A DNA stretch of 64,000 nucleotides from Rhodobacteraceae bacterium Alg238-R152 (lineage in GTDB: Bacteria; Pseudomonadota; Alphaproteobacteria; Rhodobacterales; Rhodobacteraceae). Positions 1-64,000 of this stretch are shown in pieces. The stretch is from contig UNRJ01000002.1 in assembly GCA_900537125.1 (NCBI GenBank), forward strand, positions 124,001-188,000, in the 5' to 3' direction. The notes beneath the pieces were generated by a model. The model worked only from the letters and a program-made list of their open reading frames with translations, was not told the origin of the DNA and searched no databases. The position numbers and the translations under genes are program-made. Every line of letters starts with the position of its first letter. Position 1 is the first letter of the stretch.

Positions 1-10
1 CTGGTTCCTC

Positions 11-1324
11 TTATTCAGCAGGTTTGCCGTAGTGGGCATTGAAGTCTTCTTCGATGGTCGCCGGCGGTGTTGTCGGCTTTTCAATCACACCGAGGATCGG
101 CAGGATCACGAAGAAGTAAGCGAACCAGTACGTCGCACCAATCAGAGAGATGGTGGAGTATGGCGGCTCTGCTGGCATTGCGCCGGCCCACATCAAAACG
201 ATGAAATCGACAACCAGAAGGGCGTACCACCACTTGAACATCGGACGGTAACGACCGGAGCGCACGCGGGAAGTATCCAGCCATGGCACCAAAGCCATCG
301 CAATGATCGCACCAAACATCGCCAGAACACCAAAGAACTTCGCATCGATGATGCCACCAGTGATCCAGCTGGCACCCATCACAACCCAAACGTCGGCAGT
401 GAAGGCACGCAAGATCGCGTAGAACGGCAGGAAGTACCATTCAGGCACAATGTGTGCAGGCGTCGCCAGCGGGTTGGCTTCGAGATAGTTGTCCGGGTGA
501 CCCAGGTAGTTTGGCATAAAGCCAACAATCGCGAAGAAGATGGTCAGAACAATTGCCAGGCCCACGAGATCTTTGATCACGAAGTAAGGCCAGAATGGCA
601 GGGTGTCTTTTTTGACGTCTTCTTTGGAGCCTTTGCGCACATCAACACCGGTTGGGTTGTTGTTGCCCGTGGTGTGGAAGGCCCAGATGTGCACAACCAC
701 CAGAGCGGCAATCACAAACGGCACCAGATAGTGCAGCGAGAAGAAGCGGTTCAGCGTGGCGTTGTCCACCGCTGGTCCGCCAAGCAGCCAAGTTTGGATG
801 GCTTCGCCGATGAACGGGATCGCGCCAAACAGGCCGGTGATCACGGTTGCACCCCAGAAGGACATCTGACCCCAAGGCAGAACGTAGCCCATGAAGCCGG
901 CTGCCATCATCAGAAGGTAGATGATCATGCCAACAATCCATGTGATCTCACGTGGGGCTTTATAAGAGCCGTAGTAGAGGCCACGGAAGATGTGGATGTA
1001 GACCGCAAAGAAGAACAGCGAGGCGCCATTCATGTGGATGTAGCGGATCATATGACCGCCGTTCACGTTGCGCATGATGTGCTCAACGGAAGCAAACGCC
1101 AGATCAACATGTGGGGTGTAGTGCATCACCAGAACAATGCCGGTGACAATTTGCAGCACCAGGCAGAACGCCAGAACGATGCCCCAAATCCACCACCAGT
1201 TCAGGTTTTTTGGCGTTGGAATCATCAGGGTGTTGTACAGCAGACCGATAATCGGAAGACGGCTTTCAACCCATTTTTCGCCCTTGGTTTTGGGCTCGTA
1301 GTGATCGTGTGGGATACCAGACAT
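11..1324 (-). CDS. petB: Cytochrome b of the ubiquinol-cytochrome c reductase (bc1) complex
   Basis: Membrane subunit that carries haems bL and bH and forms the Qo and Qi quinone sites of complex III. The 437-residue protein has the expected series of hydrophobic helices. It shows the Qo-site motif [13 protein letters not shown] near residue 296, the [17 protein letters not shown] segment near residue 145, and paired haem-ligand histidines in helices B and D. The length matches alphaproteobacterial cytochromes b. It lies 12 bp after petA on the same strand, so it is the second gene of a petABC operon; cytochrome c1 would follow beyond the left window edge. The start is the ATG just after the Rieske stop. 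Identification is secure. Confidence 0.97.
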
Positions 1325-1336
1325 GCGCGCGTCTCC

Positions 1337-1897
1337 TTATCCGAGGACCAGTTCGCTGCCCTCAAAACGGGCAACAGGAACGTGGAGGTTTTCAGGAGCC
1401 GGACCTTTGCGGATGCGGCCGGAGGTGTCGTAGTGCGAGCCGTGACATGGGCAGAACCAGCCGCCAAAGTCACCCGCGCCGTCGCCCAAAGGCACACAAC
1501 CGAGGTGGGTACACACACCCATCATCACCAGCCATTCGCCGGTTTCATCCATCGCGCGGTTTTCATCCGCAGCGTCGGTGCCAGGCTTGTTGGCGTTTTG
1601 AGACTCTTGGTCGATGGACAGATCGTCCATGGTGACCGCACGGGCCTCGTCAATCTCGGTTTGGGTGCGACGGCGAATAAACACCGGCTTACCAAGCCAT
1701 TTCACGGTCAACTGCGTACCGGGCTCGATGCCAGACGTATCGACGCGAATCGAGGACAGCGCGCGCACATCGGCGGAGGGGTTCATCTGATTGACCAGCG
1801 GCCAGACGGCGGCACCAGTAGCCACGGCACCTGCGCCAGCGGTGGCGTAGTAGAGAAAGTCTCTCCGGGTGCCTTCGTGATCTTCTGCGTGGGACAC
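1337..1897 (-). CDS. petA: Rieske iron-sulfur subunit of the bc1 complex
   Basis: The [2Fe-2S] subunit that moves electrons from the Qo site to cytochrome c1. The two cluster-binding motifs are CTHLGC and CPCHGSHYD, and an N-terminal Tat-like [14 protein letters not shown] segment with a hydrophobic anchor precedes them. I place the start at the GTG at 1897 (186 residues, the family length). It has a GGAGG ribosome site six bases upstream, whereas the longer reading starting at 2011 has a non-conserved extension. It is first in the operon with petB. The 305 bp to the divergent LysR gene should hold its promoter. Confidence 0.95.
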
Positions 1898-2202
1898 GAG
1901 GTTCCTCCATTTTTCAGCCGACAAGCGGCCCATATCGGTTCGGGCCGCAGTTACCCGCAGCCTCTCTCCGCCGCTATTTAACGAAGGTGGTGCAACCCGT
2001 CCAGCGAACATTCGCTTATCTTGTGCTGTCGCGTCCCCTTGTCGCGCTTGATGACACAGTTTTTCAGGCGGTTGACGGCAATATTCTTTCCTTACGCCGG
2101 GGATTTCACGTGTTTGCAGCTCGATTCGCAGGCACGGGCGCAGGCTGGTGCGGACACAACAAAGCCGCTAGAGCTTGCCCTACAGCCAAGCGGAGCGACA
2201 CT
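1898..2202. promoter_or_regulatory. Divergent intergenic region petA / lysR
   Basis: This stretch separates petA (minus) from the LysR gene (plus) and should contain both promoters. An open frame continues upstream of the LysR start through it, but the residues do not resemble the family. A TTGACG hexamer occurs at 2072, without a convincing matching -10. I see no RNA gene, strong inverted repeat or recognised operator. Confidence 0.4.
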
Positions 2203-3090
2203 GTGATCAGCCTGAAAGACCTCGAATTCCTGTCCTCACTGGCCCGCCATGGGCATTTTGCCCGCGCGGCGGAAGACTGTGGCGTGTCCCAGCCCGCGTT
2301 CAGTATGCGCATTCGTAAAATGGAAGAGCGGCTTGATGCGGCGATTGTGAAACGCGGGAATCGGTTTTTGGGGTTCACCCCCGAAGGCGAGGCACTTGTG
2401 CGCCATGCCCGCAAAATCATGGACAGCGTTAAACTGTTGGAAGAGGACTTTCGCTCTGCCGGAGGAGAAATCACCGGAAAACTTGCGATTGGCGTGGTGC
2501 CAACCGCTGTGGGGTTTGCAGCCGACACCATTCAGAAACTGCGTGAGGCCCATCCCGGAATAGTTGTGCGGATGCAAGCCACCTCGTCCCTAGCAATCCA
2601 ACAAGGGTTGGAAAACGGCGTGTTTGACGCTGGGATCACCTATGGAGAGGGCGTGTCGCCAGAGATGATGCGCGTGGAACATCTCTATGATGAGGCCTAT
2701 CTGCTGCTCTCCCCCAAAGATATTGCGCCACGCGGGAGTGGCACCGCCAGCTGGGAAGAAGCCGCAGAATTGCCGTTGAGCCTGCTGGAGCCGGGCATGC
2801 AGAACCGGCGCATCCTTGATCTGGTGTTTCGCGACATTGGTGTGGTGCCCAAGGTGGTGGCCGAAACCGGAGAGTTTACCTCCTCTATGTTGATGGCTGC
2901 CAATGGGATGGCGGCGACGGTCATTCCGGAAGGGTTGGCCAACAGCCTTGGAAAGATGTCAGGCACCGTTGCGTTGCCCCTGACGGACCCAGTGGTGCAA
3001 AAGGATGTCAGCTTGATCTCCCCACACCGCGATCCAGGCTTGTCCACGGTTGAAGCACTACGTCGCGCTCTCAACCTAAATAACTCATAA
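2203..3090 (+). CDS. LysR-family transcriptional regulator, probably of the adjacent formate dehydrogenase operon
   Basis: A 295-residue LysR-type regulator. The N-terminal winged helix-turn-helix (residues 3-60) contains ARAAEDCGVSQPAFSMRIRK, and a periplasmic-binding-protein-like effector domain follows. The start is taken as the GTG at 2203, because ISLKDLEFL is the usual beginning of the family and a GGAG lies upstream; a longer frame from 1987 adds 72 unconserved residues. It sits 85 bp upstream of, and in the same direction as, the formate dehydrogenase genes. A nested inverted repeat lies in the gap. The sequence around the effector domain is OxyR-like, but control of formate dehydrogenase is inferred from position only. 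Confidence 0.85.
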   Translation: MISLKDLEFLSSLARHGHFARAAEDCGVSQPAFSMRIRKMEERLDAAIVKRGNRFLGFTPEGEALVRHARKIMDSVKLLEEDFRSAGGEITGKLAIGVVPTAVGFAADTIQKLREAHPGIVVRMQATSSLAIQQGLENGVFDAGITYGEGVSPEMMRVEHLYDEAYLLLSPKDIAPRGSGTASWEEAAELPLSLLEPGMQNRRILDLVFRDIGVVPKVVAETGEFTSSMLMAANGMAATVIPEGLANSLGKMSGTVALPLTDPVVQKDVSLISPHRDPGLSTVEALRRALNLNNS

Positions 3091-3130
3091 TCAAAACTGA
3101 TCGCAACTTAAGTTTTGCCTGATTGATTAT
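3087..3130. promoter_or_regulatory. Nested inverted repeat upstream of the formate dehydrogenase operon
   Basis: ATAATCA at 3087-3093 pairs with TGATTAT at 3124-3130, and inside it AAAACT at 3093-3098 pairs with AGTTTT at 3111-3116. The left arm overlaps the lysR stop codon. The site is AT-rich and lies 45-90 bp before the first structural gene, a typical place for a LysR-type operator. It could instead be a weak attenuator, but no T-run follows. Confidence 0.4.
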
Positions 3131-3175
3131 CAGTTTGCGTGATGCCACCCTGAGCCATCTGGCAGGGAGGTGACC

Positions 3176-4867
3176 ATGGTACCGCTGGACGAGTCCAAAG
3201 GTGTTTGGAAGAAAAAAGGCACAGGCAAATCGCGTCGCACGCCCAAGGGGCGGCAGGTCGACGATGCTGCTTTAGCGGACGTGCAGACGCTTTTGGGAGC
3301 GATGCCTAGACGGCGCGACCTGTTGATCGAGTTTTTGCATCTCATTCAAGACGCTTACGGGCATTTGTCCGCCGCACACATCCGCGCTTTGGCGGAGGAA
3401 ATGCGGGTTGGGCAAGCTGAGATTTACGAGGTTGCCACCTTTTACGCCCACTTCGATGTGGTGGCTGAGGACGAGACGCCGCCCCCTGCCCTGACCATTC
3501 GGGTATGTGATTCTCTGTCTTGCGAGCTGGCCGGAGCCGAACAGCTGCATCAGGCGTTGAAAAATGGCATGGACCCGTCCGAAGTGCGGGTTCTGCGCGC
3601 ACCCTGCATGGGGCGGTGTGATACCGCGCCCACATTGGAGTTGGGCCACAACCACATTGACCACGCCACGGTTGAAAAGGTCGAAGCAGCGATTGCCGCG
3701 GGTGACACACACACGCGCATTCCTGAGTATGAAGACTTTGAGGCCTATCAGACCGAGGGTGGCTATGCGGAACTGACAAAACTGCGCAGCTCTGGCGACT
3801 GGGAAGCGGTGCAGGCGCAGGTGCTGGCCAGCGGGCTGCGCGGGCTTGGCGGCGCGGGATTCCCATCCGGTAAAAAATGGGGCTTTGTACGCGCAAACGC
3901 TGGACCACGTTACCTTGCGGTGAACGGGGACGAAGGTGAGCCGGGCACGTTTAAAGACCGCTACTACTTAGAGCGGCGTCCGCATCTGTTCCTTGAGGGC
4001 ATGTTGATTGCGGCCTGGGCTGTGGAAGCGGAGACCTGCTTTATCTACCTGCGCGACGAATATCCGGCGGTGCGGTTAATTTTGGCACGAGAGATTGCCA
4101 AGCTGGAAGCCGCTGGGATTGTGGCACCGGGGTATATTAATCTGCGTCGCGGGGCGGGTGCCTATATCTGCGGCGAAGAAAGCGCGATGATTGAGTCGAT
4201 TGAAGGCAAGCGCGGGTTGCCCCGTCATCGCCCGCCGTTTGTGGCGCAAGTTGGCATCTTCAATTGTCCAACTTTGGTACATAATGTGGAGACGCTTTAC
4301 TGGGTGGCGCGGATCGCGCGCGAAGGCCCCGAGTCGATGTCTTCGGTTGAGCTAAACGGCCGCATAGGTCTGCGCAGCTATTCGGTGTCTGGTCGCGTGA
4401 ACGCGCCGGGCGTGTATGAACTGCCAGCGGGGTCCACCATTCTGGACATCATCGAGGCCGCAGGTGGCATGATGGACGGGCACAGCTTCAAAGCGTTTCA
4501 GCCAGGTGGACCTTCCTCGGGCCTTCTGCCTGCCTCAATGTCCGATGTGCCTTTAGATTTTGACACCTTACAACCGCTTGGCACCTTTATTGGGTCTGCT
4601 GCTGTGGTGGTGCTGTCAGATCAGGACAGTGCGCGAGATGCGGCTCTAAATATGCTGAAGTTCTTCGAAGATGAGAGCTGTGGCCAATGTACGCCGTGCC
4701 GGACGGGCTGTGAGAAAGCTGTTAAGCTGATGCAAGCGGACAGTTGGGATCAGCCCCTGCTCGAAGACCTGTGTCAGGTGATGAGCGACGCCAGTATTTG
4801 TGGCCTTGGGCAAGCTGCGCCCAATCCGATCCGCCTTGTGATGAAACATTTTAACGAGGAAATTTAG
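3176..4867 (+). CDS. NAD-dependent formate dehydrogenase, fused gamma-beta (NuoE-NuoF-like) diaphorase subunit
   Basis: Takes electrons from the molybdenum subunit and reduces NAD+. It is a fusion of two polypeptides that are usually separate. Residues about 20-180 are NuoE/FdsG-like with the [2Fe-2S] cysteines in VCDSLSC and APCMGRC. Residues about 195-560 are NuoF/FdsB-like, with the FMN/NAD glycine-rich [16 protein letters not shown] motif and the [4Fe-4S] motif [13 protein letters not shown] plus a distal SICGLG cysteine. The start is the ATG at 3176, with GGGAGG five bases upstream; a GTG two codons earlier would begin inside that site. It is the first gene of the operon, ending 1 bp before the VOC gene. 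Confidence 0.93.
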
Positions 4868-4868
4868 G

Positions 4869-5249
4869 ATGGCGAGTATGGATTTGGGTGCATTTTCAGT
4901 GAGCTTGGCGGTGAAAGATCTGGCTGCCAGCCGCGCGTTTTACGAAAAGCTTGGCTTTGAAATGATGGGCGGACAGCCCGCCGAGAACTGGTGCATTCTG
5001 AAAAACGGCGAGCATGTCATTGGGCTGTTTCAGGGCATGTTTGACGGCAACATCCTGACGTTTAATCCCGGCTGGGATCAGAGCGCGCAGAACACCGACG
5101 CGTTCACCGATGTGCGGGACCTGCAAAAACAGCTTAAGGATAAAGGCCTTGAGTTGATGAGCGAGGCGGATGACGCCTCTGACGGGCCTGCAAGCCTGAT
5201 GCTGCAAGATCCGGATGGCAACACCATCCTGATTGACCAACACCGATAA
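4869..5249 (+). CDS. VOC (glyoxalase/bleomycin-resistance fold) family protein inside the formate dehydrogenase operon
   Basis: A 126-residue protein of the vicinal-oxygen-chelate superfamily. The evidence is [21 protein letters not shown] at the N-terminus and the closing [13 protein letters not shown], with the two beta-alpha-beta-beta-beta halves expected of the fold. It starts 1 bp after the fused diaphorase subunit and ends 14 bp before the alpha subunit, so it is co-transcribed with both. Its substrate cannot be read from sequence. Position suggests a link to formaldehyde/formate metabolism, such as handling an adduct or a glyoxal, but that is inference. It is not a known subunit of formate dehydrogenase. 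Confidence 0.85.
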
Positions 5250-5263
5250 AGAGCGAGGTCGCC

Positions 5264-8047
5264 ATGCTTGACGCCAGCCAGCCCAATACTGTGACGTTTT
5301 CCCTGGATGGGAAAGACGTGACCGTGCCCGAAGGCACCAGCATCTGGGATGCGGCCAATGGGCAGGGGTTTGTGATCCCACATCTGTGTCACAAACCGGC
5401 CAAGAGCTATCGCCCGGACGGCAATTGCCGGGCCTGTGTGGTCGAGGTGGAAGGCGAGCGCACTTTGGCAGCCTCCTGCATTCGCCCCGCGACAGAAGGC
5501 ATGGTGGTGCACACCCAATCCAAGCGAGCAGTGAAAGCGCGGGAGATGGTGATTGAGCTTTTGGCGACAGACCAGCCGGAAGTGAAGCACGACGCCAGCA
5601 GCCATTTTGCCGACATCGCGAGCCAAGTTGGGGTGGAACAGTCTCGATTCCCGGCCAAAGCGCCAGAGTCTGTACCGCTGTTGGATGCGTCGCATGTGGC
5701 GATGAGCGTGAACCTGGACGCCTGCATTCATTGTAACCTTTGTGTGCAGGCCTGCCGCGAGGTGCAGGTCAATGATGTGATTGGCATGAGTGGCCGTGGG
5801 GCTGAGGCCAAGATTGTGTTTGATCAAGACGACGCCATGGGCTCCTCAAGCTGTGTGGCGTGTGGTGAATGTGTGCAGGCCTGCCCAACCGGGGCGCTGA
5901 TGCCTGCGACTATGCTGGACGACACCGGCGCGGGCGACAGCGCGGATTATGACCGCGAAGTGGACAGCGTATGCCCCTATTGCGGTGTTGGCTGTCAGAT
6001 CAAGTTCAAGATCAAAGACGATAAGATCAAATATGTCGAAGGCATTGATGGGCCAGCCAATGAAAACCGGCTCTGCGTCAAAGGGCGCTTTGGTTTTGAC
6101 TATATCGAACACCCGCACCGTTTGACCAAACCGCTGATCCGTCGTGAGGATGCACCGGCTAAGGGATTGAACGTGGATCCGGGCAATCTGCTGACCCACT
6201 TCCGCGAGGCAACTTGGGACGAAGCGCTGGATGCAGCGGCGGGTGGTCTGGCTAAGTTGCGGGCAGAAAAAGGCACTAACGTTGCCGGATTCGGCTCTGC
6301 GAAGTGTTCCAATGAGGAAGCCTATCTGTTCCAAAAACTGATCCGTCAGAGTTTTGGCCACAACAACGTGGACCACTGCACGCGGCTTTGCCATGCGTCC
6401 TCGGTCGCGGCGCTGTTGGAGAATGTGGGCTCCGGTGCAGTGACCGCGACATTTAATGAGATCGAAAACGCCGATGTGGCGATTGCAATTGGCTGTAATC
6501 CAATTGAGAACCACCCGGTGGCGGCGACCTATTTCAAACAGTTCGCCAAACGTGGCGGTAAGCTGATTGTCTGTGATCCACGGGGGGTGGGCCTTGGGCG
6601 TCATGCGAGCCATAAGTTGCAGTTTAAGCCCGGCGCCGATGTCTCCATGTTGAATGCGATCATGCATGTGATCGTCGAAGAAGAGCTTTATGACGCGGAC
6701 TACATCGTGCAGTTCACCGAGAACTGGGAGGAGATGAAGGCGCATTTGAAAGGCTTCTCTCCAGAGGAAATGGAGCCGATTTGCGGCCTTGATCCAGAGC
6801 TGCTGCGCGACGCGGCGCGGACCTTTGCCAAGGGCAAAGCCGGCATGATTTTCTGGGGCATGGGTGTGAGCCAGCACATTCACGGCACGGACAATGCACG
6901 CTGTCTGATTGCCTTGGCGCTGATGACCGGCAATGTGGGCAAGCCCGGCGCAGGTCTGCACCCGCTGCGTGGTCAGAACAACGTGCAAGGTGCCTCTGAT
7001 GCGGGACTTATCCCGATGTTCCTGCCGGACTATCAGTCGGTGATGGATGACGGCGTGCGCTCTGCCTTCACCAAGGTATGGGACAGCGAGGATTTCTCCG
7101 CGCAGAAAGGTCTCACGGTGGTGGAGATCATGCATGCGATCCATGATGGGGACATCAAAGGCATGTATATTCTGGGTGAAAACCCGGCGATGTCAGACCC
7201 AGATGTGGATCATGCACGCGACGCCTTGGCGATGTTAGATCATCTGGTGGTGCAGGATATTTTCCTCACTGAAACCGCCAACTACGCTGATGTGATCCTG
7301 CCAAGCTCCGCTTGGTATGAGAAATCCGGCACCGTGACCAACACCAACCGGCAAGTGCAAATGGGCCGTCCGGTGACACCACCGCCTGGCGAGGCCAAGG
7401 AAGACTGGTGGATCGAGGTAGAACTGGCCAAACGGCTGGGGCTAAACTGGGATTACACGCACCCCAAAGAGGTGTTTGCCGAAATGAAACTCAACATGGG
7501 CTCACTCGACAACATCACCTGGGAGCGGCTTGAAGGCGAGGCGGTGACCTATCCGTCGCTGTCACCCGAAGATCCAGGCCAGGCAATTGTGTTTGGAGAT
7601 GGCTTCCCACGTGAAAACAAACGTGCGCGGTTTGCGCCTGCGTCGGTGATCCCGCCGGACGACACGCAAAATGACGAGTACCCAATGGTGCTGATCACGG
7701 GACGCCAGTTGGAACACTGGCACACCGGTTCAATGACGCGACGGGCCAGCACGCTGGATGCGCTGGAGCCGGAAGCAAACTGTTCCTTGCACCCGTCAAC
7801 CCTGCGCAAGCTGGGTGTGGAGGCGGGTGAATATGTGGCGCTGTCCACGCGGCGCGGGACTGTTACGGTGATGGCACGGGCGGATCGTGCGGTGGCACCG
7901 GACAATGTGTTCCTACCGTTTGCCTATGTCGAAGCCGCGGCCAACATCCTCACAAATGCCGCGCTGGATCCCTATGGGAAGATTCCGGAGTTCAAATTCT
8001 CAGCTGTGAAAGTGGAAAAGGCAGAAACGCCGGTTGCGGCGGAATAG
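5264..8047 (+). CDS. fdsA: NAD-dependent formate dehydrogenase, molybdenum-binding alpha subunit
   Basis: Oxidises formate to CO2 at a molybdenum bis-MGD centre. The 927-residue protein has, in order, a [2Fe-2S] ferredoxin domain (cysteines around residues 42-70, in PHLCHKP and DGNCRAC), two ferredoxin-like [4Fe-4S] motifs (CIHCNLCVQAC and CVACGECVQAC), a further [4Fe-4S] site (CPYCGVGCQ), and the molybdopterin oxidoreductase domain. In HCTRLCHASS, Cys376 is the likely Mo ligand, and a C-terminal dinucleotide-binding domain follows. The cluster and domain set matches soluble, cytoplasmic FdsABG enzymes. It is last in the operon. No fdhD or fdsD homologue lies beside it. Confidence 0.95.
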   Translation: MLDASQPNTVTFSLDGKDVTVPEGTSIWDAANGQGFVIPHLCHKPAKSYRPDGNCRACVVEVEGERTLAASCIRPATEGMVVHTQSKRAVKAREMVIELLATDQPEVKHDASSHFADIASQVGVEQSRFPAKAPESVPLLDASHVAMSVNLDACIHCNLCVQACREVQVNDVIGMSGRGAEAKIVFDQDDAMGSSSCVACGECVQACPTGALMPATMLDDTGAGDSADYDREVDSVCPYCGVGCQIKFKIKDDKIKYVEGIDGPANENRLCVKGRFGFDYIEHPHRLTKPLIRREDAPAKGLNVDPGNLLTHFREATWDEALDAAAGGLAKLRAEKGTNVAGFGSAKCSNEEAYLFQKLIRQSFGHNNVDHCTRLCHASSVAALLENVGSGAVTATFNEIENADVAIAIGCNPIENHPVAATYFKQFAKRGGKLIVCDPRGVGLGRHASHKLQFKPGADVSMLNAIMHVIVEEELYDADYIVQFTENWEEMKAHLKGFSPEEMEPICGLDPELLRDAARTFAKGKAGMIFWGMGVSQHIHGTDNARCLIALALMTGNVGKPGAGLHPLRGQNNVQGASDAGLIPMFLPDYQSVMDDGVRSAFTKVWDSEDFSAQKGLTVVEIMHAIHDGDIKGMYILGENPAMSDPDVDHARDALAMLDHLVVQDIFLTETANYADVILPSSAWYEKSGTVTNTNRQVQMGRPVTPPPGEAKEDWWIEVELAKRLGLNWDYTHPKEVFAEMKLNMGSLDNITWERLEGEAVTYPSLSPEDPGQAIVFGDGFPRENKRARFAPASVIPPDDTQNDEYPMVLITGRQLEHWHTGSMTRRASTLDALEPEANCSLHPSTLRKLGVEAGEYVALSTRRGTVTVMARADRAVAPDNVFLPFAYVEAAANILTNAALDPYGKIPEFKFSAVKVEKAETPVAAE

Positions 8048-8058
8048 AGACTGTTTTT

Positions 8059-8106
8059 GACCAAAAAAGGCCGCGCTCTGTATGTGAAGCGCGGCCTTTT
8101 TTGGTC
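8059..8106. terminator. Bidirectional terminator after the formate dehydrogenase operon
   Basis: A perfect 19-bp stem (8059-8077 with 8088-8106) around a 10-base loop. The GC-rich core is flanked by A6 and T6 tracts, so it can terminate on either strand. The right arm overlaps the last two bases of the convergent GST stop codon. Confidence 0.93.
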
Positions 8107-8719
8107 AGTCACTTGGGGCTGTGGCCAGCATGCTGTCACGCTTCGAAAACTCCGCATACCAGCCTGCGAGCCCATCTCGGCCCTTGCGCCAATCCCGATC
8201 ACCGTGGCGGAAGTCGAGATAGCCCAGTGCGCAGCCCACGGCAATTTGGCCCATATCGAGTGGACCAAACAAATGGCTCATCCAACGCTCATTGATCGCA
8301 TCCAGCGCGCCTTCAACTTTGCCCCACTGCGCTTCAAGCCAATCATCAAACACGATCTCTTCCGGGCGCAGGCGCTTTTCATAAACCATCAGGACGGCCG
8401 CTTCGAGGATACCGTCTGCAGTGGCCTCTAGTGTCAGCACATCCCACAGGCGGTCTTCGGGATAGAGATCCGCGCTTGCGCGGGCCACCAAGTAGCGACA
8501 GATCACGCGGCTGTCATAGATCGCTGGGCCGTCGGGGCGCACGAGCGCGGGGATTTTGCCCAGCGGGTTGGCGGCGGCAGCTTCGTCGGCGGTTTTGAGC
8601 GCCGTGGTATGTACGCGGGCCAGCTCCACCTCATCACTCTGGCCGGTTTCGGCCAAGGTCACGGTCACCTTGCGCACAAAGGGAGAGGCAGGCGAATAGA
8701 TCAATTGCAATTTTGACAT
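8105..8719 (-). CDS. Glutathione S-transferase family protein
   Basis: A 204-residue cytoplasmic GST-fold protein. The thioredoxin-like N-terminal domain begins LQLIYSPASPFVRKV, with SPASPFVRK in the active-site position and the NPLGKIPAL and YDSRVI segments that bind glutathione. An all-helical C-terminal domain follows. Substrate is unknown. The gene is 5 bp downstream of the PaiB-like gene on the same strand and probably shares its transcript. Its end overlaps the bidirectional terminator by two bases. Confidence 0.88.
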   Translation of the reverse strand: MSKLQLIYSPASPFVRKVTVTLAETGQSDEVELARVHTTALKTADEAAAANPLGKIPALVRPDGPAIYDSRVICRYLVARASADLYPEDRLWDVLTLEATADGILEAAVLMVYEKRLRPEEIVFDDWLEAQWGKVEGALDAINERWMSHLFGPLDMGQIAVGCALGYLDFRHGDRDWRKGRDGLAGWYAEFSKRDSMLATAPSD

Positions 8720-8724
8720 CTCGG

Positions 8725-9363
8725 TTACTCCATATCGGGATCAGCAAAGGGGGATTGCATCAAGGCCGCCATCTCGCGGGCCCCGCTGCCAAATCCGTAA
8801 GCGGCCATTTGATCAGCGGCGGCATGGCGGACCTCAGCGGGTTTGTTTTGACCCAGCTTCCAGGTGCCTTGCACATCTTCGATGGCCAATCGATACGGCA
8901 CAATCATACGCAACATGCGCTCAAAGCTGTCGCCACTCATCTTGGCGCGCGTCCACGGCGGCTTGGGCAGCAGGTTGGCTTCAAAATGGGCTGACAGGCG
9001 GTCAAGGAGATCAGGCAGCGTGTCTTGCGGCAACGGCGCGAGCTGGCCGGTGATCTGCACAGCGACATAATTCCAGGTTGGGACCTGATCGTCCGCCTTG
9101 TACCAATCCGGGGAGACATAACTGTCTGGACCACTCACCGCCAACCGCGCCGGTGTGGCTTTGCGCACAGCGCGGGCCATGGGATTGGGGCGCACAAGGT
9201 GCAGGTCAATGGAGGTGCCGTCCTCTGACACAAGAAACGGCACATGGCAGATCATTGGCGCGGCGTCAGGTGCAGAAATCGCCAAAACACCAAAGCCGCG
9301 CTCTTTGGCAAACGATAGGTTTTTGTCCTCTGCGGTGCCGCGAAAGGCTGGATTGGGATGCAT
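8725..9363 (-). CDS. PaiB-like FMN-binding protein (negative transcriptional regulator family)
   Basis: A 212-residue split-barrel flavin-binding-fold protein. It shows the family signature MHPNPAFR at the N-terminus, a central YVSPDWY...VPTWNY segment and a C-terminal KLGQNKP motif, all typical of PaiB. In Bacillus the family was described as a negative regulator of sporulation and protease genes. In proteobacteria its role is unknown, and the fold suggests flavin or haem binding rather than a classical DNA-binding domain. It is upstream of and probably co-transcribed with a GST. Confidence 0.85.
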   Translation of the reverse strand: MHPNPAFRGTAEDKNLSFAKERGFGVLAISAPDAAPMICHVPFLVSEDGTSIDLHLVRPNPMARAVRKATPARLAVSGPDSYVSPDWYKADDQVPTWNYVAVQITGQLAPLPQDTLPDLLDRLSAHFEANLLPKPPWTRAKMSGDSFERMLRMIVPYRLAIEDVQGTWKLGQNKPAEVRHAAADQMAAYGFGSGAREMAALMQSPFADPDME

Positions 9364-9407
9364 GATGCGCGCCTCGTCACTACTTTGGCGCGATCGTGCA
9401 GGGGGGA

Positions 9408-10064
9408 TTAGGGATTGGCAACCACTATTGCGCGTTCAAATCGCACCGGCACATCACCTTCACGCCACATTGGCAGTTTGGGCATGATCGCGGCAAAACG
9501 CTCGGACGCAATAAAGCCCTCCAAACAGCGAGACAGGTTCGGGCCAGCGTCAGCATCAAAGCGGGCTTTGTTGATGAACGCAAATTGGCGCACAAAGGGC
9601 AGGATCGCCATATCCGCCAGGCTGGGCGTGTCGCCAAAGAGCCAAGGTTTGTCGCCGATTTGCTGATCCAGCTTGGCCAGAAAATTCATGGCTTTGGCCC
9701 GCGACTCCTCTGGGTCCAAATCTGGATAACGCGTGTGATATTTGGTGTGATCCAACGCGGCTTTGAATGGGCCGTCTGCCTCCGCAATCAGAGCGTGACC
9801 GTTCTCGGGAATACTAAGCCAGCTTTCCGGATCGTTCTGTTGCAGCGCCCAGATCATCACGTCCAGACTCTCATCGATCACCAAATCACCCGCCTTCAAG
9901 CAGGGCACTGTGCCGCTTGGTGAGGTCGCCAGAAACGCGGGGGCCTTGTCGCGCAACATGACTTCACGCAATTCCACCGCCACGCCAGAGGCCGCCACTG
10001 CCAATCGTGCGCGCATCGCATAGGGGCAGCGGCGAAAGGAATAGAGAAGCGGAAAATCTGACAT
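9408..10064 (-). CDS. Glutathione S-transferase-like protein
   Basis: A 218-residue GST-fold protein with SFRRCPYAMRARLA at the N-terminus, where the CPYA cysteine is the catalytic-type residue of omega/glutaredoxin-like GSTs. PSGTVPCL and DESLDVM form the glutathione site, and a helical C-terminal domain carries FGDTPSLADMAILPF. I start it at the ATG at 10064; a longer frame from 10151 runs into the repeat-like element downstream of mtaB. The ribosome site is weak (GGAAAG, about 12 bases away). Substrate is unknown. Confidence 0.85.
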   Translation of the reverse strand: MSDFPLLYSFRRCPYAMRARLAVAASGVAVELREVMLRDKAPAFLATSPSGTVPCLKAGDLVIDESLDVMIWALQQNDPESWLSIPENGHALIAEADGPFKAALDHTKYHTRYPDLDPEESRAKAMNFLAKLDQQIGDKPWLFGDTPSLADMAILPFVRQFAFINKARFDADAGPNLSRCLEGFIASERFAAIMPKLPMWREGDVPVRFERAIVVANP

Positions 10065-10070
10065 TATGTT

Positions 10071-10115
10071 TTCACTTTCCAAAAATATCTCGGGGGTTTG
10101 GGGGCTGGCCCCCAA
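10071..10115. repeat. Repeat-like intergenic element, copy 1 (with hairpin)
   Basis: The 25-base head (10071-10095) matches 61038-61062 with two differences. It is followed, as at the other copy, by a hairpin with a CTGG loop and G/C arms (10098-10104 with 10109-10115). Read on the minus strand, the hairpin follows the mtaB stop directly and can serve as its terminator. Two copies 51 kb apart, each between genes, suggest a dispersed element of this genome. Confidence 0.6.
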
Positions 10116-10119
10116 GCGC

Positions 10120-11382
10120 TTAAGCCACCAGCTGTTGCCCACGCACATCAAGAATGGAAGCGGTCACAATGGCGCCTTCCTCTTGTGGTGTCTCAAATGT
10201 GACTTCGGTAAACTGTTCCGTGCGGCCCATATTGGGGTTTTCCATCAGGATATGATGGGTTTTGCCAAGCTGCGCCGCCAAGTGTTTTTCCACTTGCACG
10301 GCCCCAGCTTCGCGCAGCTGTGCCGCGCGGGCTTTGATAACGTTGCCATTCACCTGATTGGGGATTTTGGCCGCCGGGGTGCCTTCGCGTTTGGAATAAG
10401 GGAAGACATGCAGCCAGGTGAGGTCACAGTCCTGTACCAGCTTCACCGAGTTCTCAAAATGCGCGTCTGTTTCAGTGGGGAAACCAGCAATAATATCCGC
10501 GCCAAAGGTCATCTCTGGACGCTGTTTTTTGGCCTCTTCGCAGAACCGGATGGCGTCGTCGCGCAGGTGGCGGCGGGCCATGCGTTTGAGGATCAGATCA
10601 TCGCCGTGCTGCAAGCTCAGATGCAGATGTGGCATCAGGCGTGGCTCGGTGGCGATGGCCAGCATCAGGTTCTCATCCACTTCGATGCTGTCAATTGAGC
10701 TGATCCGCAGGCGTGGCAGGTCCGGCACCAGTTTGAGGATGCGCATGACCAAATCGCCAAGCTTGGGCATCATCGGCTGATCCGCGCCCCAGCTGGTGAG
10801 GTCAACACCGGTCAACACAACTTCGTTGAAGCCCTTGTCCACCAGACGTTTGATCTGATCGACCACCACGCCAGCCGGAACCGAGCGGGAATTGCCGCGG
10901 CCATAAGGAATGATGCAGAAGGTGCAGCGGTGATCACAGCCGTTTTGCACCTGCACATAGGCGCGTGACCGGGTGCCAAAGCCGTCGATCAGGTGACCGG
11001 CGGTTTCTGTCACCGACATAATGTCGTCGACCTGCACCTTTTCGGTCTCACCAATGAAATCGGCGGCCATGCCTTGCCAGGTGGCGGGGTTCATTTTTTC
11101 GGTGTTGCCGATAACCTTGTCGACTTCCCCCATGGCGGCAAAAGTTTCCGGCTCGACCTGCGCGGCACAGCCCGTGACAATAATTTGCGCGTCGGGATTG
11201 TCGCGGCGCAGACGGCGAATTTCTTGGCGGCTTTTTCGCACGGCCTCTGCGGTCACGGCGCAGGTGTTCACGATCACAGCGTTTTCCAGACCGGCAGATT
11301 GCGCCATGTCTTTCATCGCTTCTGATTCATAGGAATTCAGGCGACATCCCAGTGTGGTGAATTTAGGGGGCGACGCGGTCAT
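10120..11382 (-). CDS. mtaB: tRNA t6A37 methylthiotransferase MtaB
   Basis: Radical-SAM enzyme that converts t6A37 to ms2t6A37 in tRNAs reading ANN codons. The 420-residue protein has the N-terminal UPF0004 domain with three cluster cysteines (TLGCRLN, VNTCAVT, VTGCAAQ). The radical-SAM motif CDHRCTFC is followed by IIPYGRGNSRS, and a C-terminal TRAM-like domain closes the protein. The length and the LGCRLNSYES signature separate MtaB from MiaB and RimO. Its start overlaps the dapF stop by four bases (ATGA), so the two are translationally coupled. Confidence 0.95.
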   Translation of the reverse strand: MTASPPKFTTLGCRLNSYESEAMKDMAQSAGLENAVIVNTCAVTAEAVRKSRQEIRRLRRDNPDAQIIVTGCAAQVEPETFAAMGEVDKVIGNTEKMNPATWQGMAADFIGETEKVQVDDIMSVTETAGHLIDGFGTRSRAYVQVQNGCDHRCTFCIIPYGRGNSRSVPAGVVVDQIKRLVDKGFNEVVLTGVDLTSWGADQPMMPKLGDLVMRILKLVPDLPRLRISSIDSIEVDENLMLAIATEPRLMPHLHLSLQHGDDLILKRMARRHLRDDAIRFCEEAKKQRPEMTFGADIIAGFPTETDAHFENSVKLVQDCDLTWLHVFPYSKREGTPAAKIPNQVNGNVIKARAAQLREAGAVQVEKHLAAQLGKTHHILMENPNMGRTEQFTEVTFETPQEEGAIVTASILDVRGQQLVA

Positions 11383-12233
11383 TTGTGACGCTCCAGAAAC
11401 TCAGTGGTGAAGCTCCCAGACATAACGTGCTCAGTTTCACCGGTCATCCAGACGCCATCGTCTGCCCAGTTGATCCACAGCGTGCCGCCATCGAGATCAA
11501 TCCGCACGTCTCGACCGGTCAGACCACGGCGGGCGGCCGCAACGGCTGTGGCACAACTGGATGAGCCAGAGGCCAAGGTGGTGCCAACGCCGCGTTCCCA
11601 AACCCGCATGCGGATGTGGTTTTCCCCAACGATCTGCGCAACCTGCACATTGGTGCGCTCGGGATAAAGCGGATGATGTTCATGCGCCGCGCCAAAGGCT
11701 TCGAGGTCCACAGACTGCACATCATCAACAAAGAAGGTGCAATGTGGGTTGCCCATGCCAGTCGCGGTGGGGGCGCCGTCAATCGGCAGCTCCAGCGTGT
11801 CCATTTCACGGGCAAGCGGTACGTCATTCCACGCAAGTTGCGGATGCCCCATATTCACGGAGACCAGACCGTTGCCGGCCTCGCGTGCAAACAATGTGCC
11901 GCGATCGGTGGTGAGGGTCAGCGACTCAGTCCCCGACTCATTTATCAGATGGCGGGCGATACAACGGGTGGCATTTCCACACGCGGCAGAAGTAGACCCA
12001 TCCGCGTTGTAAAACGTTAGGTGGGCGTCAGTGTTGCTGCCTTCTGCGCCATGGGAGATCACCGCAAGCTGATCAAATCCCACACCTTTTTGGCGGTGGG
12101 CAATGGCCGTTATCTGATTTTCAGTCAGCGCAAAGGCACGTATACGGGCATCGACAACGACAAAATCATTGCCCAGCCCATGCATTTTCATAAACGCCAA
12201 AGGAGTTTCAACACGTGTATCCATTGGGCGCAT
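11379..12233 (-). CDS. dapF: Diaminopimelate epimerase
   Basis: Interconverts LL- and meso-diaminopimelate for lysine and peptidoglycan synthesis. It begins with the family motif MKMHGLGNDF near residue 15 and shows the first catalytic cysteine in AACGNATRC (Cys85). At the second catalytic site the usual ERGxGxTxACGxGAC pattern reads ERGVGTTLASGSSSC. The position normally holding the catalytic Cys is therefore Ser222, and the next Cys is 227. Start is taken at 12233; 12224 is also possible, as neither has a clear ribosome site. Coupled to mtaB downstream. dapD and dapE lie elsewhere in the window. Confidence 0.93.
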   Translation of the reverse strand: MRPMDTRVETPLAFMKMHGLGNDFVVVDARIRAFALTENQITAIAHRQKGVGFDQLAVISHGAEGSNTDAHLTFYNADGSTSAACGNATRCIARHLINESGTESLTLTTDRGTLFAREAGNGLVSVNMGHPQLAWNDVPLAREMDTLELPIDGAPTATGMGNPHCTFFVDDVQSVDLEAFGAAHEHHPLYPERTNVQVAQIVGENHIRMRVWERGVGTTLASGSSSCATAVAAARRGLTGRDVRIDLDGGTLWINWADDGVWMTGETEHVMSGSFTTEFLERHK

Positions 12234-12338
12234 ATACGCCCGTTGAAGACCCTTTTCCAGTATGGCAAAATTTTTCTTGAGAATCGGCTTGACCCCTTCG
12301 GCCTGTCGGCTTAGTAACCGCGCACCAACACAGAGAGT

Positions 12339-12414
12339 GGGCCGTTAGCTCAGTTGGTAGAGCAACTGACTTTTAATCAGTAGGTCGATGGTTCGAACCC
12401 ATCACGGCTCACCA
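12339..12414 (+). tRNA. tRNA-Lys (anticodon TTT)
   Basis: A 76-base tRNA including an encoded CCA end. The acceptor arm GGGCCGT pairs with ACGGCTC with one G-T pair. A TAGCTCAGTTGG D-arm, a 7-base anticodon loop CTTTTAA with TTT at 12372-12374, and a GGTTCGAACCC T-arm are all present. Monocistronic, followed immediately by a strong terminator. Confidence 0.97.
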
Positions 12415-12420
12415 CTTTCA

Positions 12421-12451
12421 AACAAAACCCCGCCATTGGCGGGGTTTTGTT
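12421..12451 (+). terminator. Terminator of tRNA-Lys
   Basis: A perfect 14-bp stem (12421-12434 with 12438-12451) with a 3-base loop. The stem runs from an A-rich left foot through CCCCGCC to a T-rich right foot, seven bases after the tRNA CCA end. Confidence 0.93.
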
Positions 12452-12566
12452 GTTTTGGGCAAGCCTATTACATCGCTGCCAAGATATGAAAAGGCCACAA
12501 CACCAAATGCGCCGTTACAAATGGCTTCTGAATAGATTGTGCTCAGAAAAGGCGGTCGGATCCGTC

Positions 12567-13298
12567 TCAGATAGGTCGCAGTTCTACGCGACCCTGCGGA
12601 TGAAGGGACCACACCTTGCCGTCTTCAAACACCGCAGCTGAGATCGGACGGCCATAGCCTGCACCGGTGTCGAGATTCACATGATTTCCATAGTGCATGG
12701 CGTGATCCACCGGCGTGTGGCCGTGCACCACCAGCCAAGGATGGGGTCCGGTGTGAGACAAAAAGTCGTCCCTGATCCAGCATAGATCATCATTTGACTG
12801 CTCTGCCAACGGAATGTTGGGACGGATGCCTGCGTGTACAAAGAACAGGTCATCGTGTTGCTTAAAATACGGCAAGTTGGTTAGAAACGCGACGTGCGCT
12901 GCGGGCACAGCGGCGCGCGCGGCGGCGTGAATTTCGGAAAGGCGCGCGTCTCTGTCAAAGCGCAGACCATAAGATGCCAACGTATCCCGACCACCCAGCC
13001 GATCGTGCAGCCAATAGAGATCCGGCCGCAGGCGCATGTCGACGCGGGGCCAAGGTTCCAGAAAGTAGCGGAACATGCGGTCGTGATTGCCCGTCAAAAC
13101 GGTCCAGTTGCGACCCTGATTCAGCCCGTTCATGACAAAATCAATCACGCCTTTGCTGTCCGGCCCCCGGTCGACAAGATCGCCTAGAAACACAACTTCC
13201 GCGTCACGTCCGCCGTCAGCGACAATCTGGTCCATCACCTCTTCGAGTTTGTCGAGATGTCCGTGGATGTCGCCAATGGCGTAGATGGGAGAGGTCAC
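12567..13298 (-). CDS. Calcineurin-like metallophosphoesterase (serine/threonine protein phosphatase 1 type)
   Basis: A 243-residue dinuclear-metal phosphatase. The five motifs of the superfamily are in order: GDIHGH, GDLVDRGPDS, GNHD, FVHAG and a late VVHGHTP histidine. This is the pattern of bacterial PrpA/PP1-like and diadenosine-tetraphosphatase-like enzymes, so the substrate (phosphoprotein or nucleotide) is open. It starts with GTG at 13298, overlapping the clpP-like stop as GTGA, which implies coupling to that gene. Confidence 0.88.
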   Translation of the reverse strand: MTSPIYAIGDIHGHLDKLEEVMDQIVADGGRDAEVVFLGDLVDRGPDSKGVIDFVMNGLNQGRNWTVLTGNHDRMFRYFLEPWPRVDMRLRPDLYWLHDRLGGRDTLASYGLRFDRDARLSEIHAAARAAVPAAHVAFLTNLPYFKQHDDLFFVHAGIRPNIPLAEQSNDDLCWIRDDFLSHTGPHPWLVVHGHTPVDHAMHYGNHVNLDTGAGYGRPISAAVFEDGKVWSLHPQGRVELRPI

Positions 13299-13882
13299 TT
13301 AAGCGCGTCCGCAGATTGAATGATGCTGCCGCACAACCCATAGTCGATGGCCTCTTGGGCTGTGAGCCAGAAATCACGCGCAGTGTCGGATGCAATTTTC
13401 TCTTTGGTTTGTCCGGTCGCGGCCGAAAAGAGCACATCAAACCGCTCACGCATGATGCGGATCTGTTGCGCCTGGATCTCCATATCGGTGGCTTGCCCGC
13501 CAATGCCGCCGGAGGGCTGGTGCAGCAGGAAGCGTGTGTTGGGCAGGCAGAAGCGGTTTTCCGGCTTGGCACCCACAAAGATCAGCGCGCCGGCACTGGC
13601 CACCCAACCGGTGCCGATGGTGCGCACGGTGGGTTTGATGAAGCCAATCATGTCATGCACCATGTCGCCGCTCTCCACATGGCCACCTGGAGAAGAAATG
13701 AACATATTGATCGGCGCGTCGCTTTCCTCTGCCAAGGCAAGCAGGTGAGTCGCGGTGCGCTGTGCCAGTTTGTCGTCGATTTGACCCGCCACAATCACAT
13801 TGCGGCTTTGGAAAAACAGCTGGTCAACGCGGGCTGGGGTTGCGGTGTCGTCTTGGGATTTCTCAAGCAAAGTGGTCATCAT
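13295..13882 (-). CDS. ClpP-family serine protease subunit (secondary paralogue)
   Basis: Self-compartmentalising protease of the ClpP fold, expected to work with a Clp ATPase. The 195-residue protein keeps a triad: Ser in GWVASAGALIF, His in RFLLHQPSGG and Asp in TARDFWLTAQEAIDYG. The context of the serine (ASAGAL rather than ASMA) and the divergent N-terminus suggest an accessory ClpP rather than the main one, which normally sits beside clpX; neither clpX nor tig is here. ATG at 13882 has a GAGGA site. Coupled to the downstream metallophosphoesterase by a GTGA overlap. Confidence 0.85.
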   Translation of the reverse strand: MMTTLLEKSQDDTATPARVDQLFFQSRNVIVAGQIDDKLAQRTATHLLALAEESDAPINMFISSPGGHVESGDMVHDMIGFIKPTVRTIGTGWVASAGALIFVGAKPENRFCLPNTRFLLHQPSGGIGGQATDMEIQAQQIRIMRERFDVLFSAATGQTKEKIASDTARDFWLTAQEAIDYGLCGSIIQSADALK

Positions 13883-13967
13883 GAATTGGTCCTCGACTGC
13901 TGGCTTTTTGGTGAATCTCCCTACTGTTTACCGGGGCGGCGGGGAGTGCAACCAATCAGCGAACGAA

Positions 13968-13995
13968 AAACGCCGCCCCGGGGGGAGCGGCGTTT
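13968..13995 (-). terminator. Terminator downstream of serA
   Basis: AAACGCCGC (13968-13976) pairs perfectly with GCGGCGTTT (13987-13995) around a C/G-rich loop. Read on the minus strand it lies 22 bases after the serA stop and is followed by a T-run (13966-13970), as a rho-independent terminator should be. Confidence 0.85.
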
Positions 13996-14017
13996 CATCT
14001 TTTGAGAAGGTCACCTC

Positions 14018-15613
14018 TTAAGCCACGTCAAACACCAGTGGTTTGATCTGGCGGAACATATCGGTTTCCGCCAGCTTGGCGCGGGCATCTGCAGGCACAG
14101 GTTCGTCCACGTACAGCAGTGCGATGGCTTCGCCGCCCACATCCGCACGGCCTAGGGTAAAGTTCGCGATGTTCACGCCATTTGCACCCAAAGTCTGACC
14201 CAGTGTACCAATGATGCCAGGCACGTCTTCGTTGGTGGTGTAGAGCATGTTTTCACCCACCTCGGCGTCAATGTTGATGCCTTTGATCTGGATGAAACGT
14301 GGCTTGCCATCAGAGAACACGGTGCCCGCGATGGAACGTTCCCGTTTCTCGGTCACCACGGTCACCTTGATATAGCCATCAAAAGTGCCGGACTTGTCCT
14401 GATTGGTGGTGGAGATTTGAATGCCACGCTCTTTGGCCACAACCGGGGCGGAAACCATGTTCACGTCCGGGTTAGCTTTCTTCATGATGCCCGCCACAAC
14501 GGCACAGTTTAGCGCGGCGAGGTTCATGTCAGACACAACACCGTCATAAAGGATGTTGATGGCGGTGATGGGCTCGTCGGTCATTTGGCCGGAGAAAGAG
14601 CCGAGGTGGTCCGCCAGCTTGATCCATGGGCCCATGACCTTGGCTTCTTCGGCGGTCACGGAGGGCATGTTCAACGCGTTTTCTACGGCACCGGTCAGCA
14701 GGTAGTTGGACATCTGCTCCGCCACTTGCAGCGCCACGTTTTCCTGCGCCTCAGTTGTTGCTGCGCCCAAGTGTGGCGTGCAGACCACGTTTGGCAGGTT
14801 GAACAGCGCGTTTTCCTTGGCAGGCTCTTCTTTGAACACGTCAAACGCTGCGCCGGCGACATGGCCGGATTTCAGCAACTCGGCCAGCGCTTCTTCGTCG
14901 ACCAGACCACCGCGGGCACAGTTGATGATGCGCACGCCTTTTTTGGTATTGGCGAGGTTTTCTGCCGACAGGATGTTCGCAGTCTGCTCAGTGAAGGGCA
15001 CGTGCAGGGTGATGAAGTCGGCACGTGGCAACAGCTCTTCGAGCTCAACTTTTTCAACGCCCATTTTGTCGGCTTTTTCTTCAGACAAGAAGGGATCATA
15101 CGCGATCACTTTCATCTTCAGGCCACGGGCGCGGTCACAAACGATGCCACCAATGTTGCCTGCGCCAATCACGCCGAGCGTTTTGTTGGTCAGCTCGGTG
15201 CCCATGAATTTGGACTTTTCCCATTTGCCGGCGTGGGTGGATTCGCTGGCTTCTGGGATCTGACGTGCCACAGCAAACATCATTGCAATGGCGTGCTCAG
15301 CAGTGGTGATCATATTGCCAAACGGCGTGTTCATCACGATCACGCCTTTCTTGGAGGCGGCTTCTTTGTCAACGTTGTCGGTGCCGATGCCGGCGCGGCC
15401 GATGACTTTGAGGTTGTCGGCTTTTTCCAGCAGTTTGGCGGTGGCTTTGGTGGCGGAGCGGATCGCCAAACCGTCATATTGGCCAATCACTTCGACCAGC
15501 TTGTCTTTGTCCTTGCCAAGGTCGGGCATGAAGTCGACGTCGATGCCACGATCGCGGAAGATCTGAACGGCGGTTTCGCTGAGTTTGTCGGAAACGAGTA
15601 CTTTGGGAGCCAT
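14018..15613 (-). CDS. serA: D-3-phosphoglycerate dehydrogenase
   Basis: First step of serine synthesis, 3-phosphoglycerate to 3-phosphohydroxypyruvate with NAD+. The 531-residue protein is the long form. It has a catalytic/NAD domain with GVIGAGNIGG (Rossmann), a catalytic histidine in VVCTPHLGAAT, an intervening ASB domain, and a C-terminal ACT domain (from about residue 455, NEDVPGIIGTLG) for serine control. Start is the ATG at 15613 (MAPKVLV); the longer frame adds 18 unconserved residues. It follows serC by 96 bp on the same strand. Confidence 0.95.
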   Translation of the reverse strand: MAPKVLVSDKLSETAVQIFRDRGIDVDFMPDLGKDKDKLVEVIGQYDGLAIRSATKATAKLLEKADNLKVIGRAGIGTDNVDKEAASKKGVIVMNTPFGNMITTAEHAIAMMFAVARQIPEASESTHAGKWEKSKFMGTELTNKTLGVIGAGNIGGIVCDRARGLKMKVIAYDPFLSEEKADKMGVEKVELEELLPRADFITLHVPFTEQTANILSAENLANTKKGVRIINCARGGLVDEEALAELLKSGHVAGAAFDVFKEEPAKENALFNLPNVVCTPHLGAATTEAQENVALQVAEQMSNYLLTGAVENALNMPSVTAEEAKVMGPWIKLADHLGSFSGQMTDEPITAINILYDGVVSDMNLAALNCAVVAGIMKKANPDVNMVSAPVVAKERGIQISTTNQDKSGTFDGYIKVTVVTEKRERSIAGTVFSDGKPRFIQIKGINIDAEVGENMLYTTNEDVPGIIGTLGQTLGANGVNIANFTLGRADVGGEAIALLYVDEPVPADARAKLAETDMFRQIKPLVFDVA

Positions 15614-15647
15614 GTTGAGCGTCCTTTGGAATATCTGTGTCGGGTGA

Positions 15648-15668
15648 GGTGCGCAGTGAATGCGCACC
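15648..15668. repeat. Small palindrome between serC and serA
   Basis: GGTGCGCA (15648-15655) pairs with TGCGCACC (15661-15668) around a 5-base loop. A related GGCGCACCG string follows at 15701. Short GTGCGCA palindromes of this kind are often dispersed in Rhodobacteraceae intergenic regions. Here it could act as an attenuator or RNA-stability element between serC and serA. Only one full copy is in the window. Confidence 0.4.
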
Positions 15669-15709
15669 CTACGGGATATGATGGTAGGGTATGCCCTTGG
15701 GGCGCACCG

Positions 15710-16858
15710 TTATCCTTGCGCGGCGATCTCGGCCTCAAAGGCCCAAGTCAGCCATGGCAGCATGGCTTCCAAATCGGCAGTCTCAACTGTGCCACCACAC
15801 CAGATGCGCAGGCCTGCTGGCGCGTCGCGGTAGGCGCCGATGTCCAGCGCGATGTTTTCTGCTTCCAGACGTTTGGCAACGGCCTTGGCAAAGGCTGCAC
15901 CGTCCTGAATGCGGTCATCGGTGAACTTCAGACACACGGAGGTGTTGGAACGAGTCACGTCATCCTCGGACAGATTGGCGATCCAGTCGTTGGCGTCGCA
16001 GAAATCAAACACCGCTTTGGCGTTGGCGTCTGCGCGGGCAATCAGACCTTTCAGACCGCCCTCAGAGCGGGCCCAGTCCAGCGCGAAGAGGTAATCTTCG
16101 ACGGCCAGCATGGAGGGTGTGTTGATGGTTGCGCCGGTGAAAATGCCTTCGATCAGCTTGCCGCCTTTGGTCAGACGGAAGATTTTTGGCAGTGGCCAGG
16201 CGGGGGTGTAGCTTTCCAGACGCGCAACAGCAGCCGGGGAGAGCACGATCACACCGTGGGCTGCTTCGCCGCCGAGCACTTTCTGCCAAGAGAAGGTGGT
16301 CACATCCAGCTTGTCCCATGGCAGGTCCATGGCGAAAGCAGCAGAAGTGGCATCACAGATGGTCAGACCGTCGCGGTCATCCGCGATCCAATCGGCGTTT
16401 GGCACGCGCACACCGGAGGTGGTGCCGTTCCAAGTAAACACAACGTCGTTGTTCTTGGTATCAACTGTAGCAAGATCAACGATCTGGCCATACTCGGCGG
16501 TTTTCACCTCAGCGTCGATCTTCAGTTGTTTCACCACATCGGTGATCCAACCGGCGCCAAAGCTTTCCCATGCGAGCATTTCAACTGTGCGCGCACCAAG
16601 CAGGGACCAAAGCGCCATTTCAACGGCGCCGGTGTCGGAGGCAGGTACAATGCCAATGCGGTAATCTGCGGGGATGCCCAGAACTTCGCGGGTGCCTTCG
16701 ATGGCGTCCTTCAGCTTGGCTTTGCCAACAGCTGCGCGGTGGCTGCGACCCAGTGCGGCGTCGGCCAGTTTTGTGACATCAAATGTGGGGGGTTTGGCAC
16801 ATGGGCCAGAAGAAAAACGCGGGTTGGCCGGCCGCGTCGCCGGTTGCTGAGTAGCCAT
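15710..16858 (-). CDS. serC: Phosphoserine aminotransferase
   Basis: Second step of serine synthesis: a PLP enzyme converting phosphohydroxypyruvate and glutamate to phosphoserine. The 382-residue protein belongs to the class V aminotransferase fold. [13 protein letters not shown] is at the N-terminus, and the likely PLP lysine lies in [16 protein letters not shown]. Start is the ATG at 16858 ([10 protein letters not shown]), which leaves an upstream leader with a hairpin. First gene of serC-serA, divergent from serB, so the whole serine pathway is contiguous. Confidence 0.94.
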
Positions 16859-16945
16859 CAATGCTATCCTTACAGATAAATGCCTCTCGTTGGGGAGAGG
16901 TGTCCCACGGACCGAAATAGGCGGGATGCTGCGACTGCACAACAG
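16859..16945 (-). promoter_or_regulatory. serC 5' leader, candidate serC-type RNA motif
   Basis: On the minus strand the leader contains a stem CCTCTC/GAGAGG with a 6-base loop about 25 bases before the serC ATG, preceded by further C/G-rich sequence. A conserved cis-regulatory RNA (the serC motif) has been described upstream of alphaproteobacterial serC genes. Position and the short hairpin fit, but I cannot test the covariance model. Confidence 0.4.
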
Positions 16946-17128
16946 GGAAAATGTGGGGTTCCGACAGTTTGCGCATCAAAAACGACGCGGTTTGACCACT
17001 ATAGGAAACACGTGGGGCGTTGAGGCCGCGATCAGATTGCACTGGTTACAATCCTTTGCTGGCGCAAAGCGGTTTGGCGTGGTCTATGCAGCGTCAACTC
17101 ATCCCGCGCTGACCAACCGAGGACCTTG

Positions 17129-18007
17129 ATGTTTACTTCCACGCTTCTGACTTCGCCAACTTCTGCCAATTTGGACCCTGCTCTGGTTGATAACCTGCGC
17201 AATGCCTGGGGTGGCGGTGATGCCGTTTGGCTGGGACCGGATGAGGTGGCGGAGTTTAGCTTGCCTGAGATGCCGGACAATCGGTGGGACGTTTGGGCGG
17301 ACCTGCAGAAAATGGGTGTGGACCTAGTGGTGCTGCCCACCGAAGGGCGGCGCAAGAAGATGCTGCTGGCAGATATGGACAGCACCATGATCCAGCAAGA
17401 GTGCATTGACGAGTTGGCGGATGAGGCCGGTGTTGGCGAGCGTGTAAAAGACATCACCGCGCGAGCGATGAACGGCGAGTTGGATTTTGACGGCGCGTTG
17501 ACCGAGCGGGTTAGGCTTCTAAAAGGTTTGAATGAAAGCGTGATTGGCAAGGTGCTGGCCGAGCGCATTACCTTTATGCCGGGGGGCAAGGCGCTTTTGG
17601 CAACCATGAAGGCACAAGGCGCCTATGCGGCATTGGTCTCTGGTGGGTTTACTGCCTTTACCGCCAAAGTGGCGAGCGAGCTGGGCTTTGATGAGAACCA
17701 GGCAAACACGCTTCTGGTCGAGAATGGAACCTTGACCGGCGACGTGGGGCAGCCAATCTTGGGGCGTGAGGCCAAGGTGCAAGCGCTGAAAGAGATTACT
17801 GAACGCCTTGGGCTTGCACATGAGGATGTGATGGCCGTTGGGGATGGGGCCAATGATCTCGGCATGCTGGGTCTGGCAGGTGCCGGTGTCGCGCTACACG
17901 CAAAACCTTCGGTGGCGGCGGAATGTGACATTCGCATCAACCACGGCGATTTGACGGCGCTGCTCTATATCCAGGGTTATGCCAAATCCGACTTCGAAGG
18001 GCTCTAA
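17129..18007 (+). CDS. serB: Phosphoserine phosphatase
   Basis: Last step of serine synthesis, phosphoserine to serine. A HAD-superfamily phosphatase of 292 residues with motif I DMDSTMIQQECIDELAD (nucleophile Asp), a motif II serine in ALVSGGFTAF, and motif III VGDGANDLGML. An N-terminal ACT-like segment of about 80 residues precedes the HAD core. Start is the ATG at 17129, with GAGGA upstream, rather than the TTG codon directly before it. Divergent from serC-serA. The TSUP transporter begins 3 bp downstream and is probably co-transcribed. Confidence 0.95.
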   Translation: MFTSTLLTSPTSANLDPALVDNLRNAWGGGDAVWLGPDEVAEFSLPEMPDNRWDVWADLQKMGVDLVVLPTEGRRKKMLLADMDSTMIQQECIDELADEAGVGERVKDITARAMNGELDFDGALTERVRLLKGLNESVIGKVLAERITFMPGGKALLATMKAQGAYAALVSGGFTAFTAKVASELGFDENQANTLLVENGTLTGDVGQPILGREAKVQALKEITERLGLAHEDVMAVGDGANDLGMLGLAGAGVALHAKPSVAAECDIRINHGDLTALLYIQGYAKSDFEGL

Positions 18008-18010
18008 ACA

Positions 18011-18769
18011 GTGCTGGAATTTGGAATTGAAGGGCTGCTGATCCTTTTGGCAGCAGGATTTTTTGCGGGGTTTGTGGACGCCATAGCGGGCGGTGGCGGC
18101 TTGATCACTCTGCCAGCTTTGATGATCGCTGGTGTGCCGCCAGTTGCCGCTTTGGCGACCAACAAGATCCAAGGCATGTTTGGCTCGGGCACAGCGGCGT
18201 ATTCCTACGCCAAAAGCGGCTTGGTGAACCTGCGCGAGCAGCTTTTACCCGCTTGTTTGGCGTTTGCCGCCTCCTTGGCAGGGGCATTGCTGGTATCGGT
18301 TTTACCAACTGACTGGATCCGCCTGATCCTGCCGGTTTTGCTGATTGGCATCGCACTGTTTTTTGCCTTCCGCAAAGATCCCGGCGATATGGATAAAACT
18401 GCGCGATTGTCGCCGCTGGCCTTCACTTGGACTGCAGTGCCGTTTGTGGGCGCCTATGATGGCTTGCTGGGGCCGGGCGCGGGCAGCTTCTATATGATCG
18501 CCTTTGTGGCGCTGGGCGGCTACGGCATCCTGAAAGCGACTGCCCACACCAAGTTGCTGAACTTCGCGTCCAACGTTGGTGGTTTGACTGGATTTATTCT
18601 GGTGGCAGAGCCGCTTTGGGCCATTGGGCTGGCGATGGGCGTGATGCAGATGTTTGGTGCTGCGCTGGGGGCAAAAATGGCGATGGCCAAAGGTGCGTCC
18701 CTTATTCGGCCTTTGTTGGTTGTGACATCACTGGTTCTGGCGCTGAAGCTGCTTTGGGATGTGATTTGA
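18011..18769 (+). CDS. TSUP (TauE/SafE) family membrane transporter
   Basis: A 252-residue polytopic membrane protein with about eight hydrophobic helices. The two family repeats are visible: GFVDAIAGGGGLITLPAL with ATNKIQG near the N-terminus, and AYDGLLGPGAGSFYMIAF with HTKLLNFASN in the second half. TSUP members export sulfite, sulfoacetate, thiosulfate or other organic anions; the substrate here is unknown. GTG start 3 bp after serB, so the two form an operon. Confidence 0.88.
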   Translation: MLEFGIEGLLILLAAGFFAGFVDAIAGGGGLITLPALMIAGVPPVAALATNKIQGMFGSGTAAYSYAKSGLVNLREQLLPACLAFAASLAGALLVSVLPTDWIRLILPVLLIGIALFFAFRKDPGDMDKTARLSPLAFTWTAVPFVGAYDGLLGPGAGSFYMIAFVALGGYGILKATAHTKLLNFASNVGGLTGFILVAEPLWAIGLAMGVMQMFGAALGAKMAMAKGASLIRPLLVVTSLVLALKLLWDVI

Positions 18770-19050
18770 AGGCGACTGCACGCAGATCAAACTGTGGGGC
18801 ATTTTACGGCCAACACTCAAACATGCATTTCGCGGGTCTGTGCGGCGGATTTTGAGGCGTTTGTGTGATTTGCAACAGTGCTTCTTCAAAAGAAGGTGCC
18901 GGAATTGCGAACAGTCTGGGTGACTGGTAGGAAAGGGTGTATTTCTCGGAAACGTGTTTGGGTCTCTCTCGGGGGCAAAAGATTTACATTTCTAATGAAA
19001 TAAGCGACACGGGTCCCACCTGTCTGGACCTTTTTAGAAGTCAGAGTTGA

Positions 19051-20682
19051 ATGAAAAATATCTTTTTGTATGGGGCGTTTCTTTTAATCGCCGGCCTCGT
19101 GACCTTGGCGCAGATTCTGGGATTGAGCTGGGCAGACGCCAGCATAGCAACTTTTGCCGTATTGCTTCATGCGCCATCTCTGGTTCCTGTACGAGTCATC
19201 CGGCGCGCCGCTGGCCTCCGGTTAGGGTCTTATCCTGAAACGCCATTTTTTGCGCTGATTTTCACGGCCTGGTGCGCCGCTGCCGCGCTTTATGGCTCTG
19301 CCACCTTTGCGCTGACAGCTGGTGCGATTTTTGCGCTTTCGATTGGGCTTCAGTTTGGCGTTGTGCGGGCAATTGACCTCATGGTGTTGGGGGGGCAGTT
19401 CGTCGGCGGGCACAATCCAAATTTCGAAGCCAGCGGTATGATGGCCGTGATCAAGCGCATGGCCTTTTGTTTGCGATCCGCCACAGCGGTGATGTCTGTT
19501 GTGGTGCTATGGCTGTTTTTGTCAGAGGGAATGGCCACGTATTGGTGGGTGCCCGCCGTGGGTTTGGCGCCGTTGGTGTCCATCGTGGCCGCCGTTGGAA
19601 GCGGTCTAAACCTCAAAGAAACAGCGAGGCGCGCTGCAAAAGAAGCAGGGGCAACTGTCGCCGCATCTGTTGCGGACAATCCGCCCAAATGTGTGATTTA
19701 CTATTCTTCTTCCAAAACCGCGCGGCACAAACAACTGCCCTTTAGTGTGAGACAATTCACGAATGCAGGCATTTCAACTGCGCTTATCAGCAGAGAGCCC
19801 CATTCGATTAGGGCGTGCGAAGAGGCGCGCCCGGACTTTCTTTGGCGCGCCTATACATTAGATACTTTGGACACGTTTGCCCAACCTTCAATTCGGGCGG
19901 CGGTCTACCTCAATGATGCGTCTAAGAACACACACTTCATCCGGTTTAATGAAATGGCGCATATCTTACTTGCCCAAACCGAACCATTGTCTGCGGAAAA
20001 ATCCCTAAAGGGAAATCTGGCAATTTACGATGCAATTGTTGCACCGAATTTGGAAACGGCAGCGTTGTGGAGCCGGACGTCCAATGCCGAAGTTGCATCG
20101 CGTGTGGTTGTGATTGACCACAGCGTTGTGCCGCTGTCTGGAGTGACGCAAAAAAGCGGCTCGTTGTGCCGTCTTTCGCTGAGCCTGGCGCCAGGTGCGT
20201 TAGCGAAACGGGATCTTTCTCAAGGCGCCGAAGTTTTGGACGCGGTGCTTGCTTGGGTGGCTGATGATCCGGAACGCAGTTTGACTGTTTCGGTGTGCGA
20301 AGCGGAGGCAGATGGCGATATTCGCGCACTTCAGCAAACTTTGAAATCCGCCTCTCAAGCTTCTCCTCGGGTCACGCTCTTGGAAAACGCCGACAGTTTG
20401 GTGCATGCCACGAGCGACATTTTGATTGCAACAGAGGCTGACGATCTGTGGGGGATTGCACAGGCCGGAAAGCCGGTTCTCTTGTTTGGATCGCATGGGG
20501 GGACAGATGGGATCGAACCCCTTTGGGGGGACAAGGATGAGGTATTCGCGCGTCTGAATGCGGCTCAATCTGGAGGAAATATTCCAGATCCAAAGAATTT
20601 CAAGCGTCGCAAATTTGGTTCGCTTGACGAATTGATTGACGGCGTACATGCCGCCAAACATCCGAAGGGATTGCAGTCGTGA
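19051..20682 (+). CDS. Membrane-anchored protein with degenerate glycerophosphotransferase-like domain
   Basis: A 543-residue protein I can place only by comparison with its neighbour. Residues 1-190 hold five or six hydrophobic helices. Residues about 210-540 form a soluble GT-B-like domain whose end, ATSDILIATEADDLWGIAQA followed by GKPVLL, parallels the ADVLISDISSTIIDYLYAGKP region of the next gene. It lacks both family histidines: no HG-type motif and no KPHP. It is probably a catalytically dead or differently acting partner. Its stop overlaps the next start as GTGA, so the two are coupled. The 281 bp upstream have no other gene. Function is unknown; cell-surface polymer synthesis is the likely field. 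Confidence 0.75.
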   Translation: MKNIFLYGAFLLIAGLVTLAQILGLSWADASIATFAVLLHAPSLVPVRVIRRAAGLRLGSYPETPFFALIFTAWCAAAALYGSATFALTAGAIFALSIGLQFGVVRAIDLMVLGGQFVGGHNPNFEASGMMAVIKRMAFCLRSATAVMSVVVLWLFLSEGMATYWWVPAVGLAPLVSIVAAVGSGLNLKETARRAAKEAGATVAASVADNPPKCVIYYSSSKTARHKQLPFSVRQFTNAGISTALISREPHSIRACEEARPDFLWRAYTLDTLDTFAQPSIRAAVYLNDASKNTHFIRFNEMAHILLAQTEPLSAEKSLKGNLAIYDAIVAPNLETAALWSRTSNAEVASRVVVIDHSVVPLSGVTQKSGSLCRLSLSLAPGALAKRDLSQGAEVLDAVLAWVADDPERSLTVSVCEAEADGDIRALQQTLKSASQASPRVTLLENADSLVHATSDILIATEADDLWGIAQAGKPVLLFGSHGGTDGIEPLWGDKDEVFARLNAAQSGGNIPDPKNFKRRKFGSLDELIDGVHAAKHPKGLQS

Positions 20683-22067
20683 TCGGTTTCATTGTCGTAT
20701 TGAGCTTGGTCTTGTTGGTGGAAGGCGCATGCATTGTCCTGCACACACGTGCCGTGCGGGTGACACGGGTCTCGAACAACCCGGACACCGACTATTCTGT
20801 CGTGCCACGTTCCAAGCACCTCAGTTTTACGCTGACGGGAATAACGGTCCTGGCGCTTGCAGTTGTTGCCGCTCTGCAGCTTGGACCCTGGTCGCTGTCC
20901 GCTGTGTTCATATCCTATCTGACAGCCCGAGCAGCAATGGCACTTCAGGAGTATTTCAACGCAAGTCACTCTCGCGGTTTGCGACTGTCCGAAACTCTGG
21001 TTGCTTCAGATATGGCGGATTCTCGGTTCGCGTTTTACTTTTCCGGAGCACGTGCGCTGGATGTGTATCATGTGACCATGTGGCTGGACGCTCTGAAATC
21101 GCTTGGCCACAAATTTGTGGTTGTTGTCCGCGAAAAGAAACACCTGTCGAGCATTCCTGAATCAGACGCATATCAATGTGTCACTTTTGCTGGCGTGCCG
21201 GCAACACAGCGCCTGCTGCCTGCATCCTGCCGTGCCGTTTTTTACGCGAACAACAGCATGCACAATATTGATGTCATCCGCTCCGGTTCCTCAAAAAAAC
21301 ATGTGCAACTATTACATGGAGATAGTGATAAGCCGCCGAGTTTTAATCCAGTTTCAAAAGCCTATAACCAGCTTTTTGTGGCCGGGGAGATGGCGGTGGA
21401 CCGGTATGCCAAAAATCAGGTCCAGATATCAAGGAACCGGTTCGCAATTGTTGGACGCCCTCAACTTCAACCCATTGAAGCATCAAAAGGTGGAACGACA
21501 GTTGTTTACATGACAACGTGGTCGGGAAATTTCGAGGACTCCAATTTCTCTTCATTTAATCAAGCCATCAAAATCTTGAAGGCTGCGTCGCAGCAGGCTG
21601 GCGTTGATGAGGTTATTTTCAAGCCACATCCTGTGTCCAACCAAGACCCAAATTGGGAAAAGGTGCGCGGGCAGTTTTCAGAGCTAGTGGCAAAATCAGC
21701 AACACCCATTAGATGGGCGGAACACGATGAAAGCCCGTTTGAGCTTTATGCCAAGGCTGATGTGCTGATTTCCGATATTTCATCAACGATCATTGATTAC
21801 CTTTACGCAGGCAAGCCCTACATTGTGACAAACCCCCAAGGGTTCTCTGGCGCGGTGTTGAAGAATTATGCCTCAGTTGATGGCGGGTACCTTTGTGACC
21901 AGGATGTGGGCAACGTTGCCGAGTTGGTTGCGCTGGCTTTGGGCGAAGATCCAATGGCTGAAAAGCGTGAAGAGGTGCGCCGATATGCTTTTGGAGATTT
22001 TGGCCGCCCCTCAGGCGAAGCCTTTCGTGAGGCATGCTGGGAGCTTATCGGCGAGCCTGCCAAGTAG
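20679..22067 (+). CDS. Membrane-anchored CDP-glycerol glycerophosphotransferase family protein
   Basis: A 462-residue protein with two or three N-terminal hydrophobic segments (residues 1-95) and a GT-B domain of the TagB/TagF (Glyphos_transf) type. The catalytic-type motifs are QLLHGDSDKPPSFNP (the HG histidine), VIFKPHPV (the second histidine) and DVLISDISSTIIDYLYAGKP (the nucleotide-binding loop). In Gram-positives these enzymes polymerise glycerol- or ribitol-phosphate. In alphaproteobacteria related enzymes are found in capsule or lipopolysaccharide loci. No other polysaccharide gene is adjacent. GTG start at 20679 overlaps the previous stop. Confidence 0.85.
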   Translation: MIGFIVVLSLVLLVEGACIVLHTRAVRVTRVSNNPDTDYSVVPRSKHLSFTLTGITVLALAVVAALQLGPWSLSAVFISYLTARAAMALQEYFNASHSRGLRLSETLVASDMADSRFAFYFSGARALDVYHVTMWLDALKSLGHKFVVVVREKKHLSSIPESDAYQCVTFAGVPATQRLLPASCRAVFYANNSMHNIDVIRSGSSKKHVQLLHGDSDKPPSFNPVSKAYNQLFVAGEMAVDRYAKNQVQISRNRFAIVGRPQLQPIEASKGGTTVVYMTTWSGNFEDSNFSSFNQAIKILKAASQQAGVDEVIFKPHPVSNQDPNWEKVRGQFSELVAKSATPIRWAEHDESPFELYAKADVLISDISSTIIDYLYAGKPYIVTNPQGFSGAVLKNYASVDGGYLCDQDVGNVAELVALALGEDPMAEKREEVRRYAFGDFGRPSGEAFREACWELIGEPAK

Positions 22068-22247
22068 CTTTTGTGATCAGGATCGTTGAATGCTCCGCAG
22101 GTGCGGAGGCACTTGGTGGGAGGTATGCGTTCTGCCGGGCGACTGCTTTGCGAATTTGTGGTATCGTGAAATTGCGCGCGATCATTGGAATCTCTGCGTG
22201 TGTTTCAGCACTTTCAAGACAGCTGCTTTGTCGAAAGGAGACCTACC

Positions 22248-22562
22248 ATGCCCAAGTTTATGTTTATCTACCACGGCGGCGGACGACCGGAGACGCCAGA
22301 AGAGGGCGAAAAGGTTATGGCGGCCTGGATGAAATGGATGGAAGGCATTGGCGAAGATTTGGTCGATGGCGGCAACCCAGCGGGCATGTCCAAAACCGTC
22401 ACTGTGCACGGAGTAGCAAATGATGGCGGCGCCAACCCTGTATCCGGCTACTCATTGGTAAACGCGGCGGACATGGATGCGGCCTGTGCGATTGCAAAAG
22501 GCTGCCCAATTCTGGAGGCTGGCCAGGGCACGGTTGAGGTAGCAGAAGCGATGGAGATGTAG
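22248..22562 (+). CDS. YciI/DGPF-like dimeric alpha-beta-barrel protein
   Basis: A 104-residue protein resembling the YCII-related/DGPF families. It begins MPKFMFIYHGGGRPETPEE, has a helix with MKWMEGIGEDLVDGGNP, and ends with SLVNAADMDAACAIAKGCPI followed by a beta strand rich in glutamate. Members are small dimers of unknown or hydrolase-like role, often beside ECF sigma factors; none is present here. ATG at 22248 has an AAAGGAG site nine bases upstream. Single-gene unit, followed by a weak terminator. Confidence 0.8.
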   Translation: MPKFMFIYHGGGRPETPEEGEKVMAAWMKWMEGIGEDLVDGGNPAGMSKTVTVHGVANDGGANPVSGYSLVNAADMDAACAIAKGCPILEAGQGTVEVAEAMEM

Positions 22563-22610
22563 GGCCAGCAGCGTCGCAGATAGTGTGCAACGCCACCGGC
22601 CTGTTTTTTT
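22562..22610 (+). terminator. Probable weak terminator after the YciI-like gene
   Basis: GGCC...GCGT at 22563-22574 can pair imperfectly with ACGC...GGCC at 22590-22601, and the stem is followed by TGTTTTTTT at 22602-22610. The T-run is convincing, the stem less so. Confidence 0.5.
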
Positions 22611-23604
22611 ATCGCAGAGAAGGCGCTGCGCGCATCATTCCAGTTTGCAGCCCATCCCAGTTTCGGATCGGTGTATCGAGGTATTTTTGTGCTTCGATGT
22701 GCGTCGGGTCGAGCACACCCAATTTCACCAAAATCGCGGCCAGAGCGTTCTCCGAGGCGCGGGTGGCACCGTCGACGATTTTTAGGGCAATGCCAAGTTT
22801 CTGCTCCGGCAGCATGGCAACGAAGTAGGCCTCGGCACCTGTCTTGATCGCAACCGTGTGCCCCATTGCGCGCATCAGGTTGGTACAGGCCCGACCTTCT
22901 CCAGCGACATAGTCAGGGTGTTTGGCCATTGCGGTGCGCAGACGAGCGGCTGCGGATTCGCGGGTGCCGTTGCCTTCACGTGCGGCGGCAAAAAACGCCA
23001 TAGCGCGGGCCATGCCTTTGAGCGTGCTGGCGTGGTTGGGCGCAGAGCACCCGTCGATGCCGTAACCAGCGCTGTCCTCATGAGTCAGCTCTTCATGCGC
23101 GGCCAAAACAGCCTTTTGCACCGGGTGGGCGATGTCAGTGTAGTTGGCGCCGGCTCCGAGGTGTTTGGTCAATGTCAGGAAGCCGGTGTGTTTGCCAGAG
23201 CAGTTGTTGTGGACGCGGCATACCGGGTCATTGCAGCGGATCAATTCGTCACGGATGCCGATGTCGCGCGGCTCTTGTGGGCCGCAGATCAAGTCTTCAT
23301 CGCGAAACCCTTGCGCAGCCAGCCAAGTGTTGACCATGTCGTTGTGAATGGCAGAGGCGTTATGGGAGGCACACGCCAGCGCCAAATGCTGCTCTGTCAA
23401 ACCAGCTGCGTCAGCCGCGCCGCTCTCCACCAAAGGCAGGGCCTGGATCATCTTGGAGGAACTGCGTGGCAGCACAATCGCGTCGGGATCACCCCAAGCA
23501 TGGACGATGTCGCCATCCACATTACAGACCACCGCATGGCCGGAATGCATGCTCTCCAGGATGTCTCCTCGCCAGATTTCGGTCATTGGCACGGCTTTGG
23601 TCAT
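22609..23604 (-). CDS. Asparaginase (AnsA-like type II, Rhizobium class)
   Basis: A 331-residue protein of the thermolabile/rhizobial L-asparaginase family, not the E. coli class. Evidence is VLPRSSSKMIQALP near residue 50, HLALACASHNAS near residue 75, the NNCSGKHTGFL core with its Ser/Lys pair, and the YGIDGCSAPNHAS segment with conserved cysteine. Hydrolyses asparagine to aspartate and ammonia in the cytoplasm. Start is the ATG at 23604; an 83-residue extension in frame is not conserved and overlaps the divergent gene's promoter. Confidence 0.88.
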   Translation of the reverse strand: MTKAVPMTEIWRGDILESMHSGHAVVCNVDGDIVHAWGDPDAIVLPRSSSKMIQALPLVESGAADAAGLTEQHLALACASHNASAIHNDMVNTWLAAQGFRDEDLICGPQEPRDIGIRDELIRCNDPVCRVHNNCSGKHTGFLTLTKHLGAGANYTDIAHPVQKAVLAAHEELTHEDSAGYGIDGCSAPNHASTLKGMARAMAFFAAAREGNGTRESAAARLRTAMAKHPDYVAGEGRACTNLMRAMGHTVAIKTGAEAYFVAMLPEQKLGIALKIVDGATRASENALAAILVKLGVLDPTHIEAQKYLDTPIRNWDGLQTGMMRAAPSLR

Positions 23605-23774
23605 GAATTCTCTCGCAATTGTTGGCAATTTTGTGCCAACGGGTCTTTCGCGTGGCAACAAATATGGGCTAAACTCTGCGCATCGCGTATAACAAAGTCC
23701 AGCCCACTTCAAATGGTGCAAAGCCAACGGGCGGACGATCAGAGGCAATACACAGCTTGGAGGCTGTAAAGAGC

Positions 23775-24308
23775 ATGACATCACGGTTGATGAAAGCGCT
23801 GGCTGTGACCGCAACTGCGGTTTGGGGCGGTATGGTATCGGCACAGGCCGCAAGTGAAAATCAGGTCAACGCCATTACCGACTGGAGTGTCTTTGAACAC
23901 AAAGACAGCAGCAAGCGAGAATGCTGGGCGGTGAGCACCGCCAAAGAGAGCGTGAATACACGCGGCGGTCAAGTTGTTGCGGTACGCCGCAGCGATATCC
24001 TGCTGTTGGTATCGTTTGTGCCAACCTCTGATGTTGCTGGCCAAGTGGGCTTCACCGGCGGCTACCCCTTTGCGGGCGGGTCGACAGTGGATGTGACCAT
24101 TGATGGACAAGCCTTTGTGATGATCACAGACGGTGAGTGGGCCTGGCCTGCATCGTCTGGTGATGACGCCAAGATGGTGGCTGCGATGAAGCGCGGCGCG
24201 GATGCGACGTTTAATGCCCGTTCGTCCCGGGGAACCAAAACCAGCGATACGTTCTCCTTGCGTGGCTTTACCGCCGCGGTGGAAGACGCAGAGAAACGCT
24301 GTAAGTAA
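23775..24308 (+). CDS. Invasion-associated locus B (IalB)-like periplasmic protein
   Basis: A 177-residue secreted protein. It has an N-terminal signal peptide with likely cleavage after VSAQA near residue 25, followed by DWSVFE and ECWAVSTAKES, the hallmarks of the IalB family, with a conserved Cys and a C-terminal Cys that could form a disulfide. Bartonella IalB is linked to erythrocyte invasion, but the family is widespread in free-living alphaproteobacteria and its general role is unknown. ATG at 23775 chosen; a GGAGG lies 11 bases upstream. Confidence 0.78.
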   Translation: MTSRLMKALAVTATAVWGGMVSAQAASENQVNAITDWSVFEHKDSSKRECWAVSTAKESVNTRGGQVVAVRRSDILLLVSFVPTSDVAGQVGFTGGYPFAGGSTVDVTIDGQAFVMITDGEWAWPASSGDDAKMVAAMKRGADATFNARSSRGTKTSDTFSLRGFTAAVEDAEKRCK

Positions 24309-24427
24309 ACGCTTCGGGGAAAACCGGAGCAGGGCCTCTGCCAAGGTCCTTAAACGCCTGACATTGCCACCATGGGGAAGGCTGATCGGATCAACCGGTC
24401 AGCACGTAAGCCATGGGAGAGCAGACA

Positions 24428-25054
24428 ATGGCACAGGCACAACAGGCAGAGGCGCATCTTGCGGCGCATGACATCAGAAGTTTGGATCTGAGCTGCGTGG
24501 CACGCGGCACTCAGATTGCCACGCGCCGTGGGGAAGTTCTGGTGGAAGAGCTTCAGGCTGGTGACGAGGTGGTCAGCCGTGACAAAGGTTTGACACCGGT
24601 GCGCTGGATTGGCCGTTTGGATGCTTCCAATGCACCTGTGAAAGTACCAGCAGGCGCCATGGGCCGTCGCGTGCCAGCGCGCGATTGCTGGCTGTCACCC
24701 GATGCACGGCTTTGGATGCAAGGTGCGGAGTTTGAGGCCGCGTTCACCTGCCGAGAGGTGTTGGTGCCGGTGAAAGATCTTATCGGCTGGCGGGGAATCA
24801 AGGAAGATCAAGCTGGCTCGTCGGAGTTTTTCCTTGTTCTGTGCGACACGCCTAGCGTGATGGTTGTGGATGGCATGCAAATAGAAATGCGTCATCCGGG
24901 CACGAGTCTGCGGCTGTTTGATAAGGTTCAGGCGGATGAAATGGCTGAGCTGTTCCCGGAATTGCTGGCCTTGGACAGCAAGTCTGATAAATGGCGCCGT
25001 CGCTTGGACAAGCATGAGGCGGCGCAGGTCACAGAAGTGAAAAAGCGGGCCTAA
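24428..25054 (+). CDS. Hint-domain protein (stand-alone)
   Basis: A 208-residue protein, nearly all one Hint (Hedgehog/intein) domain. It has a block-A-like LSCVARGTQIATRRGEVLVE with the candidate nucleophile Cys, then GDEVVSRDKGLTPVRWIG. The block-B position reads SPDARLWM, where intact relatives in this window have SPNHR or SPLHR, so the conserved histidine is absent. Full autoprocessing is therefore doubtful. Start is the ATG at 24428, with GGAGAG six bases upstream; ATG at 24413 lacks a site. Its stop codon overlaps the stop of the convergent YafY gene. Confidence 0.82.
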   Translation: MAQAQQAEAHLAAHDIRSLDLSCVARGTQIATRRGEVLVEELQAGDEVVSRDKGLTPVRWIGRLDASNAPVKVPAGAMGRRVPARDCWLSPDARLWMQGAEFEAAFTCREVLVPVKDLIGWRGIKEDQAGSSEFFLVLCDTPSVMVVDGMQIEMRHPGTSLRLFDKVQADEMAELFPELLALDSKSDKWRRRLDKHEAAQVTEVKKRA

Positions 25055-25731
25055 CCTGGCTCAAAACGCTTCAAGTAGTCCATCAGCGCCTTGCCGGGTT
25101 CAATGTCGAACTTGTCCCCGGGGAGCAGGGTTTCGTTAATCCGGTCCACACGGAACACGCGGAAGTCACCCCGGGTCTCGCACCAGCCGGTACAGGTCCA
25201 AGCGCGGCCCCAATACTCCATTTGCAAAGGCCGAAGGCGACGGCGGCTGTGGCTGCCGTCAAGTGCGGTGTAGTCAATGAGCAGCGTCAATTGCTCCCGT
25301 ATCGCGCGGCGGATGACCGGCATGTTTTGAAAACTTGCCGCCACCTCTGGGGCGGCAAAAATCTCTTTTCCAAATCCGTCCAAGGCCCCAAACATCGGCT
25401 CGGGCATGGATTGATCAATCTTGGTCAAAACCCGCGTCGCCGCATCCTGCAGTTCCACATCCGCCGTCTGGCGCACCAACGCAGCGCCAAGGTGCAGTGC
25501 TTCAAGTTCGACTTGTGTGAGCGCCATAGGTGGCATGAACACTGGCGCGCGCAGGATGTAACCCACTCCCCTTTCACCCTCGACCGGAATGCCGGAGGCC
25601 ACCAAGCTATCCATGTCTCGGTAAATAGTGCGGACCGACACTTCCATTTTTTCCGCCAAGTCAGACGCCTTATGCAGGCGCCCGTCTCGCAGAACTTGGA
25701 TCAAATCAAACAGTCGGTCGGTCCGGCGCAT
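25051..25731 (-). CDS. YafY/WYL-family transcriptional regulator
   Basis: A 226-residue DNA-binding protein. The N-terminal HTH_11 domain (MRRTDRLFDLIQVLRDGR, then ASDLAEKMEVSVRTIYRDMD) is followed by a WYL ligand-binding domain (LLIDYTALDGSHSRRRLRP, EYWGRAWTCTGWCETRGDFR). WYL regulators often bind nucleic-acid or small-molecule signals. It lies four bases after the small ABM-like gene on the same strand. A perfect 11-bp inverted repeat upstream of that gene is a good candidate for its own operator. Confidence 0.9.
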   Translation of the reverse strand: MRRTDRLFDLIQVLRDGRLHKASDLAEKMEVSVRTIYRDMDSLVASGIPVEGERGVGYILRAPVFMPPMALTQVELEALHLGAALVRQTADVELQDAATRVLTKIDQSMPEPMFGALDGFGKEIFAAPEVAASFQNMPVIRRAIREQLTLLIDYTALDGSHSRRRLRPLQMEYWGRAWTCTGWCETRGDFRVFRVDRINETLLPGDKFDIEPGKALMDYLKRFEPG

Positions 25732-25735
25732 TTTG

Positions 25736-26038
25736 TCAGGTGCTGCCTTTGATGGTGTAGTGGGTCATGCTCATGGAACTTTGATCCAGAACCGCCATAA
25801 GGTCCATGAGTTCGGGATAGGTTTCTGGGTCAAATGCGGCGGCAGCGGCATGAGCGTGTTCCAAAGTTTCCCACTCCACCTCGTCGATCCACTCCCCTTC
25901 CGCGGTGGTTGCGATGCGGCGCCGGACAAATCCGGGCTGAGCTTTGGCAAAGCTTTGGGATTTCTCCCAAGCGGCCACAGCTTGCTCTGGTTTGGCGGTG
26001 GCAGTTAGGCGGTAGCGTACAATTTCAATGACAGACAT
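25736..26038 (-). CDS. Small ABM-like dimeric alpha-beta-barrel protein
   Basis: A 100-residue protein, beginning SVIEIVRYRLTATAKPEQAV, with the strand-helix layout of antibiotic-biosynthesis-monooxygenase/EthD-like small barrels (FVRRRIATT, EWIDEVEWETLEHAHAAA). The catalytic role is unknown; such proteins often act on quinones or haem, or serve as stress-related monooxygenases. A clear AGGAG site precedes the ATG. First gene of a two-gene unit with the YafY regulator, a common pairing in which the regulator controls the enzyme. Confidence 0.75.
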   Translation of the reverse strand: MSVIEIVRYRLTATAKPEQAVAAWEKSQSFAKAQPGFVRRRIATTAEGEWIDEVEWETLEHAHAAAAAFDPETYPELMDLMAVLDQSSMSMTHYTIKGST

Positions 26039-26085
26039 ATGGGTCTCCTATGTGGTCTGTGATGCTGCGCCTTGTCTTGCACAGG

Positions 26086-26110
26086 CCAACTGACAGGGTC
26101 TGTCAGTTGG
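26086..26110. promoter_or_regulatory. Perfect 11-bp inverted repeat, candidate YafY operator
   Basis: CCAACTGACAG (26086-26096) pairs exactly with CTGTCAGTTGG (26100-26110) around GGT. It lies 48 bp before the small ABM-like gene (minus) and 92 bp before rlmN (plus). There is no T-run on either side, which favours a protein-binding site over a terminator. The neighbouring WYL regulator is the obvious candidate ligand. Confidence 0.6.
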
Positions 26111-26201
26111 ATTTGGTGTTAAGCAAATTTTTGGCATTATTTGCAAAACGCCTTAAATGGTGTATCTGCACCGCTTGAATTCCCAGATGAGTCCCATAGC
26201 C

Positions 26202-27401
26202 ATGAGTACCTCCGCGCCAATCACGCAGGACGTGATGACCATTCCCCGCAAGCTGCCTGAAGGTGGCAAGATCAACCTCGTTGGGTTGAGCCGTGAGAAA
26301 CTGCGCGATGTGCTTATTGAAAACGGCACCAAGGAAAAGCAGGCAAAAATGCGCGTCGGCCAGATTTGGCAGTGGATTTACCAATGGGGTGTGCGCGACT
26401 TCCATGAAATGACCAACCTGTCCAAAGCTTATCGCGCTGAGCTGGATGAGACGTTCGAAATCGCCATTCCTGAGGTGATTACCAAGCAGGTGTCCGAGGA
26501 TGGTACGCGCAAATATCTGGTGCGCATCGCTGGTGGCCATGAGGTTGAGGTGGTCTACATCCCAGAGGCGGATCGCGGCACGCTGTGTATCTCTTCGCAG
26601 GTAGGTTGCACATTGACCTGCTCTTTTTGCCACACTGGCACGCAAAAACTGGTGCGCAATCTGACGTCAGCCGAAATTATCGGCCAGCTGATGATGGCGC
26701 GTGATGATCTGGACGAATGGCCCACACCTGGCACACGCACCACAGAGGACAGCCCGCGCCTTTTGTCCAACATCGTGCTGATGGGTATGGGCGAGCCGCT
26801 TTATAATTTTGACAACGTGCGCGACGCGATGAAGATCGCAATGGACCCGGAAGGCATCCAACTGTCACGCCGCCGCATCACCTTGTCGACCTCCGGTGTG
26901 GTGCCGGAAATTGCCCGCACCGCTGAAGAAATTGGCTGTCTTCTGGCAATCTCGTTCCACGCCACCACCGACGACGTGCGGGATATGTTGGTGCCAATCA
27001 ACAAGCGCTGGAACATCGAAGAGTTGCTGCAAGCGCTGTCGGATTACCCCAAAGTGTCCAACTCCGAGCGCATCACCTTTGAATATGTGATGCTTGACGG
27101 TGTGAACGACAGCAAAGAAGACGCGCATCGTTTGGTGGACCACATCAAGCGGTTCAACATTCCGGCCAAGATCAACCTGATTCCGTTTAACGAATGGCCC
27201 GGCGCGCCGTATAAGCGCAGCTCCAACAACCGGATTCACGCGTTTGCCGACATCATTCACGCGGCAGGCTACTCCAGCCCGATCCGCAAACCGCGAGGCG
27301 AAGACATCATGGCAGCATGTGGTCAGCTCAAATCAGCCACTGAGCGGGCCCGTAAGTCGCGCAAACAGATCGAAGCCGAAACAGGCGTTTCCCAAACTTG
27401 A
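26202..27401 (+). CDS. rlmN: Dual-specificity 23S rRNA/tRNA adenine-C2 methyltransferase
   Basis: Radical-SAM enzyme that methylates C2 of A2503 in 23S rRNA and A37 of some tRNAs. The 399-residue protein has the cluster motif CTLTCSFC, the RlmN-specific VGC preceding it, the [12 protein letters not shown] segment, and the C-terminal catalytic cysteine in [12 protein letters not shown]. Start taken at 26202 (MSTSAP), though other in-frame ATGs lie upstream at 26157 and 26187 and none has a clear ribosome site. Confidence 0.95.
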
Positions 27402-27513
27402 ATGGAGCCTTTTGTTGGCGGTATAAAAGTACAAAACCAATGTATTTTTTACCCTGCTTGCATTGGTGAGCAGGTCCAGCGTATCCAGAAAAGGTGAGCA
27501 GGGGAGCCAGCAA

Positions 27514-28212
27514 ATGCAGCCAGAATACAAGGCCATAGCGAGTCAATCGCTGCTGTTTAGCAGCATGCCGGCAGACGACGCGGAAACGCTGCTGTCGACG
27601 GCACATGTCACGGAATACGACCGAGGGCAGACCATCTTCCTGCAGGGCGAGAAAGCTACTGCAATTTTCATCGTGATTTCTGGTTGGGCAAAACTCTATC
27701 GCATTGCGCCTAGCGGGACCGAGGCGGTGGTTGGTGTCTTCACCCAGGGTCGCAGCTTTGGCGAAGCCTTGGCGTTTCGTGGAGATGTTTATCCAGTCTC
27801 TGCGGAGGCGGTCACGTCACTTAAGCTGATGCGGATAGAAGCGGACGACTATTTGCGGCGTATCCGGGAAACACCGGAGGCCGCGATCTCGCTATTGGCA
27901 TCCACCTTCCGGCATTTGCACAGTCTTGTTGGCCAGATTGAAGCTCTCAAGGCGCGCACCAGTGCCCAGCGGGTTGCCGAGTTTTTGTGTGAGCTTAGCA
28001 ATGCTGAAGAAGGTGCCTGCGAAGTTGTTCTACCTTACGACAAAATTCTGATTGCCGGGCGTTTGGGCATGAAGCCGGAAAGTTTGAGCCGCGCCTTTGT
28101 ACGTCTCAAACCTGAAGGTGTGCAGATCAAACAGAACCTCGCAAAAATCGACGACATCGAACATCTGCGCGTTTATTGCGAAGAAGATCCTGCACAGGCT
28201 TGGACTCGTTGA
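27514..28212 (+). CDS. Crp/Fnr-family regulator, DNR-like, of the denitrification genes
   Basis: A 232-residue regulator with a cyclic-nucleotide-binding-like sensor domain (GQTIFLQGEKATAIFIVISG), a dimerisation helix and a C-terminal HTH with IAGRLGMKPESLSRAF. The E..SR recognition residues are those that in Fnr and Dnr contact the TTGA half-site. It has no N-terminal cysteine cluster, so it is not an oxygen-sensing Fnr; the DNR/NnrR branch, which responds to NO, fits best. It lies 295 bp upstream of nirS. A perfect TTGAC-N4-GTCAA box in that gap is its likely target. ATG at 27514 has GGGGAG upstream. Binding of NO or haem is inference. Confidence 0.85.
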   Translation: MQPEYKAIASQSLLFSSMPADDAETLLSTAHVTEYDRGQTIFLQGEKATAIFIVISGWAKLYRIAPSGTEAVVGVFTQGRSFGEALAFRGDVYPVSAEAVTSLKLMRIEADDYLRRIRETPEAAISLLASTFRHLHSLVGQIEALKARTSAQRVAEFLCELSNAEEGACEVVLPYDKILIAGRLGMKPESLSRAFVRLKPEGVQIKQNLAKIDDIEHLRVYCEEDPAQAWTR

Positions 28213-28432
28213 TACTCATGCGCGAATCTTTTGGGGAATTATACAACGTGTGCAAAAATCTACATTTTGGGCACATGATTTTGAAAGTCAGATTTTCTAC
28301 CTAAGAGAGAGCTTTCCGAAGCGAACTCCCCCTTTTTGAGACTCAAAAACATGTTCGAAAAATTGACATTTTTCTCACAACCCCTTACTTTTAAAGAAAT
28401 AAACCAATCCCCTCTCACTTTCGTGATTGGTG

Positions 28433-28446
28433 TTGACTAATGTCAA
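28433..28446. promoter_or_regulatory. Fnr/Dnr box upstream of nirS
   Basis: TTGACTAATGTCAA, a perfect TTGAC-N4-GTCAA palindrome whose centre is about 68 bp before the nirS ATG. That fits a class II activator site with transcription starting near 28481. The same perfect motif occurs at 43319. Confidence 0.82.
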
Positions 28447-28507
28447 GTTGATGACCCGTACATAGGCGCATTGTCCGCTTGCCTCACCAAGCAAACGGAG
28501 AGTGATC

Positions 28508-30181
28508 ATGTCACTTGGAACCACCCAAAAAATTCGTAAATCGCTCGGGATCGGCCTGGCCATGATGCTCGGCAGCGTTGCTGTTCCTGCATACGCCGAA
28601 GCGCCAATGCTCAGCGAAGAAAAATTCGAAGCGTCCAAACAAAAGTACTTTGAACAATGCGCAGGCTGCCACGGCGTACTGCGCAAGGGCGCAACCGGCA
28701 AAAGTCTTGAGCCAGTTGTAAAAGTCAAAAATGCTGACGGTTCCGTCACAGAGACGGGCACGCTGAAGCTGGGCCAAGAGCGCCTGGAAAAAATCATCGC
28801 CTGGGGTACCGAAGGCGGGATGAACAACTTCTCGGACATCATGACCGAAGAAGAAATCAAAGACATGGCGACCTACATCATGATGGATCCGCCAAAACCA
28901 CCGGAAATGTCTCTTGCTCAAATGAAAGAGACCCGGAAGGTTTATGTCGAAGAAGCTGACTACCCAACTGAGCCGCTCCATGGCCGCAACTGGGAAAACT
29001 TCTTCGTCGTCATCGAGCGTGACGTAGGTAAAGTGGCTGTGATTGACGGCGACACCAAAGAGGTGCTGACCCACATCCCAACCGGCTATGCTGTGCACGT
29101 TCTGAAAGCGTCTGAGCACCATGCCTTGGAAGAGCCTGAAAACCCAGGTCGCTTCTGGTACACAATGGGCCGCGACGGCAAGATGACCAAAATCGACCTC
29201 TGGCAGACTCCAGACAAGATGTTGGTTTCTGAAGTCAAGATTGCTTACGACGCACGTGACGTGGCCGTATCCGGCGACGGTAAATACGTGATTGGTGGCG
29301 GTTACTGGCCTCCACACTTCGCGATTGTTGACGCACAGACCATGGAGCCAGTCAAAGTTGTCTCCACACGTGGTACCAACGTTGACGGCGAGTACGTAGA
29401 AGAAGCCCGTGTGGCCGCGATCTACACCACACCAAACGAGCCAACATGGATCGTTGCGGTGAAAGAACTCGGTCAGCTGTGGCAGGTGGATTACACCGAC
29501 CTGGACAACCTGAAGATCGACAAGATCAACTCAGCGAAGTTCCTGCACGATGGGTTCTTTGATCCAACAGGCCGCTACTTCCAGATCGCTGCCAACGCGT
29601 CCAACAAAATGGTCGTTGTTGACACCGAAACTCACAAACTGGAAGCGATGATCGATACCGCCGCACTGCCACACCCTGGCCCAGGTGCGAACTGGATCGA
29701 CCCGAACTGTGGTCCAGTGGCTGGTACAACCCACCTTGGTGTTGGTGCTGTGACTGTCTGGGGCAACGACCCAGAAGGTCATCCTGACAACGCCTGGAAG
29801 GTCTGCTACGAAACCGAAACTGACGGCGCTGGCCTCTTCATTCGGACCCACCCAGAATCTGACTACATCTGGGCGGACCAAACCAAGCACCCTGAGCCTG
29901 AAATTCAGCAATCGGTGCAGGTCATTTCGAAAGAAACCGGTGAGATTGTGAAAACAATCCAGATCACTGAAGACGAAGGTTCTGCCGCTGTGCACTTTGA
30001 ATTCAATGCTGACGGTTCTGAGGTTTGGGTTTCCAAATGGAACCTCTCAGACTCTCTGGAGCCAAATGGTGAGATCGTGATCTTCGATGCCAAAACACTC
30101 GAAGAGATCGGCCGGATCAAAGGTCTGTTTGCTCCAACCGGTAAGTTCAACGTCTACAACCGTTCGAACCACGTGACCTAA
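28508..30181 (+). CDS. nirS: Cytochrome cd1 nitrite reductase
   Basis: Periplasmic enzyme that reduces nitrite to nitric oxide. The 557-residue precursor has a signal peptide (cleavage near VPAYA, residue 30). The cytochrome c domain has CAGCH at 51-55, and an eight-bladed haem-d1 propeller starts near residue 140. Its closing segment, ENDGAVI-like in NirN, here reads LSDSLEPNGEIVIFDAKTLEE. Start is the ATG at 28508 with GGAG upstream; a GTG two codons earlier would sit in that site. It heads the nir genes and is followed by a strong hairpin that should make it the most abundant message of the locus. Haem d1 is supplied by the downstream genes. Confidence 0.96.
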   Translation: MSLGTTQKIRKSLGIGLAMMLGSVAVPAYAEAPMLSEEKFEASKQKYFEQCAGCHGVLRKGATGKSLEPVVKVKNADGSVTETGTLKLGQERLEKIIAWGTEGGMNNFSDIMTEEEIKDMATYIMMDPPKPPEMSLAQMKETRKVYVEEADYPTEPLHGRNWENFFVVIERDVGKVAVIDGDTKEVLTHIPTGYAVHVLKASEHHALEEPENPGRFWYTMGRDGKMTKIDLWQTPDKMLVSEVKIAYDARDVAVSGDGKYVIGGGYWPPHFAIVDAQTMEPVKVVSTRGTNVDGEYVEEARVAAIYTTPNEPTWIVAVKELGQLWQVDYTDLDNLKIDKINSAKFLHDGFFDPTGRYFQIAANASNKMVVVDTETHKLEAMIDTAALPHPGPGANWIDPNCGPVAGTTHLGVGAVTVWGNDPEGHPDNAWKVCYETETDGAGLFIRTHPESDYIWADQTKHPEPEIQQSVQVISKETGEIVKTIQITEDEGSAAVHFEFNADGSEVWVSKWNLSDSLEPNGEIVIFDAKTLEEIGRIKGLFAPTGKFNVYNRSNHVT

Positions 30182-30204
30182 GGGTCAGATCGAAAATTCC
30201 CAAG

Positions 30205-30236
30205 GAGGGGCGGGCCAGGCGCCCGCCCCTCTGTTT
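30205..30236 (+). terminator. Terminator/attenuator after nirS
   Basis: GAGGGGCGGG (30205-30214) pairs perfectly with CCCGCCCCTC (30222-30231) around a 7-base loop, followed by TGTTTTT. It lies between nirS and nirT, which are in the same direction, so it probably lets only part of the transcription through. Confidence 0.9.
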
Positions 30237-30287
30237 TTCGCCGGTCCGCATTCAGGGACCGACCCACAGCCAAAACGGAGCATGGAC

Positions 30288-32108
30288 ATGTCGAAGTCCG
30301 ATGACCAAGAGCCAAAAGCCCCAATTTGGCGCCGCTATTTTATATGGGGAATGCCTCTCGCAGGTATCCTAGGCGTCTTTGTGGCCGGCATTATCTTCTG
30401 GGGTGGTTTCAACACCGCCATGGAAGCCACCAACAGCAAGGAATTCTGTGTGTCCTGTCACGAAATGGAAGATTTTGTGTATCAGGAATACAAAGGAACC
30501 ATTCACGATGTGAACCGTTCGGGCGTGGGCGCAGTCTGCTCAGACTGTCACGTGCCGAAAGACTGGACGCATAAGATCATCCGCAAGATCAAAGCGTCAC
30601 GTGAGGTCTGGGGCAAGATCACAGGCACCATCAACACACCGGAGAAATTTGATGCCAAGCGTCTTCATCTGGCGATGAACGAATGGCAGCGCATGAAAAA
30701 AACCGACTCGATTGAGTGCCGGAATTGCCACGACTTTGAGAGCATGATGCCGGAGTTTCAAAAACCTCGGGCGCGTGTGCAGCACTTGAATGCAATGAAA
30801 ACCGGCCAAACCTGTATCGACTGCCACAAAGGCATTGCGCACTCCAATGTGCGGGATCGCGCGGATGAGGAGTATCTGGAAGCGCTGGAAGCGCCAAACC
30901 CAGATTTCATTCGAGAAGTTCCCGCCGCGTATCTGGAAAGCCTGGCACGGATTGAAGCAATCGAAGCGGAAGAAGAGGCCGCCAAGAAAGCGGAAACTGC
31001 TGCTGCAAAAGAGAAGCTGAAGTCTGCGGTTGCAGCGGCACGTGCGGATGAGCGCGCCAAAGTGGAAGCGGAACTGGCCGCAGCCAATTCTGGCGGAGAT
31101 GCTGCTGCAGAACCGGCGGCGTCTGGTGACGCAGTTGGTGCCAACGTCAATTGGGACGGCATCGACAGTGCAGATTTGACCTTGTTCTACCCTGGTCAGG
31201 CCTCATTTGAATGGGTTCAAAACGGCGGCACACACGGTGGTGCCCGTCCTCTGACCAAAGGGGGCGATCAATGTACCACCTGTCACGCCAAAGAGCTCGA
31301 AACGATCGGAAACAAGATTGTTGCAGGCGGCGGCGGTAAGAAAGACGAACTGGAGCCAACCCCAATCCCAGGCAAACGCGGCACTATCCCTGCCACGCTG
31401 CAAGCGGCGCATGACGGTGAAAACGTCTACTTCCGCCTGCAATGGGAAGATGCTGGCCACAATCCGGCACCCTTTGTAGATGGCGGCAAGATGGACCCGG
31501 ACAATCAGGTCAAAGTTGGCATGATGATCACCGGCACTGGCATTGAAATGGGGGAACAGGTCGGTTGCTGGGCAACCTGTCACGCAGACAACACCTACAT
31601 GCCGTTTGCGCCCGATGCTGCCGGCTTGGCGGAAAATGGCGATGCTGTTGCACGTCTAGGTGTGAGCGACTCGATCACCAAATACCTGACCGAAAGCCGC
31701 ACCAAAGTGGAGGTCAAAGGCCGTCGCGGCAAAGCGCAGGGTGGCTGGGCCAACCTGAAGGAGCAGGGCGAAGTTGATCAACTGCTCGCAGACGGTGCCT
31801 TCATGGATCTGATGCGCGTCTATGCTGATGGCACCTCGGAAAATGGCTATCTTCTGGAAAGCCGGACTGTGAACGACGGCGAGATGGCGGGCGAAGCCAA
31901 TCTGTCGGTGGATGGCACCTGGACCGTCACCTTCTCTCGGCCATTGGTTGGTGGTGAAGGCGATGTCGCACTGGAAGCGGGCAAGACCTACACCGTGGGT
32001 TTTGCGATCCACGATGACTACTCAGATGCGCGGTTCCACCACGTCACACTCAATCTTGGGTTGGCGCTGGACAACGCGGATGCTGACATCAACGTTGTAG
32101 GCCAATAA
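30288..32108 (+). CDS. nirT: NirT/NapC-type tetrahaem cytochrome fused to an additional haem-binding domain
   Basis: Quinol-oxidising membrane cytochrome, expected to pass electrons to periplasmic nitrite reductase. Residues 15-45 form one transmembrane anchor. The NapC/NirT part has four haem motifs: CVSCH (54-58), CSDCH (84), CRNCH (144) and CIDCH (176). An Ala/Glu/Lys-rich coiled-coil linker (about 205-270) follows. The roughly 320-residue C-terminal domain has CTTCH (329) and an unusual CWATCH (427-432, CX3CH), and resembles the haem-binding EB_dh/DMSO-reductase gamma fold. At 606 residues it is about three times the usual NirT length. ATG at 30288 is preferred (GGAG seven bases upstream). 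Confidence 0.88.
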   Translation: MSKSDDQEPKAPIWRRYFIWGMPLAGILGVFVAGIIFWGGFNTAMEATNSKEFCVSCHEMEDFVYQEYKGTIHDVNRSGVGAVCSDCHVPKDWTHKIIRKIKASREVWGKITGTINTPEKFDAKRLHLAMNEWQRMKKTDSIECRNCHDFESMMPEFQKPRARVQHLNAMKTGQTCIDCHKGIAHSNVRDRADEEYLEALEAPNPDFIREVPAAYLESLARIEAIEAEEEAAKKAETAAAKEKLKSAVAAARADERAKVEAELAAANSGGDAAAEPAASGDAVGANVNWDGIDSADLTLFYPGQASFEWVQNGGTHGGARPLTKGGDQCTTCHAKELETIGNKIVAGGGGKKDELEPTPIPGKRGTIPATLQAAHDGENVYFRLQWEDAGHNPAPFVDGGKMDPDNQVKVGMMITGTGIEMGEQVGCWATCHADNTYMPFAPDAAGLAENGDAVARLGVSDSITKYLTESRTKVEVKGRRGKAQGGWANLKEQGEVDQLLADGAFMDLMRVYADGTSENGYLLESRTVNDGEMAGEANLSVDGTWTVTFSRPLVGGEGDVALEAGKTYTVGFAIHDDYSDARFHHVTLNLGLALDNADADINVVGQ

Positions 32109-32113
32109 ACTCC

Positions 32114-32146
32114 AAAACGGCGGCCGATATACTGGCCGCCGTTTTT
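32114..32146 (+). terminator. Terminator after nirT
   Basis: AAAACGGCGGCC (32114-32125) pairs perfectly with GGCCGCCGTTTT (32134-32145) around an 8-base loop and is followed by more T. It separates nirT from the cupredoxin gene. Confidence 0.9.
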
Positions 32147-32171
32147 CCGTTTTTAGTTGGAAGGAAGACAA

Positions 32172-32588
32172 ATGCTCAATCGGTTGACTGCTCTTGTTTT
32201 GCCTGTTTCGGTCGCGCTCTACGCGGCTTCGTCTGCTTTTGCAGATGAGGACACTGCGGCGCTCTGCTCTGAGGCTGAAGAGCGCTATGTCGAAATGTTT
32301 GGTGCTCCGTCAGCTGATGCCGAAGGTGTGGTTGTGGTGAAGATGTACAAATACAATTTCTGCCCCGCCACCATTACTGTTCCAGTTGGCACAACCGTGC
32401 GTTGGGCCAACGTCGACAAGCGCACCAGCCACAGCGTGAAAGTGCCAGATGAACCTGAAAGTGATCGGGCCTTCCCTGAAGAAGTGATCGAGTTCACATT
32501 CCTGATCGAAGGCGATCAAGATTATCTGTGTGGCCCCCATTGGGAGACCCAAAAAATGATTGGCATGGTCACGGTAGTGGCTGAATAG
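32172..32588 (+). CDS. Periplasmic cupredoxin (probable electron donor in denitrification)
   Basis: A 138-residue small blue copper-type protein. The signal peptide has cleavage near SSAFA, residue 24. The plastocyanin/azurin core has ligands His87 (TSHSVKV), Cys120, His123 (YLCGPHWE) and Met129 or Met132. It has an N-terminal extension containing one extra Cys (residue 32), possibly paired with Cys64 in YNFCPATI. Its place between nirT and nirE suggests it shuttles electrons to NirS, alongside or instead of cytochrome c551. It is not clearly azurin or pseudoazurin by sequence. ATG at 32172 has GGAAGGAAG upstream. Bounded by hairpins on both sides. Confidence 0.85.
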   Translation: MLNRLTALVLPVSVALYAASSAFADEDTAALCSEAEERYVEMFGAPSADAEGVVVVKMYKYNFCPATITVPVGTTVRWANVDKRTSHSVKVPDEPESDRAFPEEVIEFTFLIEGDQDYLCGPHWETQKMIGMVTVVAE

Positions 32589-32635
32589 CCTTTCCAAAAA
32601 ACCACATTTTCAATTGATGTTTTGGCCAATGAAAT

Positions 32636-32661
32636 AAGGCGTCCCAAAAGTGGGGCGCCTT
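32636..32661 (+). terminator. Hairpin after the cupredoxin gene
   Basis: AAGGCGTCCCA (32636-32646) pairs with TGGGGCGCCTT (32651-32661) with one G-T pair and a 4-base loop. There is no long T-run, so it may act as an RNA-end stabiliser or a weak terminator before nirE. The rest of the 233-bp gap shows no clear Fnr box. Confidence 0.6.
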
Positions 32662-32821
32662 AGCATATGTCAAGGAATCATCCGGCCATTCCCGCCAATT
32701 TGCTCTCATAAACCGGCCCAAGCCTCACCCGCTGGCAATGTCTCGTAAGTGCGCATCTAGCGCCGTCTTTGCCTGTGTCGTGTGGTGATCAGCCAGCCAC
32801 AAGATGACGAGCGAGAGAGAT

Positions 32822-33586
32822 ATGACCGGTAAAGTTTACCTGATTGGCGCAGGCCCCGGAGACCCGGAGCTGATGACCGTAAAAGCCATCCGTATGATGA
32901 AAGAGGCGGACGCCGTGGTCTATGATCGGCTGGTCTCTGACGAGATCATTGCCATGGCCAACCCTGATGCCAAGATGATCTTTGTGGGCAAATCCCCCAA
33001 GTGCCATACGGTGCCGCAGAAACGCATCAACGAAATCCTTGCCGAAGAAGCGCTCGCAGGCCGCACAGTGGCGCGCCTTAAGGGTGGTGACCCGTTGATC
33101 TTTGGTCGTGGGTCTGAAGAAGCGGCGCATTTGATCGAACAGGGCATCGAAATTGAATACGCGCCGGGCATCACCGCTGCCCAAGGCGCGGCCAGTGTGA
33201 CCGGCGTGCCGCTCACTCACCGCGGTTTGGCCACTGGTGTGCAATATGTGACCGGCCACCGTCAGGCCGACAATGCGCTTGATCTCGATTGGAAAAAGCT
33301 GGCTGATCCGGACACCACTTTGGTGGTCTACATGGGCGTGGCCAACATTGGCCAGATCGCCGTGGGCCTGATGACCGAAGGCTTGCCCGGCTCGACCCCG
33401 GTGATGGCCATCTCCCGTGTCTCTGCAGCCGATGAAAGCCGGATGATTTCGACCCTCAACCGTGTGGCGCAAGACAGCCGCGATGCGGGGCTCAAACCGC
33501 CAACGCTCTTCGTGATCGGCAAAGTGGTCTCGCTTTATGACAGCGCCTCGCTGACGCCGGAAAATGGGGTTGCCGCCCATGCGTAA
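32822..33586 (+). CDS. nirE: Uroporphyrinogen-III C-methyltransferase for haem d1 synthesis
   Basis: SAM-dependent methylation of uroporphyrinogen III at C2 and C7 to precorrin-2, the entry step of haem d1 synthesis. The 254-residue protein has the SUMT motifs VYLIGAGPGDPELMTVKA, VARLKGGDPLIFGRGSEE and a late TLFVIGKVV. It lacks the CysG dehydrogenase/chelatase part, so siroheme completion must come from other enzymes. Start is the ATG at 32822 with GAGAGA upstream; ATG at 32804 has no site. Its stop overlaps nirC. Context makes it NirE rather than CobA. Confidence 0.93.
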   Translation: MTGKVYLIGAGPGDPELMTVKAIRMMKEADAVVYDRLVSDEIIAMANPDAKMIFVGKSPKCHTVPQKRINEILAEEALAGRTVARLKGGDPLIFGRGSEEAAHLIEQGIEIEYAPGITAAQGAASVTGVPLTHRGLATGVQYVTGHRQADNALDLDWKKLADPDTTLVVYMGVANIGQIAVGLMTEGLPGSTPVMAISRVSAADESRMISTLNRVAQDSRDAGLKPPTLFVIGKVVSLYDSASLTPENGVAAHA

Positions 33587-33884
33587 CCTTTTGGCATTGC
33601 TGCTCCTCGCAGGCACCGCTGCTGCTGGGGAGCCTACGTTGGACCCCATCAAGCTGGAGCGGTTTGTGCTGCAGGATTGTGGTTCGTGCCATGGCTTGAC
33701 GCTGAAAGGTGGTCTGGGGCCGGACATTCGGCCTGAGACCATCGAACATTATGACGCCGAGGGGCTAAAGGCCGTGATCCTCGACGGTATTCCCGACACC
33801 GCAATGCCGCCATGGCGCCCTCTTATTACTGAGGCTGAGGCCGATTGGATTGCGGAGTATTTGTTGAAAGGACAGACACCATGA
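33579..33884 (+). CDS. nirC: Small c-type cytochrome NirC
   Basis: A 101-residue periplasmic monohaem cytochrome with a short signal peptide (cleavage near residue 16-17), CGSCH at 34-38 and a probable Met ligand in MPPW. NirC has been assigned roles as an electron carrier to NirS and in the last stages of haem d1 maturation. It overlaps the nirE stop by eight bases and the nirF start as ATGA, so the three genes are translationally coupled. Confidence 0.92.
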   Translation: MRNLLALLLLAGTAAAGEPTLDPIKLERFVLQDCGSCHGLTLKGGLGPDIRPETIEHYDAEGLKAVILDGIPDTAMPPWRPLITEAEADWIAEYLLKGQTP

Positions 33885-35029
33885 AAAGCCTGATTTCCGC
33901 CTTGGCTGTGGCCGCAGCCATGGGAACCGCCGCGTTTGCTGAAACCATCGCCACCGGCGATCTGGGCCTGATCATTGAGCGTGCCAAAGGCTCGGTACTG
34001 TTGGTGGATCAATCTGAGCGGGCCTCTTTGGCGCGCATCGAAGGCTTGGGCGATCTCTCCCACGCCTCGATGGTCTACTCGTCCGATGAGCGCTATGCCT
34101 ACGTGTTTGGTCGCGACGGTGGTTTGACCAAGGTCGACATCGTGGAACGCAAGATTGCCAACCGTGTGGTGCAGGCCGGCAACTCCATTGGCGGCGCGAT
34201 TTCGGATGACGGCACATTGGTGGCCGTGTCCAATTATGAGCCCGGCGGTGTGCGCATCTTTGATGCCGACACGCTGGAACTGGTCGCAGACATTCCGACA
34301 GACAGCAAAACCATTGGTCTCGTCGACGCGCCGGGGCGCCGGTTCGTCTTTACGATGTGGGACACGGGCGAGACTTGGATTGCTGATCTGTCGGGATCCG
34401 AGATGCAGATCACCAAGATCCCTGACATGGGGGAAAACCCCTATGACGCGCTGATCACCGGCAACGGGCGCACCTACATCACTGGCCTGTTTGGCGAAGA
34501 CGGCCTGACTGCGCTGGACCTCTGGGAAGATGACCCCAAGCCCATCCGTGTGCTGCCAAACTATGGCCGCGGGCAGGAAGAAATGCCGGTTTACAAGATG
34601 CCGCATTTAGAAGGTTGGGCTTTAACAGGGTCTGAATTTGTCCTTCCGGCGGTCGGTCACCACGAAGTGCTCTGGATCGATGCCAACACGCTGGAAGAGA
34701 CTGCGCGCACCAAGACCTATTCACAACCGGTGTTTGCCATGGCGCGGCCTGATGGCCGTCAGGTCTGGGTGAACTTTGCCCACCCGATGAACGACACCAT
34801 TCAGGTGATCGACACAGTAAGCAAAGAGATCATCCACGAGTTCAAACCCGGTCCAGCTGTCTTGCACATGGAGTTCACGCCACGCGGTCACGAAATCTGG
34901 TTGAGCGTGCGGGATGAGAACAAGGTGAAGGTCTACGACACCCACACCTTCGAGCTGCTGCGCGAGATCGATGCGGACAGCCCCTCGGGCATCTTCTTCA
35001 CCGCGCGTGCGCACCGGACGGGGCTCTAA
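33881..35029 (+). CDS. nirF: Haem d1 biosynthesis protein NirF
   Basis: A 382-residue periplasmic eight-bladed propeller homologous to the d1 domain of NirS but without the cytochrome c part. It is indispensable for haem d1 formation, and structural work has suggested action on a late d1 precursor, possibly lactone hydrolysis. A signal peptide is visible (MKSLISALAVAAAMGTAAFA, cleavage near residue 20). Propeller repeats such as YAYVFGRDGGLTKVDI and YDALITGNGRTYITG follow. Starts inside the nirC stop (ATGA). Confidence 0.93.
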   Translation: MKSLISALAVAAAMGTAAFAETIATGDLGLIIERAKGSVLLVDQSERASLARIEGLGDLSHASMVYSSDERYAYVFGRDGGLTKVDIVERKIANRVVQAGNSIGGAISDDGTLVAVSNYEPGGVRIFDADTLELVADIPTDSKTIGLVDAPGRRFVFTMWDTGETWIADLSGSEMQITKIPDMGENPYDALITGNGRTYITGLFGEDGLTALDLWEDDPKPIRVLPNYGRGQEEMPVYKMPHLEGWALTGSEFVLPAVGHHEVLWIDANTLEETARTKTYSQPVFAMARPDGRQVWVNFAHPMNDTIQVIDTVSKEIIHEFKPGPAVLHMEFTPRGHEIWLSVRDENKVKVYDTHTFELLREIDADSPSGIFFTARAHRTGL

Positions 35030-35032
35030 GCG

Positions 35033-36031
35033 ATGCAAGACGTTGCTGACATTCTCGATCGCCAGCTGCTGGATGATTGGCAGCGCGATTTCCCAATTGT
35101 GTCCAAACCCTTTGCCGAGCTGGCGAAGACTTTGGGTACAAATGAAGCTGATGTGCTGGCGCGCCTGACCGCGCTGCGTAACGAAGGCCGCATCACCCGT
35201 GTGGGCGCCACTTGCGCGCCCAACACGCTCTCCGCCTCCACTTTGGCCGCCGTCGCCGCGCCAGAGGGGCGTGTGGAAGAAGTGGCCGCCATCATCAATC
35301 AAGAGCCGGGCGTCAACCATTCCTATGAGCGGGAAAACCACTGGAACCTTTGGTTTGTGGCAACCGGCTCCGATCGCGACGCAGTGGATGATCTTCTCGC
35401 CCGCATTGCACAGCGCACCGGACTGCGGGTGATGGATCTACGCCTGCGACAGCCGTTCAACATTGATCTTGGCTTTAAAATGACCTCCGGCGGCGCACCA
35501 ATTTGTCATCCCGCCAAACGCTCGGCTGATCCCTCCGCAATTGTTGAGGGAGACAAGGCGCTGATGAATATCCTGTCCATTGGCATGCCTCTCGCCCCGG
35601 AGCCTTACGCGGTCATTGCCAATCAGTTGCACCGCAAGGAAGAGGACGTGATGGCGCGTGTCGAAGCCTTGAGTGACGCCGGCATTCTGTCCCGTCTAGG
35701 CGTGATTGTGCGGCATCGCACCTTGGGCTGGAAATCCAACGCCATGGTGGTGTGGAACCTGCCGCAGGACCGTGTGGCCTCCGCTGGCAAACAGCTCGCG
35801 GCGTTGCCCGGCATCACGCTGTGTTATGAGCGCCGCCCGGTGCCGGATGTCTGGCCCTACCGGCTGTATTGCATGATTCACGCACAATCGCGCGAAAATG
35901 CGCGTGCGGTTTTGGCCAAAGCCGAAGCGCTTTCAGAGCTGCAGGATGTCGATCACGAAGTGCTCTTCTCCACCCGCTGTTTCCGCCAAAAAGGCGCGGT
36001 GATCGACAAAGCCAACGAGGTGCCCGCATGA
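35033..36031 (+). CDS. nirD: Siroheme decarboxylase, NirD-NirL fusion
   Basis: A 332-residue protein with two AsnC/Lrp-like units joined. Residues 1-150 resemble NirD (FAELAKTLGTNEADVLARL, VNHSYERENHWNLWFV) and residues about 175-325 resemble NirL (YAVIANQLHRKEEDVMARV, YERRPVPDVWPYRLYCMI). With NirG and NirH it removes two acetate carboxyls of siroheme to give 12,18-didecarboxysiroheme. Both histidine/tyrosine-rich segments (HSYE, CYER) typical of the decarboxylase are present. Such D-L fusions are known in Paracoccus-type clusters. It ends in an ATGA overlap with nirG. Confidence 0.92.
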   Translation: MQDVADILDRQLLDDWQRDFPIVSKPFAELAKTLGTNEADVLARLTALRNEGRITRVGATCAPNTLSASTLAAVAAPEGRVEEVAAIINQEPGVNHSYERENHWNLWFVATGSDRDAVDDLLARIAQRTGLRVMDLRLRQPFNIDLGFKMTSGGAPICHPAKRSADPSAIVEGDKALMNILSIGMPLAPEPYAVIANQLHRKEEDVMARVEALSDAGILSRLGVIVRHRTLGWKSNAMVVWNLPQDRVASAGKQLAALPGITLCYERRPVPDVWPYRLYCMIHAQSRENARAVLAKAEALSELQDVDHEVLFSTRCFRQKGAVIDKANEVPA

Positions 36032-36480
36032 GCCAGCTAGATGACATCGACCGCGCCTTGGTGAATGCGTTGCAGGATGACCTGCCGTTGACCAACCGCC
36101 CATTTCTGCCTTTGGCGGAAAAGTTGGGTCTCACCGAAGAGGAATTGCTCACCCGCGTCAAAGCGATGCGGGAAAGTGGGGTGCTGACCCGGTTTGGCCC
36201 ATTCTTTGACGCGGTGCGCATGGGCGGGGCATTTTGCCTCTGTGCCATGGAGGTGCCGCAAGATCGCTTTGACGAGGTCAACGATCTGGTGAATGCGCAT
36301 CTTGAGGTGGCCCATAATTACGAGCGCACCCACAAACTGAACATGTGGTTTGTGCTTGGATGTGAGACCAAAGCGGGGATTCAAGAGGCTGCTGACAAGA
36401 TCGAACTCGAGTCTGGTCTGCGGGTTTATCAGTTCCCCAAATTGCAAGAATTTTTCATTGGATTCAGGGTGGCAGCATGA
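36028..36480 (+). CDS. nirG: Siroheme decarboxylase subunit NirG
   Basis: A 150-residue AsnC/Lrp-like protein, homologous to NirD. The N-terminal winged helix has FLPLAEKLGLTEEELLTRVK and the C-terminal domain has VAHNYERTHKLNMWFVLG, the pattern of NirG/NirD subunits. Acts with NirDL and NirH in decarboxylation of siroheme. Coupled to both neighbours by ATGA overlaps. Confidence 0.92.
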   Translation: MSQLDDIDRALVNALQDDLPLTNRPFLPLAEKLGLTEEELLTRVKAMRESGVLTRFGPFFDAVRMGGAFCLCAMEVPQDRFDEVNDLVNAHLEVAHNYERTHKLNMWFVLGCETKAGIQEAADKIELESGLRVYQFPKLQEFFIGFRVAA

Positions 36481-36965
36481 GCATCGACGCAACAGACCGC
36501 GCTATCATCGAAGCGCTTCAAGGCGGCCTGCCACTGGTGCCGCAACCCTATCTTGAGGTGGCACAGAGCCTATTTCTGGACGAGTCGGAGTTGACCGGCC
36601 GCCTCGCGGCCATGAAAGAAAGCGGTGCCATTCGCCGCATCGCTGCGGCGCCCAATCACTACAAACTAGGCATGACTGCCAATGGCATGACCGTGTGGGA
36701 TGTGGATGATGGGGTGCTCAATGAAGTGGGTCCAAAAATTGGCGCGCTGCCTTTTGTGACTCACAGTTATGAGCGTCCCCGTGCGCTGCCAGATTGGCCC
36801 TACAACCTCTTTGCCATGGTGCACGGCGCGTCGCGCGAAGAGGTCGAGAAGAAACGCCAGGAGATCGTGGCGATCCTTGGTGATGCTTTACGCGCCTCTG
36901 ACACCCTCTATTCCACGCGCATTTTGAAAAAAACCGGCCTCCGGTTGCGCAAGAAAGGAGACTGA
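36477..36965 (+). CDS. nirH: Siroheme decarboxylase subunit NirH
   Basis: A 162-residue AsnC/Lrp-like protein, homologous to NirL. Motifs are [19 protein letters not shown] and [20 protein letters not shown], the NirH/NirL-type signature, with a basic C-terminus. Fourth decarboxylase-type unit of the operon. ATGA overlap with nirG and a 2-bp gap to nirJ. Confidence 0.92.
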
Positions 36966-36967
36966 CC

Positions 36968-38182
36968 ATGTTCCGTCTGACCGAATACATGCATCAGCTC
37001 GCCAATCCGACCCCGGTGCGCAAGCGTCGCGGATCTGGCCCGGTGAAACCGGTGGTGATCTGGAACCTGACCCGGCGTTGCAACTTGAAATGCCGTCACT
37101 GTTACACTGTCTCTGCTGATGTGAATTTCCCCGGCGAATTGAACCAAGAGCAAGCGTTTGAAACGCTTGAGGATCTTGGCGAATTCAAAGTACCTGCGAT
37201 TATCCTGTCCGGTGGTGAACCTCTGGACAGTCCATATCTCTTCCCCCTCGCCAAACGGGCCCGTAAACTGACCCGTGTGTTGGCGCTCTCGACCAACGGC
37301 ACCAAGATCCATGGCGAGACAGCGGATCAAGTGGCCGAGATTGGGTTCAATTATGTTGGCATTTCCATCGACGGCATTGGCGAGACCAACGATTGGTTCC
37401 GGGGTGTGGATGGAGCGTTTGACGATGCTGTGCGTGGTGTGCGGGAGCTGAAGAAACGCGATGTGCGGGTCGGTTTGCGCTTCTGCCTGACAGAAGGCAC
37501 TCAGCACCATTTGCCTGATTTGTTGAAGCTCTGTGACGACGAAGGCGTGGATAAATTCTACTTGTCCCACCTTGTTTACGCCGGACGTGGCGACAAGAAC
37601 CGCGGCGAAGATGCGCACCATTTGATGACCCGCAAGGGTATGGATCTCCTGCTGGAACGTGCCTGGGAATCTGCCAGTGGCGGCCGGGAACTCGATATTG
37701 TGACCGGCAACAATGATGCTGACGCGGGGTATTTCCTGAAATGGGCCAAAGAGCGATTTTCGGCTGATTTGGTCTCTAATCTGCGTGGCCATCTGGTGGC
37801 CTGGGGTGGCAACTCTTCCGGCCTCGGCGTCGCCAATATCGACTTTCTGGGTAAGGTGCATCCGGACACCTATTGGTCCGACTACACCGTGGGCAATGTG
37901 AAAACGACACCGTTTTCTGAGCTCTGGACCGGTGACGACCCAATGCTGGCAACGCTGCGCACCCGCCCGCGTCCGCTCGAAGGGCGCTGCGGTGCCTGTC
38001 CAATCAAAGACGTTTGCGGCGGCAACACCCGCATTCGCGCTCTGCAAGTGACCGGCAACCCCTGGGCCGAAGATCCGGCCTGTTACCTCACAAACCAAGA
38101 GATTGGCATTGAAGATGCCGCGCGTCTTGAAGTCACCCCCTTCCGAGGAAAAAGCAATGACCCGAAACACCAGTTCTTTTAA
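36968..38182 (+). CDS. nirJ: Haem d1 biosynthesis radical SAM protein NirJ
   Basis: Removes two propionate side chains of didecarboxysiroheme to introduce the oxo groups of haem d1. The 404-residue protein has the radical-SAM motif C38-x3-C42-x2-C45 ([10 protein letters not shown]), the GGEP loop ([11 protein letters not shown]) and a C-terminal SPASM-like cysteine set ([12 protein letters not shown], ending near CYLTN). An AGGAG-type site lies just upstream. Its last 26 bases overlap nirN. Confidence 0.94.
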
Positions 38183-39719
38183 AGCCACGCTGCTTGCAAC
38201 CGTGGTTGCGGGTCTGCCATTTGCTTTGCAGGCCGACCCAATTGAGGATTACAAAAACCTCTGCGCCGATTGCCACGGTGAAAACCGGCTTGGCGCGCAA
38301 GGTCCGGCCTTGATCCCCGAAACCCTCAAGCGCATGCGCGGCCCCAAAATCGCGGCTGTGATCCGTGACGGCCGTGTGGCTACGCAAATGCCGGGTTACA
38401 CTGAAGAGTTGGACGATGCGGCCATCACTGAGCTCGCCGCCTATCTCAAAACCCCGCTGGAGGTGATCCCACCATGGGGGCCAGAGGAGATCATGGCCTC
38501 CCGCGTGATGGACGAAGACTATGCGCCGGTGGACGGCCCTGCCTGGGCGTCTGATCCGATGAACATCACATTGGCGGTCGAAACCGGTGATCACCATGTA
38601 TCGGTGCTCGATGGCGACACGTTTGAGGTGCTCGACCGCTTTGAAACGCCGTTTGCCGTGCACGGTGGTCCAAAGTTCACACCGGATGGCAAGTTTGTCT
38701 TCATCATGTCGCGCGATGGGTGGGTGCAGAAATATGACATCTATGCACTGAAACAAGTTGGCCGCGTGCGAGCGGGGCTCAACAGCCGCAACATCGCCAT
38801 GTCCGGCGACGGCAAATGGCTTGCGGTGGCAAATTACCTGCCCAACATATTGACGATCCTGTCGACCGAAGATCTGTCGGTGGCCGAGGTGCATGACGTT
38901 GTCGGCAAAGACGGCACGCCAAGCCGGATTGCGGCGGTCTACCAAGCCCCGCCACGTGAAAGCTTTGTGCTGGCGCTCAAAGATGTGCCGGAAATCTGGG
39001 AAGTCAGCTATAGCGCATATCCAGACCTGAACATCTTTGCCGGTGGCTTGGCGCATGATTACCGCATCGAAGGTCCGGTACCGCAAGACACCGACTTCCC
39101 GGTGCGCAAGATCAGCACGCCGGATTACATGGACGATTTTTTCTTCGATCAGTCTTACGAATACGTCATGGGGGCATCGCGCAAAGGCGAAGGTGGTCTG
39201 GTGATGGATCTGGTGATTGGCCAGAAAGAGGCTGATTTGGACCTGCCCGGCATGCCGCACCTTGGCTCTGGCATCACTTGGGAGTGGAATGGCACCACCG
39301 TAATGGCCACGCCACACCTCAAAGACGGCATGGTGTCGGTGATCGACATGGAAAGCTGGCAGACCGTGAAGAAGATCAAGACCGAAGGTCCGGGCTTCTT
39401 TATGCGCTCACACAAAAACTCACCCTATGTTTGGGTTGATGTGTTCTTTGGCCCCAACAAGGACAAGATGCACGTGATCGACAAGCAAACCTTGGAGATT
39501 GTAAAAACTCTACGACCAGAGCCAGATGCCACGGTGGCGCATGTCGAATTCACCAAAGATGGCAGCCATGCACTGGTGTCGATCTGGGAGAACGACGGCG
39601 CGGTGATTGTGTATGATGCCAAGACGCTTGAGGAAATCAAACGGCTTCCGATGAACAAACCGTCCGGTAAATACAATGTCTGGAACAAGATCACCTTCGA
39701 AGAAGGCACCAGCCACTAA
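38157..39719 (+). CDS. nirN: Dihydro-haem d1 dehydrogenase NirN
   Basis: Final step of haem d1 synthesis: introduces the acrylate double bond before transfer of d1 to NirS. The 520-residue periplasmic protein is a NirS homologue with a signal peptide (cleavage near residue 25), a cytochrome c domain with CADCH at 36-40, and a d1-type propeller ([14 protein letters not shown]-like blades, C-terminal [14 protein letters not shown]). Start is the ATG at 38157 with GAGGAAA upstream, inside nirJ. It is distinguished from NirS by gene order and the shorter cytochrome part. Confidence 0.93.
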
Positions 39720-39741
39720 GCCAGCTCGAAAGGAGCCCGCC

Positions 39742-40452
39742 ATGACACAGTTCGACGCGCTTATTGTTGCACACGGTCAACCTTCTGCTCCGGAAGAGGC
39801 GGAAGCTTCACTTGAGGCATTTTTAGCCAGTTTAGAGCCTGAAATGCCCGGCATGTCGATAGGTGTGGCCACTTTGGCCGCACCTGGAAAGCTGGAAGCA
39901 AAACTGGTGCAACTTCGCGCCAATGGAGTGATCTACCCGCTCTTTATGACGGACGGATGGTTTGTGAAAACCAACCTCGCCAAGCGTTTGGGGTCGGCGC
40001 CCGTGACCCTTATGTCCCCGTTTGGCATGACGGATGGTTTGGCCGCGCGCACAGCAGAGGACATCAAGGTCGCCTGTGGGTTTGGCAAAGGCCCGTTGTT
40101 GGTGGTGGCGCATGGCTCTGCCAGCGGGCGCATTGCGCCAGCGCAGGTGCCGCAGGAGTTCACCCGTCAGCTTCAGGACGCGCTAGGCGGATATCCTGTG
40201 CACCTTGGCTTCATCGAACAAGAACCGCTTCTCACCGATGTGGCGCAGGCCGCACCAGATGCAGCCATGTGTCTGCCGTTCTTTGCGATGGAAGGGGAAC
40301 ACGTGCGTAAAGATGTGCGTAAGGCACTTGATGACGCTGGTTTCACAGGAGAACTGCTGCCCAGTATCAGTTATCTGCCAGGGATGACTGAAGTGATATC
40401 AAAGTCTATTAAGGCAGAAGTTGCCAAGATCGATGCAAAAAGCGCGGCTTGA
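39742..40452 (+). CDS. CbiX/SirB-like tetrapyrrole chelatase (candidate sirohydrochlorin ferrochelatase)
   Basis: A 236-residue class II chelatase-fold protein with two half-domains. Each carries an AHG motif: LIVAHGQPS near residue 10 and LVVAHGSASG near residue 120. The second half continues with LGFIEQEPL and CLPFFAMEGEHVRKDV, the CbiX/SirB metal-binding signature. It begins 22 bp after nirN with AAAGGAG, so it is the last gene of the nir operon. Haem d1 synthesis needs iron insertion into sirohydrochlorin, and NirE here has no chelatase part. Ferrochelation is therefore the most economical role; cobalt or nickel insertion is the alternative. Confidence 0.82.
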   Translation: MTQFDALIVAHGQPSAPEEAEASLEAFLASLEPEMPGMSIGVATLAAPGKLEAKLVQLRANGVIYPLFMTDGWFVKTNLAKRLGSAPVTLMSPFGMTDGLAARTAEDIKVACGFGKGPLLVVAHGSASGRIAPAQVPQEFTRQLQDALGGYPVHLGFIEQEPLLTDVAQAAPDAAMCLPFFAMEGEHVRKDVRKALDDAGFTGELLPSISYLPGMTEVISKSIKAEVAKIDAKSAA

Positions 40453-40465
40453 ATATCAGCCGCGC
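40442..40465. terminator. Hairpin shared by convergent chelatase and DUF2478-like genes
   Basis: GCGCGGCT (40442-40449) pairs perfectly with AGCCGCGC (40458-40465). It overlaps the stop codons of both convergent genes. It lacks a long T-run on either strand but is well placed to separate the transcripts. Confidence 0.6.
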
Positions 40466-40959
40466 AGAAAGCTCGTCATGGCGTCAGCATCAGCTGGCAC
40501 CTCTTCTGCCAGGTCCCCGACAAAGGCGTCAAACCCTTTGCGGGTGGCTTCACCTGCGCCCAATCCAACCAGCACCGGAATGCCCTTTTCCAAAGCATCC
40601 GCAATGGCGTGGCGAAATCCGCGGCCTTCGGCCTCTTCTGGACCAAACTTGTTGAGCAAAAAGGCATCCACTTTCCCGCCACCGGTTTGATCCACGGCAG
40701 CCACCGCCTCAGCAATGGCTTCTGGGTTGAGGCGACAGACATGGGACTCTTTGCCCAGCGATTGCGTGATGCGGATGCTGCGCCCATCTGACAGCACGCG
40801 CACATCCATATCACAATGATGGCTGCCCTCCGGGTGCTCTTGAAGCACCTTCACAATGCCATTGAGGCGGAAACCCTCCACCTCCAATGTTGCCGCGGTT
40901 TCAGACATCAGGCGGTCGGTTTCCCCGCGTCCAGGCGCGGAGATATAGCCAATACGCAT
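40456..40959 (-). CDS. DUF2478-like NTPase-fold protein
   Basis: A 167-residue cytoplasmic protein that I relate to the DUF2478 family. The N-terminal segment IGYISAPGRGETDRLMSE occupies the place of a P-loop but lacks GK[ST]. A middle CDMDVRVLSDGRSIRITQSLG and the segment VDAFLLNKFGPEEAEGRGFR fit the family, which is often found beside molybdenum or metal-transport genes. It is 22 bp downstream of hemA, convergent with the chelatase. Function is unknown; nucleotide binding is plausible but not shown. Confidence 0.65.
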   Translation of the reverse strand: MRIGYISAPGRGETDRLMSETAATLEVEGFRLNGIVKVLQEHPEGSHHCDMDVRVLSDGRSIRITQSLGKESHVCRLNPEAIAEAVAAVDQTGGGKVDAFLLNKFGPEEAEGRGFRHAIADALEKGIPVLVGLGAGEATRKGFDAFVGDLAEEVPADADAMTSFLRG

Positions 40960-40981
40960 CGCGTTTTTCCCCTATTAGTCT

Positions 40982-42205
40982 CTATTGCGCTGCCATGGGC
41001 ACACGGGATACTTCACATTGGCTCCACAAAGCTTCCAGCGATTGCAGAAGATGATCGATGTCCGCATCCGAATGGACCGGCGACGGTGTGATGCGCAGCC
41101 GCTCGGTGCCTTTTGGAACGGTTGGGTAGTTAATTGGCTGAATGTAAACACCATAGTCCCGCATTAGGGTGTCGGAGATAAATTTACACTTCACTGGATC
41201 GCCCACCATCACCGGAATGATGTGGGACGGGTTCGGAATGTGAGGAATGCCCATGGCATCCAATCCGGCGCGCACTTTTGCAACACGCTCTTTTTGGCTG
41301 TCGCGCTCCACATTGGAGGCTTTTAAATGCTGCACCGAGGCCCTCGCGCCGGCTGCCACAGCTGGGGGCAGTGCGGTGGTGAAGATAAATCCGCTGGCAA
41401 AGCTGCGCACAAAGTCACAAAGCTCGGCACTGGCTGCGATATAGCCGCCCACTACGCCGTAGGACTTTCCCAAAGTGCCTTCGATCACGGTCAACCGGTC
41501 CATCAGCCCCTCACGCTCGGCAATCCCGCCGCCACTAGGCCCGTAAAGACCCACCGCATGCACTTCATCAAGATAGGTCATGGCGCCGTATTTGTCGGCC
41601 AGATCGCAAATCTCTTTGATCGGGGCGATGTCGCCATCCATCGAATAAACACTCTCAAACGCAATCAGTTTCGGCGCTTCCGGGTCGGCCGCTGCCAGCT
41701 TGGCTTCCAGGTCTTCCAGGTTGTTGTGTTTCCAGATCACCCGCGCAGCTTTGGAATGGCGGATGCCTTCAATCATGGAGGCGTGGTTCAAGGCGTCAGA
41801 GAAAACAATGCAGCCGGGAATCTGGCTCGCCAAAGTGCCCAAAGCGGCCCAGTTAGAGACGTATCCAGAGGTGAAGAGCAGAGCGGCGTCTTTCCCATGC
41901 AAATCAGCCAGCTCTGCCTCCAGGAGCACATGTTCGTGAGTGGTGCCCGAGATATTCCGCGTTCCGCCTGCGCCCGCGCCAACCGTGTCTAATGCAGTGT
42001 GCATGGCGGCCAAAACATCCGGGTTCTGCCCCATGCCAAGATAGTCGTTGGAGCACCAGATGGTGACTTCGCCGCTGCTGTCTTCACTGGTGTGATTGGC
42101 GCGCGGGAAGTTACCCCGTTTGCGGGCAAGGTCGGCAAACACACGGTAGTTGCCATCGTCCCGCAGAGCATCAAGACGGGTTGTAAAATATGCCTGGTAG
42201 TCCAT
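40982..42205 (-). CDS. hemA: 5-aminolevulinate synthase
   Basis: Condenses glycine and succinyl-CoA to 5-aminolevulinate, the first step of tetrapyrrole synthesis by the C4 route used by alphaproteobacteria. The 407-residue protein begins [20 protein letters not shown]. It shows [11 protein letters not shown], the glycine-rich [24 protein letters not shown], and the PLP lysine in [14 protein letters not shown]. Its position in the denitrification island and an Fnr-like box 61 bp upstream suggest oxygen- or NO-linked induction, as known for hemA in Rhodobacter. A second hemA copy elsewhere is possible. Confidence 0.95.
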
Positions 42206-42265
42206 CGGACATCCTCCGGTAGATTCTGGGTTGGCCTATTGAACCGTATCGCACCGCGCTTTCGC

Positions 42266-42279
42266 ATGACCTTTGTCAA
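42266..42279. promoter_or_regulatory. Near-consensus Fnr/Dnr box upstream of hemA
   Basis: ATGACCTTTGTCAA, which reads TTGAC-AAAG-GTCAT on the minus strand. One base departs from the perfect palindrome seen at nirS. The centre is about 67 bp from the hemA ATG, similar to the nirS arrangement. Confidence 0.65.
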
Positions 42280-42335
42280 GCGCTTCCCATTTTTGTTTGG
42301 GCGCTCACATATGTCTGAAAGGGAGGATAAAAAGA

Positions 42336-42439
42336 CCAACCGCCTGCTGTCCGGTCAAGAGACAGCGTTCGGCCCCGACATGTATGAAAACTCCATACAT
42401 CAAGGCGGTTGGCCTGTGGACGAAACACGCCCGGGCGTG
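42336..42439. ncRNA. Strongly structured segment, candidate leader or small RNA
   Basis: CCAACCGCCT (42336-42345) pairs with AGGCGGTTGG (42403-42412). Inside it ATGTATG (42380-42386) pairs with CATACAT (42394-42400). It is followed by a 14-base perfect palindrome CACGCCCGGGCGTG (42426-42439). The nesting suggests a folded RNA rather than DNA-protein sites. The strand is not decided: a minus-strand transcript would be a hemA leader. Confidence 0.35.
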
Positions 42440-42579
42440 ATGCTTGCCGCCTCTGGCCTCACCCAAGAACAGAGGCAACACAGTCACTGAGGCCGAATTC
42501 AAAAGCAGGGACAAGGGGACGCGAATACCCTTGCCGGGTGAACCTGTGCCTGTTGTGACATGGTCCTTGCTCGGTGCAC

Positions 42580-42593
42580 TTAACAACGGTCAA
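42580..42593. promoter_or_regulatory. Near-consensus Fnr/Dnr box, distal hemA region
   Basis: TTAACAACGGTCAA, one base from TTGAC-N4-GTCAA, with the same TTAAC half-site as the norC box. It could drive a minus-strand transcript through the structured segment into hemA. Confidence 0.4.
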
Positions 42594-42692
42594 GACACGG
42601 CGATTTTCTCGCATAAAGCCTTAAAAATATGGGGGAAATGATGTCTGTAACATGTAACTATTTGCCTCGGAGAGCGGTCCCTAATATGCAAA

Positions 42693-42720
42693 ACACCAAA
42701 CCCGAGGGTGGGCCTGGTGT
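42693..42720 (-). terminator. Terminator after the small membrane-protein pair
   Basis: An 11-bp stem with two G-T pairs (42693-42703 with 42710-42720) and a 6-base loop, read on the minus strand and followed by TTT. It lies 66 bp after the stop of the second small membrane protein. Confidence 0.65.
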
Positions 42721-42786
42721 CTGCTGGGGCGTGGTCACTCCGAGGGAGGGAGGGGCGGCTGAATGGGTCAGCCTAAAGTGGCCACG

Positions 42787-43062
42787 TCAGTGTCTGGTGT
42801 CTGCGTCTTTGTCTGCAGCGTCTTCAGCTTCATCAATCAGTCCACGAATCCAGCGACCGGATATCCAGGCAAAGGGAATGCCTAGCACAATGCCGCCATA
42901 GATCGCCTGTTTGGTGGAGATCACCTCAAAGCCAATTGCCTGCAACAATAGAAACAGGAAGAACAGGTTCACATAGGCGGCACCCGCAGCAAACGGGTAC
43001 ATCACTAAGGATACGGCCCATACGGGCCATCTACCGTCTCTATGTTGCGCCATGGTGCTCAT
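42787..43062 (-). CDS. Small membrane protein, second gene of an Fnr-box-driven pair
   Basis: A 91-residue protein with two hydrophobic segments (about residues 14-40, SLVMYPFAAGAAYVNLFFLF, and 50-70, AIYGGIVLGIPFAWISG) and an acidic, Asp-rich C-terminus. I do not recognise a family. It starts in an ATGA overlap with the upstream 67-residue gene and ends before a terminator, so the two genes form one unit. The position beside norCBQDEF and the perfect Fnr/Dnr box upstream suggest a part in NO metabolism, assembly or protection. Small membrane genes such as nnrT occur near nor/nir genes in Rhodobacter, but equivalence is not established. Confidence 0.72.
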   Translation of the reverse strand: MSTMAQHRDGRWPVWAVSLVMYPFAAGAAYVNLFFLFLLLQAIGFEVISTKQAIYGGIVLGIPFAWISGRWIRGLIDEAEDAADKDADTRH

Positions 43063-43262
43063 TTCTTGCGAAAGACCGACCGTTGCACGGCATAAAGGGA
43101 GAGGACCATGGCGATGACGGCACCAGCCAACCAAAGTGTGGCGCCGCCAACCGCATGGGAGTGGCCGTCAATCACGGCTTCGCGCAGCGGCGTGTGGTCG
43201 TGGTGGGCGAAGGCGGGTGAGGCCAAGACCCCAGCCAGAATGGCCAGAGGGAACCTGTTCAT
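43059..43262 (-). CDS. Small His-rich membrane protein, first gene of the pair
   Basis: A 67-residue protein with a signal peptide or first anchor (cleavage near SPAFA, residue 19), then HHDHTPLREAVIDGHSH, rich in histidine, and one C-terminal transmembrane helix with a basic end (RSVFRKK). This layout places the histidines outside the membrane, where they could bind a metal. It has an AGGAG site. A perfect TTGAC-N4-GTCAA box is centred about 63 bp upstream. The family is unknown to me. I prefer the ATG at 43262 over 43292 on the ribosome site and signal sequence. Confidence 0.72.
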   Translation of the reverse strand: MNRFPLAILAGVLASPAFAHHDHTPLREAVIDGHSHAVGGATLWLAGAVIAMVLSLYAVQRSVFRKK

Positions 43263-43318
43263 AAGACGACTCCTGTTATGTTCTGGGAGCACTGTAACGA
43301 GTCAGTTGCTGGCCGTGT

Positions 43319-43332
43319 TTGACCATGGTCAA
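43319..43332. promoter_or_regulatory. Perfect Fnr/Dnr box between norF and the small membrane pair
   Basis: TTGACCATGGTCAA, perfectly palindromic. The centre lies about 63 bp from the ATG at 43262, and a TTACAG -10-like hexamer on the minus strand lies near 43292-43297, fitting a class II site. It gives the small pair its own promoter independent of norC. Confidence 0.78.
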
Positions 43333-43338
43333 GCGCGC

Positions 43339-43599
43339 TCACATTCCAAACGGCAGCGCATAGAGCAGCAGCGCCAGGCCAAGAAACCCGACGAGGATCA
43401 TCGTAAAGCCGCGTTGAAATGTTGGCGCGTCGCGCAGGCCAAGATAGTCAGACAAGATGATCCGGGATTTGAGTCCGGCCAGAAACAGCACAGACGTTAC
43501 GAAGATTGGTCCGGCCTCTGGCAGCACACCGGCAAACACGGTTGTGGCGAAAGACAGGGCCATCAAAAGCAGCCAGGCACGGGTCAAAATGGCGGTCAT
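43339..43599 (-). CDS. norF: NorF-like small membrane protein
   Basis: An 86-residue protein with three hydrophobic helices, related to the cytochrome oxidase subunit IV/NorF group. The segments AWLLLMALSFATTVFAG, ILSDYLGLRDAP and a C-terminal helix are visible. NorF is needed for full nitric oxide reductase activity in Paracoccus. Its ATG (43599) overlaps the norE stop by one base, so translation is coupled. Last gene of the nor operon. Confidence 0.82.
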   Translation of the reverse strand: MTAILTRAWLLLMALSFATTVFAGVLPEAGPIFVTSVLFLAGLKSRIILSDYLGLRDAPTFQRGFTMILVGFLGLALLLYALPFGM

Positions 43600-44135
43600 C
43601 AGTGCACCAGATAGATGATTGGGAAGAGCAGGATCCAGATCAGGTCGACCATGTGCCAAAAGGCTGTACCGGCTTCCAGATTGCGGGGTGTATGCCAACG
43701 CATCAGCAGGCCAAAGATCACCAATCCAGCGACCACATGCAGCGCGTGAAAACCGGTCAGCAAGTAGTAAAACGTGAAGAAGTCACTGGTCTCTATGCCA
43801 ATGCCCAAACGGGCTTTTTCGGCGTATTCGAGCCACTTCACGACCAAAAACACCACGCCAAAGACAATTGCGCCTGTGAGCCAAAGCCGCATGCGTCGCG
43901 CCGAATGTACGGCCCGCGCTGCGCAGTATCCGCTGGTGACCAACACAATGGTGTTGGCGGCTCCAGCCACGCGGTTGAGCTGCGCTTGATCCGCGGCAAA
44001 GCCAACCGGGTCCATGGCACGCATGCCGAGAAATGCCAAAAGACCGGCCCCAAACACCAAAAGTTCGGACACAATCAGCACCCAGATCATCAGATCGCCA
44101 GGCAGCTCCTCCAAAACAGAGGTTTGATCACTCAT
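43599..44135 (-). CDS. norE: NorE, cytochrome c oxidase subunit III-like protein
   Basis: A 178-residue membrane protein with five hydrophobic helices, homologous to oxidase subunit III. Motifs are LPGDLMIWVLIVSELLVFG near the N-terminus, FTFYYLLTGFHALHVVAG and HMVDLIWILLFPIIYL at the C-terminus. It is an accessory protein for nitric oxide reductase. Overlaps norD by four bases and norF by one base. Confidence 0.92.
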   Translation of the reverse strand: MSDQTSVLEELPGDLMIWVLIVSELLVFGAGLLAFLGMRAMDPVGFAADQAQLNRVAGAANTIVLVTSGYCAARAVHSARRMRLWLTGAIVFGVVFLVVKWLEYAEKARLGIGIETSDFFTFYYLLTGFHALHVVAGLVIFGLLMRWHTPRNLEAGTAFWHMVDLIWILLFPIIYLVH

Positions 44136-46075
44136 GCGCCGCCTGTGATCTGGCGATAGATTTCCGGCAAGGCAGCGGTTAGACGGGTTGGGTCTGGCAC
44201 CACGGAGAAGCCGTCAGTGCCAAAAATCCGCTGCACCCAGCCTTGCCCCTTTTGATCGACCACAACCCCATGCACCGCATGGCCACGACGACGGGCTTCG
44301 CGCACCGCCATGCGGCTGTCCTCAATGCCGTGACGCCCTTCGTAGTGGTCCAGATCATTGGGTTTGCCGTCTGTGATCACCAGTAGCAGGCGACGAGAGT
44401 TGGGCCGGTCGTCCAACCCTGCTGCTGCGTGCCGAACAGCCGCACCAAGGCGTGTGTAAAACGCCGGGTTCAATCCGCCGATGCGCGCCTCAACTTTGGG
44501 GCTCATGGTTTCGTCAAAGTCTTTGCACGACTGCACATAGACCCGATCGCGTTTGAGCGACGAGAAACAGTTGATGGCAAAATCGTCACCACAGGCATTG
44601 AGCCCCCAGGCCAAGGCGGTCAGCGCTTCGCGTTCCACCTCGATCACCGAGCGGTCGCCAATGGCGGATTCAGTGGAGCGGGAAATGTCCATCAGCACGG
44701 AAATCGCCAGATCCCGGTCCATGACTTTGGCAGCCCGGTACACGCGGTCACTGGATCGGCCGGTTGCACGTAGCTCCACCTGCGCCGCAATTGCAGCCTC
44801 AAGGTCCAACTCATCCCCATCAAGCTGACGTGGCAGGATCACCCGCTTGGGGCGTAAGGCCTCAAACTGGCGTTTCACGGCGCGGATACGCCGCTCTGCA
44901 GCGGGATCATGCTCCAACGCTTCAACCTCATCCGCCACGCTGGCCAAAACCCGTGCGTGCGCCGGAATATAGGACCCTTTGCGGTGATCCCACTCGGGAT
45001 ACATGTGCTTGCCAGCCAGCTTTTCCCTATCGGCATCCTCAGGCGACAGATCGAGGTGAAACTTCAGCCGCGTGGCGGTCTTTTTGGAAATCTGACCCAA
45101 CGCCAGCTCGTCTTGGTCATCTGCCGCCCGGCGCGCGTTGTCCTCGTCGTCGTCTTCGACCCGCCGGTTCATGTTGAGACTCTCAACCCAGCTAAAGATG
45201 GCTTCAAACTTGTGCAGGATCAGGCTGTCACGCCGTTCAGCAAGGTCACTTTCAGATCGACGCGCGGCCTTTGTGCCTTCAGCCTCTTCTCCCTGCCCCT
45301 CGCCTTGCTCTTCGCTCTCAGGCAGGCGGTCGACGGCTGCACGTTCTGTCATAGGGCGCAAATCTGGCCACATCGGAATCGACTGAAAAGGACGGTATCC
45401 ATGCGGTGCCGTGATTTCATCCAGGGACGCCTCAGGTTGGCGGATCAACATGATGAACTCGGCGGCCAGACTGTTTTTCGGCTCCGGACCGCCCAAAAGA
45501 TGATCAATTGCCGCTTCGAGGGCCTTTTCGTATTTGGGGAGCTGTGTGGTTGGGCGTTGTGACCGACACGCGCCAACAAGGGTCTCATAAAACCCACGCA
45601 GACCCGGGCAGTCTTTCAAGGTCTCCTGCGTCATCGCAATGGAGGCTTGAAGCGCGCGCAGATCGGCCCGCAGCGGGTCGTCTTCTTTGACAGGCTCAGG
45701 CGCGTGGGCAACCGAGGCCACCAGCCAGAAATACAGCGCCGCATTGGCCTCGCGGGCCGGGAATTCTGCGATGTGCTCTGGGAGGCGCAACGCCTCACCA
45801 TCAAAACTTGGGCGGGCTTCACGCTCACGCCACGTGCCCAACGTCCGGCGCCATGACAGGCGATGGTTGGACACTTTCAGAGTGGCGGGTTTGATTTCTG
45901 CGCCATGCGAGCCGCCAAGCCCACGGAAAAAGACACCAAGTCGGCCGGAAACATCTTCCAGCGCCACGGCGGCATCCTCGTGGGTGTCGCGGGCGTCCAA
46001 CCGGCTGGCAAAAGTATGCCAGAGTTTGCCAACGGTCTCTTCTGGCTCAAAAATATCGAATTCATGTTCGGACAT
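44132..46075 (-). CDS. norD: NorD, von Willebrand factor A domain protein for NO reductase activation
   Basis: A 647-residue cytoplasmic protein required, with the AAA protein NorQ, to activate NorCB, probably by metal insertion. The C-terminal VWA domain (about residues 450-640) has the MIDAS DISRSTES motif and TDGKPNDLDHYEGRHGIEDS. A charged middle region (EGQGEEAEGTKAARRSESD) precedes it. Its expression may be lowered by a hairpin between norQ and norD. ATGA overlap with norE. Confidence 0.93.
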   Translation of the reverse strand: MSEHEFDIFEPEETVGKLWHTFASRLDARDTHEDAAVALEDVSGRLGVFFRGLGGSHGAEIKPATLKVSNHRLSWRRTLGTWREREARPSFDGEALRLPEHIAEFPAREANAALYFWLVASVAHAPEPVKEDDPLRADLRALQASIAMTQETLKDCPGLRGFYETLVGACRSQRPTTQLPKYEKALEAAIDHLLGGPEPKNSLAAEFIMLIRQPEASLDEITAPHGYRPFQSIPMWPDLRPMTERAAVDRLPESEEQGEGQGEEAEGTKAARRSESDLAERRDSLILHKFEAIFSWVESLNMNRRVEDDDEDNARRAADDQDELALGQISKKTATRLKFHLDLSPEDADREKLAGKHMYPEWDHRKGSYIPAHARVLASVADEVEALEHDPAAERRIRAVKRQFEALRPKRVILPRQLDGDELDLEAAIAAQVELRATGRSSDRVYRAAKVMDRDLAISVLMDISRSTESAIGDRSVIEVEREALTALAWGLNACGDDFAINCFSSLKRDRVYVQSCKDFDETMSPKVEARIGGLNPAFYTRLGAAVRHAAAGLDDRPNSRRLLLVITDGKPNDLDHYEGRHGIEDSRMAVREARRRGHAVHGVVVDQKGQGWVQRIFGTDGFSVVPDPTRLTAALPEIYRQITGGA

Positions 46076-46106
46076 GGGGCACCTCGGGTGATTAGGTAAC
46101 GTCCTG

Positions 46107-46149
46107 GAAAGAAAAACAGCGACCGACCGTTCTGGGTGGCCGGTCGCTG
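46107..46149 (-). terminator. Attenuating hairpin between norQ and norD
   Basis: CAGCGACCG (46117-46125) pairs perfectly with CGGTCGCTG (46141-46149), with a possible inner 3-bp stem. On the minus strand it is followed by TTTTTCTTTCC. It is a good partial terminator between the catalytic part of the operon (norCBQ) and norDEF. Confidence 0.75.
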
Positions 46150-46179
46150 CCGAGGGCGGTTAAGCAACTAGAGGGACGC

Positions 46180-46986
46180 TTAACCGTATATCGCAGTGAC
46201 CAGATCCATCAGGCCACGTTTGACGTCTTCGTCGTCTGTCAGCGGCTCGATCATGGCGGTGCGGATGGCGCGCTCAACGGACATGCCGTCGGCAATCAGC
46301 GTCGCACAATAGATCACAAGACGGGTTGAGACGCCTTCTTCCAGATCCTGACCTTTCAGGCCGCGCAGCTTGTTGGCCAAGCGCACAAGCGCTGTCACAC
46401 GATCTGTATCCAAGCCGGTTTCATGTTCAACAATGTCAATTTCCCGGTCTTGAGCTGGGAAATCAAAATCAATCGACAGGAAACGCTGGCGGGTGGACGG
46501 TTTCAGAGTCTTCAGGATGTTCTGATAGCCGGGGTTATAGCTGGCCACGAGCATGAAGCCCGGTGCTGCTTCGATCTCTTCACCAGTTTTGTCCAGCGGC
46601 AGGATACGACGATCATCTGTGAGCGGGTGCAACACAACGGTCACGTCTTTGCGGGCTTCGACAACCTCATCCAGATAACAGATTGCCCCTTCGCGCACCG
46701 CGCGTGTCAAAGGACCATCAACCCAGACTGTTTCGCCACCTTTTAACAGGTAGCGACCAACAAGGTCAGCGGCAGAAAGGTCATCGTGGCAGGCAATGGT
46801 ATAAAGCGGGCGGCCAAGTTTGGCAGCCATATGGGCGACAAAGCGTGTCTTACCGCAGCCGGTAGGCCCCTTCAGAAGCAGCGGCAGCCCATGGCGTTCA
46901 GCAGCTTCAAAGACATCACATTCATCAGAGACGGGTGAGTAGAAGGGGGCTTTCGCCCCCTCCGTGGTTTTTTCAACAGCAGCCAT
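46180..46986 (-). CDS. norQ: NorQ, AAA-type ATPase for NO reductase activation
   Basis: A 268-residue MoxR/CbbQ-family ATPase. Walker A is GPTGCGKTRF near residue 38, Walker B is AICYLDEVVEA, and sensor I is near MLVASYNPGYQ. With NorD it forms a remodelling pair that matures nitric oxide reductase. It begins 2 bp after norB. Confidence 0.94.
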   Translation of the reverse strand: MAAVEKTTEGAKAPFYSPVSDECDVFEAAERHGLPLLLKGPTGCGKTRFVAHMAAKLGRPLYTIACHDDLSAADLVGRYLLKGGETVWVDGPLTRAVREGAICYLDEVVEARKDVTVVLHPLTDDRRILPLDKTGEEIEAAPGFMLVASYNPGYQNILKTLKPSTRQRFLSIDFDFPAQDREIDIVEHETGLDTDRVTALVRLANKLRGLKGQDLEEGVSTRLVIYCATLIADGMSVERAIRTAMIEPLTDDEDVKRGLMDLVTAIYG

Positions 46987-46988
46987 AA

Positions 46989-48356
46989 TCAGGCTCCTTC
47001 GCTTTCAGTTGCACCGGACGCGATGATTTCCTTGCGGGGTGCCAGCTGCGCATAGATGAACAGGATGGCGCCGACCACAACACAGAGACCAGAGCCCCAG
47101 CGCATCAGGTAGAACAGGTTGAGACCTTCTTGGATGTCCATGAAGTTTTCGCCCATGACGCGCTGCAGGTGTGTTTGCACAGTACCCGCAAAAGTCAGAA
47201 CAAAGGTCATGAACGCCATCCCACCGGTCATCAGCCAGAAGCTCACCATATTGAGCACCTGATTGTAGGGATCCCGGTTGGTCAGGATTGGGAAGGCATA
47301 GGTGAAGATCGCCAGGTTCACTGCCACATAAGCGCCGTAGAAAGCCAAGTGACCGTGGGCCGCAGTGATCTGTGTGCCGTGGGTGTAGTAGTTCACACCG
47401 TGCAGCGTGTGCAGGAAGCCCCAGACACCTGCGCCAAAGAAGGCAACAGTGGCGGCACCCAATGCCCAAAGCAGCGCGGCTTTGTTTGGGTGGTCACGTT
47501 TGCCTTTCCACACCATGACAAAGCTAAAGCTCATCATTGCGAAGAAGGGGATCACCTCCAGCGAGGAGAAGATCGAGCCAATCCACTGCCAGTAACCGGG
47601 CAGACCGATCCAGTAGTAGTGGTGACCTGTACCAAGGATGCCAGAGAACAGCGCGGTGGCAACAATGATGTAGAGCCACTTTTCGATGATCTCACGGTCC
47701 ACACCAGTCAGCTTCAGCAGCAGGTAGGCAAGGATCGACGCCATCACCAGTTCCCAAGTACCTTCCACCCACAGGTGAACGATGTACCACCAGAACATTT
47801 TGTCCAGTGCCAGGTTGGCAGGGTTATAGAAAGCAAACAGCCACAGCAGCGACAGGCCCCAAAGACCCAGAAGCAGCACGTTGGTGATCGCGGTTTTCCG
47901 GCCCTGCAACACAGTCATTGTGATGTTGAACAGGAAGATCAGCGCCGCAACCAGAATGCCCAGCTTGACCCAGACAGGTTGCTCAATGAACTCACGACCT
48001 TCTTTGCCCAGCAGCCAGTTGCCTTCAAACAGGTTGAAAACATAGGTGACCACAACACCGGCGGTGCCCAGCAGCAGAATGATCAGCTGTAGATAAGCCA
48101 GTTTGGGGGAGTAGATTTCCCGTTCCGCTTCTTCCGGTACAAGGAAGTAGGCAGCACCAAAGAAGCCCAGCAGCAACCACACTACCAATGAGTTGGTGTG
48201 CAGCATCCGGACAATGTTGAACGGCAGCAGCTCGGACAGGAAGTTCGGGCTGACATAAATCCAGCCGGCGATTAACCCGCCGGTGACTTGCACAGCGAAC
48301 AGAATCATGGCCGCTAGGAAGTACCAGTAGGCAATTTTTTGAGTTTGATATTTCAT
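46989..48356 (-). CDS. norB: Nitric oxide reductase large subunit NorB
   Basis: Membrane haem-b/non-haem-iron subunit that couples two NO to N2O. The 455-residue protein has 12 predicted helices. The haem-copper-oxidase-related histidines are visible in LHTNSLVVWLLLGFFG (helix II), HLWVEGTWELVMAS (helix VI, with the FeB-related Glu), GTGHHYYWIGLP (two His of helix VII) and AHGHLAFYGAYV (helix X). The length matches cNOR NorB. Second gene of the operon, 21 bp after norC. Confidence 0.96.
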   Translation of the reverse strand: MKYQTQKIAYWYFLAAMILFAVQVTGGLIAGWIYVSPNFLSELLPFNIVRMLHTNSLVVWLLLGFFGAAYFLVPEEAEREIYSPKLAYLQLIILLLGTAGVVVTYVFNLFEGNWLLGKEGREFIEQPVWVKLGILVAALIFLFNITMTVLQGRKTAITNVLLLGLWGLSLLWLFAFYNPANLALDKMFWWYIVHLWVEGTWELVMASILAYLLLKLTGVDREIIEKWLYIIVATALFSGILGTGHHYYWIGLPGYWQWIGSIFSSLEVIPFFAMMSFSFVMVWKGKRDHPNKAALLWALGAATVAFFGAGVWGFLHTLHGVNYYTHGTQITAAHGHLAFYGAYVAVNLAIFTYAFPILTNRDPYNQVLNMVSFWLMTGGMAFMTFVLTFAGTVQTHLQRVMGENFMDIQEGLNLFYLMRWGSGLCVVVGAILFIYAQLAPRKEIIASGATESEGA

Positions 48357-48377
48357 CTCTTGTCTCCTCGTCCGGCC

Positions 48378-48830
48378 TTAGCCCGCCTCGTTGGGCGGCC
48401 AACCCTGCGCATCGATGCCGTTCACCCAAATGAAGAAATCAGTCAGGTCACGAAGCTCGTCGTCGCTCAGGTTGAATTGAGGCATCTGACGACGCCCTTC
48501 GATGCCGGTTGGTTGGGACTCCATCCATGCTTTCATGATTTCAAAAGCAGTTTCAGGATCGTCGTCCACGCCCCACCGGGCCATCACATTTTGTAGTTCC
48601 GGGGCGAAGTAGGCACCTTCCCCCATCAGTGTGTGGCAGTTGATACATGCGTGTTTTTCCCACACATGTTTGCCACGGGCCACGCTGTCCGTCAGTTCGG
48701 CATGTGCAGTCGATTTGGTAACAACGTACCGCACCGAATGCGCCGACAAGATCAAAAAGACCACAATGAAGAACAGCGAGCCGCCATAGAACACGTTTCG
48801 TGCCATGGTCTTGGTCATGACTTCTCGCAT
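48378..48830 (-). CDS. norC: Nitric oxide reductase small subunit NorC
   Basis: Membrane-anchored cytochrome c that feeds electrons to NorB. The 150-residue protein has one N-terminal transmembrane helix (residues 14-31), the haem motif CINCH at 62-66 within CINCHTLMGEGAYFAPEL, and a Met ligand in MPQFNLSDDELRDL. Start is the ATG at 48830 with GGAGG upstream; the longer frame from 48953 adds unconserved residues. First gene of norCBQDEF. A near-consensus Fnr box lies 59 bp upstream. Confidence 0.95.
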   Translation of the reverse strand: MREVMTKTMARNVFYGGSLFFIVVFLILSAHSVRYVVTKSTAHAELTDSVARGKHVWEKHACINCHTLMGEGAYFAPELQNVMARWGVDDDPETAFEIMKAWMESQPTGIEGRRQMPQFNLSDDELRDLTDFFIWVNGIDAQGWPPNEAG

Positions 48831-49223
48831 ATCGGCCTCCAGCTCAGTTATCCATTTTTGGGGATAGAGCCTTGCCTGCGCCAGACGATTGACAATTGTT
48901 AAGGGGCACCTAGATTTCCAAGTTAGGTTTGTGCCTTGTTGTGCCTTCGCCAAAGCGGAGGATGCAAATTATCTATATAAAATAGCATTATGAGGCATTT
49001 TCGGCGTCCAAAAGGGCCATCTGGAATGTTTGATTTTCTGCGCGCCATTGCTCTGGGAATTTCTTCGAGTTGGCGTGCAAGAGGCCTAGGCCCATGCAGA
49101 ATCGCCGCGTCGTAATGGCGTGTTGGCCACCCTAGGCGGGATTTTGTTGAAACGATAAGGCCATAGATTGTGGTGTCGCAATCAGGTTACAGTACCCGAG
49201 ATTTCTATAAAGGAAGGTGCGTC
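48831..49223. promoter_or_regulatory. 393-bp divergent region norC / holin-like gene
   Basis: Holds the nor promoter with an Fnr-like box, an AT-rich run (48967-48991) and a 10-base GGCCTAGGCC palindrome at 49083. I see no gene or RNA in the remainder. Confidence 0.5.
48889..48902. promoter_or_regulatory. Near-consensus Fnr/Dnr box upstream of norC
   Basis: TTGACAATTGTTAA, one base from TTGAC-N4-GTCAA. The centre is about 66 bp before the norC ATG, matching the nirS and hemA spacing, and a CTATCC -10-like hexamer lies about 30 bp downstream on the minus strand. Confidence 0.65.
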
Positions 49224-49613
49224 ATGCCTCGTTTTGTCCTCTCCGCCGCGGCCCATTTGATTGCCAATGCCGTTGGTCTCATGTTGGCCACTGTGCTTCT
49301 CGAAGGTTTCAATATGAGCTTTTTCGCGATGGTGATTGTTGTTCTTGTTTTCACGGCGGTGTCGGTGGTGCTGCTTCCAGTGATCCGCAAGATTTCCGAA
49401 AAGAAAATGCCTGAGTTATTGGGGGGACTGTCTCTGATTGTAACCTTCGCGGGACTTCTGATCACAGAACTTCTGGTGAGTGGGTTCAGCATCGGCGGCA
49501 TTCCCAACCTGTTGGCCGCAACCTTGATTGTTTGGCTTGGTGCACTGATCGCAGGGGTACTGGTGCCAAAATACCTTTTCCCCTCGCTGGCGGCCCCAAA
49601 AGCGCAAAAATAA
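49224..49613 (+). CDS. Phage-holin superfamily IV-like membrane protein
   Basis: A 129-residue protein with four hydrophobic helices, resembling the YvlD/mycobacterial 4-TMS phage holin family (PRFVLSAAAHLIANAVGL, FTAVSVVLLPVIRKIS, LGGLSLIVTFAGLLI, NLLAATLIVWLGALI). Despite the family name these proteins are common outside phages, and their role is unknown. No other phage gene is near. AAGGAAGG site six bases before the ATG at 49224. Confidence 0.82.
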   Translation: MPRFVLSAAAHLIANAVGLMLATVLLEGFNMSFFAMVIVVLVFTAVSVVLLPVIRKISEKKMPELLGGLSLIVTFAGLLITELLVSGFSIGGIPNLLAATLIVWLGALIAGVLVPKYLFPSLAAPKAQK

Positions 49614-49633
49614 AACTTGCCTAAAATTTTTCA

Positions 49634-49653
49634 CAATTGCGCACCAATTGCGC
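49634..49653. promoter_or_regulatory. Direct repeats upstream of the 69-residue gene
   Basis: CAATTGCGC occurs at 49634-49642 and 49645-49653, an 11-bp period that puts both copies on the same face of the DNA. It lies 53-72 bp before the ATG of the next gene and could be an activator or repressor site. No binding protein can be named. Confidence 0.35.
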
Positions 49654-49705
49654 CTTGAACAACAGTCAGTTTCCATTCTGTCAACAATCAGAAAGGAACT
49701 GACAC

Positions 49706-49915
49706 ATGCCACATGCAGACATCGGCAGCGCAATGATCGACGCGCCTGTTCTCGACATTCTGGCCCGCGAAAAGAACAATTCACTGAGCGCACGTGAATG
49801 GAAATTCCGCCTGGCTGGCTACGGTTATGCTATCAAAGACGTGGCAGGCGCACAGGTTGTGACCAAACTGCCCCAAGGTACCGAAATTGGTATGCTTCCT
49901 GCACATTTCCACTAA
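49706..49915 (+). CDS. Small conserved-looking hypothetical protein
   Basis: A 69-residue soluble protein starting MPHADIGSAMIDAPVLDILA, mixed charge, with no membrane segment or cysteine. I do not recognise it. Support for coding is a well-placed AAAGGAA site upstream of the ATG at 49706, an independent promoter-sized gap with two direct repeats, and a following hairpin-like region. It is convergent with the LOG-family gene. Confidence 0.7.
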   Translation: MPHADIGSAMIDAPVLDILAREKNNSLSAREWKFRLAGYGYAIKDVAGAQVVTKLPQGTEIGMLPAHFH

Positions 49916-49951
49916 GTGGCCCCGGTACCTGTAACGATCACTTGAGTATCT

Positions 49952-49986
49952 CAAGGCAGCGCCCCGGCTTTGGCCGGGACGCCTTG
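49952..49986. terminator. Hairpin between convergent genes
   Basis: CAAGGC (49952-49957) pairs with GCCTTG (49981-49986), with an inner CCCGGC/GCCGGG stem. No long T-run. It lies between the 69-residue gene and the end of the LOG-family gene. Confidence 0.5.
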
Positions 49987-49999
49987 CATCCCCAAAGGT

Positions 50000-50833
50000 C
50001 TAACGGCCGGGAATTTGATCCCGACGGGAATAATCCTGCCAGTTATTGAGTACGTCCACCGCTTCCTCAGCGGTTTCCACAAACTGGAATAGATCCAAAT
50101 CTTCCGCAGAAATTGTGCCTGCATCGGACAGCGCGTCCCAGTTGATGATTTTCTGCCAAAACTCTTTGCCAAACAGCAGGAACGGTACGCGTTGCATACG
50201 GCCGGTCTGAATCAGAGTGAGCGATTCAAACAGCTCATCCAGCGTGCCAAAGCCACCTGGGAACACACAGATTGCATTGGCGCGCATCAAGAAGTGCATC
50301 TTGCGGATCGCAAAATAGTGAAAGTTGAAGCACAGATCTGGCGTGACATATTCATTTGGCGCCTGTTCGTGTGGCAGCACAATGTTCAACCCAATTGAAC
50401 GCCCACCAGCATCCTGCGCGCCACGGTTGCCCGCTTCCATCACCCCTGGCCCACCGCCGGTGACAATCACGTTTTTCTTGCCATCGCTGGCCTTGGTTAC
50501 CAATTGCGCAAACTTGCGGGTTTCATCGTAGAACCGGGACAGCTCTGCCAGCGTTTCCGTCCGAGCGGTGTCTTTCTTGGAGGGCTCTGGAATGCGCGCA
50601 CCGCCAAACAGCACAATTGTGCTTTCGATCTCATGTTCGTCCATCGCCAGCTCAGGCTTCAGCAGCTCCAGCTGAAGTCGCACCGGGCGCAATTCCGGGC
50701 GACACAGGAAATCCTCGTCCGCAAAAGCCAGCCGATACGAGGGCGCACGTGTCTGCGGTGTGTCCGGCACTTGGTTGGCGGATTCACGGTCGGAGTGGGC
50801 ATCTGCCAATGGGTGGCGGCGATCGTCTCTCAT
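50000..50833 (-). CDS. LOG-family (TIGR00730) nucleotide phosphoribohydrolase-like protein
   Basis: A 277-residue Rossmann-fold protein. The family motifs are IVTGGGPGVMEAGNRGA and CVFPGGFGTLDELFE, the PGGxGTxxE signature of cytokinin riboside monophosphate phosphoribohydrolases and of bacterial nucleosidases such as PpnN. The N-terminal 90 residues are an extra, charged segment (RDDRRHPLADAHSDRES and onwards) not present in short LOG proteins. Substrate (AMP-like or cytokinin nucleotide) is open. Start taken at the ATG at 50833. Confidence 0.87.
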   Translation of the reverse strand: MRDDRRHPLADAHSDRESANQVPDTPQTRAPSYRLAFADEDFLCRPELRPVRLQLELLKPELAMDEHEIESTIVLFGGARIPEPSKKDTARTETLAELSRFYDETRKFAQLVTKASDGKKNVIVTGGGPGVMEAGNRGAQDAGGRSIGLNIVLPHEQAPNEYVTPDLCFNFHYFAIRKMHFLMRANAICVFPGGFGTLDELFESLTLIQTGRMQRVPFLLFGKEFWQKIINWDALSDAGTISAEDLDLFQFVETAEEAVDVLNNWQDYSRRDQIPGR

Positions 50834-50911
50834 CGTTGTAGGTCCTTGCTTGCGCGTTTCTCTCAGGCCTATAGGGTTCGCCCAAACAAAACCAGTGACA
50901 GGGATGCTAAA

Positions 50912-51835
50912 ATGGACTGGAGCGCAGAAATTGCAGCGGCAGCAAAGCGGATCAAAGGGCACGTGCTGCGCACCCCGGTTGTAACCGTGGACAACGGCTT
51001 TGGTCTGGATTTTCCCATTCAGATGAAGCTGGAGCAGATGCAGCACACCGGCACGTTTAAAGCTCGCGGTGCGTTCAACACCCTGCTGTCCTCTGACGTA
51101 CCCGAAGCGGGGCTGGTCGCCGCTTCGGGTGGCAACCATGGGGCCGCGGTGGCCTATGCGGCCCACAAATTGGGCCATAAAGCCCGTATTTACGTGCCCG
51201 AAATGGCCGGTCCAGCCAAAGTGGCTTTGATTCAGGACTCAGGTGCGGACCTCGAAGTGGTGCCCGGTGCTTACTCCGATGCGCTGGACAAGGCATTGGC
51301 CTATGAGGCGGAAACCGGCGCGATGCAGATCCATGCCTATGATGCGCTCGGTACCGTGGGGGGACAGGGAACCCTAGCGTTGGAATGGGAAGAGCAGGGT
51401 CTGGACGCAGACACGGTGATCATTGCCGTTGGCGGTGGCGGATTGATTGGCGGCGCGATGGCGTGGTTTGATGGTCGTCGTCGCGTGATCGCGGTTGAGC
51501 CAGAAACCTCCTGTGCTCTCCACGCAGCCCTAAAAGCTGGTGAGCCGGTGGATGTGGAGGTCTCCGGCGTGGCCGCCAACGCGCTGGGCGCAAAGCGCAT
51601 TGGCCAGATCTGCTTCGACCTTGCAGTCTCTACAGGCGCGGACTCAGTGCTGGTGTCAGACGATGCGATCACCCGAGCACAACACGCCTTGTGGCGCGAA
51701 CGTCGCCAACTGGTGGAGCCTGCCGGGGCTGCCGCGCTTGCGGCACTGATGTCAGGCGCCTACGTGCCCGAACCGGGCGAAAAGGTTGCCGTTTTGGTCT
51801 GTGGCGCCAACATTGCGCCGGACCCGTTTGGGTAA
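50912..51835 (+). CDS. Threonine/serine dehydratase-like PLP enzyme
   Basis: A 307-residue fold-type II PLP protein. The PLP lysine is in [11 protein letters not shown], the phosphate loop region is [12 protein letters not shown], and the later loop is [12 protein letters not shown]. Likely reaction is threonine or serine deamination, but L-threonine aldolase-like or hydroxy-amino-acid ammonia-lyase members look alike. It lacks the C-terminal ACT regulatory domain of biosynthetic IlvA, so it is a short, probably catabolic form. Divergent from the LOG-family gene and 79 bp upstream of dapD. Confidence 0.87.
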
Positions 51836-51914
51836 GCGACATAATGAGCGCGTGACGCCCGCGCCCGATCCCGTTAGAACACCCCAAATTCCAAGACATC
51901 CGGAGCCTGAAAAC

Positions 51915-52742
51915 ATGTCGAATGCCCAACTGGAACAAGCCATCGAAGCCGCGTGGGACGCGCGCGATACCATCACCTCCGCCACTACCGGCGAAACCCG
52001 TGACGCGATTGAGTCCACGTTAAACGCGCTGGACAGCGGCAGCCTGCGCGTGGCCGAGAAAATGGAAAACGGCGACTGGCACGTGAACCAATGGGCCAAA
52101 AAGGCCGTACTGCTGGGTTTCCGCATCAAAGACATGGAAATCCAAGACGGCGGCCCGCAGGGTTCCGGCTGGTGGGACAAGGTCGACAGCAAGTTCAAAG
52201 GTTGGGGTGAAAAGCAGTGGAAAGACGCGGGTTTCCGCGCCGTGCCAAACTGCATTGTCCGCAAATCCGCATACGTTGCGCCAAGCGTTGTTTTGATGCC
52301 ATCGTTTGTAAACATCGGCGCTTATGTGGACGAAGGCACCATGGTTGACACATGGGCCACCGTTGGCTCCTGCGCCCAAATCGGCAAAAACGTGCACCTC
52401 TCCGGCGGCGTTGGCATTGGGGGTGTTCTGGAGCCAATGCAGGCTGGCCCAACCATCATCGAAGACAATTGCTTTATCGGTGCCCGTTCCGAAGTGGTCG
52501 AAGGTTGCATCGTGCGCGAAGGTGCCGTTCTGGGCATGGGTGTGTTCATCGGTCAGTCCACCAAGATTGTGGATCGTGAGACCGGCGAAGTGATGTACGG
52601 CGAAGTGCCGCCTTACTCCGTGGTAGTGGCAGGCTCCATGCCATCCAAAAACGGCGTGAACCTCTACTGTGCGGTGATCGTGAAACGCGTGGACGAGCGT
52701 ACCCGTTCCAAGACCGGCATCAACGAGTTGCTGCGCGATTAA
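51915..52742 (+). CDS. dapD: Tetrahydrodipicolinate N-succinyltransferase
   Basis: Succinylates tetrahydrodipicolinate in the lysine/meso-DAP route that uses dapE. The 275-residue protein has an N-terminal helical domain and a left-handed beta-helix with hexapeptide repeats ([40 protein letters not shown]). The ATG at 51915 follows CGGAG. Followed by a strong terminator. dapE lies 6.6 kb downstream and dapF 39 kb upstream. Confidence 0.95.
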
Positions 52743-52761
52743 GCTGCGTCACATAGAAAAC

Positions 52762-52796
52762 AAAGGCCAGCCTCTGATCCGGGCTGGCCTTTTTTG
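52762..52796. terminator. Terminator after dapD
   Basis: AAAGGCCAGCC (52762-52772) pairs perfectly with GGCTGGCCTTT (52782-52792) around a 9-base loop, followed by more T. It is also usable for the convergent receptor-like gene. Confidence 0.92.
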
Positions 52797-52804
52797 TTGC
52801 TTAC

Positions 52805-53878
52805 TCAACGGCGGAAAGTGGCGCCAAACCATGTTTCAAGCAAAGCATCATAGGTGCCATCTTCGCGCAGTTTCAGCAGAGATTGATCAATTTCCTCGCG
52901 CCACGGGCTGCCCGTTGGCAAGGCAATGCCATAGTTCTCCGGCCGGTACACACGTTTGATCAGGCGAGAGTCATGGCGCCCGTCATTGGTGGCAAAATAG
53001 GCCAGAATCGGGCCGTCAAACACCACGGAGTCGATGTCACCCTCTTGAAAGGCCGCCAGCAATTCATGCGGCGTGTCAAAATCACGGAACCGAATGTCAC
53101 GGGCTGTCAGGAATTGCGCAGAAGTTGATCCGTTCACGGACCCCACTTTCCGGCCTTCCAAATCATTGATGCTGTCAACGGAATCCTGCAGCGCTTCGAC
53201 CGTGACGGCAGCGGTGATGGTGGCCACAAAGACCGACACAACAAACAGACTGGCGACCACAAGAATCACCGCAAAAAACCGCCCTGGTCGTGACTGGGGC
53301 ATGCGTTCTTCAAAGCCACCGTTGACCACCAAATTCAGCGCCCACCAGAAAGATGGAAAAAGCGCATCTTTGGCAGGGCGATCGAAATAGGGCTGATGGC
53401 GGCGCTCAAACAGCCACATGATCATGCCACCGCCAAACAACAGCCCCAGTGCGACCAGAATGGCGGTCATGATTTCACGCGTGAGCAAACCGCCAATCCT
53501 TGTAAGGCTGCCTGGCTCTTCGGGCAAAAGGATTTGAATGCCGCTCTCAAAAATAGGTTGGCTAAAATCCATCACGGTCTCGCGGGAAGCCGTGATCGAG
53601 ATATTGGCAATGGCCCCGTCCACTGTACCAGTTTCCACCGCGCTGAGCATGTTGGTGAAGCTGTCTTGCGGTGCAAATTGAATGTCCGCGCCCAAGTCCT
53701 CTCCGATGGCCTGCATCAGGTCGATGCTGAAGCCACGCGGGCCTTCTTCGCCCAGAAAGACAAAGGGCGGACGGTCGACGGTGGCAAAAGTGAGAGTCTC
53801 TGTGGTTTGGGCTGATGCCAAAGGAACAAAGAGCCATGAGGCCAGCATGGCCAAGAAGGCGGAGAGGAGGACGCGCAT
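52805..53878 (-). CDS. Prokaryotic ionotropic-glutamate-receptor-like protein
   Basis: A 357-residue protein with the order of a bacterial GluR0-type channel. It has a signal peptide (to about residue 23) and an S1 ligand-binding half (28-125) with the ligand Arg in ISITASRETVMDFSQP. Transmembrane helix 1 (134-157), a pore loop (172-195), transmembrane helix 2 (201-225), and an S2 half (230-355) ending SLLKLREDGTYDALLETW follow. In place of TVGYGDxxP the pore reads NGGFEERMP (residues 187-195), so potassium selectivity is not expected. It could be a ligand-gated pore, a sensor, or a transport component. The ligand is probably an amino acid, by family. Confidence 0.82.
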   Translation of the reverse strand: MRVLLSAFLAMLASWLFVPLASAQTTETLTFATVDRPPFVFLGEEGPRGFSIDLMQAIGEDLGADIQFAPQDSFTNMLSAVETGTVDGAIANISITASRETVMDFSQPIFESGIQILLPEEPGSLTRIGGLLTREIMTAILVALGLLFGGGMIMWLFERRHQPYFDRPAKDALFPSFWWALNLVVNGGFEERMPQSRPGRFFAVILVVASLFVVSVFVATITAAVTVEALQDSVDSINDLEGRKVGSVNGSTSAQFLTARDIRFRDFDTPHELLAAFQEGDIDSVVFDGPILAYFATNDGRHDSRLIKRVYRPENYGIALPTGSPWREEIDQSLLKLREDGTYDALLETWFGATFRR

Positions 53879-53989
53879 AGTGAGTACCGGAGTTGCTTGG
53901 TCTCCCCCTATCCCGCACCAATTGAGCCGGTCAACTGCGCGGTGCCGTTGACCTAGGGTTTTGTGGCTCTAATTGGAGATTTTTGGCCT

Positions 53990-55570
53990 TTATGCCGCAG
54001 CCAGAAGCGCCTCGGCCTCGTATTTGCGGAGAGACACACGTGCAGACGGACCGAATCCATAACCCATCAAGGCGTCCGTGTTGGGCATCAACCGCAGGAT
54101 TTCCTCGCGCGTTTCCGCGTCAAAACTGTCCAATGTTTCCTGGCCCGGGTGATAGCTTTCGCTGTCCAATCCATTGGCGCGCACAATCTCGTGCCGATCA
54201 AATAGGATATGCACATAGGTCACAGGCCCATGATCTTCGCGCACTTTGATTGTGTTGCCGTTCACCAGATCTTTGGCTTTCACCAGAACTTCAGACTCAC
54301 CAAACAGCATCGCCGCCTGTGAGGATTTGATTAGAATGCGGTGGTTGGGGGAGAACTCAACCGCCTCATGGTTGCCGAGCGCGTTTGCCGACAGGCAGAT
54401 CGGCGCATCGGAGCCGGTGGCTTGACGCATGGTGGTGCCGATCCACATCAGCGGTTGAAACCCGTTGTCCCGGGTTAGGACCATGTGCCCCGGCATCAGG
54501 TCTTCAATCTTCATCAAACCGTTTTGCGTGACGATCTCTGTCCCGGCAACAAAACAGGGTGCTGTGGTGGTGTTGACCTTCACAAAGCCAGTGTCGGTGT
54601 TACCGTCAGAATCTTCGACTTGATAGGTAAAGGCTTCACTGCCCAGATCGCCATCCGTTTGGATGGACAGGGTGCCATCGTCGTTGAGGGTAACAATCTC
54701 GCCTGATGCAAGCGTGACAGACTCCCCGGCGCTTACATCATGCCCGTTAATCTTCGTGATGGTCATTGTGACCGCGTCATGCGCCGCGTCATTGGCCAGA
54801 ACATCCACTGTTTTGGTGGCATTCGCCCCAATGTCATACTCATCATCCTGCGCAATCAGTGCACATTGAATAGAGTCCCCAGCGATCAATAAATTGGAAT
54901 CGTAATTGGCATCCCCGGTGTCGGCGATGCCAATTTTAATGGTGTTGACTTGGCCCGGAATGACCGGTGCTTTCAGCGTGAGGGTTATGGTCAACCCGTC
55001 CATCTCGCTGTTCACCGCTTCGCCATCTGCCGGGTTATCGATGTAGAGGTTGCTGTTGTCGTCATCATTGATGTTATCGACGGTGGTGTTGCCATTGCCA
55101 ATTGACAGGGTGGCTTGCACACCATTCACCCAGACGCCCACAGCATCGTTGAACCCACTGTCGACATACTCAAGGTATTCCTCGGACGAGAACACAAATT
55201 GCATGGTCAGCGTGTCGCCGTCGGGCACAAAACTGGCCTCAAACACCGCCGCGTCAAACGTTTCGTCGCCGACCATAGCCGATAGATCGGCGTCGCCACT
55301 GGTATGGTTCTGACCAGTTGTGTCGCTTGCGCTGTTTGCGTCGCCTTCTGAATTGGTGAAATCTTTGGCCGCGCCCGTAGACAGGATGACTCCTGTGTCT
55401 GAAGGAGTCGCTCCGGGTGCTGTGGCCTCACCATCTGAGTAGATGCCGCTGGCCTCAGCGTGACCGCTGTAGCTCGCGTCCAGCACTGTCACGCCAGACC
55501 CAAAAATGGCATCCGCCATCTGTGTCGCATTGGCACCGGTGTTAATCGGCAGTTCTGAAGCAGTCGGCAT
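53990..55570 (-). CDS. Choice-of-anchor-type protein with C-terminal Hint domain (intact catalytic residues)
   Basis: A 526-residue, probably secreted protein. Residues 1-250 form a choice-of-anchor L-like domain (MQFVFSSEEYLEYVDSGFNDAV, GIADTGDANYDSNLLIAGDS). Residues 255-335 are a VCBS/cadherin-like Asp-rich repeat (KTVDVLANDAAHDAVT). Residues about 338-490 are Hint, with APCFVAGTEIVTQNG (block A Cys), FSPNHRIL (block B His) and GYGFGPSARVSLRKYEA at the end. It has no classical signal peptide, suggesting type I-like secretion. Paralogue of the 57452-59026 gene. The ATG at 55570 has a GGGGA site. Physiological role is unknown. Confidence 0.85.
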   Translation of the reverse strand: MPTASELPINTGANATQMADAIFGSGVTVLDASYSGHAEASGIYSDGEATAPGATPSDTGVILSTGAAKDFTNSEGDANSASDTTGQNHTSGDADLSAMVGDETFDAAVFEASFVPDGDTLTMQFVFSSEEYLEYVDSGFNDAVGVWVNGVQATLSIGNGNTTVDNINDDDNSNLYIDNPADGEAVNSEMDGLTITLTLKAPVIPGQVNTIKIGIADTGDANYDSNLLIAGDSIQCALIAQDDEYDIGANATKTVDVLANDAAHDAVTMTITKINGHDVSAGESVTLASGEIVTLNDDGTLSIQTDGDLGSEAFTYQVEDSDGNTDTGFVKVNTTTAPCFVAGTEIVTQNGLMKIEDLMPGHMVLTRDNGFQPLMWIGTTMRQATGSDAPICLSANALGNHEAVEFSPNHRILIKSSQAAMLFGESEVLVKAKDLVNGNTIKVREDHGPVTYVHILFDRHEIVRANGLDSESYHPGQETLDSFDAETREEILRLMPNTDALMGYGFGPSARVSLRKYEAEALLAAA

Positions 55571-55921
55571 GTTGGTCCCCTGTAAGCAAACCCAATCCCA
55601 AAGTGTGGCGTTAGCGCCCGATTTCCTTGAGGAAGCCTGTCGAAGGGTTTGGAGAAGCGGACAAATCGCTTCATCCAAATCTGATGTCCGGCAATGTATG
55701 TGCCAGCAGAAGATTCGAAGTCACCAATAGAAAGAGGGCACGTTCTGCGCGCTAACACTTTGGAACGCAACCCTTTCTAAAAGGTGACCAAACTTACAAG
55801 GACGTTGCAAAAATATGGTTTGTTTGACGCAAATTTGAATGGCCTTCCCAGGCACGCCGAACGGACGGTTGACCGGTTACCATGCACCGCGCTAAGGCCG
55901 GTTCAACAGAAAGGCACCGCT
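55571..55921. promoter_or_regulatory. 351-bp divergent region without a gene
   Basis: Separates the Hint-domain gene (minus) from the 122-residue gene (plus), so both promoters should lie here. I see no strong inverted repeat, T-run or RNA gene. Open frames that run through it from both sides lack conserved residues. Confidence 0.4.
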
Positions 55922-56290
55922 ATGACCCAGGACAAAAAGAAAAAGAAGACCCGTCAACAGGCCTATACATTGTTGGTACAGGTCGGGCGCAAGGATGGCG
56001 ACGGGTTGCCAGACGAAGCAACCGGCGGCGCACTGATGATCTATGCCAGCGGCATTGACGAAGCCGAAGCGGTCCGAGAAACGGTTGCGATTCTAAAGCA
56101 GGCGGATCTCAACCCGCTTGATGTCACGGGCTACGGAACCATCGAAGAGCGCGAAGCCCAAGGTCACAACATTGAAGGCGAAGAGCGCGAGCTGATGCAG
56201 CGGGCGTTGGATGAGAACTCTGTGGTTGTTGCGCAGCTGACTCCGTTTTATCACGGTGAAGAATCTGAGGATGAGTCCACAGAACATTGA
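55922..56290 (+). CDS. Hypothetical acidic protein between Hint-domain genes
   Basis: A 122-residue cytoplasmic protein with a very basic N-terminus (KKKKKTRQQAYTLLVQVGRK), a central helical region (DEAEAVRETVAILKQA), and an acidic tail (GEESEDESTEH). No family recognised. The ATG at 55922 has AAAGG upstream. Its position between two Hint-domain genes may be coincidence. It is convergent with the second Hint gene, whose stop lies 17 bp away. Confidence 0.72.
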   Translation: MTQDKKKKKTRQQAYTLLVQVGRKDGDGLPDEATGGALMIYASGIDEAEAVRETVAILKQADLNPLDVTGYGTIEEREAQGHNIEGEERELMQRALDENSVVVAQLTPFYHGEESEDESTEH

Positions 56291-56307
56291 CCCAGCTCCC
56301 CTGCCGG

Positions 56308-57411
56308 CTAGGCAGCCCGCTGTGCCGCCAGAGTAAGCGCGTCAAACTCCCGCAAAACCGGAAACGCGGTGCGGGCGTGCTCAGGCAACAGTCTTCGTGG
56401 ATACCCAGACAACAAGCTGGCGCTCAACAGATCATGCCGCCGCCGCATGCGCCCGACGTCTATGCTTTCCACATAGGTGTCCGCTGCCAACATGGCCTCG
56501 TGATCCGGCAAAAGCAGCTGACTATAGGTCACCAATGGCGCGTTACCGATGCTGGTTGCCGCGTTGCCATGCAGTAGATGGCCGGCCGGGATCAAAACGA
56601 ATTCTGATCCAAACGTGTATTCCACCCGGCTGCCACCAATCAAAAGGCGCTGCGTCGGGCTGGTCACGATGTCGCGGCTCAAACCAAAGAACGGTGCGCG
56701 TAGTCGGATTGGCGCAAAATGCCCTGCTGCAGGCACTGTGCGACGCAGGTTTGCCAAGACAGGCACAAGATCACCAGAGGGCGTTTGAACCACATCTCCG
56801 CGCTTCAACTCCCCAACTTTGCGGTAGCCCCGTGCTGTCATGACAGGCGTTTCTTCCGCAAGGCTTGGCATCGGACCAATGGGTTCAATTCGGTTGGAAA
56901 ACGCAATGTAGGTGAGATCACTGGAGATCACGCGCGCGTCGTCATTCTGCACAGCTTCCCGTATTTCAGCCGAGGTTAGAGCTACGGGGCGAGACAATGT
57001 ACGAAAAGCCACCCGCCATGTCCCCGGTTGCTCCACCGCCAGTCTGCCCACACCAGCCTGCAGGTCCCATGAATAGGTCACACGCAACACATCTGCCCGT
57101 CCGCCGGTGTCCAGATTGACCGCGACATGGGCTGTGCGGCCGTCGCGATTCAACACCAAGACAACGCCGCCTCCCGGGACGGCTTGCAGCGACAAGCGGA
57201 AGTCACTCCCGGTTTGAGAGGCGATGCCCAAAAGCGTTTGTGGCCGGTCATAAGGAGAAACGCGTGTTTCTATGACCATGCTGCCACATGACAGCTCACA
57301 GGCGGGCGCTGCCGCCTCAACCATATCTGAGCCAGATGGTGCACGAAGGAGCGCAATGCCATTTGGATGATACAACGAGCGATTTTCATCCCATAGGGCG
57401 ATCCAGCTCAT
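56308..57411 (-). CDS. LamG-like/Hint-domain protein with degenerate catalytic residues
   Basis: A 367-residue protein. Residues 1-190 look like a beta-rich concanavalin/LamG-type domain (MVIETRVSPYDRPQTLLGIA, FRLSLQAVPGGGVVLVLNRD). Residues about 195-345 form a Hint domain recognised by GYRKVGELKRGDVVQTPSGD, IRLRAPFFG, and SPTQRLLIGG. The block-A nucleophile position reads SLAEETPVMT (Ser instead of Cys) and block B has Gln in place of His. It is likely unable to self-process, or uses a Ser. 40 bp downstream of the next Hint gene on the same strand. Confidence 0.8.
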   Translation of the reverse strand: MSWIALWDENRSLYHPNGIALLRAPSGSDMVEAAAPACELSCGSMVIETRVSPYDRPQTLLGIASQTGSDFRLSLQAVPGGGVVLVLNRDGRTAHVAVNLDTGGRADVLRVTYSWDLQAGVGRLAVEQPGTWRVAFRTLSRPVALTSAEIREAVQNDDARVISSDLTYIAFSNRIEPIGPMPSLAEETPVMTARGYRKVGELKRGDVVQTPSGDLVPVLANLRRTVPAAGHFAPIRLRAPFFGLSRDIVTSPTQRLLIGGSRVEYTFGSEFVLIPAGHLLHGNAATSIGNAPLVTYSQLLLPDHEAMLAADTYVESIDVGRMRRRHDLLSASLLSGYPRRLLPEHARTAFPVLREFDALTLAAQRAA

Positions 57412-57451
57412 ATGTCACACCTCGCCTTTTGCAGGTGATACCTACCCCGCA

Positions 57452-59026
57452 TCAGCACGCCTCTTGAAACGCGATTTGTGACAGCGTGGCCACCTCAAAG
57501 CTGCGCAAGCCGCGCCGCGCCATTGGTCCGTACCCCGTGCCTGAAATCGGATCGAGTTCCGGGAAAATCGCACAGATCTCGGCGACAATCTCCGGTTCAA
57601 AACAACTCGCCGTTTGCGGGCCCGGAAGGTAGCTTTCGGTCATCAGTTTTTCTGAGAAGACGATTTGGTGGTCGTCAAAAAGCAGATGTACGTATTCCAC
57701 CTCGCCGCCAGGCACACGGCGGATGGTCTTGTCGTTCACCAGATCCCGCGCCGCCACCAAAACCTCTTCTTCACCAAACAACAACTCCGCCCAAGCGTTG
57801 CGGATCAGCACGCGGTGCAGAGGTGACAACAAAAGTTCGCGATGCGGGCCCAGCGTGTTGGCCATAATGCGGATCGGGGCCATGCCACCGGTGGCGGAAA
57901 CCTTGCGCCGCCCGATCCAGCGCACCGGCTGTGGGCCGTTGTCTAAGGTTTCGACCATGTCCCCAACATTGAGACATTCGATAGGTACCTCACCATGGGG
58001 GGTGCGTATAAAGGTACCCACGGTAAAGCAGGGCGCTTGGTTGATCTTGATGTACCCAACATCGGATTTCCCGTTGCCGTCATCAATTGTGTAAGTGAGA
58101 TTGACCTGTTCTTCGTCGCTGTCACCCTCAAAGGTGATTGTCCCGTCGGCATTGACGGTGATGATCTGCCCGCTCGGGAGAGTTATCGGTGAGCCAGCGG
58201 TGACAGGTTGACCGGAAATATGCGTGATGGTGAGCGCATTCCCGGTGTCATTTACATCATTGGCCAGCACGTCGACGGTACGTGTGCCATCAATTGGCAG
58301 GTTCACTTCGTCGGTGTTTGCAATGAGTGACGTTTGGACTGAATCCGCTGCGATCAACAGTGAACTGTCATATTGGCTGTCCGACACATCAGCGACAACA
58401 ATGCGGATGTCATTCATACCTTCGACGATGTCAAAGGTCAGTGTCATGGTGATGGTAAACCCATCCATTTCGGTATTGTAGTTGCCGCCGGTGTTGTCGA
58501 CAAACATGCTTTCGTTGTCACCGGTGTTGATGTTGCCGGGGTCCACATCACCATTACCAATTTCAAGCGGCACATAGCTGCCGTTGATCGAGACCGCGAC
58601 AAAATCCTGATAAACTGAGCTGACGTATTCCGGGTATTCTTCGGAGGCAAAGACAAATTGCATCGTCATCTGCCCGGCTTCATTTGCGATGAAGGACACA
58701 TCCAGATACGAGGCATCATAGGTGTTGGTCCCGGCCACCGCGTTGAATTCGGAGTTGTTGTCCTCGCCATTGGTATCGGAGGACCGGTTGGTGCGCTGGT
58801 TGTATCCCCCCCATCGGTTGGTGAAGTGGTTGGCTTTACCGGTTGAAAGGATCACCCCTTCATCGCTGGGAGTCACACCGGGGGACACGCTGTCGCCATT
58901 GGAATAAATGCCCGAAGACGAGTTTTGTCCATTGTAAGACGCGGACACGATGGTGACGTCGTCACTAAAAATGGTCTGCGCCATTTCAATCGCGGATGCG
59001 CCGGTATCTACGGGCATTTTGGGCAT
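57452..59026 (-). CDS. Choice-of-anchor-type protein with C-terminal Hint domain (intact catalytic residues), second copy
   Basis: A 524-residue paralogue of the 53990-55570 gene with the same layout: choice-of-anchor L-like N-terminal domain (FVFASEEYPEYVSSVYQDF), Asp-rich repeat (TRTVDVLANDVNDTGNALT), and Hint domain (APCFTVGTFIRTPHGE, LLSPLHRVLI, GYGPMARRGLRSFEV). Both the block-A Cys and block-B His are present. Start is the ATG at 59026; a longer frame to 60001 runs antisense into dapE and is rejected. The two genes have the same length and order, so they arose by duplication; the degenerate Hint gene lies between them. Confidence 0.85.
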   Translation of the reverse strand: MPKMPVDTGASAIEMAQTIFSDDVTIVSASYNGQNSSSGIYSNGDSVSPGVTPSDEGVILSTGKANHFTNRWGGYNQRTNRSSDTNGEDNNSEFNAVAGTNTYDASYLDVSFIANEAGQMTMQFVFASEEYPEYVSSVYQDFVAVSINGSYVPLEIGNGDVDPGNINTGDNESMFVDNTGGNYNTEMDGFTITMTLTFDIVEGMNDIRIVVADVSDSQYDSSLLIAADSVQTSLIANTDEVNLPIDGTRTVDVLANDVNDTGNALTITHISGQPVTAGSPITLPSGQIITVNADGTITFEGDSDEEQVNLTYTIDDGNGKSDVGYIKINQAPCFTVGTFIRTPHGEVPIECLNVGDMVETLDNGPQPVRWIGRRKVSATGGMAPIRIMANTLGPHRELLLSPLHRVLIRNAWAELLFGEEEVLVAARDLVNDKTIRRVPGGEVEYVHLLFDDHQIVFSEKLMTESYLPGPQTASCFEPEIVAEICAIFPELDPISGTGYGPMARRGLRSFEVATLSQIAFQEAC

Positions 59027-59317
59027 GTCTGCTCGCCTCTTTTTTGCGCGAGGCACGCCACACAGCAACGCCCGCCTGTAAAAGGGCGCAAAACAGGTCT
59101 CAGCACACATTTTTGTGTGTCTTGGGAAACCTTTGGCTGTTGAAGCCGAACTGCTGGTGACCTGCCTCGGTCGATTATTATTAATCGTAAGTAAACAGCA
59201 TATCTTTCCGCTTGTTAAGAGGCGCCGCACCGCTTTGTGTCCGAAATGTGGCTTTCCGGTCAGGCGTGGCTGTGCCACAACTCTTTCAAAACACTTGTGA
59301 CTCAAAGGATGCCCGTC

Positions 59318-60463
59318 ATGACCAAAACCGATGCCGCACAGGTGACCGCAGATCTGATCCGATGTGCCTCTGTGACGCCGGAAGAGGGGGGAGCACTTGT
59401 GTTGCTGGAAAAGTTGCTCTCGGGCGCTGGGTTTGACTGCACCCGCGTGGACCGTGGCGACGTCAGCAACCTGTTTGCCCGCTGGGGTCGCAAAGGCGAC
59501 AGCAAAACCTTTGGCTTCAATGGCCACACCGATGTGGTGCCTGTCGGTGACGAAGCTGCTTGGACGGTTGATCCCTTTGGCGCAGAAGTGAAAGACGGCA
59601 TCATGTACGGTCGTGGCGCGACCGATATGAAATCCGGCGTTGCCACTTTTGCCGCCGCCGCCATTGATTTTGTCTCTAACACACCGCCGGAAGGCGCGAT
59701 CATCCTCACCATCACTGGGGATGAAGAAGGCGACGCCATCGACGGCACCACCGCGCTTCTGGACTATATGTCCACAGAACAGGAACGCATGTCTGTCTGT
59801 CTGGTGGGCGAGCCAACTTGCCCCAACGAGATGGGTGAGATGATGAAAATTGGCCGTCGCGGCTCGATGACCGCCTATTTCACCTTCACCGGCAAACAAG
59901 GCCACTCCGCTTATCCGCACCGCGCCAACAACCCGCTTCCGGTGATGGCGCGCCTGATGGATCAATTCAGCTCTGAACCGCTGGACAATGGCACCGATCA
60001 TTTTGATGCCTCAACTTTGGCAATCGTCACCATGGACACCGGCAACCCGGCCACCAATGTGATCCCGGCGGAATGCAAAGCCACGCTCAACATCCGGTTT
60101 AATGACTCCCATTCCGGCGCGTCCCTCACTGAGTGGATGCAGACAAAAGCAGACACTATTTCGGCTGAAACCGGTGTTGGCATCGACATGAAGGTCACCA
60201 TCTCCGGTGAGAGCTTCATCACCCCTCCAGGGGCTTTGTCCGAACTGGTTGCCACCTCTGTGGAAGCGGAAACCGGGCGTCGCCCCGAACTCTCCACCTC
60301 TGGCGGCACTTCGGACGCCCGCTTTGTGCAGCATCACTGCCCGGTGGTGGAATTTGGCCTCGTGGGCAAAACCATGCACCAAGTTGACGAACAGGTGCCG
60401 GTTGCACAAATCCATCAGCTGAAAGACATCTACAGCCGCATTTTGCGAGACTATTTTGCCTAA
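59318..60463 (+). CDS. dapE: Succinyl-diaminopimelate desuccinylase
   Basis: Zinc peptidase-fold enzyme that removes succinate from N-succinyl-LL-DAP. The 381-residue protein has the M20 metal motifs [38 protein letters not shown] and, near the end, [13 protein letters not shown] dimerisation domain with [15 protein letters not shown] is present. Start is the ATG at 59318 with AAAGGA upstream, not the ATG at 59309 that overlaps that site. The downstream DUF2064 gene overlaps its end. Confidence 0.95.
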
Positions 60464-61034
60464 ACATCACCCAAACCTCGTGGTGATGATCAAGGAACCG
60501 CGCCCCGGCCGTGTGAAAACCCGGCTGGGCCGTGACCTTGGGATGACCTCCGCCGCCTGGTGGTTCCGCCACCAATCCGCTGCCCTGCTGCTCCGCCTTG
60601 AGGATCCGCGATGGAACCTGATCTTGGCCGTTGCCCCAGATCACCAAGGCCTCATGTCCCGCGTCTGGCCTTTGCATCTGCCGCGCGTGCCACAAGGCAC
60701 TGGCACTCTTGGTGATCGCATGGCACGACAACTGCAACTGCACCAGGGCCCCACCTGCATCATCGGCGCTGACATTCCTGGCATTCAGCCGTCTCACATC
60801 GCACAGGCTTTCAAAGCGCTGGGCGATCACGACGCGGTGTTTGGCCCCGCCCCGGATGGTGGCTTCTGGCTGGTGGGTTTGAAACACGCGCCCAAACCTG
60901 GCCTTTTTGCCAACGTGCGCTGGTCCACGGAACACGCTTTGGCCGACAGCTGTGCCACACTGCGGGACGCGCGTATTGCCACCATCGCCACGCTGGCAGA
61001 TGTGGACACCGCCGCCGATCTGGCGCGCTTCTAA
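60456..61034 (+). CDS. DUF2064/TIGR04282-type glycosyltransferase-fold protein
   Basis: A 192-residue protein of the DUF2064 group. [17 protein letters not shown] is near the N-terminus, [15 protein letters not shown] and [15 protein letters not shown] are in the middle, and [14 protein letters not shown] follows. These are the nucleotide-sugar-binding features of MobA/GT-A-like relatives, linked in other genomes to arsenosugar or hopanoid-related synthesis; here nothing supports either. Starts with TTG at 60456, overlapping the dapE stop. Followed by a repeat-like element and a terminator. Confidence 0.8.
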
Positions 61035-61037
61035 GCA

Positions 61038-61106
61038 TTCACTTTCCCAAAATATCCCGGGGTTGAATTGGGCCTTGGGCCCAAGAAGGGGCTGGCCCCT
61101 TCTTTT
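61038..61106 (+). repeat. Repeat-like intergenic element, copy 2, with terminator
   Basis: The head 61038-61062 matches 10071-10095 with two differences. Hairpin AAGAAGGGG (61083-61091) with CCCCTTCTT (61096-61104) and CTGG loop follows, then T. It terminates the dapE-DUF2064 transcript. The shared CTGG-loop hairpin supports one element type. Confidence 0.65.
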
Positions 61107-61147
61107 CTCCCCGTGACCTCTCCAGATACCCGTGCTAGGGCGGGATC

Positions 61148-63412
61148 ATGCCTATGCCAAGCAAAGAGGAAGTCCTTGAATGGATTTCCGAGAACCCGAC
61201 CCTCACCTCCAAACGTGACATCGCCAAAGCTTTTGGCATCAAAGGTGCTGCGCGTATTGATCTGAAGCGCCTTCTGAAAGAGCTGGAGGCCGAAGGCCAT
61301 CTGCAAAAGCGGCACAAGATATATCGTGATCCAGAAAGTCTACCACCTGTCACGGTTCTGCAAATTCTAGAAGCAGATGCGGATGGCGATCTGTTTGCCC
61401 GCCCGCTGGAATGGCACGGCGAAGGCGCGGAGCCTAAAATCCACGTGATCCCACGCGCTTCTGATCCGGCACTTGGTGCGGGTGACCGCATTTTGGGCCG
61501 TCTGACCAAACTGGATGAGGGCGACATTCAATATGAAGCCCGCCTGATCCGCCGTATTGGTGCCAACCCACAACGTGTCTTGGGCATGTTCCGCAAAACC
61601 GCCGAGGGCGGCCGCATTCTGCCAATTGATAAAGGTGACGGCAAAGAATGGTCGGTGCCGTCTGATCAAACCCATGGTGCCAAAGACGGCGAGCTGGTCG
61701 AGGCCGAGCAATCCGGCCCCAAAGGCCGCCTTGGTTTGCCCCGCGCCCGCATTGTGGCCCGCATTGGTGACCCCACTGCGCCCAAGGCTGTAAGCCTGAT
61801 TGCGATCCACCAACATGGTATCCCGGATACCTTCCCGGATGAGGTGGTATCAGAGTCTGATAAGGCCAAACCCGCACCACTTGGTGCGCGTGAAGACCTA
61901 CGCGACATGCCGTTTGTCACCATCGATCCAGCGGATGCGCGCGACCATGATGACGCTTGCTGGGCCCATGCGGATGATGATCCCAAAAACAAAGATGGCC
62001 ATGTGCTCTGGATTGCCATTGCGGACGTGGCGCACTACGTGACATCCAACACCGCGCTGGATCGCGAGGCCCGCAAACGTGGCAATTCCAGCTATTTCCC
62101 AGACCGTGTGGTGCCAATGCTGCCTGATCGCCTATCTGGTGATCTGTGCTCCTTGCACGAAGGTGTGCCGCGCGCCGTGCTCGCTCTGCGCATTCAGATC
62201 GACCGCCACGGCAAAAAGATTGCCCACCGATTCACCCGCGCCATGATCCGCTCGGTGGCCTCGCTGAACTACGGCGAGGTGCAGCAGGCGCAAGACGGCC
62301 AGCCCAACGAACGCTGCGTGCCTCTGATGGATGAGATCATCACGCCGCTCTATGCTGCATATGAGGCTCTAACAAGGGCGAAGGCTGAGCGTCAGCCGCT
62401 GGCTCTGGACTTGCCGGAACGCAAAATTGAGCTGTCTGAGGCGGGTGAAGTGACCTCTGTCAACTTCCGCGATCGGTTTGATGCGCACAAGCTTGTCGAA
62501 GAGTTTATGGTGCTCTCCAACGTCTGCGCCGCCGAAACGCTGATTGCCAAGAAATCCCCGTTGCTGTTCCGCGTGCATGAAGAACCCAGCCCAGAGAAAC
62601 TCAACGCCTTGCGGGAGACTGCGCAGGCCGCTGGCCTGACATTGGCCAAAGGTCAGGTGCTGCAAACCCGGCACCTGAACCAATTGTTGGATGCTGCCTC
62701 TGGCACCGAGCAGGCGGAGTTGATCAACATCTCCACCCTGCGCTCGATGACGCAGGCTTATTACGCGCCATCCAACTTTGGCCACTTCGGCCTGGCGTTG
62801 CGGGCTTATGCGCACTTTACCTCGCCTATCCGCCGCTATGCCGACCTGATCGTGCATCGCGCTTTGATTTCCGCGCACGGTTGGGGCGACGACGGTCTCA
62901 CACCTGAAGCCACGGAAGTTCTGGAAAAAACCGCCACGCATATCTCCGACACCGAGCGTCGCTCGATGCTGGCGGAACGTGACACCACGGACCGGTATCT
63001 CGCGGCCTATATGTCCGAACGCATCGGCAATGAGTTCACCGGCCGTATCAGCGGCATCGCCCGCTTTGGGGTGTTTGTAAAACTGGATGAAACCGGTGCC
63101 GATGGCCTGATCCCCATGCGCGAGTTAGGGCGGGAATACTTCCACTTTGACGCGGAGACCAATACGCTTTTGGGCTCTGATACAGGCATAGTGATTGGCT
63201 TGGGCCAACGGGTGACAGCGCGCTTGAAAGAGGCGACTGCGGTCACCGGCGGCATCGCGCTGGAATTGATCTCGCTGGATGGTGAGCTTGTGAAACGCGC
63301 TGGCCGTGGTGGCAAAGGGCGGGGCCGAGGCGGCCCCACCCGGCGCAAGGCCACCAAAGCCAAGCACAAGGCGGCCAAGACCAAACGCAAGGTCACTCGG
63401 CAGCGACGCTAA
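61148..63412 (+). CDS. rnr: Ribonuclease R
   Basis: Processive 3'-5' exoribonuclease of the RNB family, active on structured RNA. The 754-residue protein has an N-terminal winged-helix, cold-shock domains, the RNB domain with VTIDPADARDHDDACWA (metal-binding Asp cluster) and FTSPIRRYADLIVHRAL, an S1 domain (FTGRISGIARFGVFVKLDETG), and a Lys/Arg-rich tail (GRGGKGRGRGGPTRRK). Start taken at the ATG at 61148; 61154 is an alternative. The last 20 bases overlap the convergent GST gene. Confidence 0.94.
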   Translation: MPMPSKEEVLEWISENPTLTSKRDIAKAFGIKGAARIDLKRLLKELEAEGHLQKRHKIYRDPESLPPVTVLQILEADADGDLFARPLEWHGEGAEPKIHVIPRASDPALGAGDRILGRLTKLDEGDIQYEARLIRRIGANPQRVLGMFRKTAEGGRILPIDKGDGKEWSVPSDQTHGAKDGELVEAEQSGPKGRLGLPRARIVARIGDPTAPKAVSLIAIHQHGIPDTFPDEVVSESDKAKPAPLGAREDLRDMPFVTIDPADARDHDDACWAHADDDPKNKDGHVLWIAIADVAHYVTSNTALDREARKRGNSSYFPDRVVPMLPDRLSGDLCSLHEGVPRAVLALRIQIDRHGKKIAHRFTRAMIRSVASLNYGEVQQAQDGQPNERCVPLMDEIITPLYAAYEALTRAKAERQPLALDLPERKIELSEAGEVTSVNFRDRFDAHKLVEEFMVLSNVCAAETLIAKKSPLLFRVHEEPSPEKLNALRETAQAAGLTLAKGQVLQTRHLNQLLDAASGTEQAELINISTLRSMTQAYYAPSNFGHFGLALRAYAHFTSPIRRYADLIVHRALISAHGWGDDGLTPEATEVLEKTATHISDTERRSMLAERDTTDRYLAAYMSERIGNEFTGRISGIARFGVFVKLDETGADGLIPMRELGREYFHFDAETNTLLGSDTGIVIGLGQRVTARLKEATAVTGGIALELISLDGELVKRAGRGGKGRGRGGPTRRKATKAKHKAAKTKRKVTRQRR

Positions 63413-64000
63413 ATCCCTGCATAACTTTGCCAGCGTCCGGATAGATCGCGTCCCGCACCCGCGCCACATAAGGTGCCAAGACGGGCCGCGCTTCGGTTGC
63501 TTTACGTAGGTCGGTGGCAACAGGTAGCGTCAGGATCATGTCCAAGACCGGTGCCACCGCCGCATCCGCTGCTGTTGGCGTGTCACCAAACAAAAACGGC
63601 TTTCCGTCCAATGTGGACTCGATCACCTCAAGATCCTTGTCAAACCGCGCTTGCCGATCTTCTGGCGAGAACTGCGCAATGCCTTCGGACATCAACCCTG
63701 CTCGCACATGGCCGCGCGCTTCCTCTGCGGCCTGATCGCGCATTGGCTCAGGAACCGCGCCAAAGAAGGCTTCTTTCATCACCGCCCAGCAATCGTCATT
63801 GAGCCAGCGGTCATGCACCAATCCAAGCCGAAGGCTCTCTTCCACCGTGCGAATCAATGCATGGGTGGCGGCTTTCTCATTGCGGTTCAAACCGGGCATG
63901 AAATCCGCGCCATTCGACTCCAAATAGGCCTGAATGTTGTGGCTGTCTGGGATCATGGTGTCCCCAACCCGCGCCACTGGCACTTTGCCCAGCGGCAAGG
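63393..64000 (-). CDS. Glutathione S-transferase family protein, N-terminus beyond the window
   Basis: At least 202 residues of a GST-fold protein. The visible part begins within the thioredoxin-like domain (LGKVPVARV, DSHNIQAYLES) and includes a helical domain with FLFGDTPTAADAAVAPVLD. The first strand and helix, with the catalytic residue, lie past the right edge, so the true start cannot be set. Convergent with rnr, overlapping by 20 bases. Confidence 0.85.
   Translation of the reverse strand, partial: LPLGKVPVARVGDTMIPDSHNIQAYLESNGADFMPGLNRNEKAATHALIRTVEESLRLGLVHDRWLNDDCWAVMKEAFFGAVPEPMRDQAAEEARGHVRAGLMSEGIAQFSPEDRQARFDKDLEVIESTLDGKPFLFGDTPTAADAAVAPVLDMILTLPVATDLRKATEARPVLAPYVARVRDAIYPDAGKVMQGFSVAAE

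Follow-up and report, generated by a model that had tools for sequence, protein, structure and literature searches.

The physiological electron donors of cytochrome cd1 have, to our knowledge, been settled for few organisms. The order nirSTBM has been published for Pseudomonas stutzeri as encoding mono-, di- and tetrahaem proteins, and NirT is reported to be required for nitrite reduction in strain ZoBell (PMC13086519). The same 2026 paper links nirTB to NirS clade 1b in Stutzerimonas and, citing Li et al. 2018, names a fused NirTB for Halomonas sp. 2A. The order nirMCFDLGH has also been published. In P. stutzeri RCH2, Psest_0817, which lies two tags past nirS (Psest_0815), is annotated as an ethylbenzene dehydrogenase (PMC5554334). 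The joined NirTB form has been reported already, and the protein described here is not the first of its kind; by a one-sentence description, rather than by a comparison of sequences, Halomonas sp. 2A has the same fused form. In the literature searched, we did not find the term NirTB outside PMC13086519. Among the matches listed, we likewise found neither the distribution of NirTB in roseobacters, nor NirT named in roseobacters, nor a conserved CX3CH motif of NirB in print.

The window, that is, the whole stretch of DNA analysed, comprises 64,000 nucleotides of a contig from Rhodobacteraceae bacterium Alg238-R152. Its features relevant to the nir locus are as follows (window positions, strand, description).

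28433..28446, +, FNR-type box TTGACTAATGTCAA before nirS, no mismatch
28502..30181, +, nirS, cytochrome cd1 nitrite reductase (Pfam: c haem domain and Cytochrom_D1)
30204..30232, +, terminator-like hairpin between nirS and the fusion gene
30282..32108, +, gene read as a NirT-NirB fusion, 608 aa, six c-haem motifs, open frame
30366..30848, +, NapC/NirT tetrahaem domain, residues 29-189 (Pfam)
30447..30461, +, haem motif 1 CVSCH, residues 56-60
30537..30551, +, haem motif 2 CSDCH, residues 86-90
30717..30731, +, haem motif 3 CRNCH, residues 146-150
30813..30827, +, haem motif 4 CIDCH, residues 178-182
30924..31085, +, charged helical linker, residues 215-268 (AF2; varies among relatives)
31155..32105, +, NirB-type EB_dh domain, residues 292-608 (Pfam 347-588, AF2, Foldseek)
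31272..31286, +, haem motif 5 CTTCH, residues 331-335
31566..31583, +, haem motif 6 CWATCH (CX3CH), residues 429-434
32010..32012, +, H577, candidate haem ligand, invariant in 28 NirB-type domains
32037..32039, +, H586, candidate ligand of the EB_dh-site haem, kept even where EB_dh relatives lack Cys motifs
32114..32145, +, terminator-like hairpin between the fusion gene and the cupredoxin gene
32172..32588, +, cupredoxin (Pfam; alignment)

The preliminary description of this locus, which started the gene at 30288 (an in-frame ATG two codons after 30282, so that its residues 427-432 are 429-434 here), held that a NirT part and a second haem-type domain are joined in one protein. Domain searches confirm this. 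Residues 29-189 match Cytochrom_NNT (PF03264; E 1.6e-70, 236.8 bits against a cut-off of 24.1), and the predicted helix 15-52 (AF2) contains the membrane anchor; with its four CX2CH motifs, the N-terminal part thus combines the features of the NapC/NirT family, although the score of the fusion against the full-length napC_nirT subfamily model TIGR02161 is 262.7 bits versus a cut-off of 310.6. For the C-terminal part, the family proposed earlier, EB_dh (PF09459), is matched at residues 347-588 (E 4.7e-28, 99.3 bits against a gathering cut-off of 33.3). The haem b subunit model of the type II DMSO reductase gamma family (TIGR03477) stays below its cut-off of 169.85 bits, with 29.8 bits for the C-terminal part and 27.9 for the whole protein. 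Both parts lie in one intact open frame adjoining nirS, as expected of a fused NirTB, and no signal peptide is seen between them. In 89 proteins, the linker between haem motifs 4 and 5 measures 101-156 residues and is Pro/Ala-rich in some; its sequence is not conserved, although AF2 gives a long helix (215-268) in the window protein. The source genome holds one full copy of the fusion and one further NapC-type match. Judged from its sequence, 30282-32108 encodes a genuine membrane protein that unites two partner cytochromes and has six haem sites.

Unfused relatives bear on which cytochrome the second part represents. At two loci, L188 and L189, a two-motif cytochrome is encoded after nirT in a nirS cluster. 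L189 has nirS, nirT and EB_dh genes consecutively, while L188 carries nirS, nirT, an EB_dh protein (CAACH and CWASCH), a NirM-like ORF of 144 aa containing a single CXXCH, and then nirC, F, D, L, G, H, J, E and N. This order fits both published ones, nirSTBM and nirMCFDLGH, and so supports the NirT-NirB reading. At L199 (the same place as L027), nirT is accompanied by an EB_dh ORF whose N-terminus resembles a signal peptide. Based on these unfused sets, the published nirSTBM order and the Psest_0817 annotation in RCH2, the most fitting identity for the C-terminal domain, by likeness of gene order and description, is NirB, the dihaem cytochrome of nirSTBM. No standalone record named NirB was found in plasmids, as both searches returned the same five fused records. 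Like the window, the Stutzerimonas cluster encodes a tetrahaem NapC/NirT and a dihaem cytochrome right after nirS. There, however, NirT and NirB are separate and followed by nirM, whereas the window has a single polypeptide and a cupredoxin gene in the place of nirM.

The fusion is well conserved. Scanning genome contigs gave 370 candidate stretches; 363 were confirmed to encode relatives of the C-terminal part, of which the best 80 were kept. Five CX2CH motifs and one CWxxCH occur in one open frame at all 80 loci, which come from Shimia, Ruegeria, Aliiroseovarius, Pelagimonas, Roseibium, Pseudovibrio and others. The order nirS, fusion, cupredoxin on one strand is also found in 80/80, a figure conditional on the domain by which the loci were selected; it supports linkage of the fusion to nirS and a cupredoxin. 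More distant fused copies are present on an Azospirillum plasmid and in other families and classes (L196-L198, L200-L202). Since nirT and nirB are separate genes in other genomes, the fusion might have been produced by a frameshift or an assembly error. The recurrence of the same one-frame fusion at every kept locus and in other classes (G530, G531, G328) refutes this explanation, to which we give practically no credence.

Phylogenetic analysis provides a less uniform picture of how the fusion arose. In the NirB-domain tree, a single branch (91/88; 90% of bootstrap trees) separates the 24 fused rows from the rest, which disfavours several independent fusions. The NirT-domain tree disagrees, as it needs three changes and groups the fused rows together in no bootstrap tree; its starred branches nevertheless force just one change, and the rows that depart from the grouping sit on long branches. 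We therefore favour a single origin of the fusion, without regarding it as shown by these sequences.

The sixth motif, CX3CH, had been considered an oddity of this protein, perhaps requiring special maturation. Neither idea is borne out. CWxxCH is present throughout the 28 aligned NirB-type domains, fused and unfused, an alignment that excluded a more distant EB_dh group; by sequence, CX3CH is a family trait of NirB-type domains. Even among six distant EB_dh loci, CWxxCH occurs in five (L191, L192, L194, L203, L205), with CFLSCH in L195. Special maturation was rejected because the genome yields a single CcmF_C match and no second CcmF, the only family searched in this respect. Four of the distant loci (L191, L194, L203, L205) represent a separate EB_dh group with ORFs of 472-496 aa carrying CXXCH and CWLxCH or CWITCH, and no nirS match was seen near them in the stretches fetched. 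An atypical CX3CH has also been reported in ImcH and two CymA homologues (PMC6295460). The quinol dehydrogenases NapC, CymA and ImcH have the tetrahaem NapC/NirT part in common with the window protein, but in the ImcH and CymA homologues the CX3CH lies beside the membrane helix, whereas here it lies in the added domain.

Structure prediction supports an EB_dh fold. The AF2 model has a mean pLDDT of 79.7 for the whole protein and 88.2 for the NirB part. The best PDB matches of the latter in Foldseek are EbdC (2ivf_C, E 2.5e-9, TM 0.40) and NxrC (7b04_C, E 8.2e-8, TM 0.29), the TM-scores being modest and given by query length. These gamma subunits of type II DMSO reductases share the fold but carry one b-type haem, whereas the window protein has two c-type motifs and nir genes as neighbours. 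Met155 and Lys305 are reported to be the haem b ligands of NxrC, 'as in EBDH' (PMC8387239). Both cysteine motifs, W430, M440, H577, R584 and H586 (window numbers) are among the positions invariant in the 28 NirB-type domains. Three EB_dh relatives (L137, L164, L139) lack any Cys motif; H586 is kept in 10/10 rows of the EB_dh comparison, whereas these three and L173 have a residue other than Met at position M440. The EB_dh protein encoded by L173 (1492-2541, minus strand) lacks CXXCH altogether and has CMTSCH (CX3CH) as its one motif. The retention of H586, but not of M440, in relatives without Cys motifs suggests that the CX3CH haem may sit at the old haem b site of the EB_dh fold with H586 as a candidate ligand. 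The profile alignments break or gap in the decisive stretches, and a residue-by-residue mapping of haem b ligands was dropped for that reason.

The haem ligands also bear on whether the NirB part carries electrons at all. It might instead dock NirS, or sense NO or nitrite through a gas-binding haem. Cytochrome c'' and DUF1924-type proteins include ligand-binding haems, and the first haem segment of NirB shows a weak likeness to cytochrome c'' (E 0.046 and 0.024); in one of the eight proteins scanned, the NirB ORF of L188, this segment (residues 111-136 of the ORF) matches DUF1924 (PF09086; 25.5 bits versus 22.5). The invariant candidate ligands M440, H577 and H586, on the other hand, would suit six-coordinate electron transfer haems, and we consider a docking or sensing role improbable.

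Next to the fusion gene lies the gene for the putative electron acceptor. Pfam domains support nirS, nirC, nirF and the cupredoxin in the window. The pattern H...CGPH...M in the cupredoxin is taken here to represent its copper ligands, and the genes past it are presumably nirE, C, F, DL, G, H, J and N, judging by order and similarity. Two extra conserved cysteines, one before the E/KAE..Y stretch and one in FCP, occur in 17 of 19 aligned cupredoxins, being absent in L196 and L198. No cupredoxin match at E 1e-4 was found at L197 (fused) or at L188 and L189 (unfused). As the cupredoxin gene occupies the place of the NirM-like gene in L188, the soluble carrier is swapped rather than lost. The earlier suggestion that the extra domain replaces a soluble cytochrome thus stands as far as the NirM-like position is concerned, but a soluble carrier is still present.

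As for regulatory elements, a second mismatch-free FNR-type box is located at 43319-43332, 0.8 kb from an ORF group with NorQ- and NorB-type domains. The two terminator-like hairpins flanking the fusion gene are strong ones; the hairpin scan overall gave 7 sites versus 6.0 in shuffles. In a stricter test, hairpins were found after nirS at 30 of the 80 loci and after the fusion at 30 as well, whereas mononucleotide shuffles gave 0.8 and 2.0 per set. Evolved completely denitrifying clones are reported to have in common a point mutation located between nirS and nirT (PMC6584980). The window also encodes three Hint_2-domain proteins (24413-25054, 56308-57411 and 57452-60001), of which one lies upstream of the nir genes; a Hint-domain gene likewise stands beside nor and nir genes on a Ruegeria plasmid.

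The distribution of the domain across genomes reveals that the fusion tracks one NirS type. In a 198-genome sample of the family, all nine genomes with a NirS at least 83% identical to that of the window have the domain (E <1e-100), compared with none of the 28 having only the 45-48% NirS; an EB_dh match in one of these 28, G179, is weak (E 7.7e-4). The domain is also present in a tenth genome, G162, where it lies at the end of a contig; the only NirS-type matches there are weak, as is the case in G110, G197, G240 and G245. In G060, G156, G179 and G180, the domain gives only weaker matches. In a 60-genome sample of relatives, which shares five genomes with the family sample (G000, G027, G028, G029, G034), the fusion is present in 12/12 genomes with a NirS of at least 72% identity (in G019 it is cut by the contig end) and in 0/5 with only other NirS. 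The latter five also have no NapC/NirT match.

In a phylum-wide set of 397 genomes, NirS was found in 46 (E 1e-60 or better). The nine closest to the window NirS include six with the fusion, two with unfused nirT-nirB beside nirS, and G345 with neither. Of the remaining 37, 27 lack an EB_dh match at E 1e-3 and eight have only weak ones (E 8.4e-7 or worse). The two stronger matches belong to G405 (483-aa EB_dh type) and G486 (nirT-nirB pair, L190). Among the matches listed for these 37 genomes, for which the first look scored no more than five candidates each, no EB_dh match lies within ~124 kb of nirS on its contig. All these counts are not independent of descent, as related genomes are not separate events. 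The pairing agrees with the clade 1b link in Stutzerimonas, the window NirS being typed here by identity. In G345 (L207, 9796-12077), nirS (68%) is followed directly by the cupredoxin gene with no NirT-NirB between, and three NapC-type matches occur elsewhere in the genome. The fusion is therefore not indispensable; the core would consist of cupredoxin and NirS, with NirTB dispensable, perhaps where another NapC is available.

Taken together, the identification of both parts, the six conserved motifs, the unfused equivalents, the gene order and the co-occurrence with one NirS type point to a route of electron delivery to NirS, a reading to which we assign a probability of roughly three in four. 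The NirT part, a membrane-anchored tetrahaem quinol dehydrogenase, would oxidise quinol and pass electrons to the two haems of the tethered NirB part; this would relay them to the neighbouring cupredoxin and NirS, which would thereby gain a route independent of cytochrome bc1. Haem occupancy, the direction and order of electron flow, and the cupredoxin as last carrier are the inferred elements of this scheme. A more specific version is tentative, and we would sooner bet against it than for it: a six-haem quinol:cupredoxin/NirS oxidoreductase that serves one NirS clade alone and whose CX3CH haem occupies the EB_dh haem b pocket, turned covalent and c-type (H434 and H586).

The main rival to the electron-donor reading is activation of NirS. 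Rather than sustaining a steady respiratory flow, the fusion might mainly activate or mature NirS, either by reductive activation or by providing electrons for d1 loading with NirN/NirF. NapC is reported, by the title of a paper, to activate cytochrome cd1. Moreover, a NirN-type gene is the next matched gene past the cupredoxin in L054, L058 and L109 (counting matched genes only), and Azospirillum L122 has a second D1-domain gene after that for the cupredoxin. Yet, as far as we know, every cd1 enzyme needs d1 loading, and the fusion is absent from all 28 family genomes having only the other NirS. We consider activation an unlikely main role, though a more plausible one than docking or sensing, and retain the donor reading.

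Many marine roseobacters carry a constant nirS-NirTB-cupredoxin set, in these samples only with one NirS type. This set points to a bc1-independent donor route that can be tested in culturable strains. It also bears on nitrite accumulation, which the 2026 Stutzerimonas paper tentatively links to nirTB (PMC13086519). With its conserved CX3CH, the NirB family lends itself to testing how c-haem is attached to a longer motif. If the tentative placement of this haem is true, the family would record a change from b-type to c-type haem within one fold.
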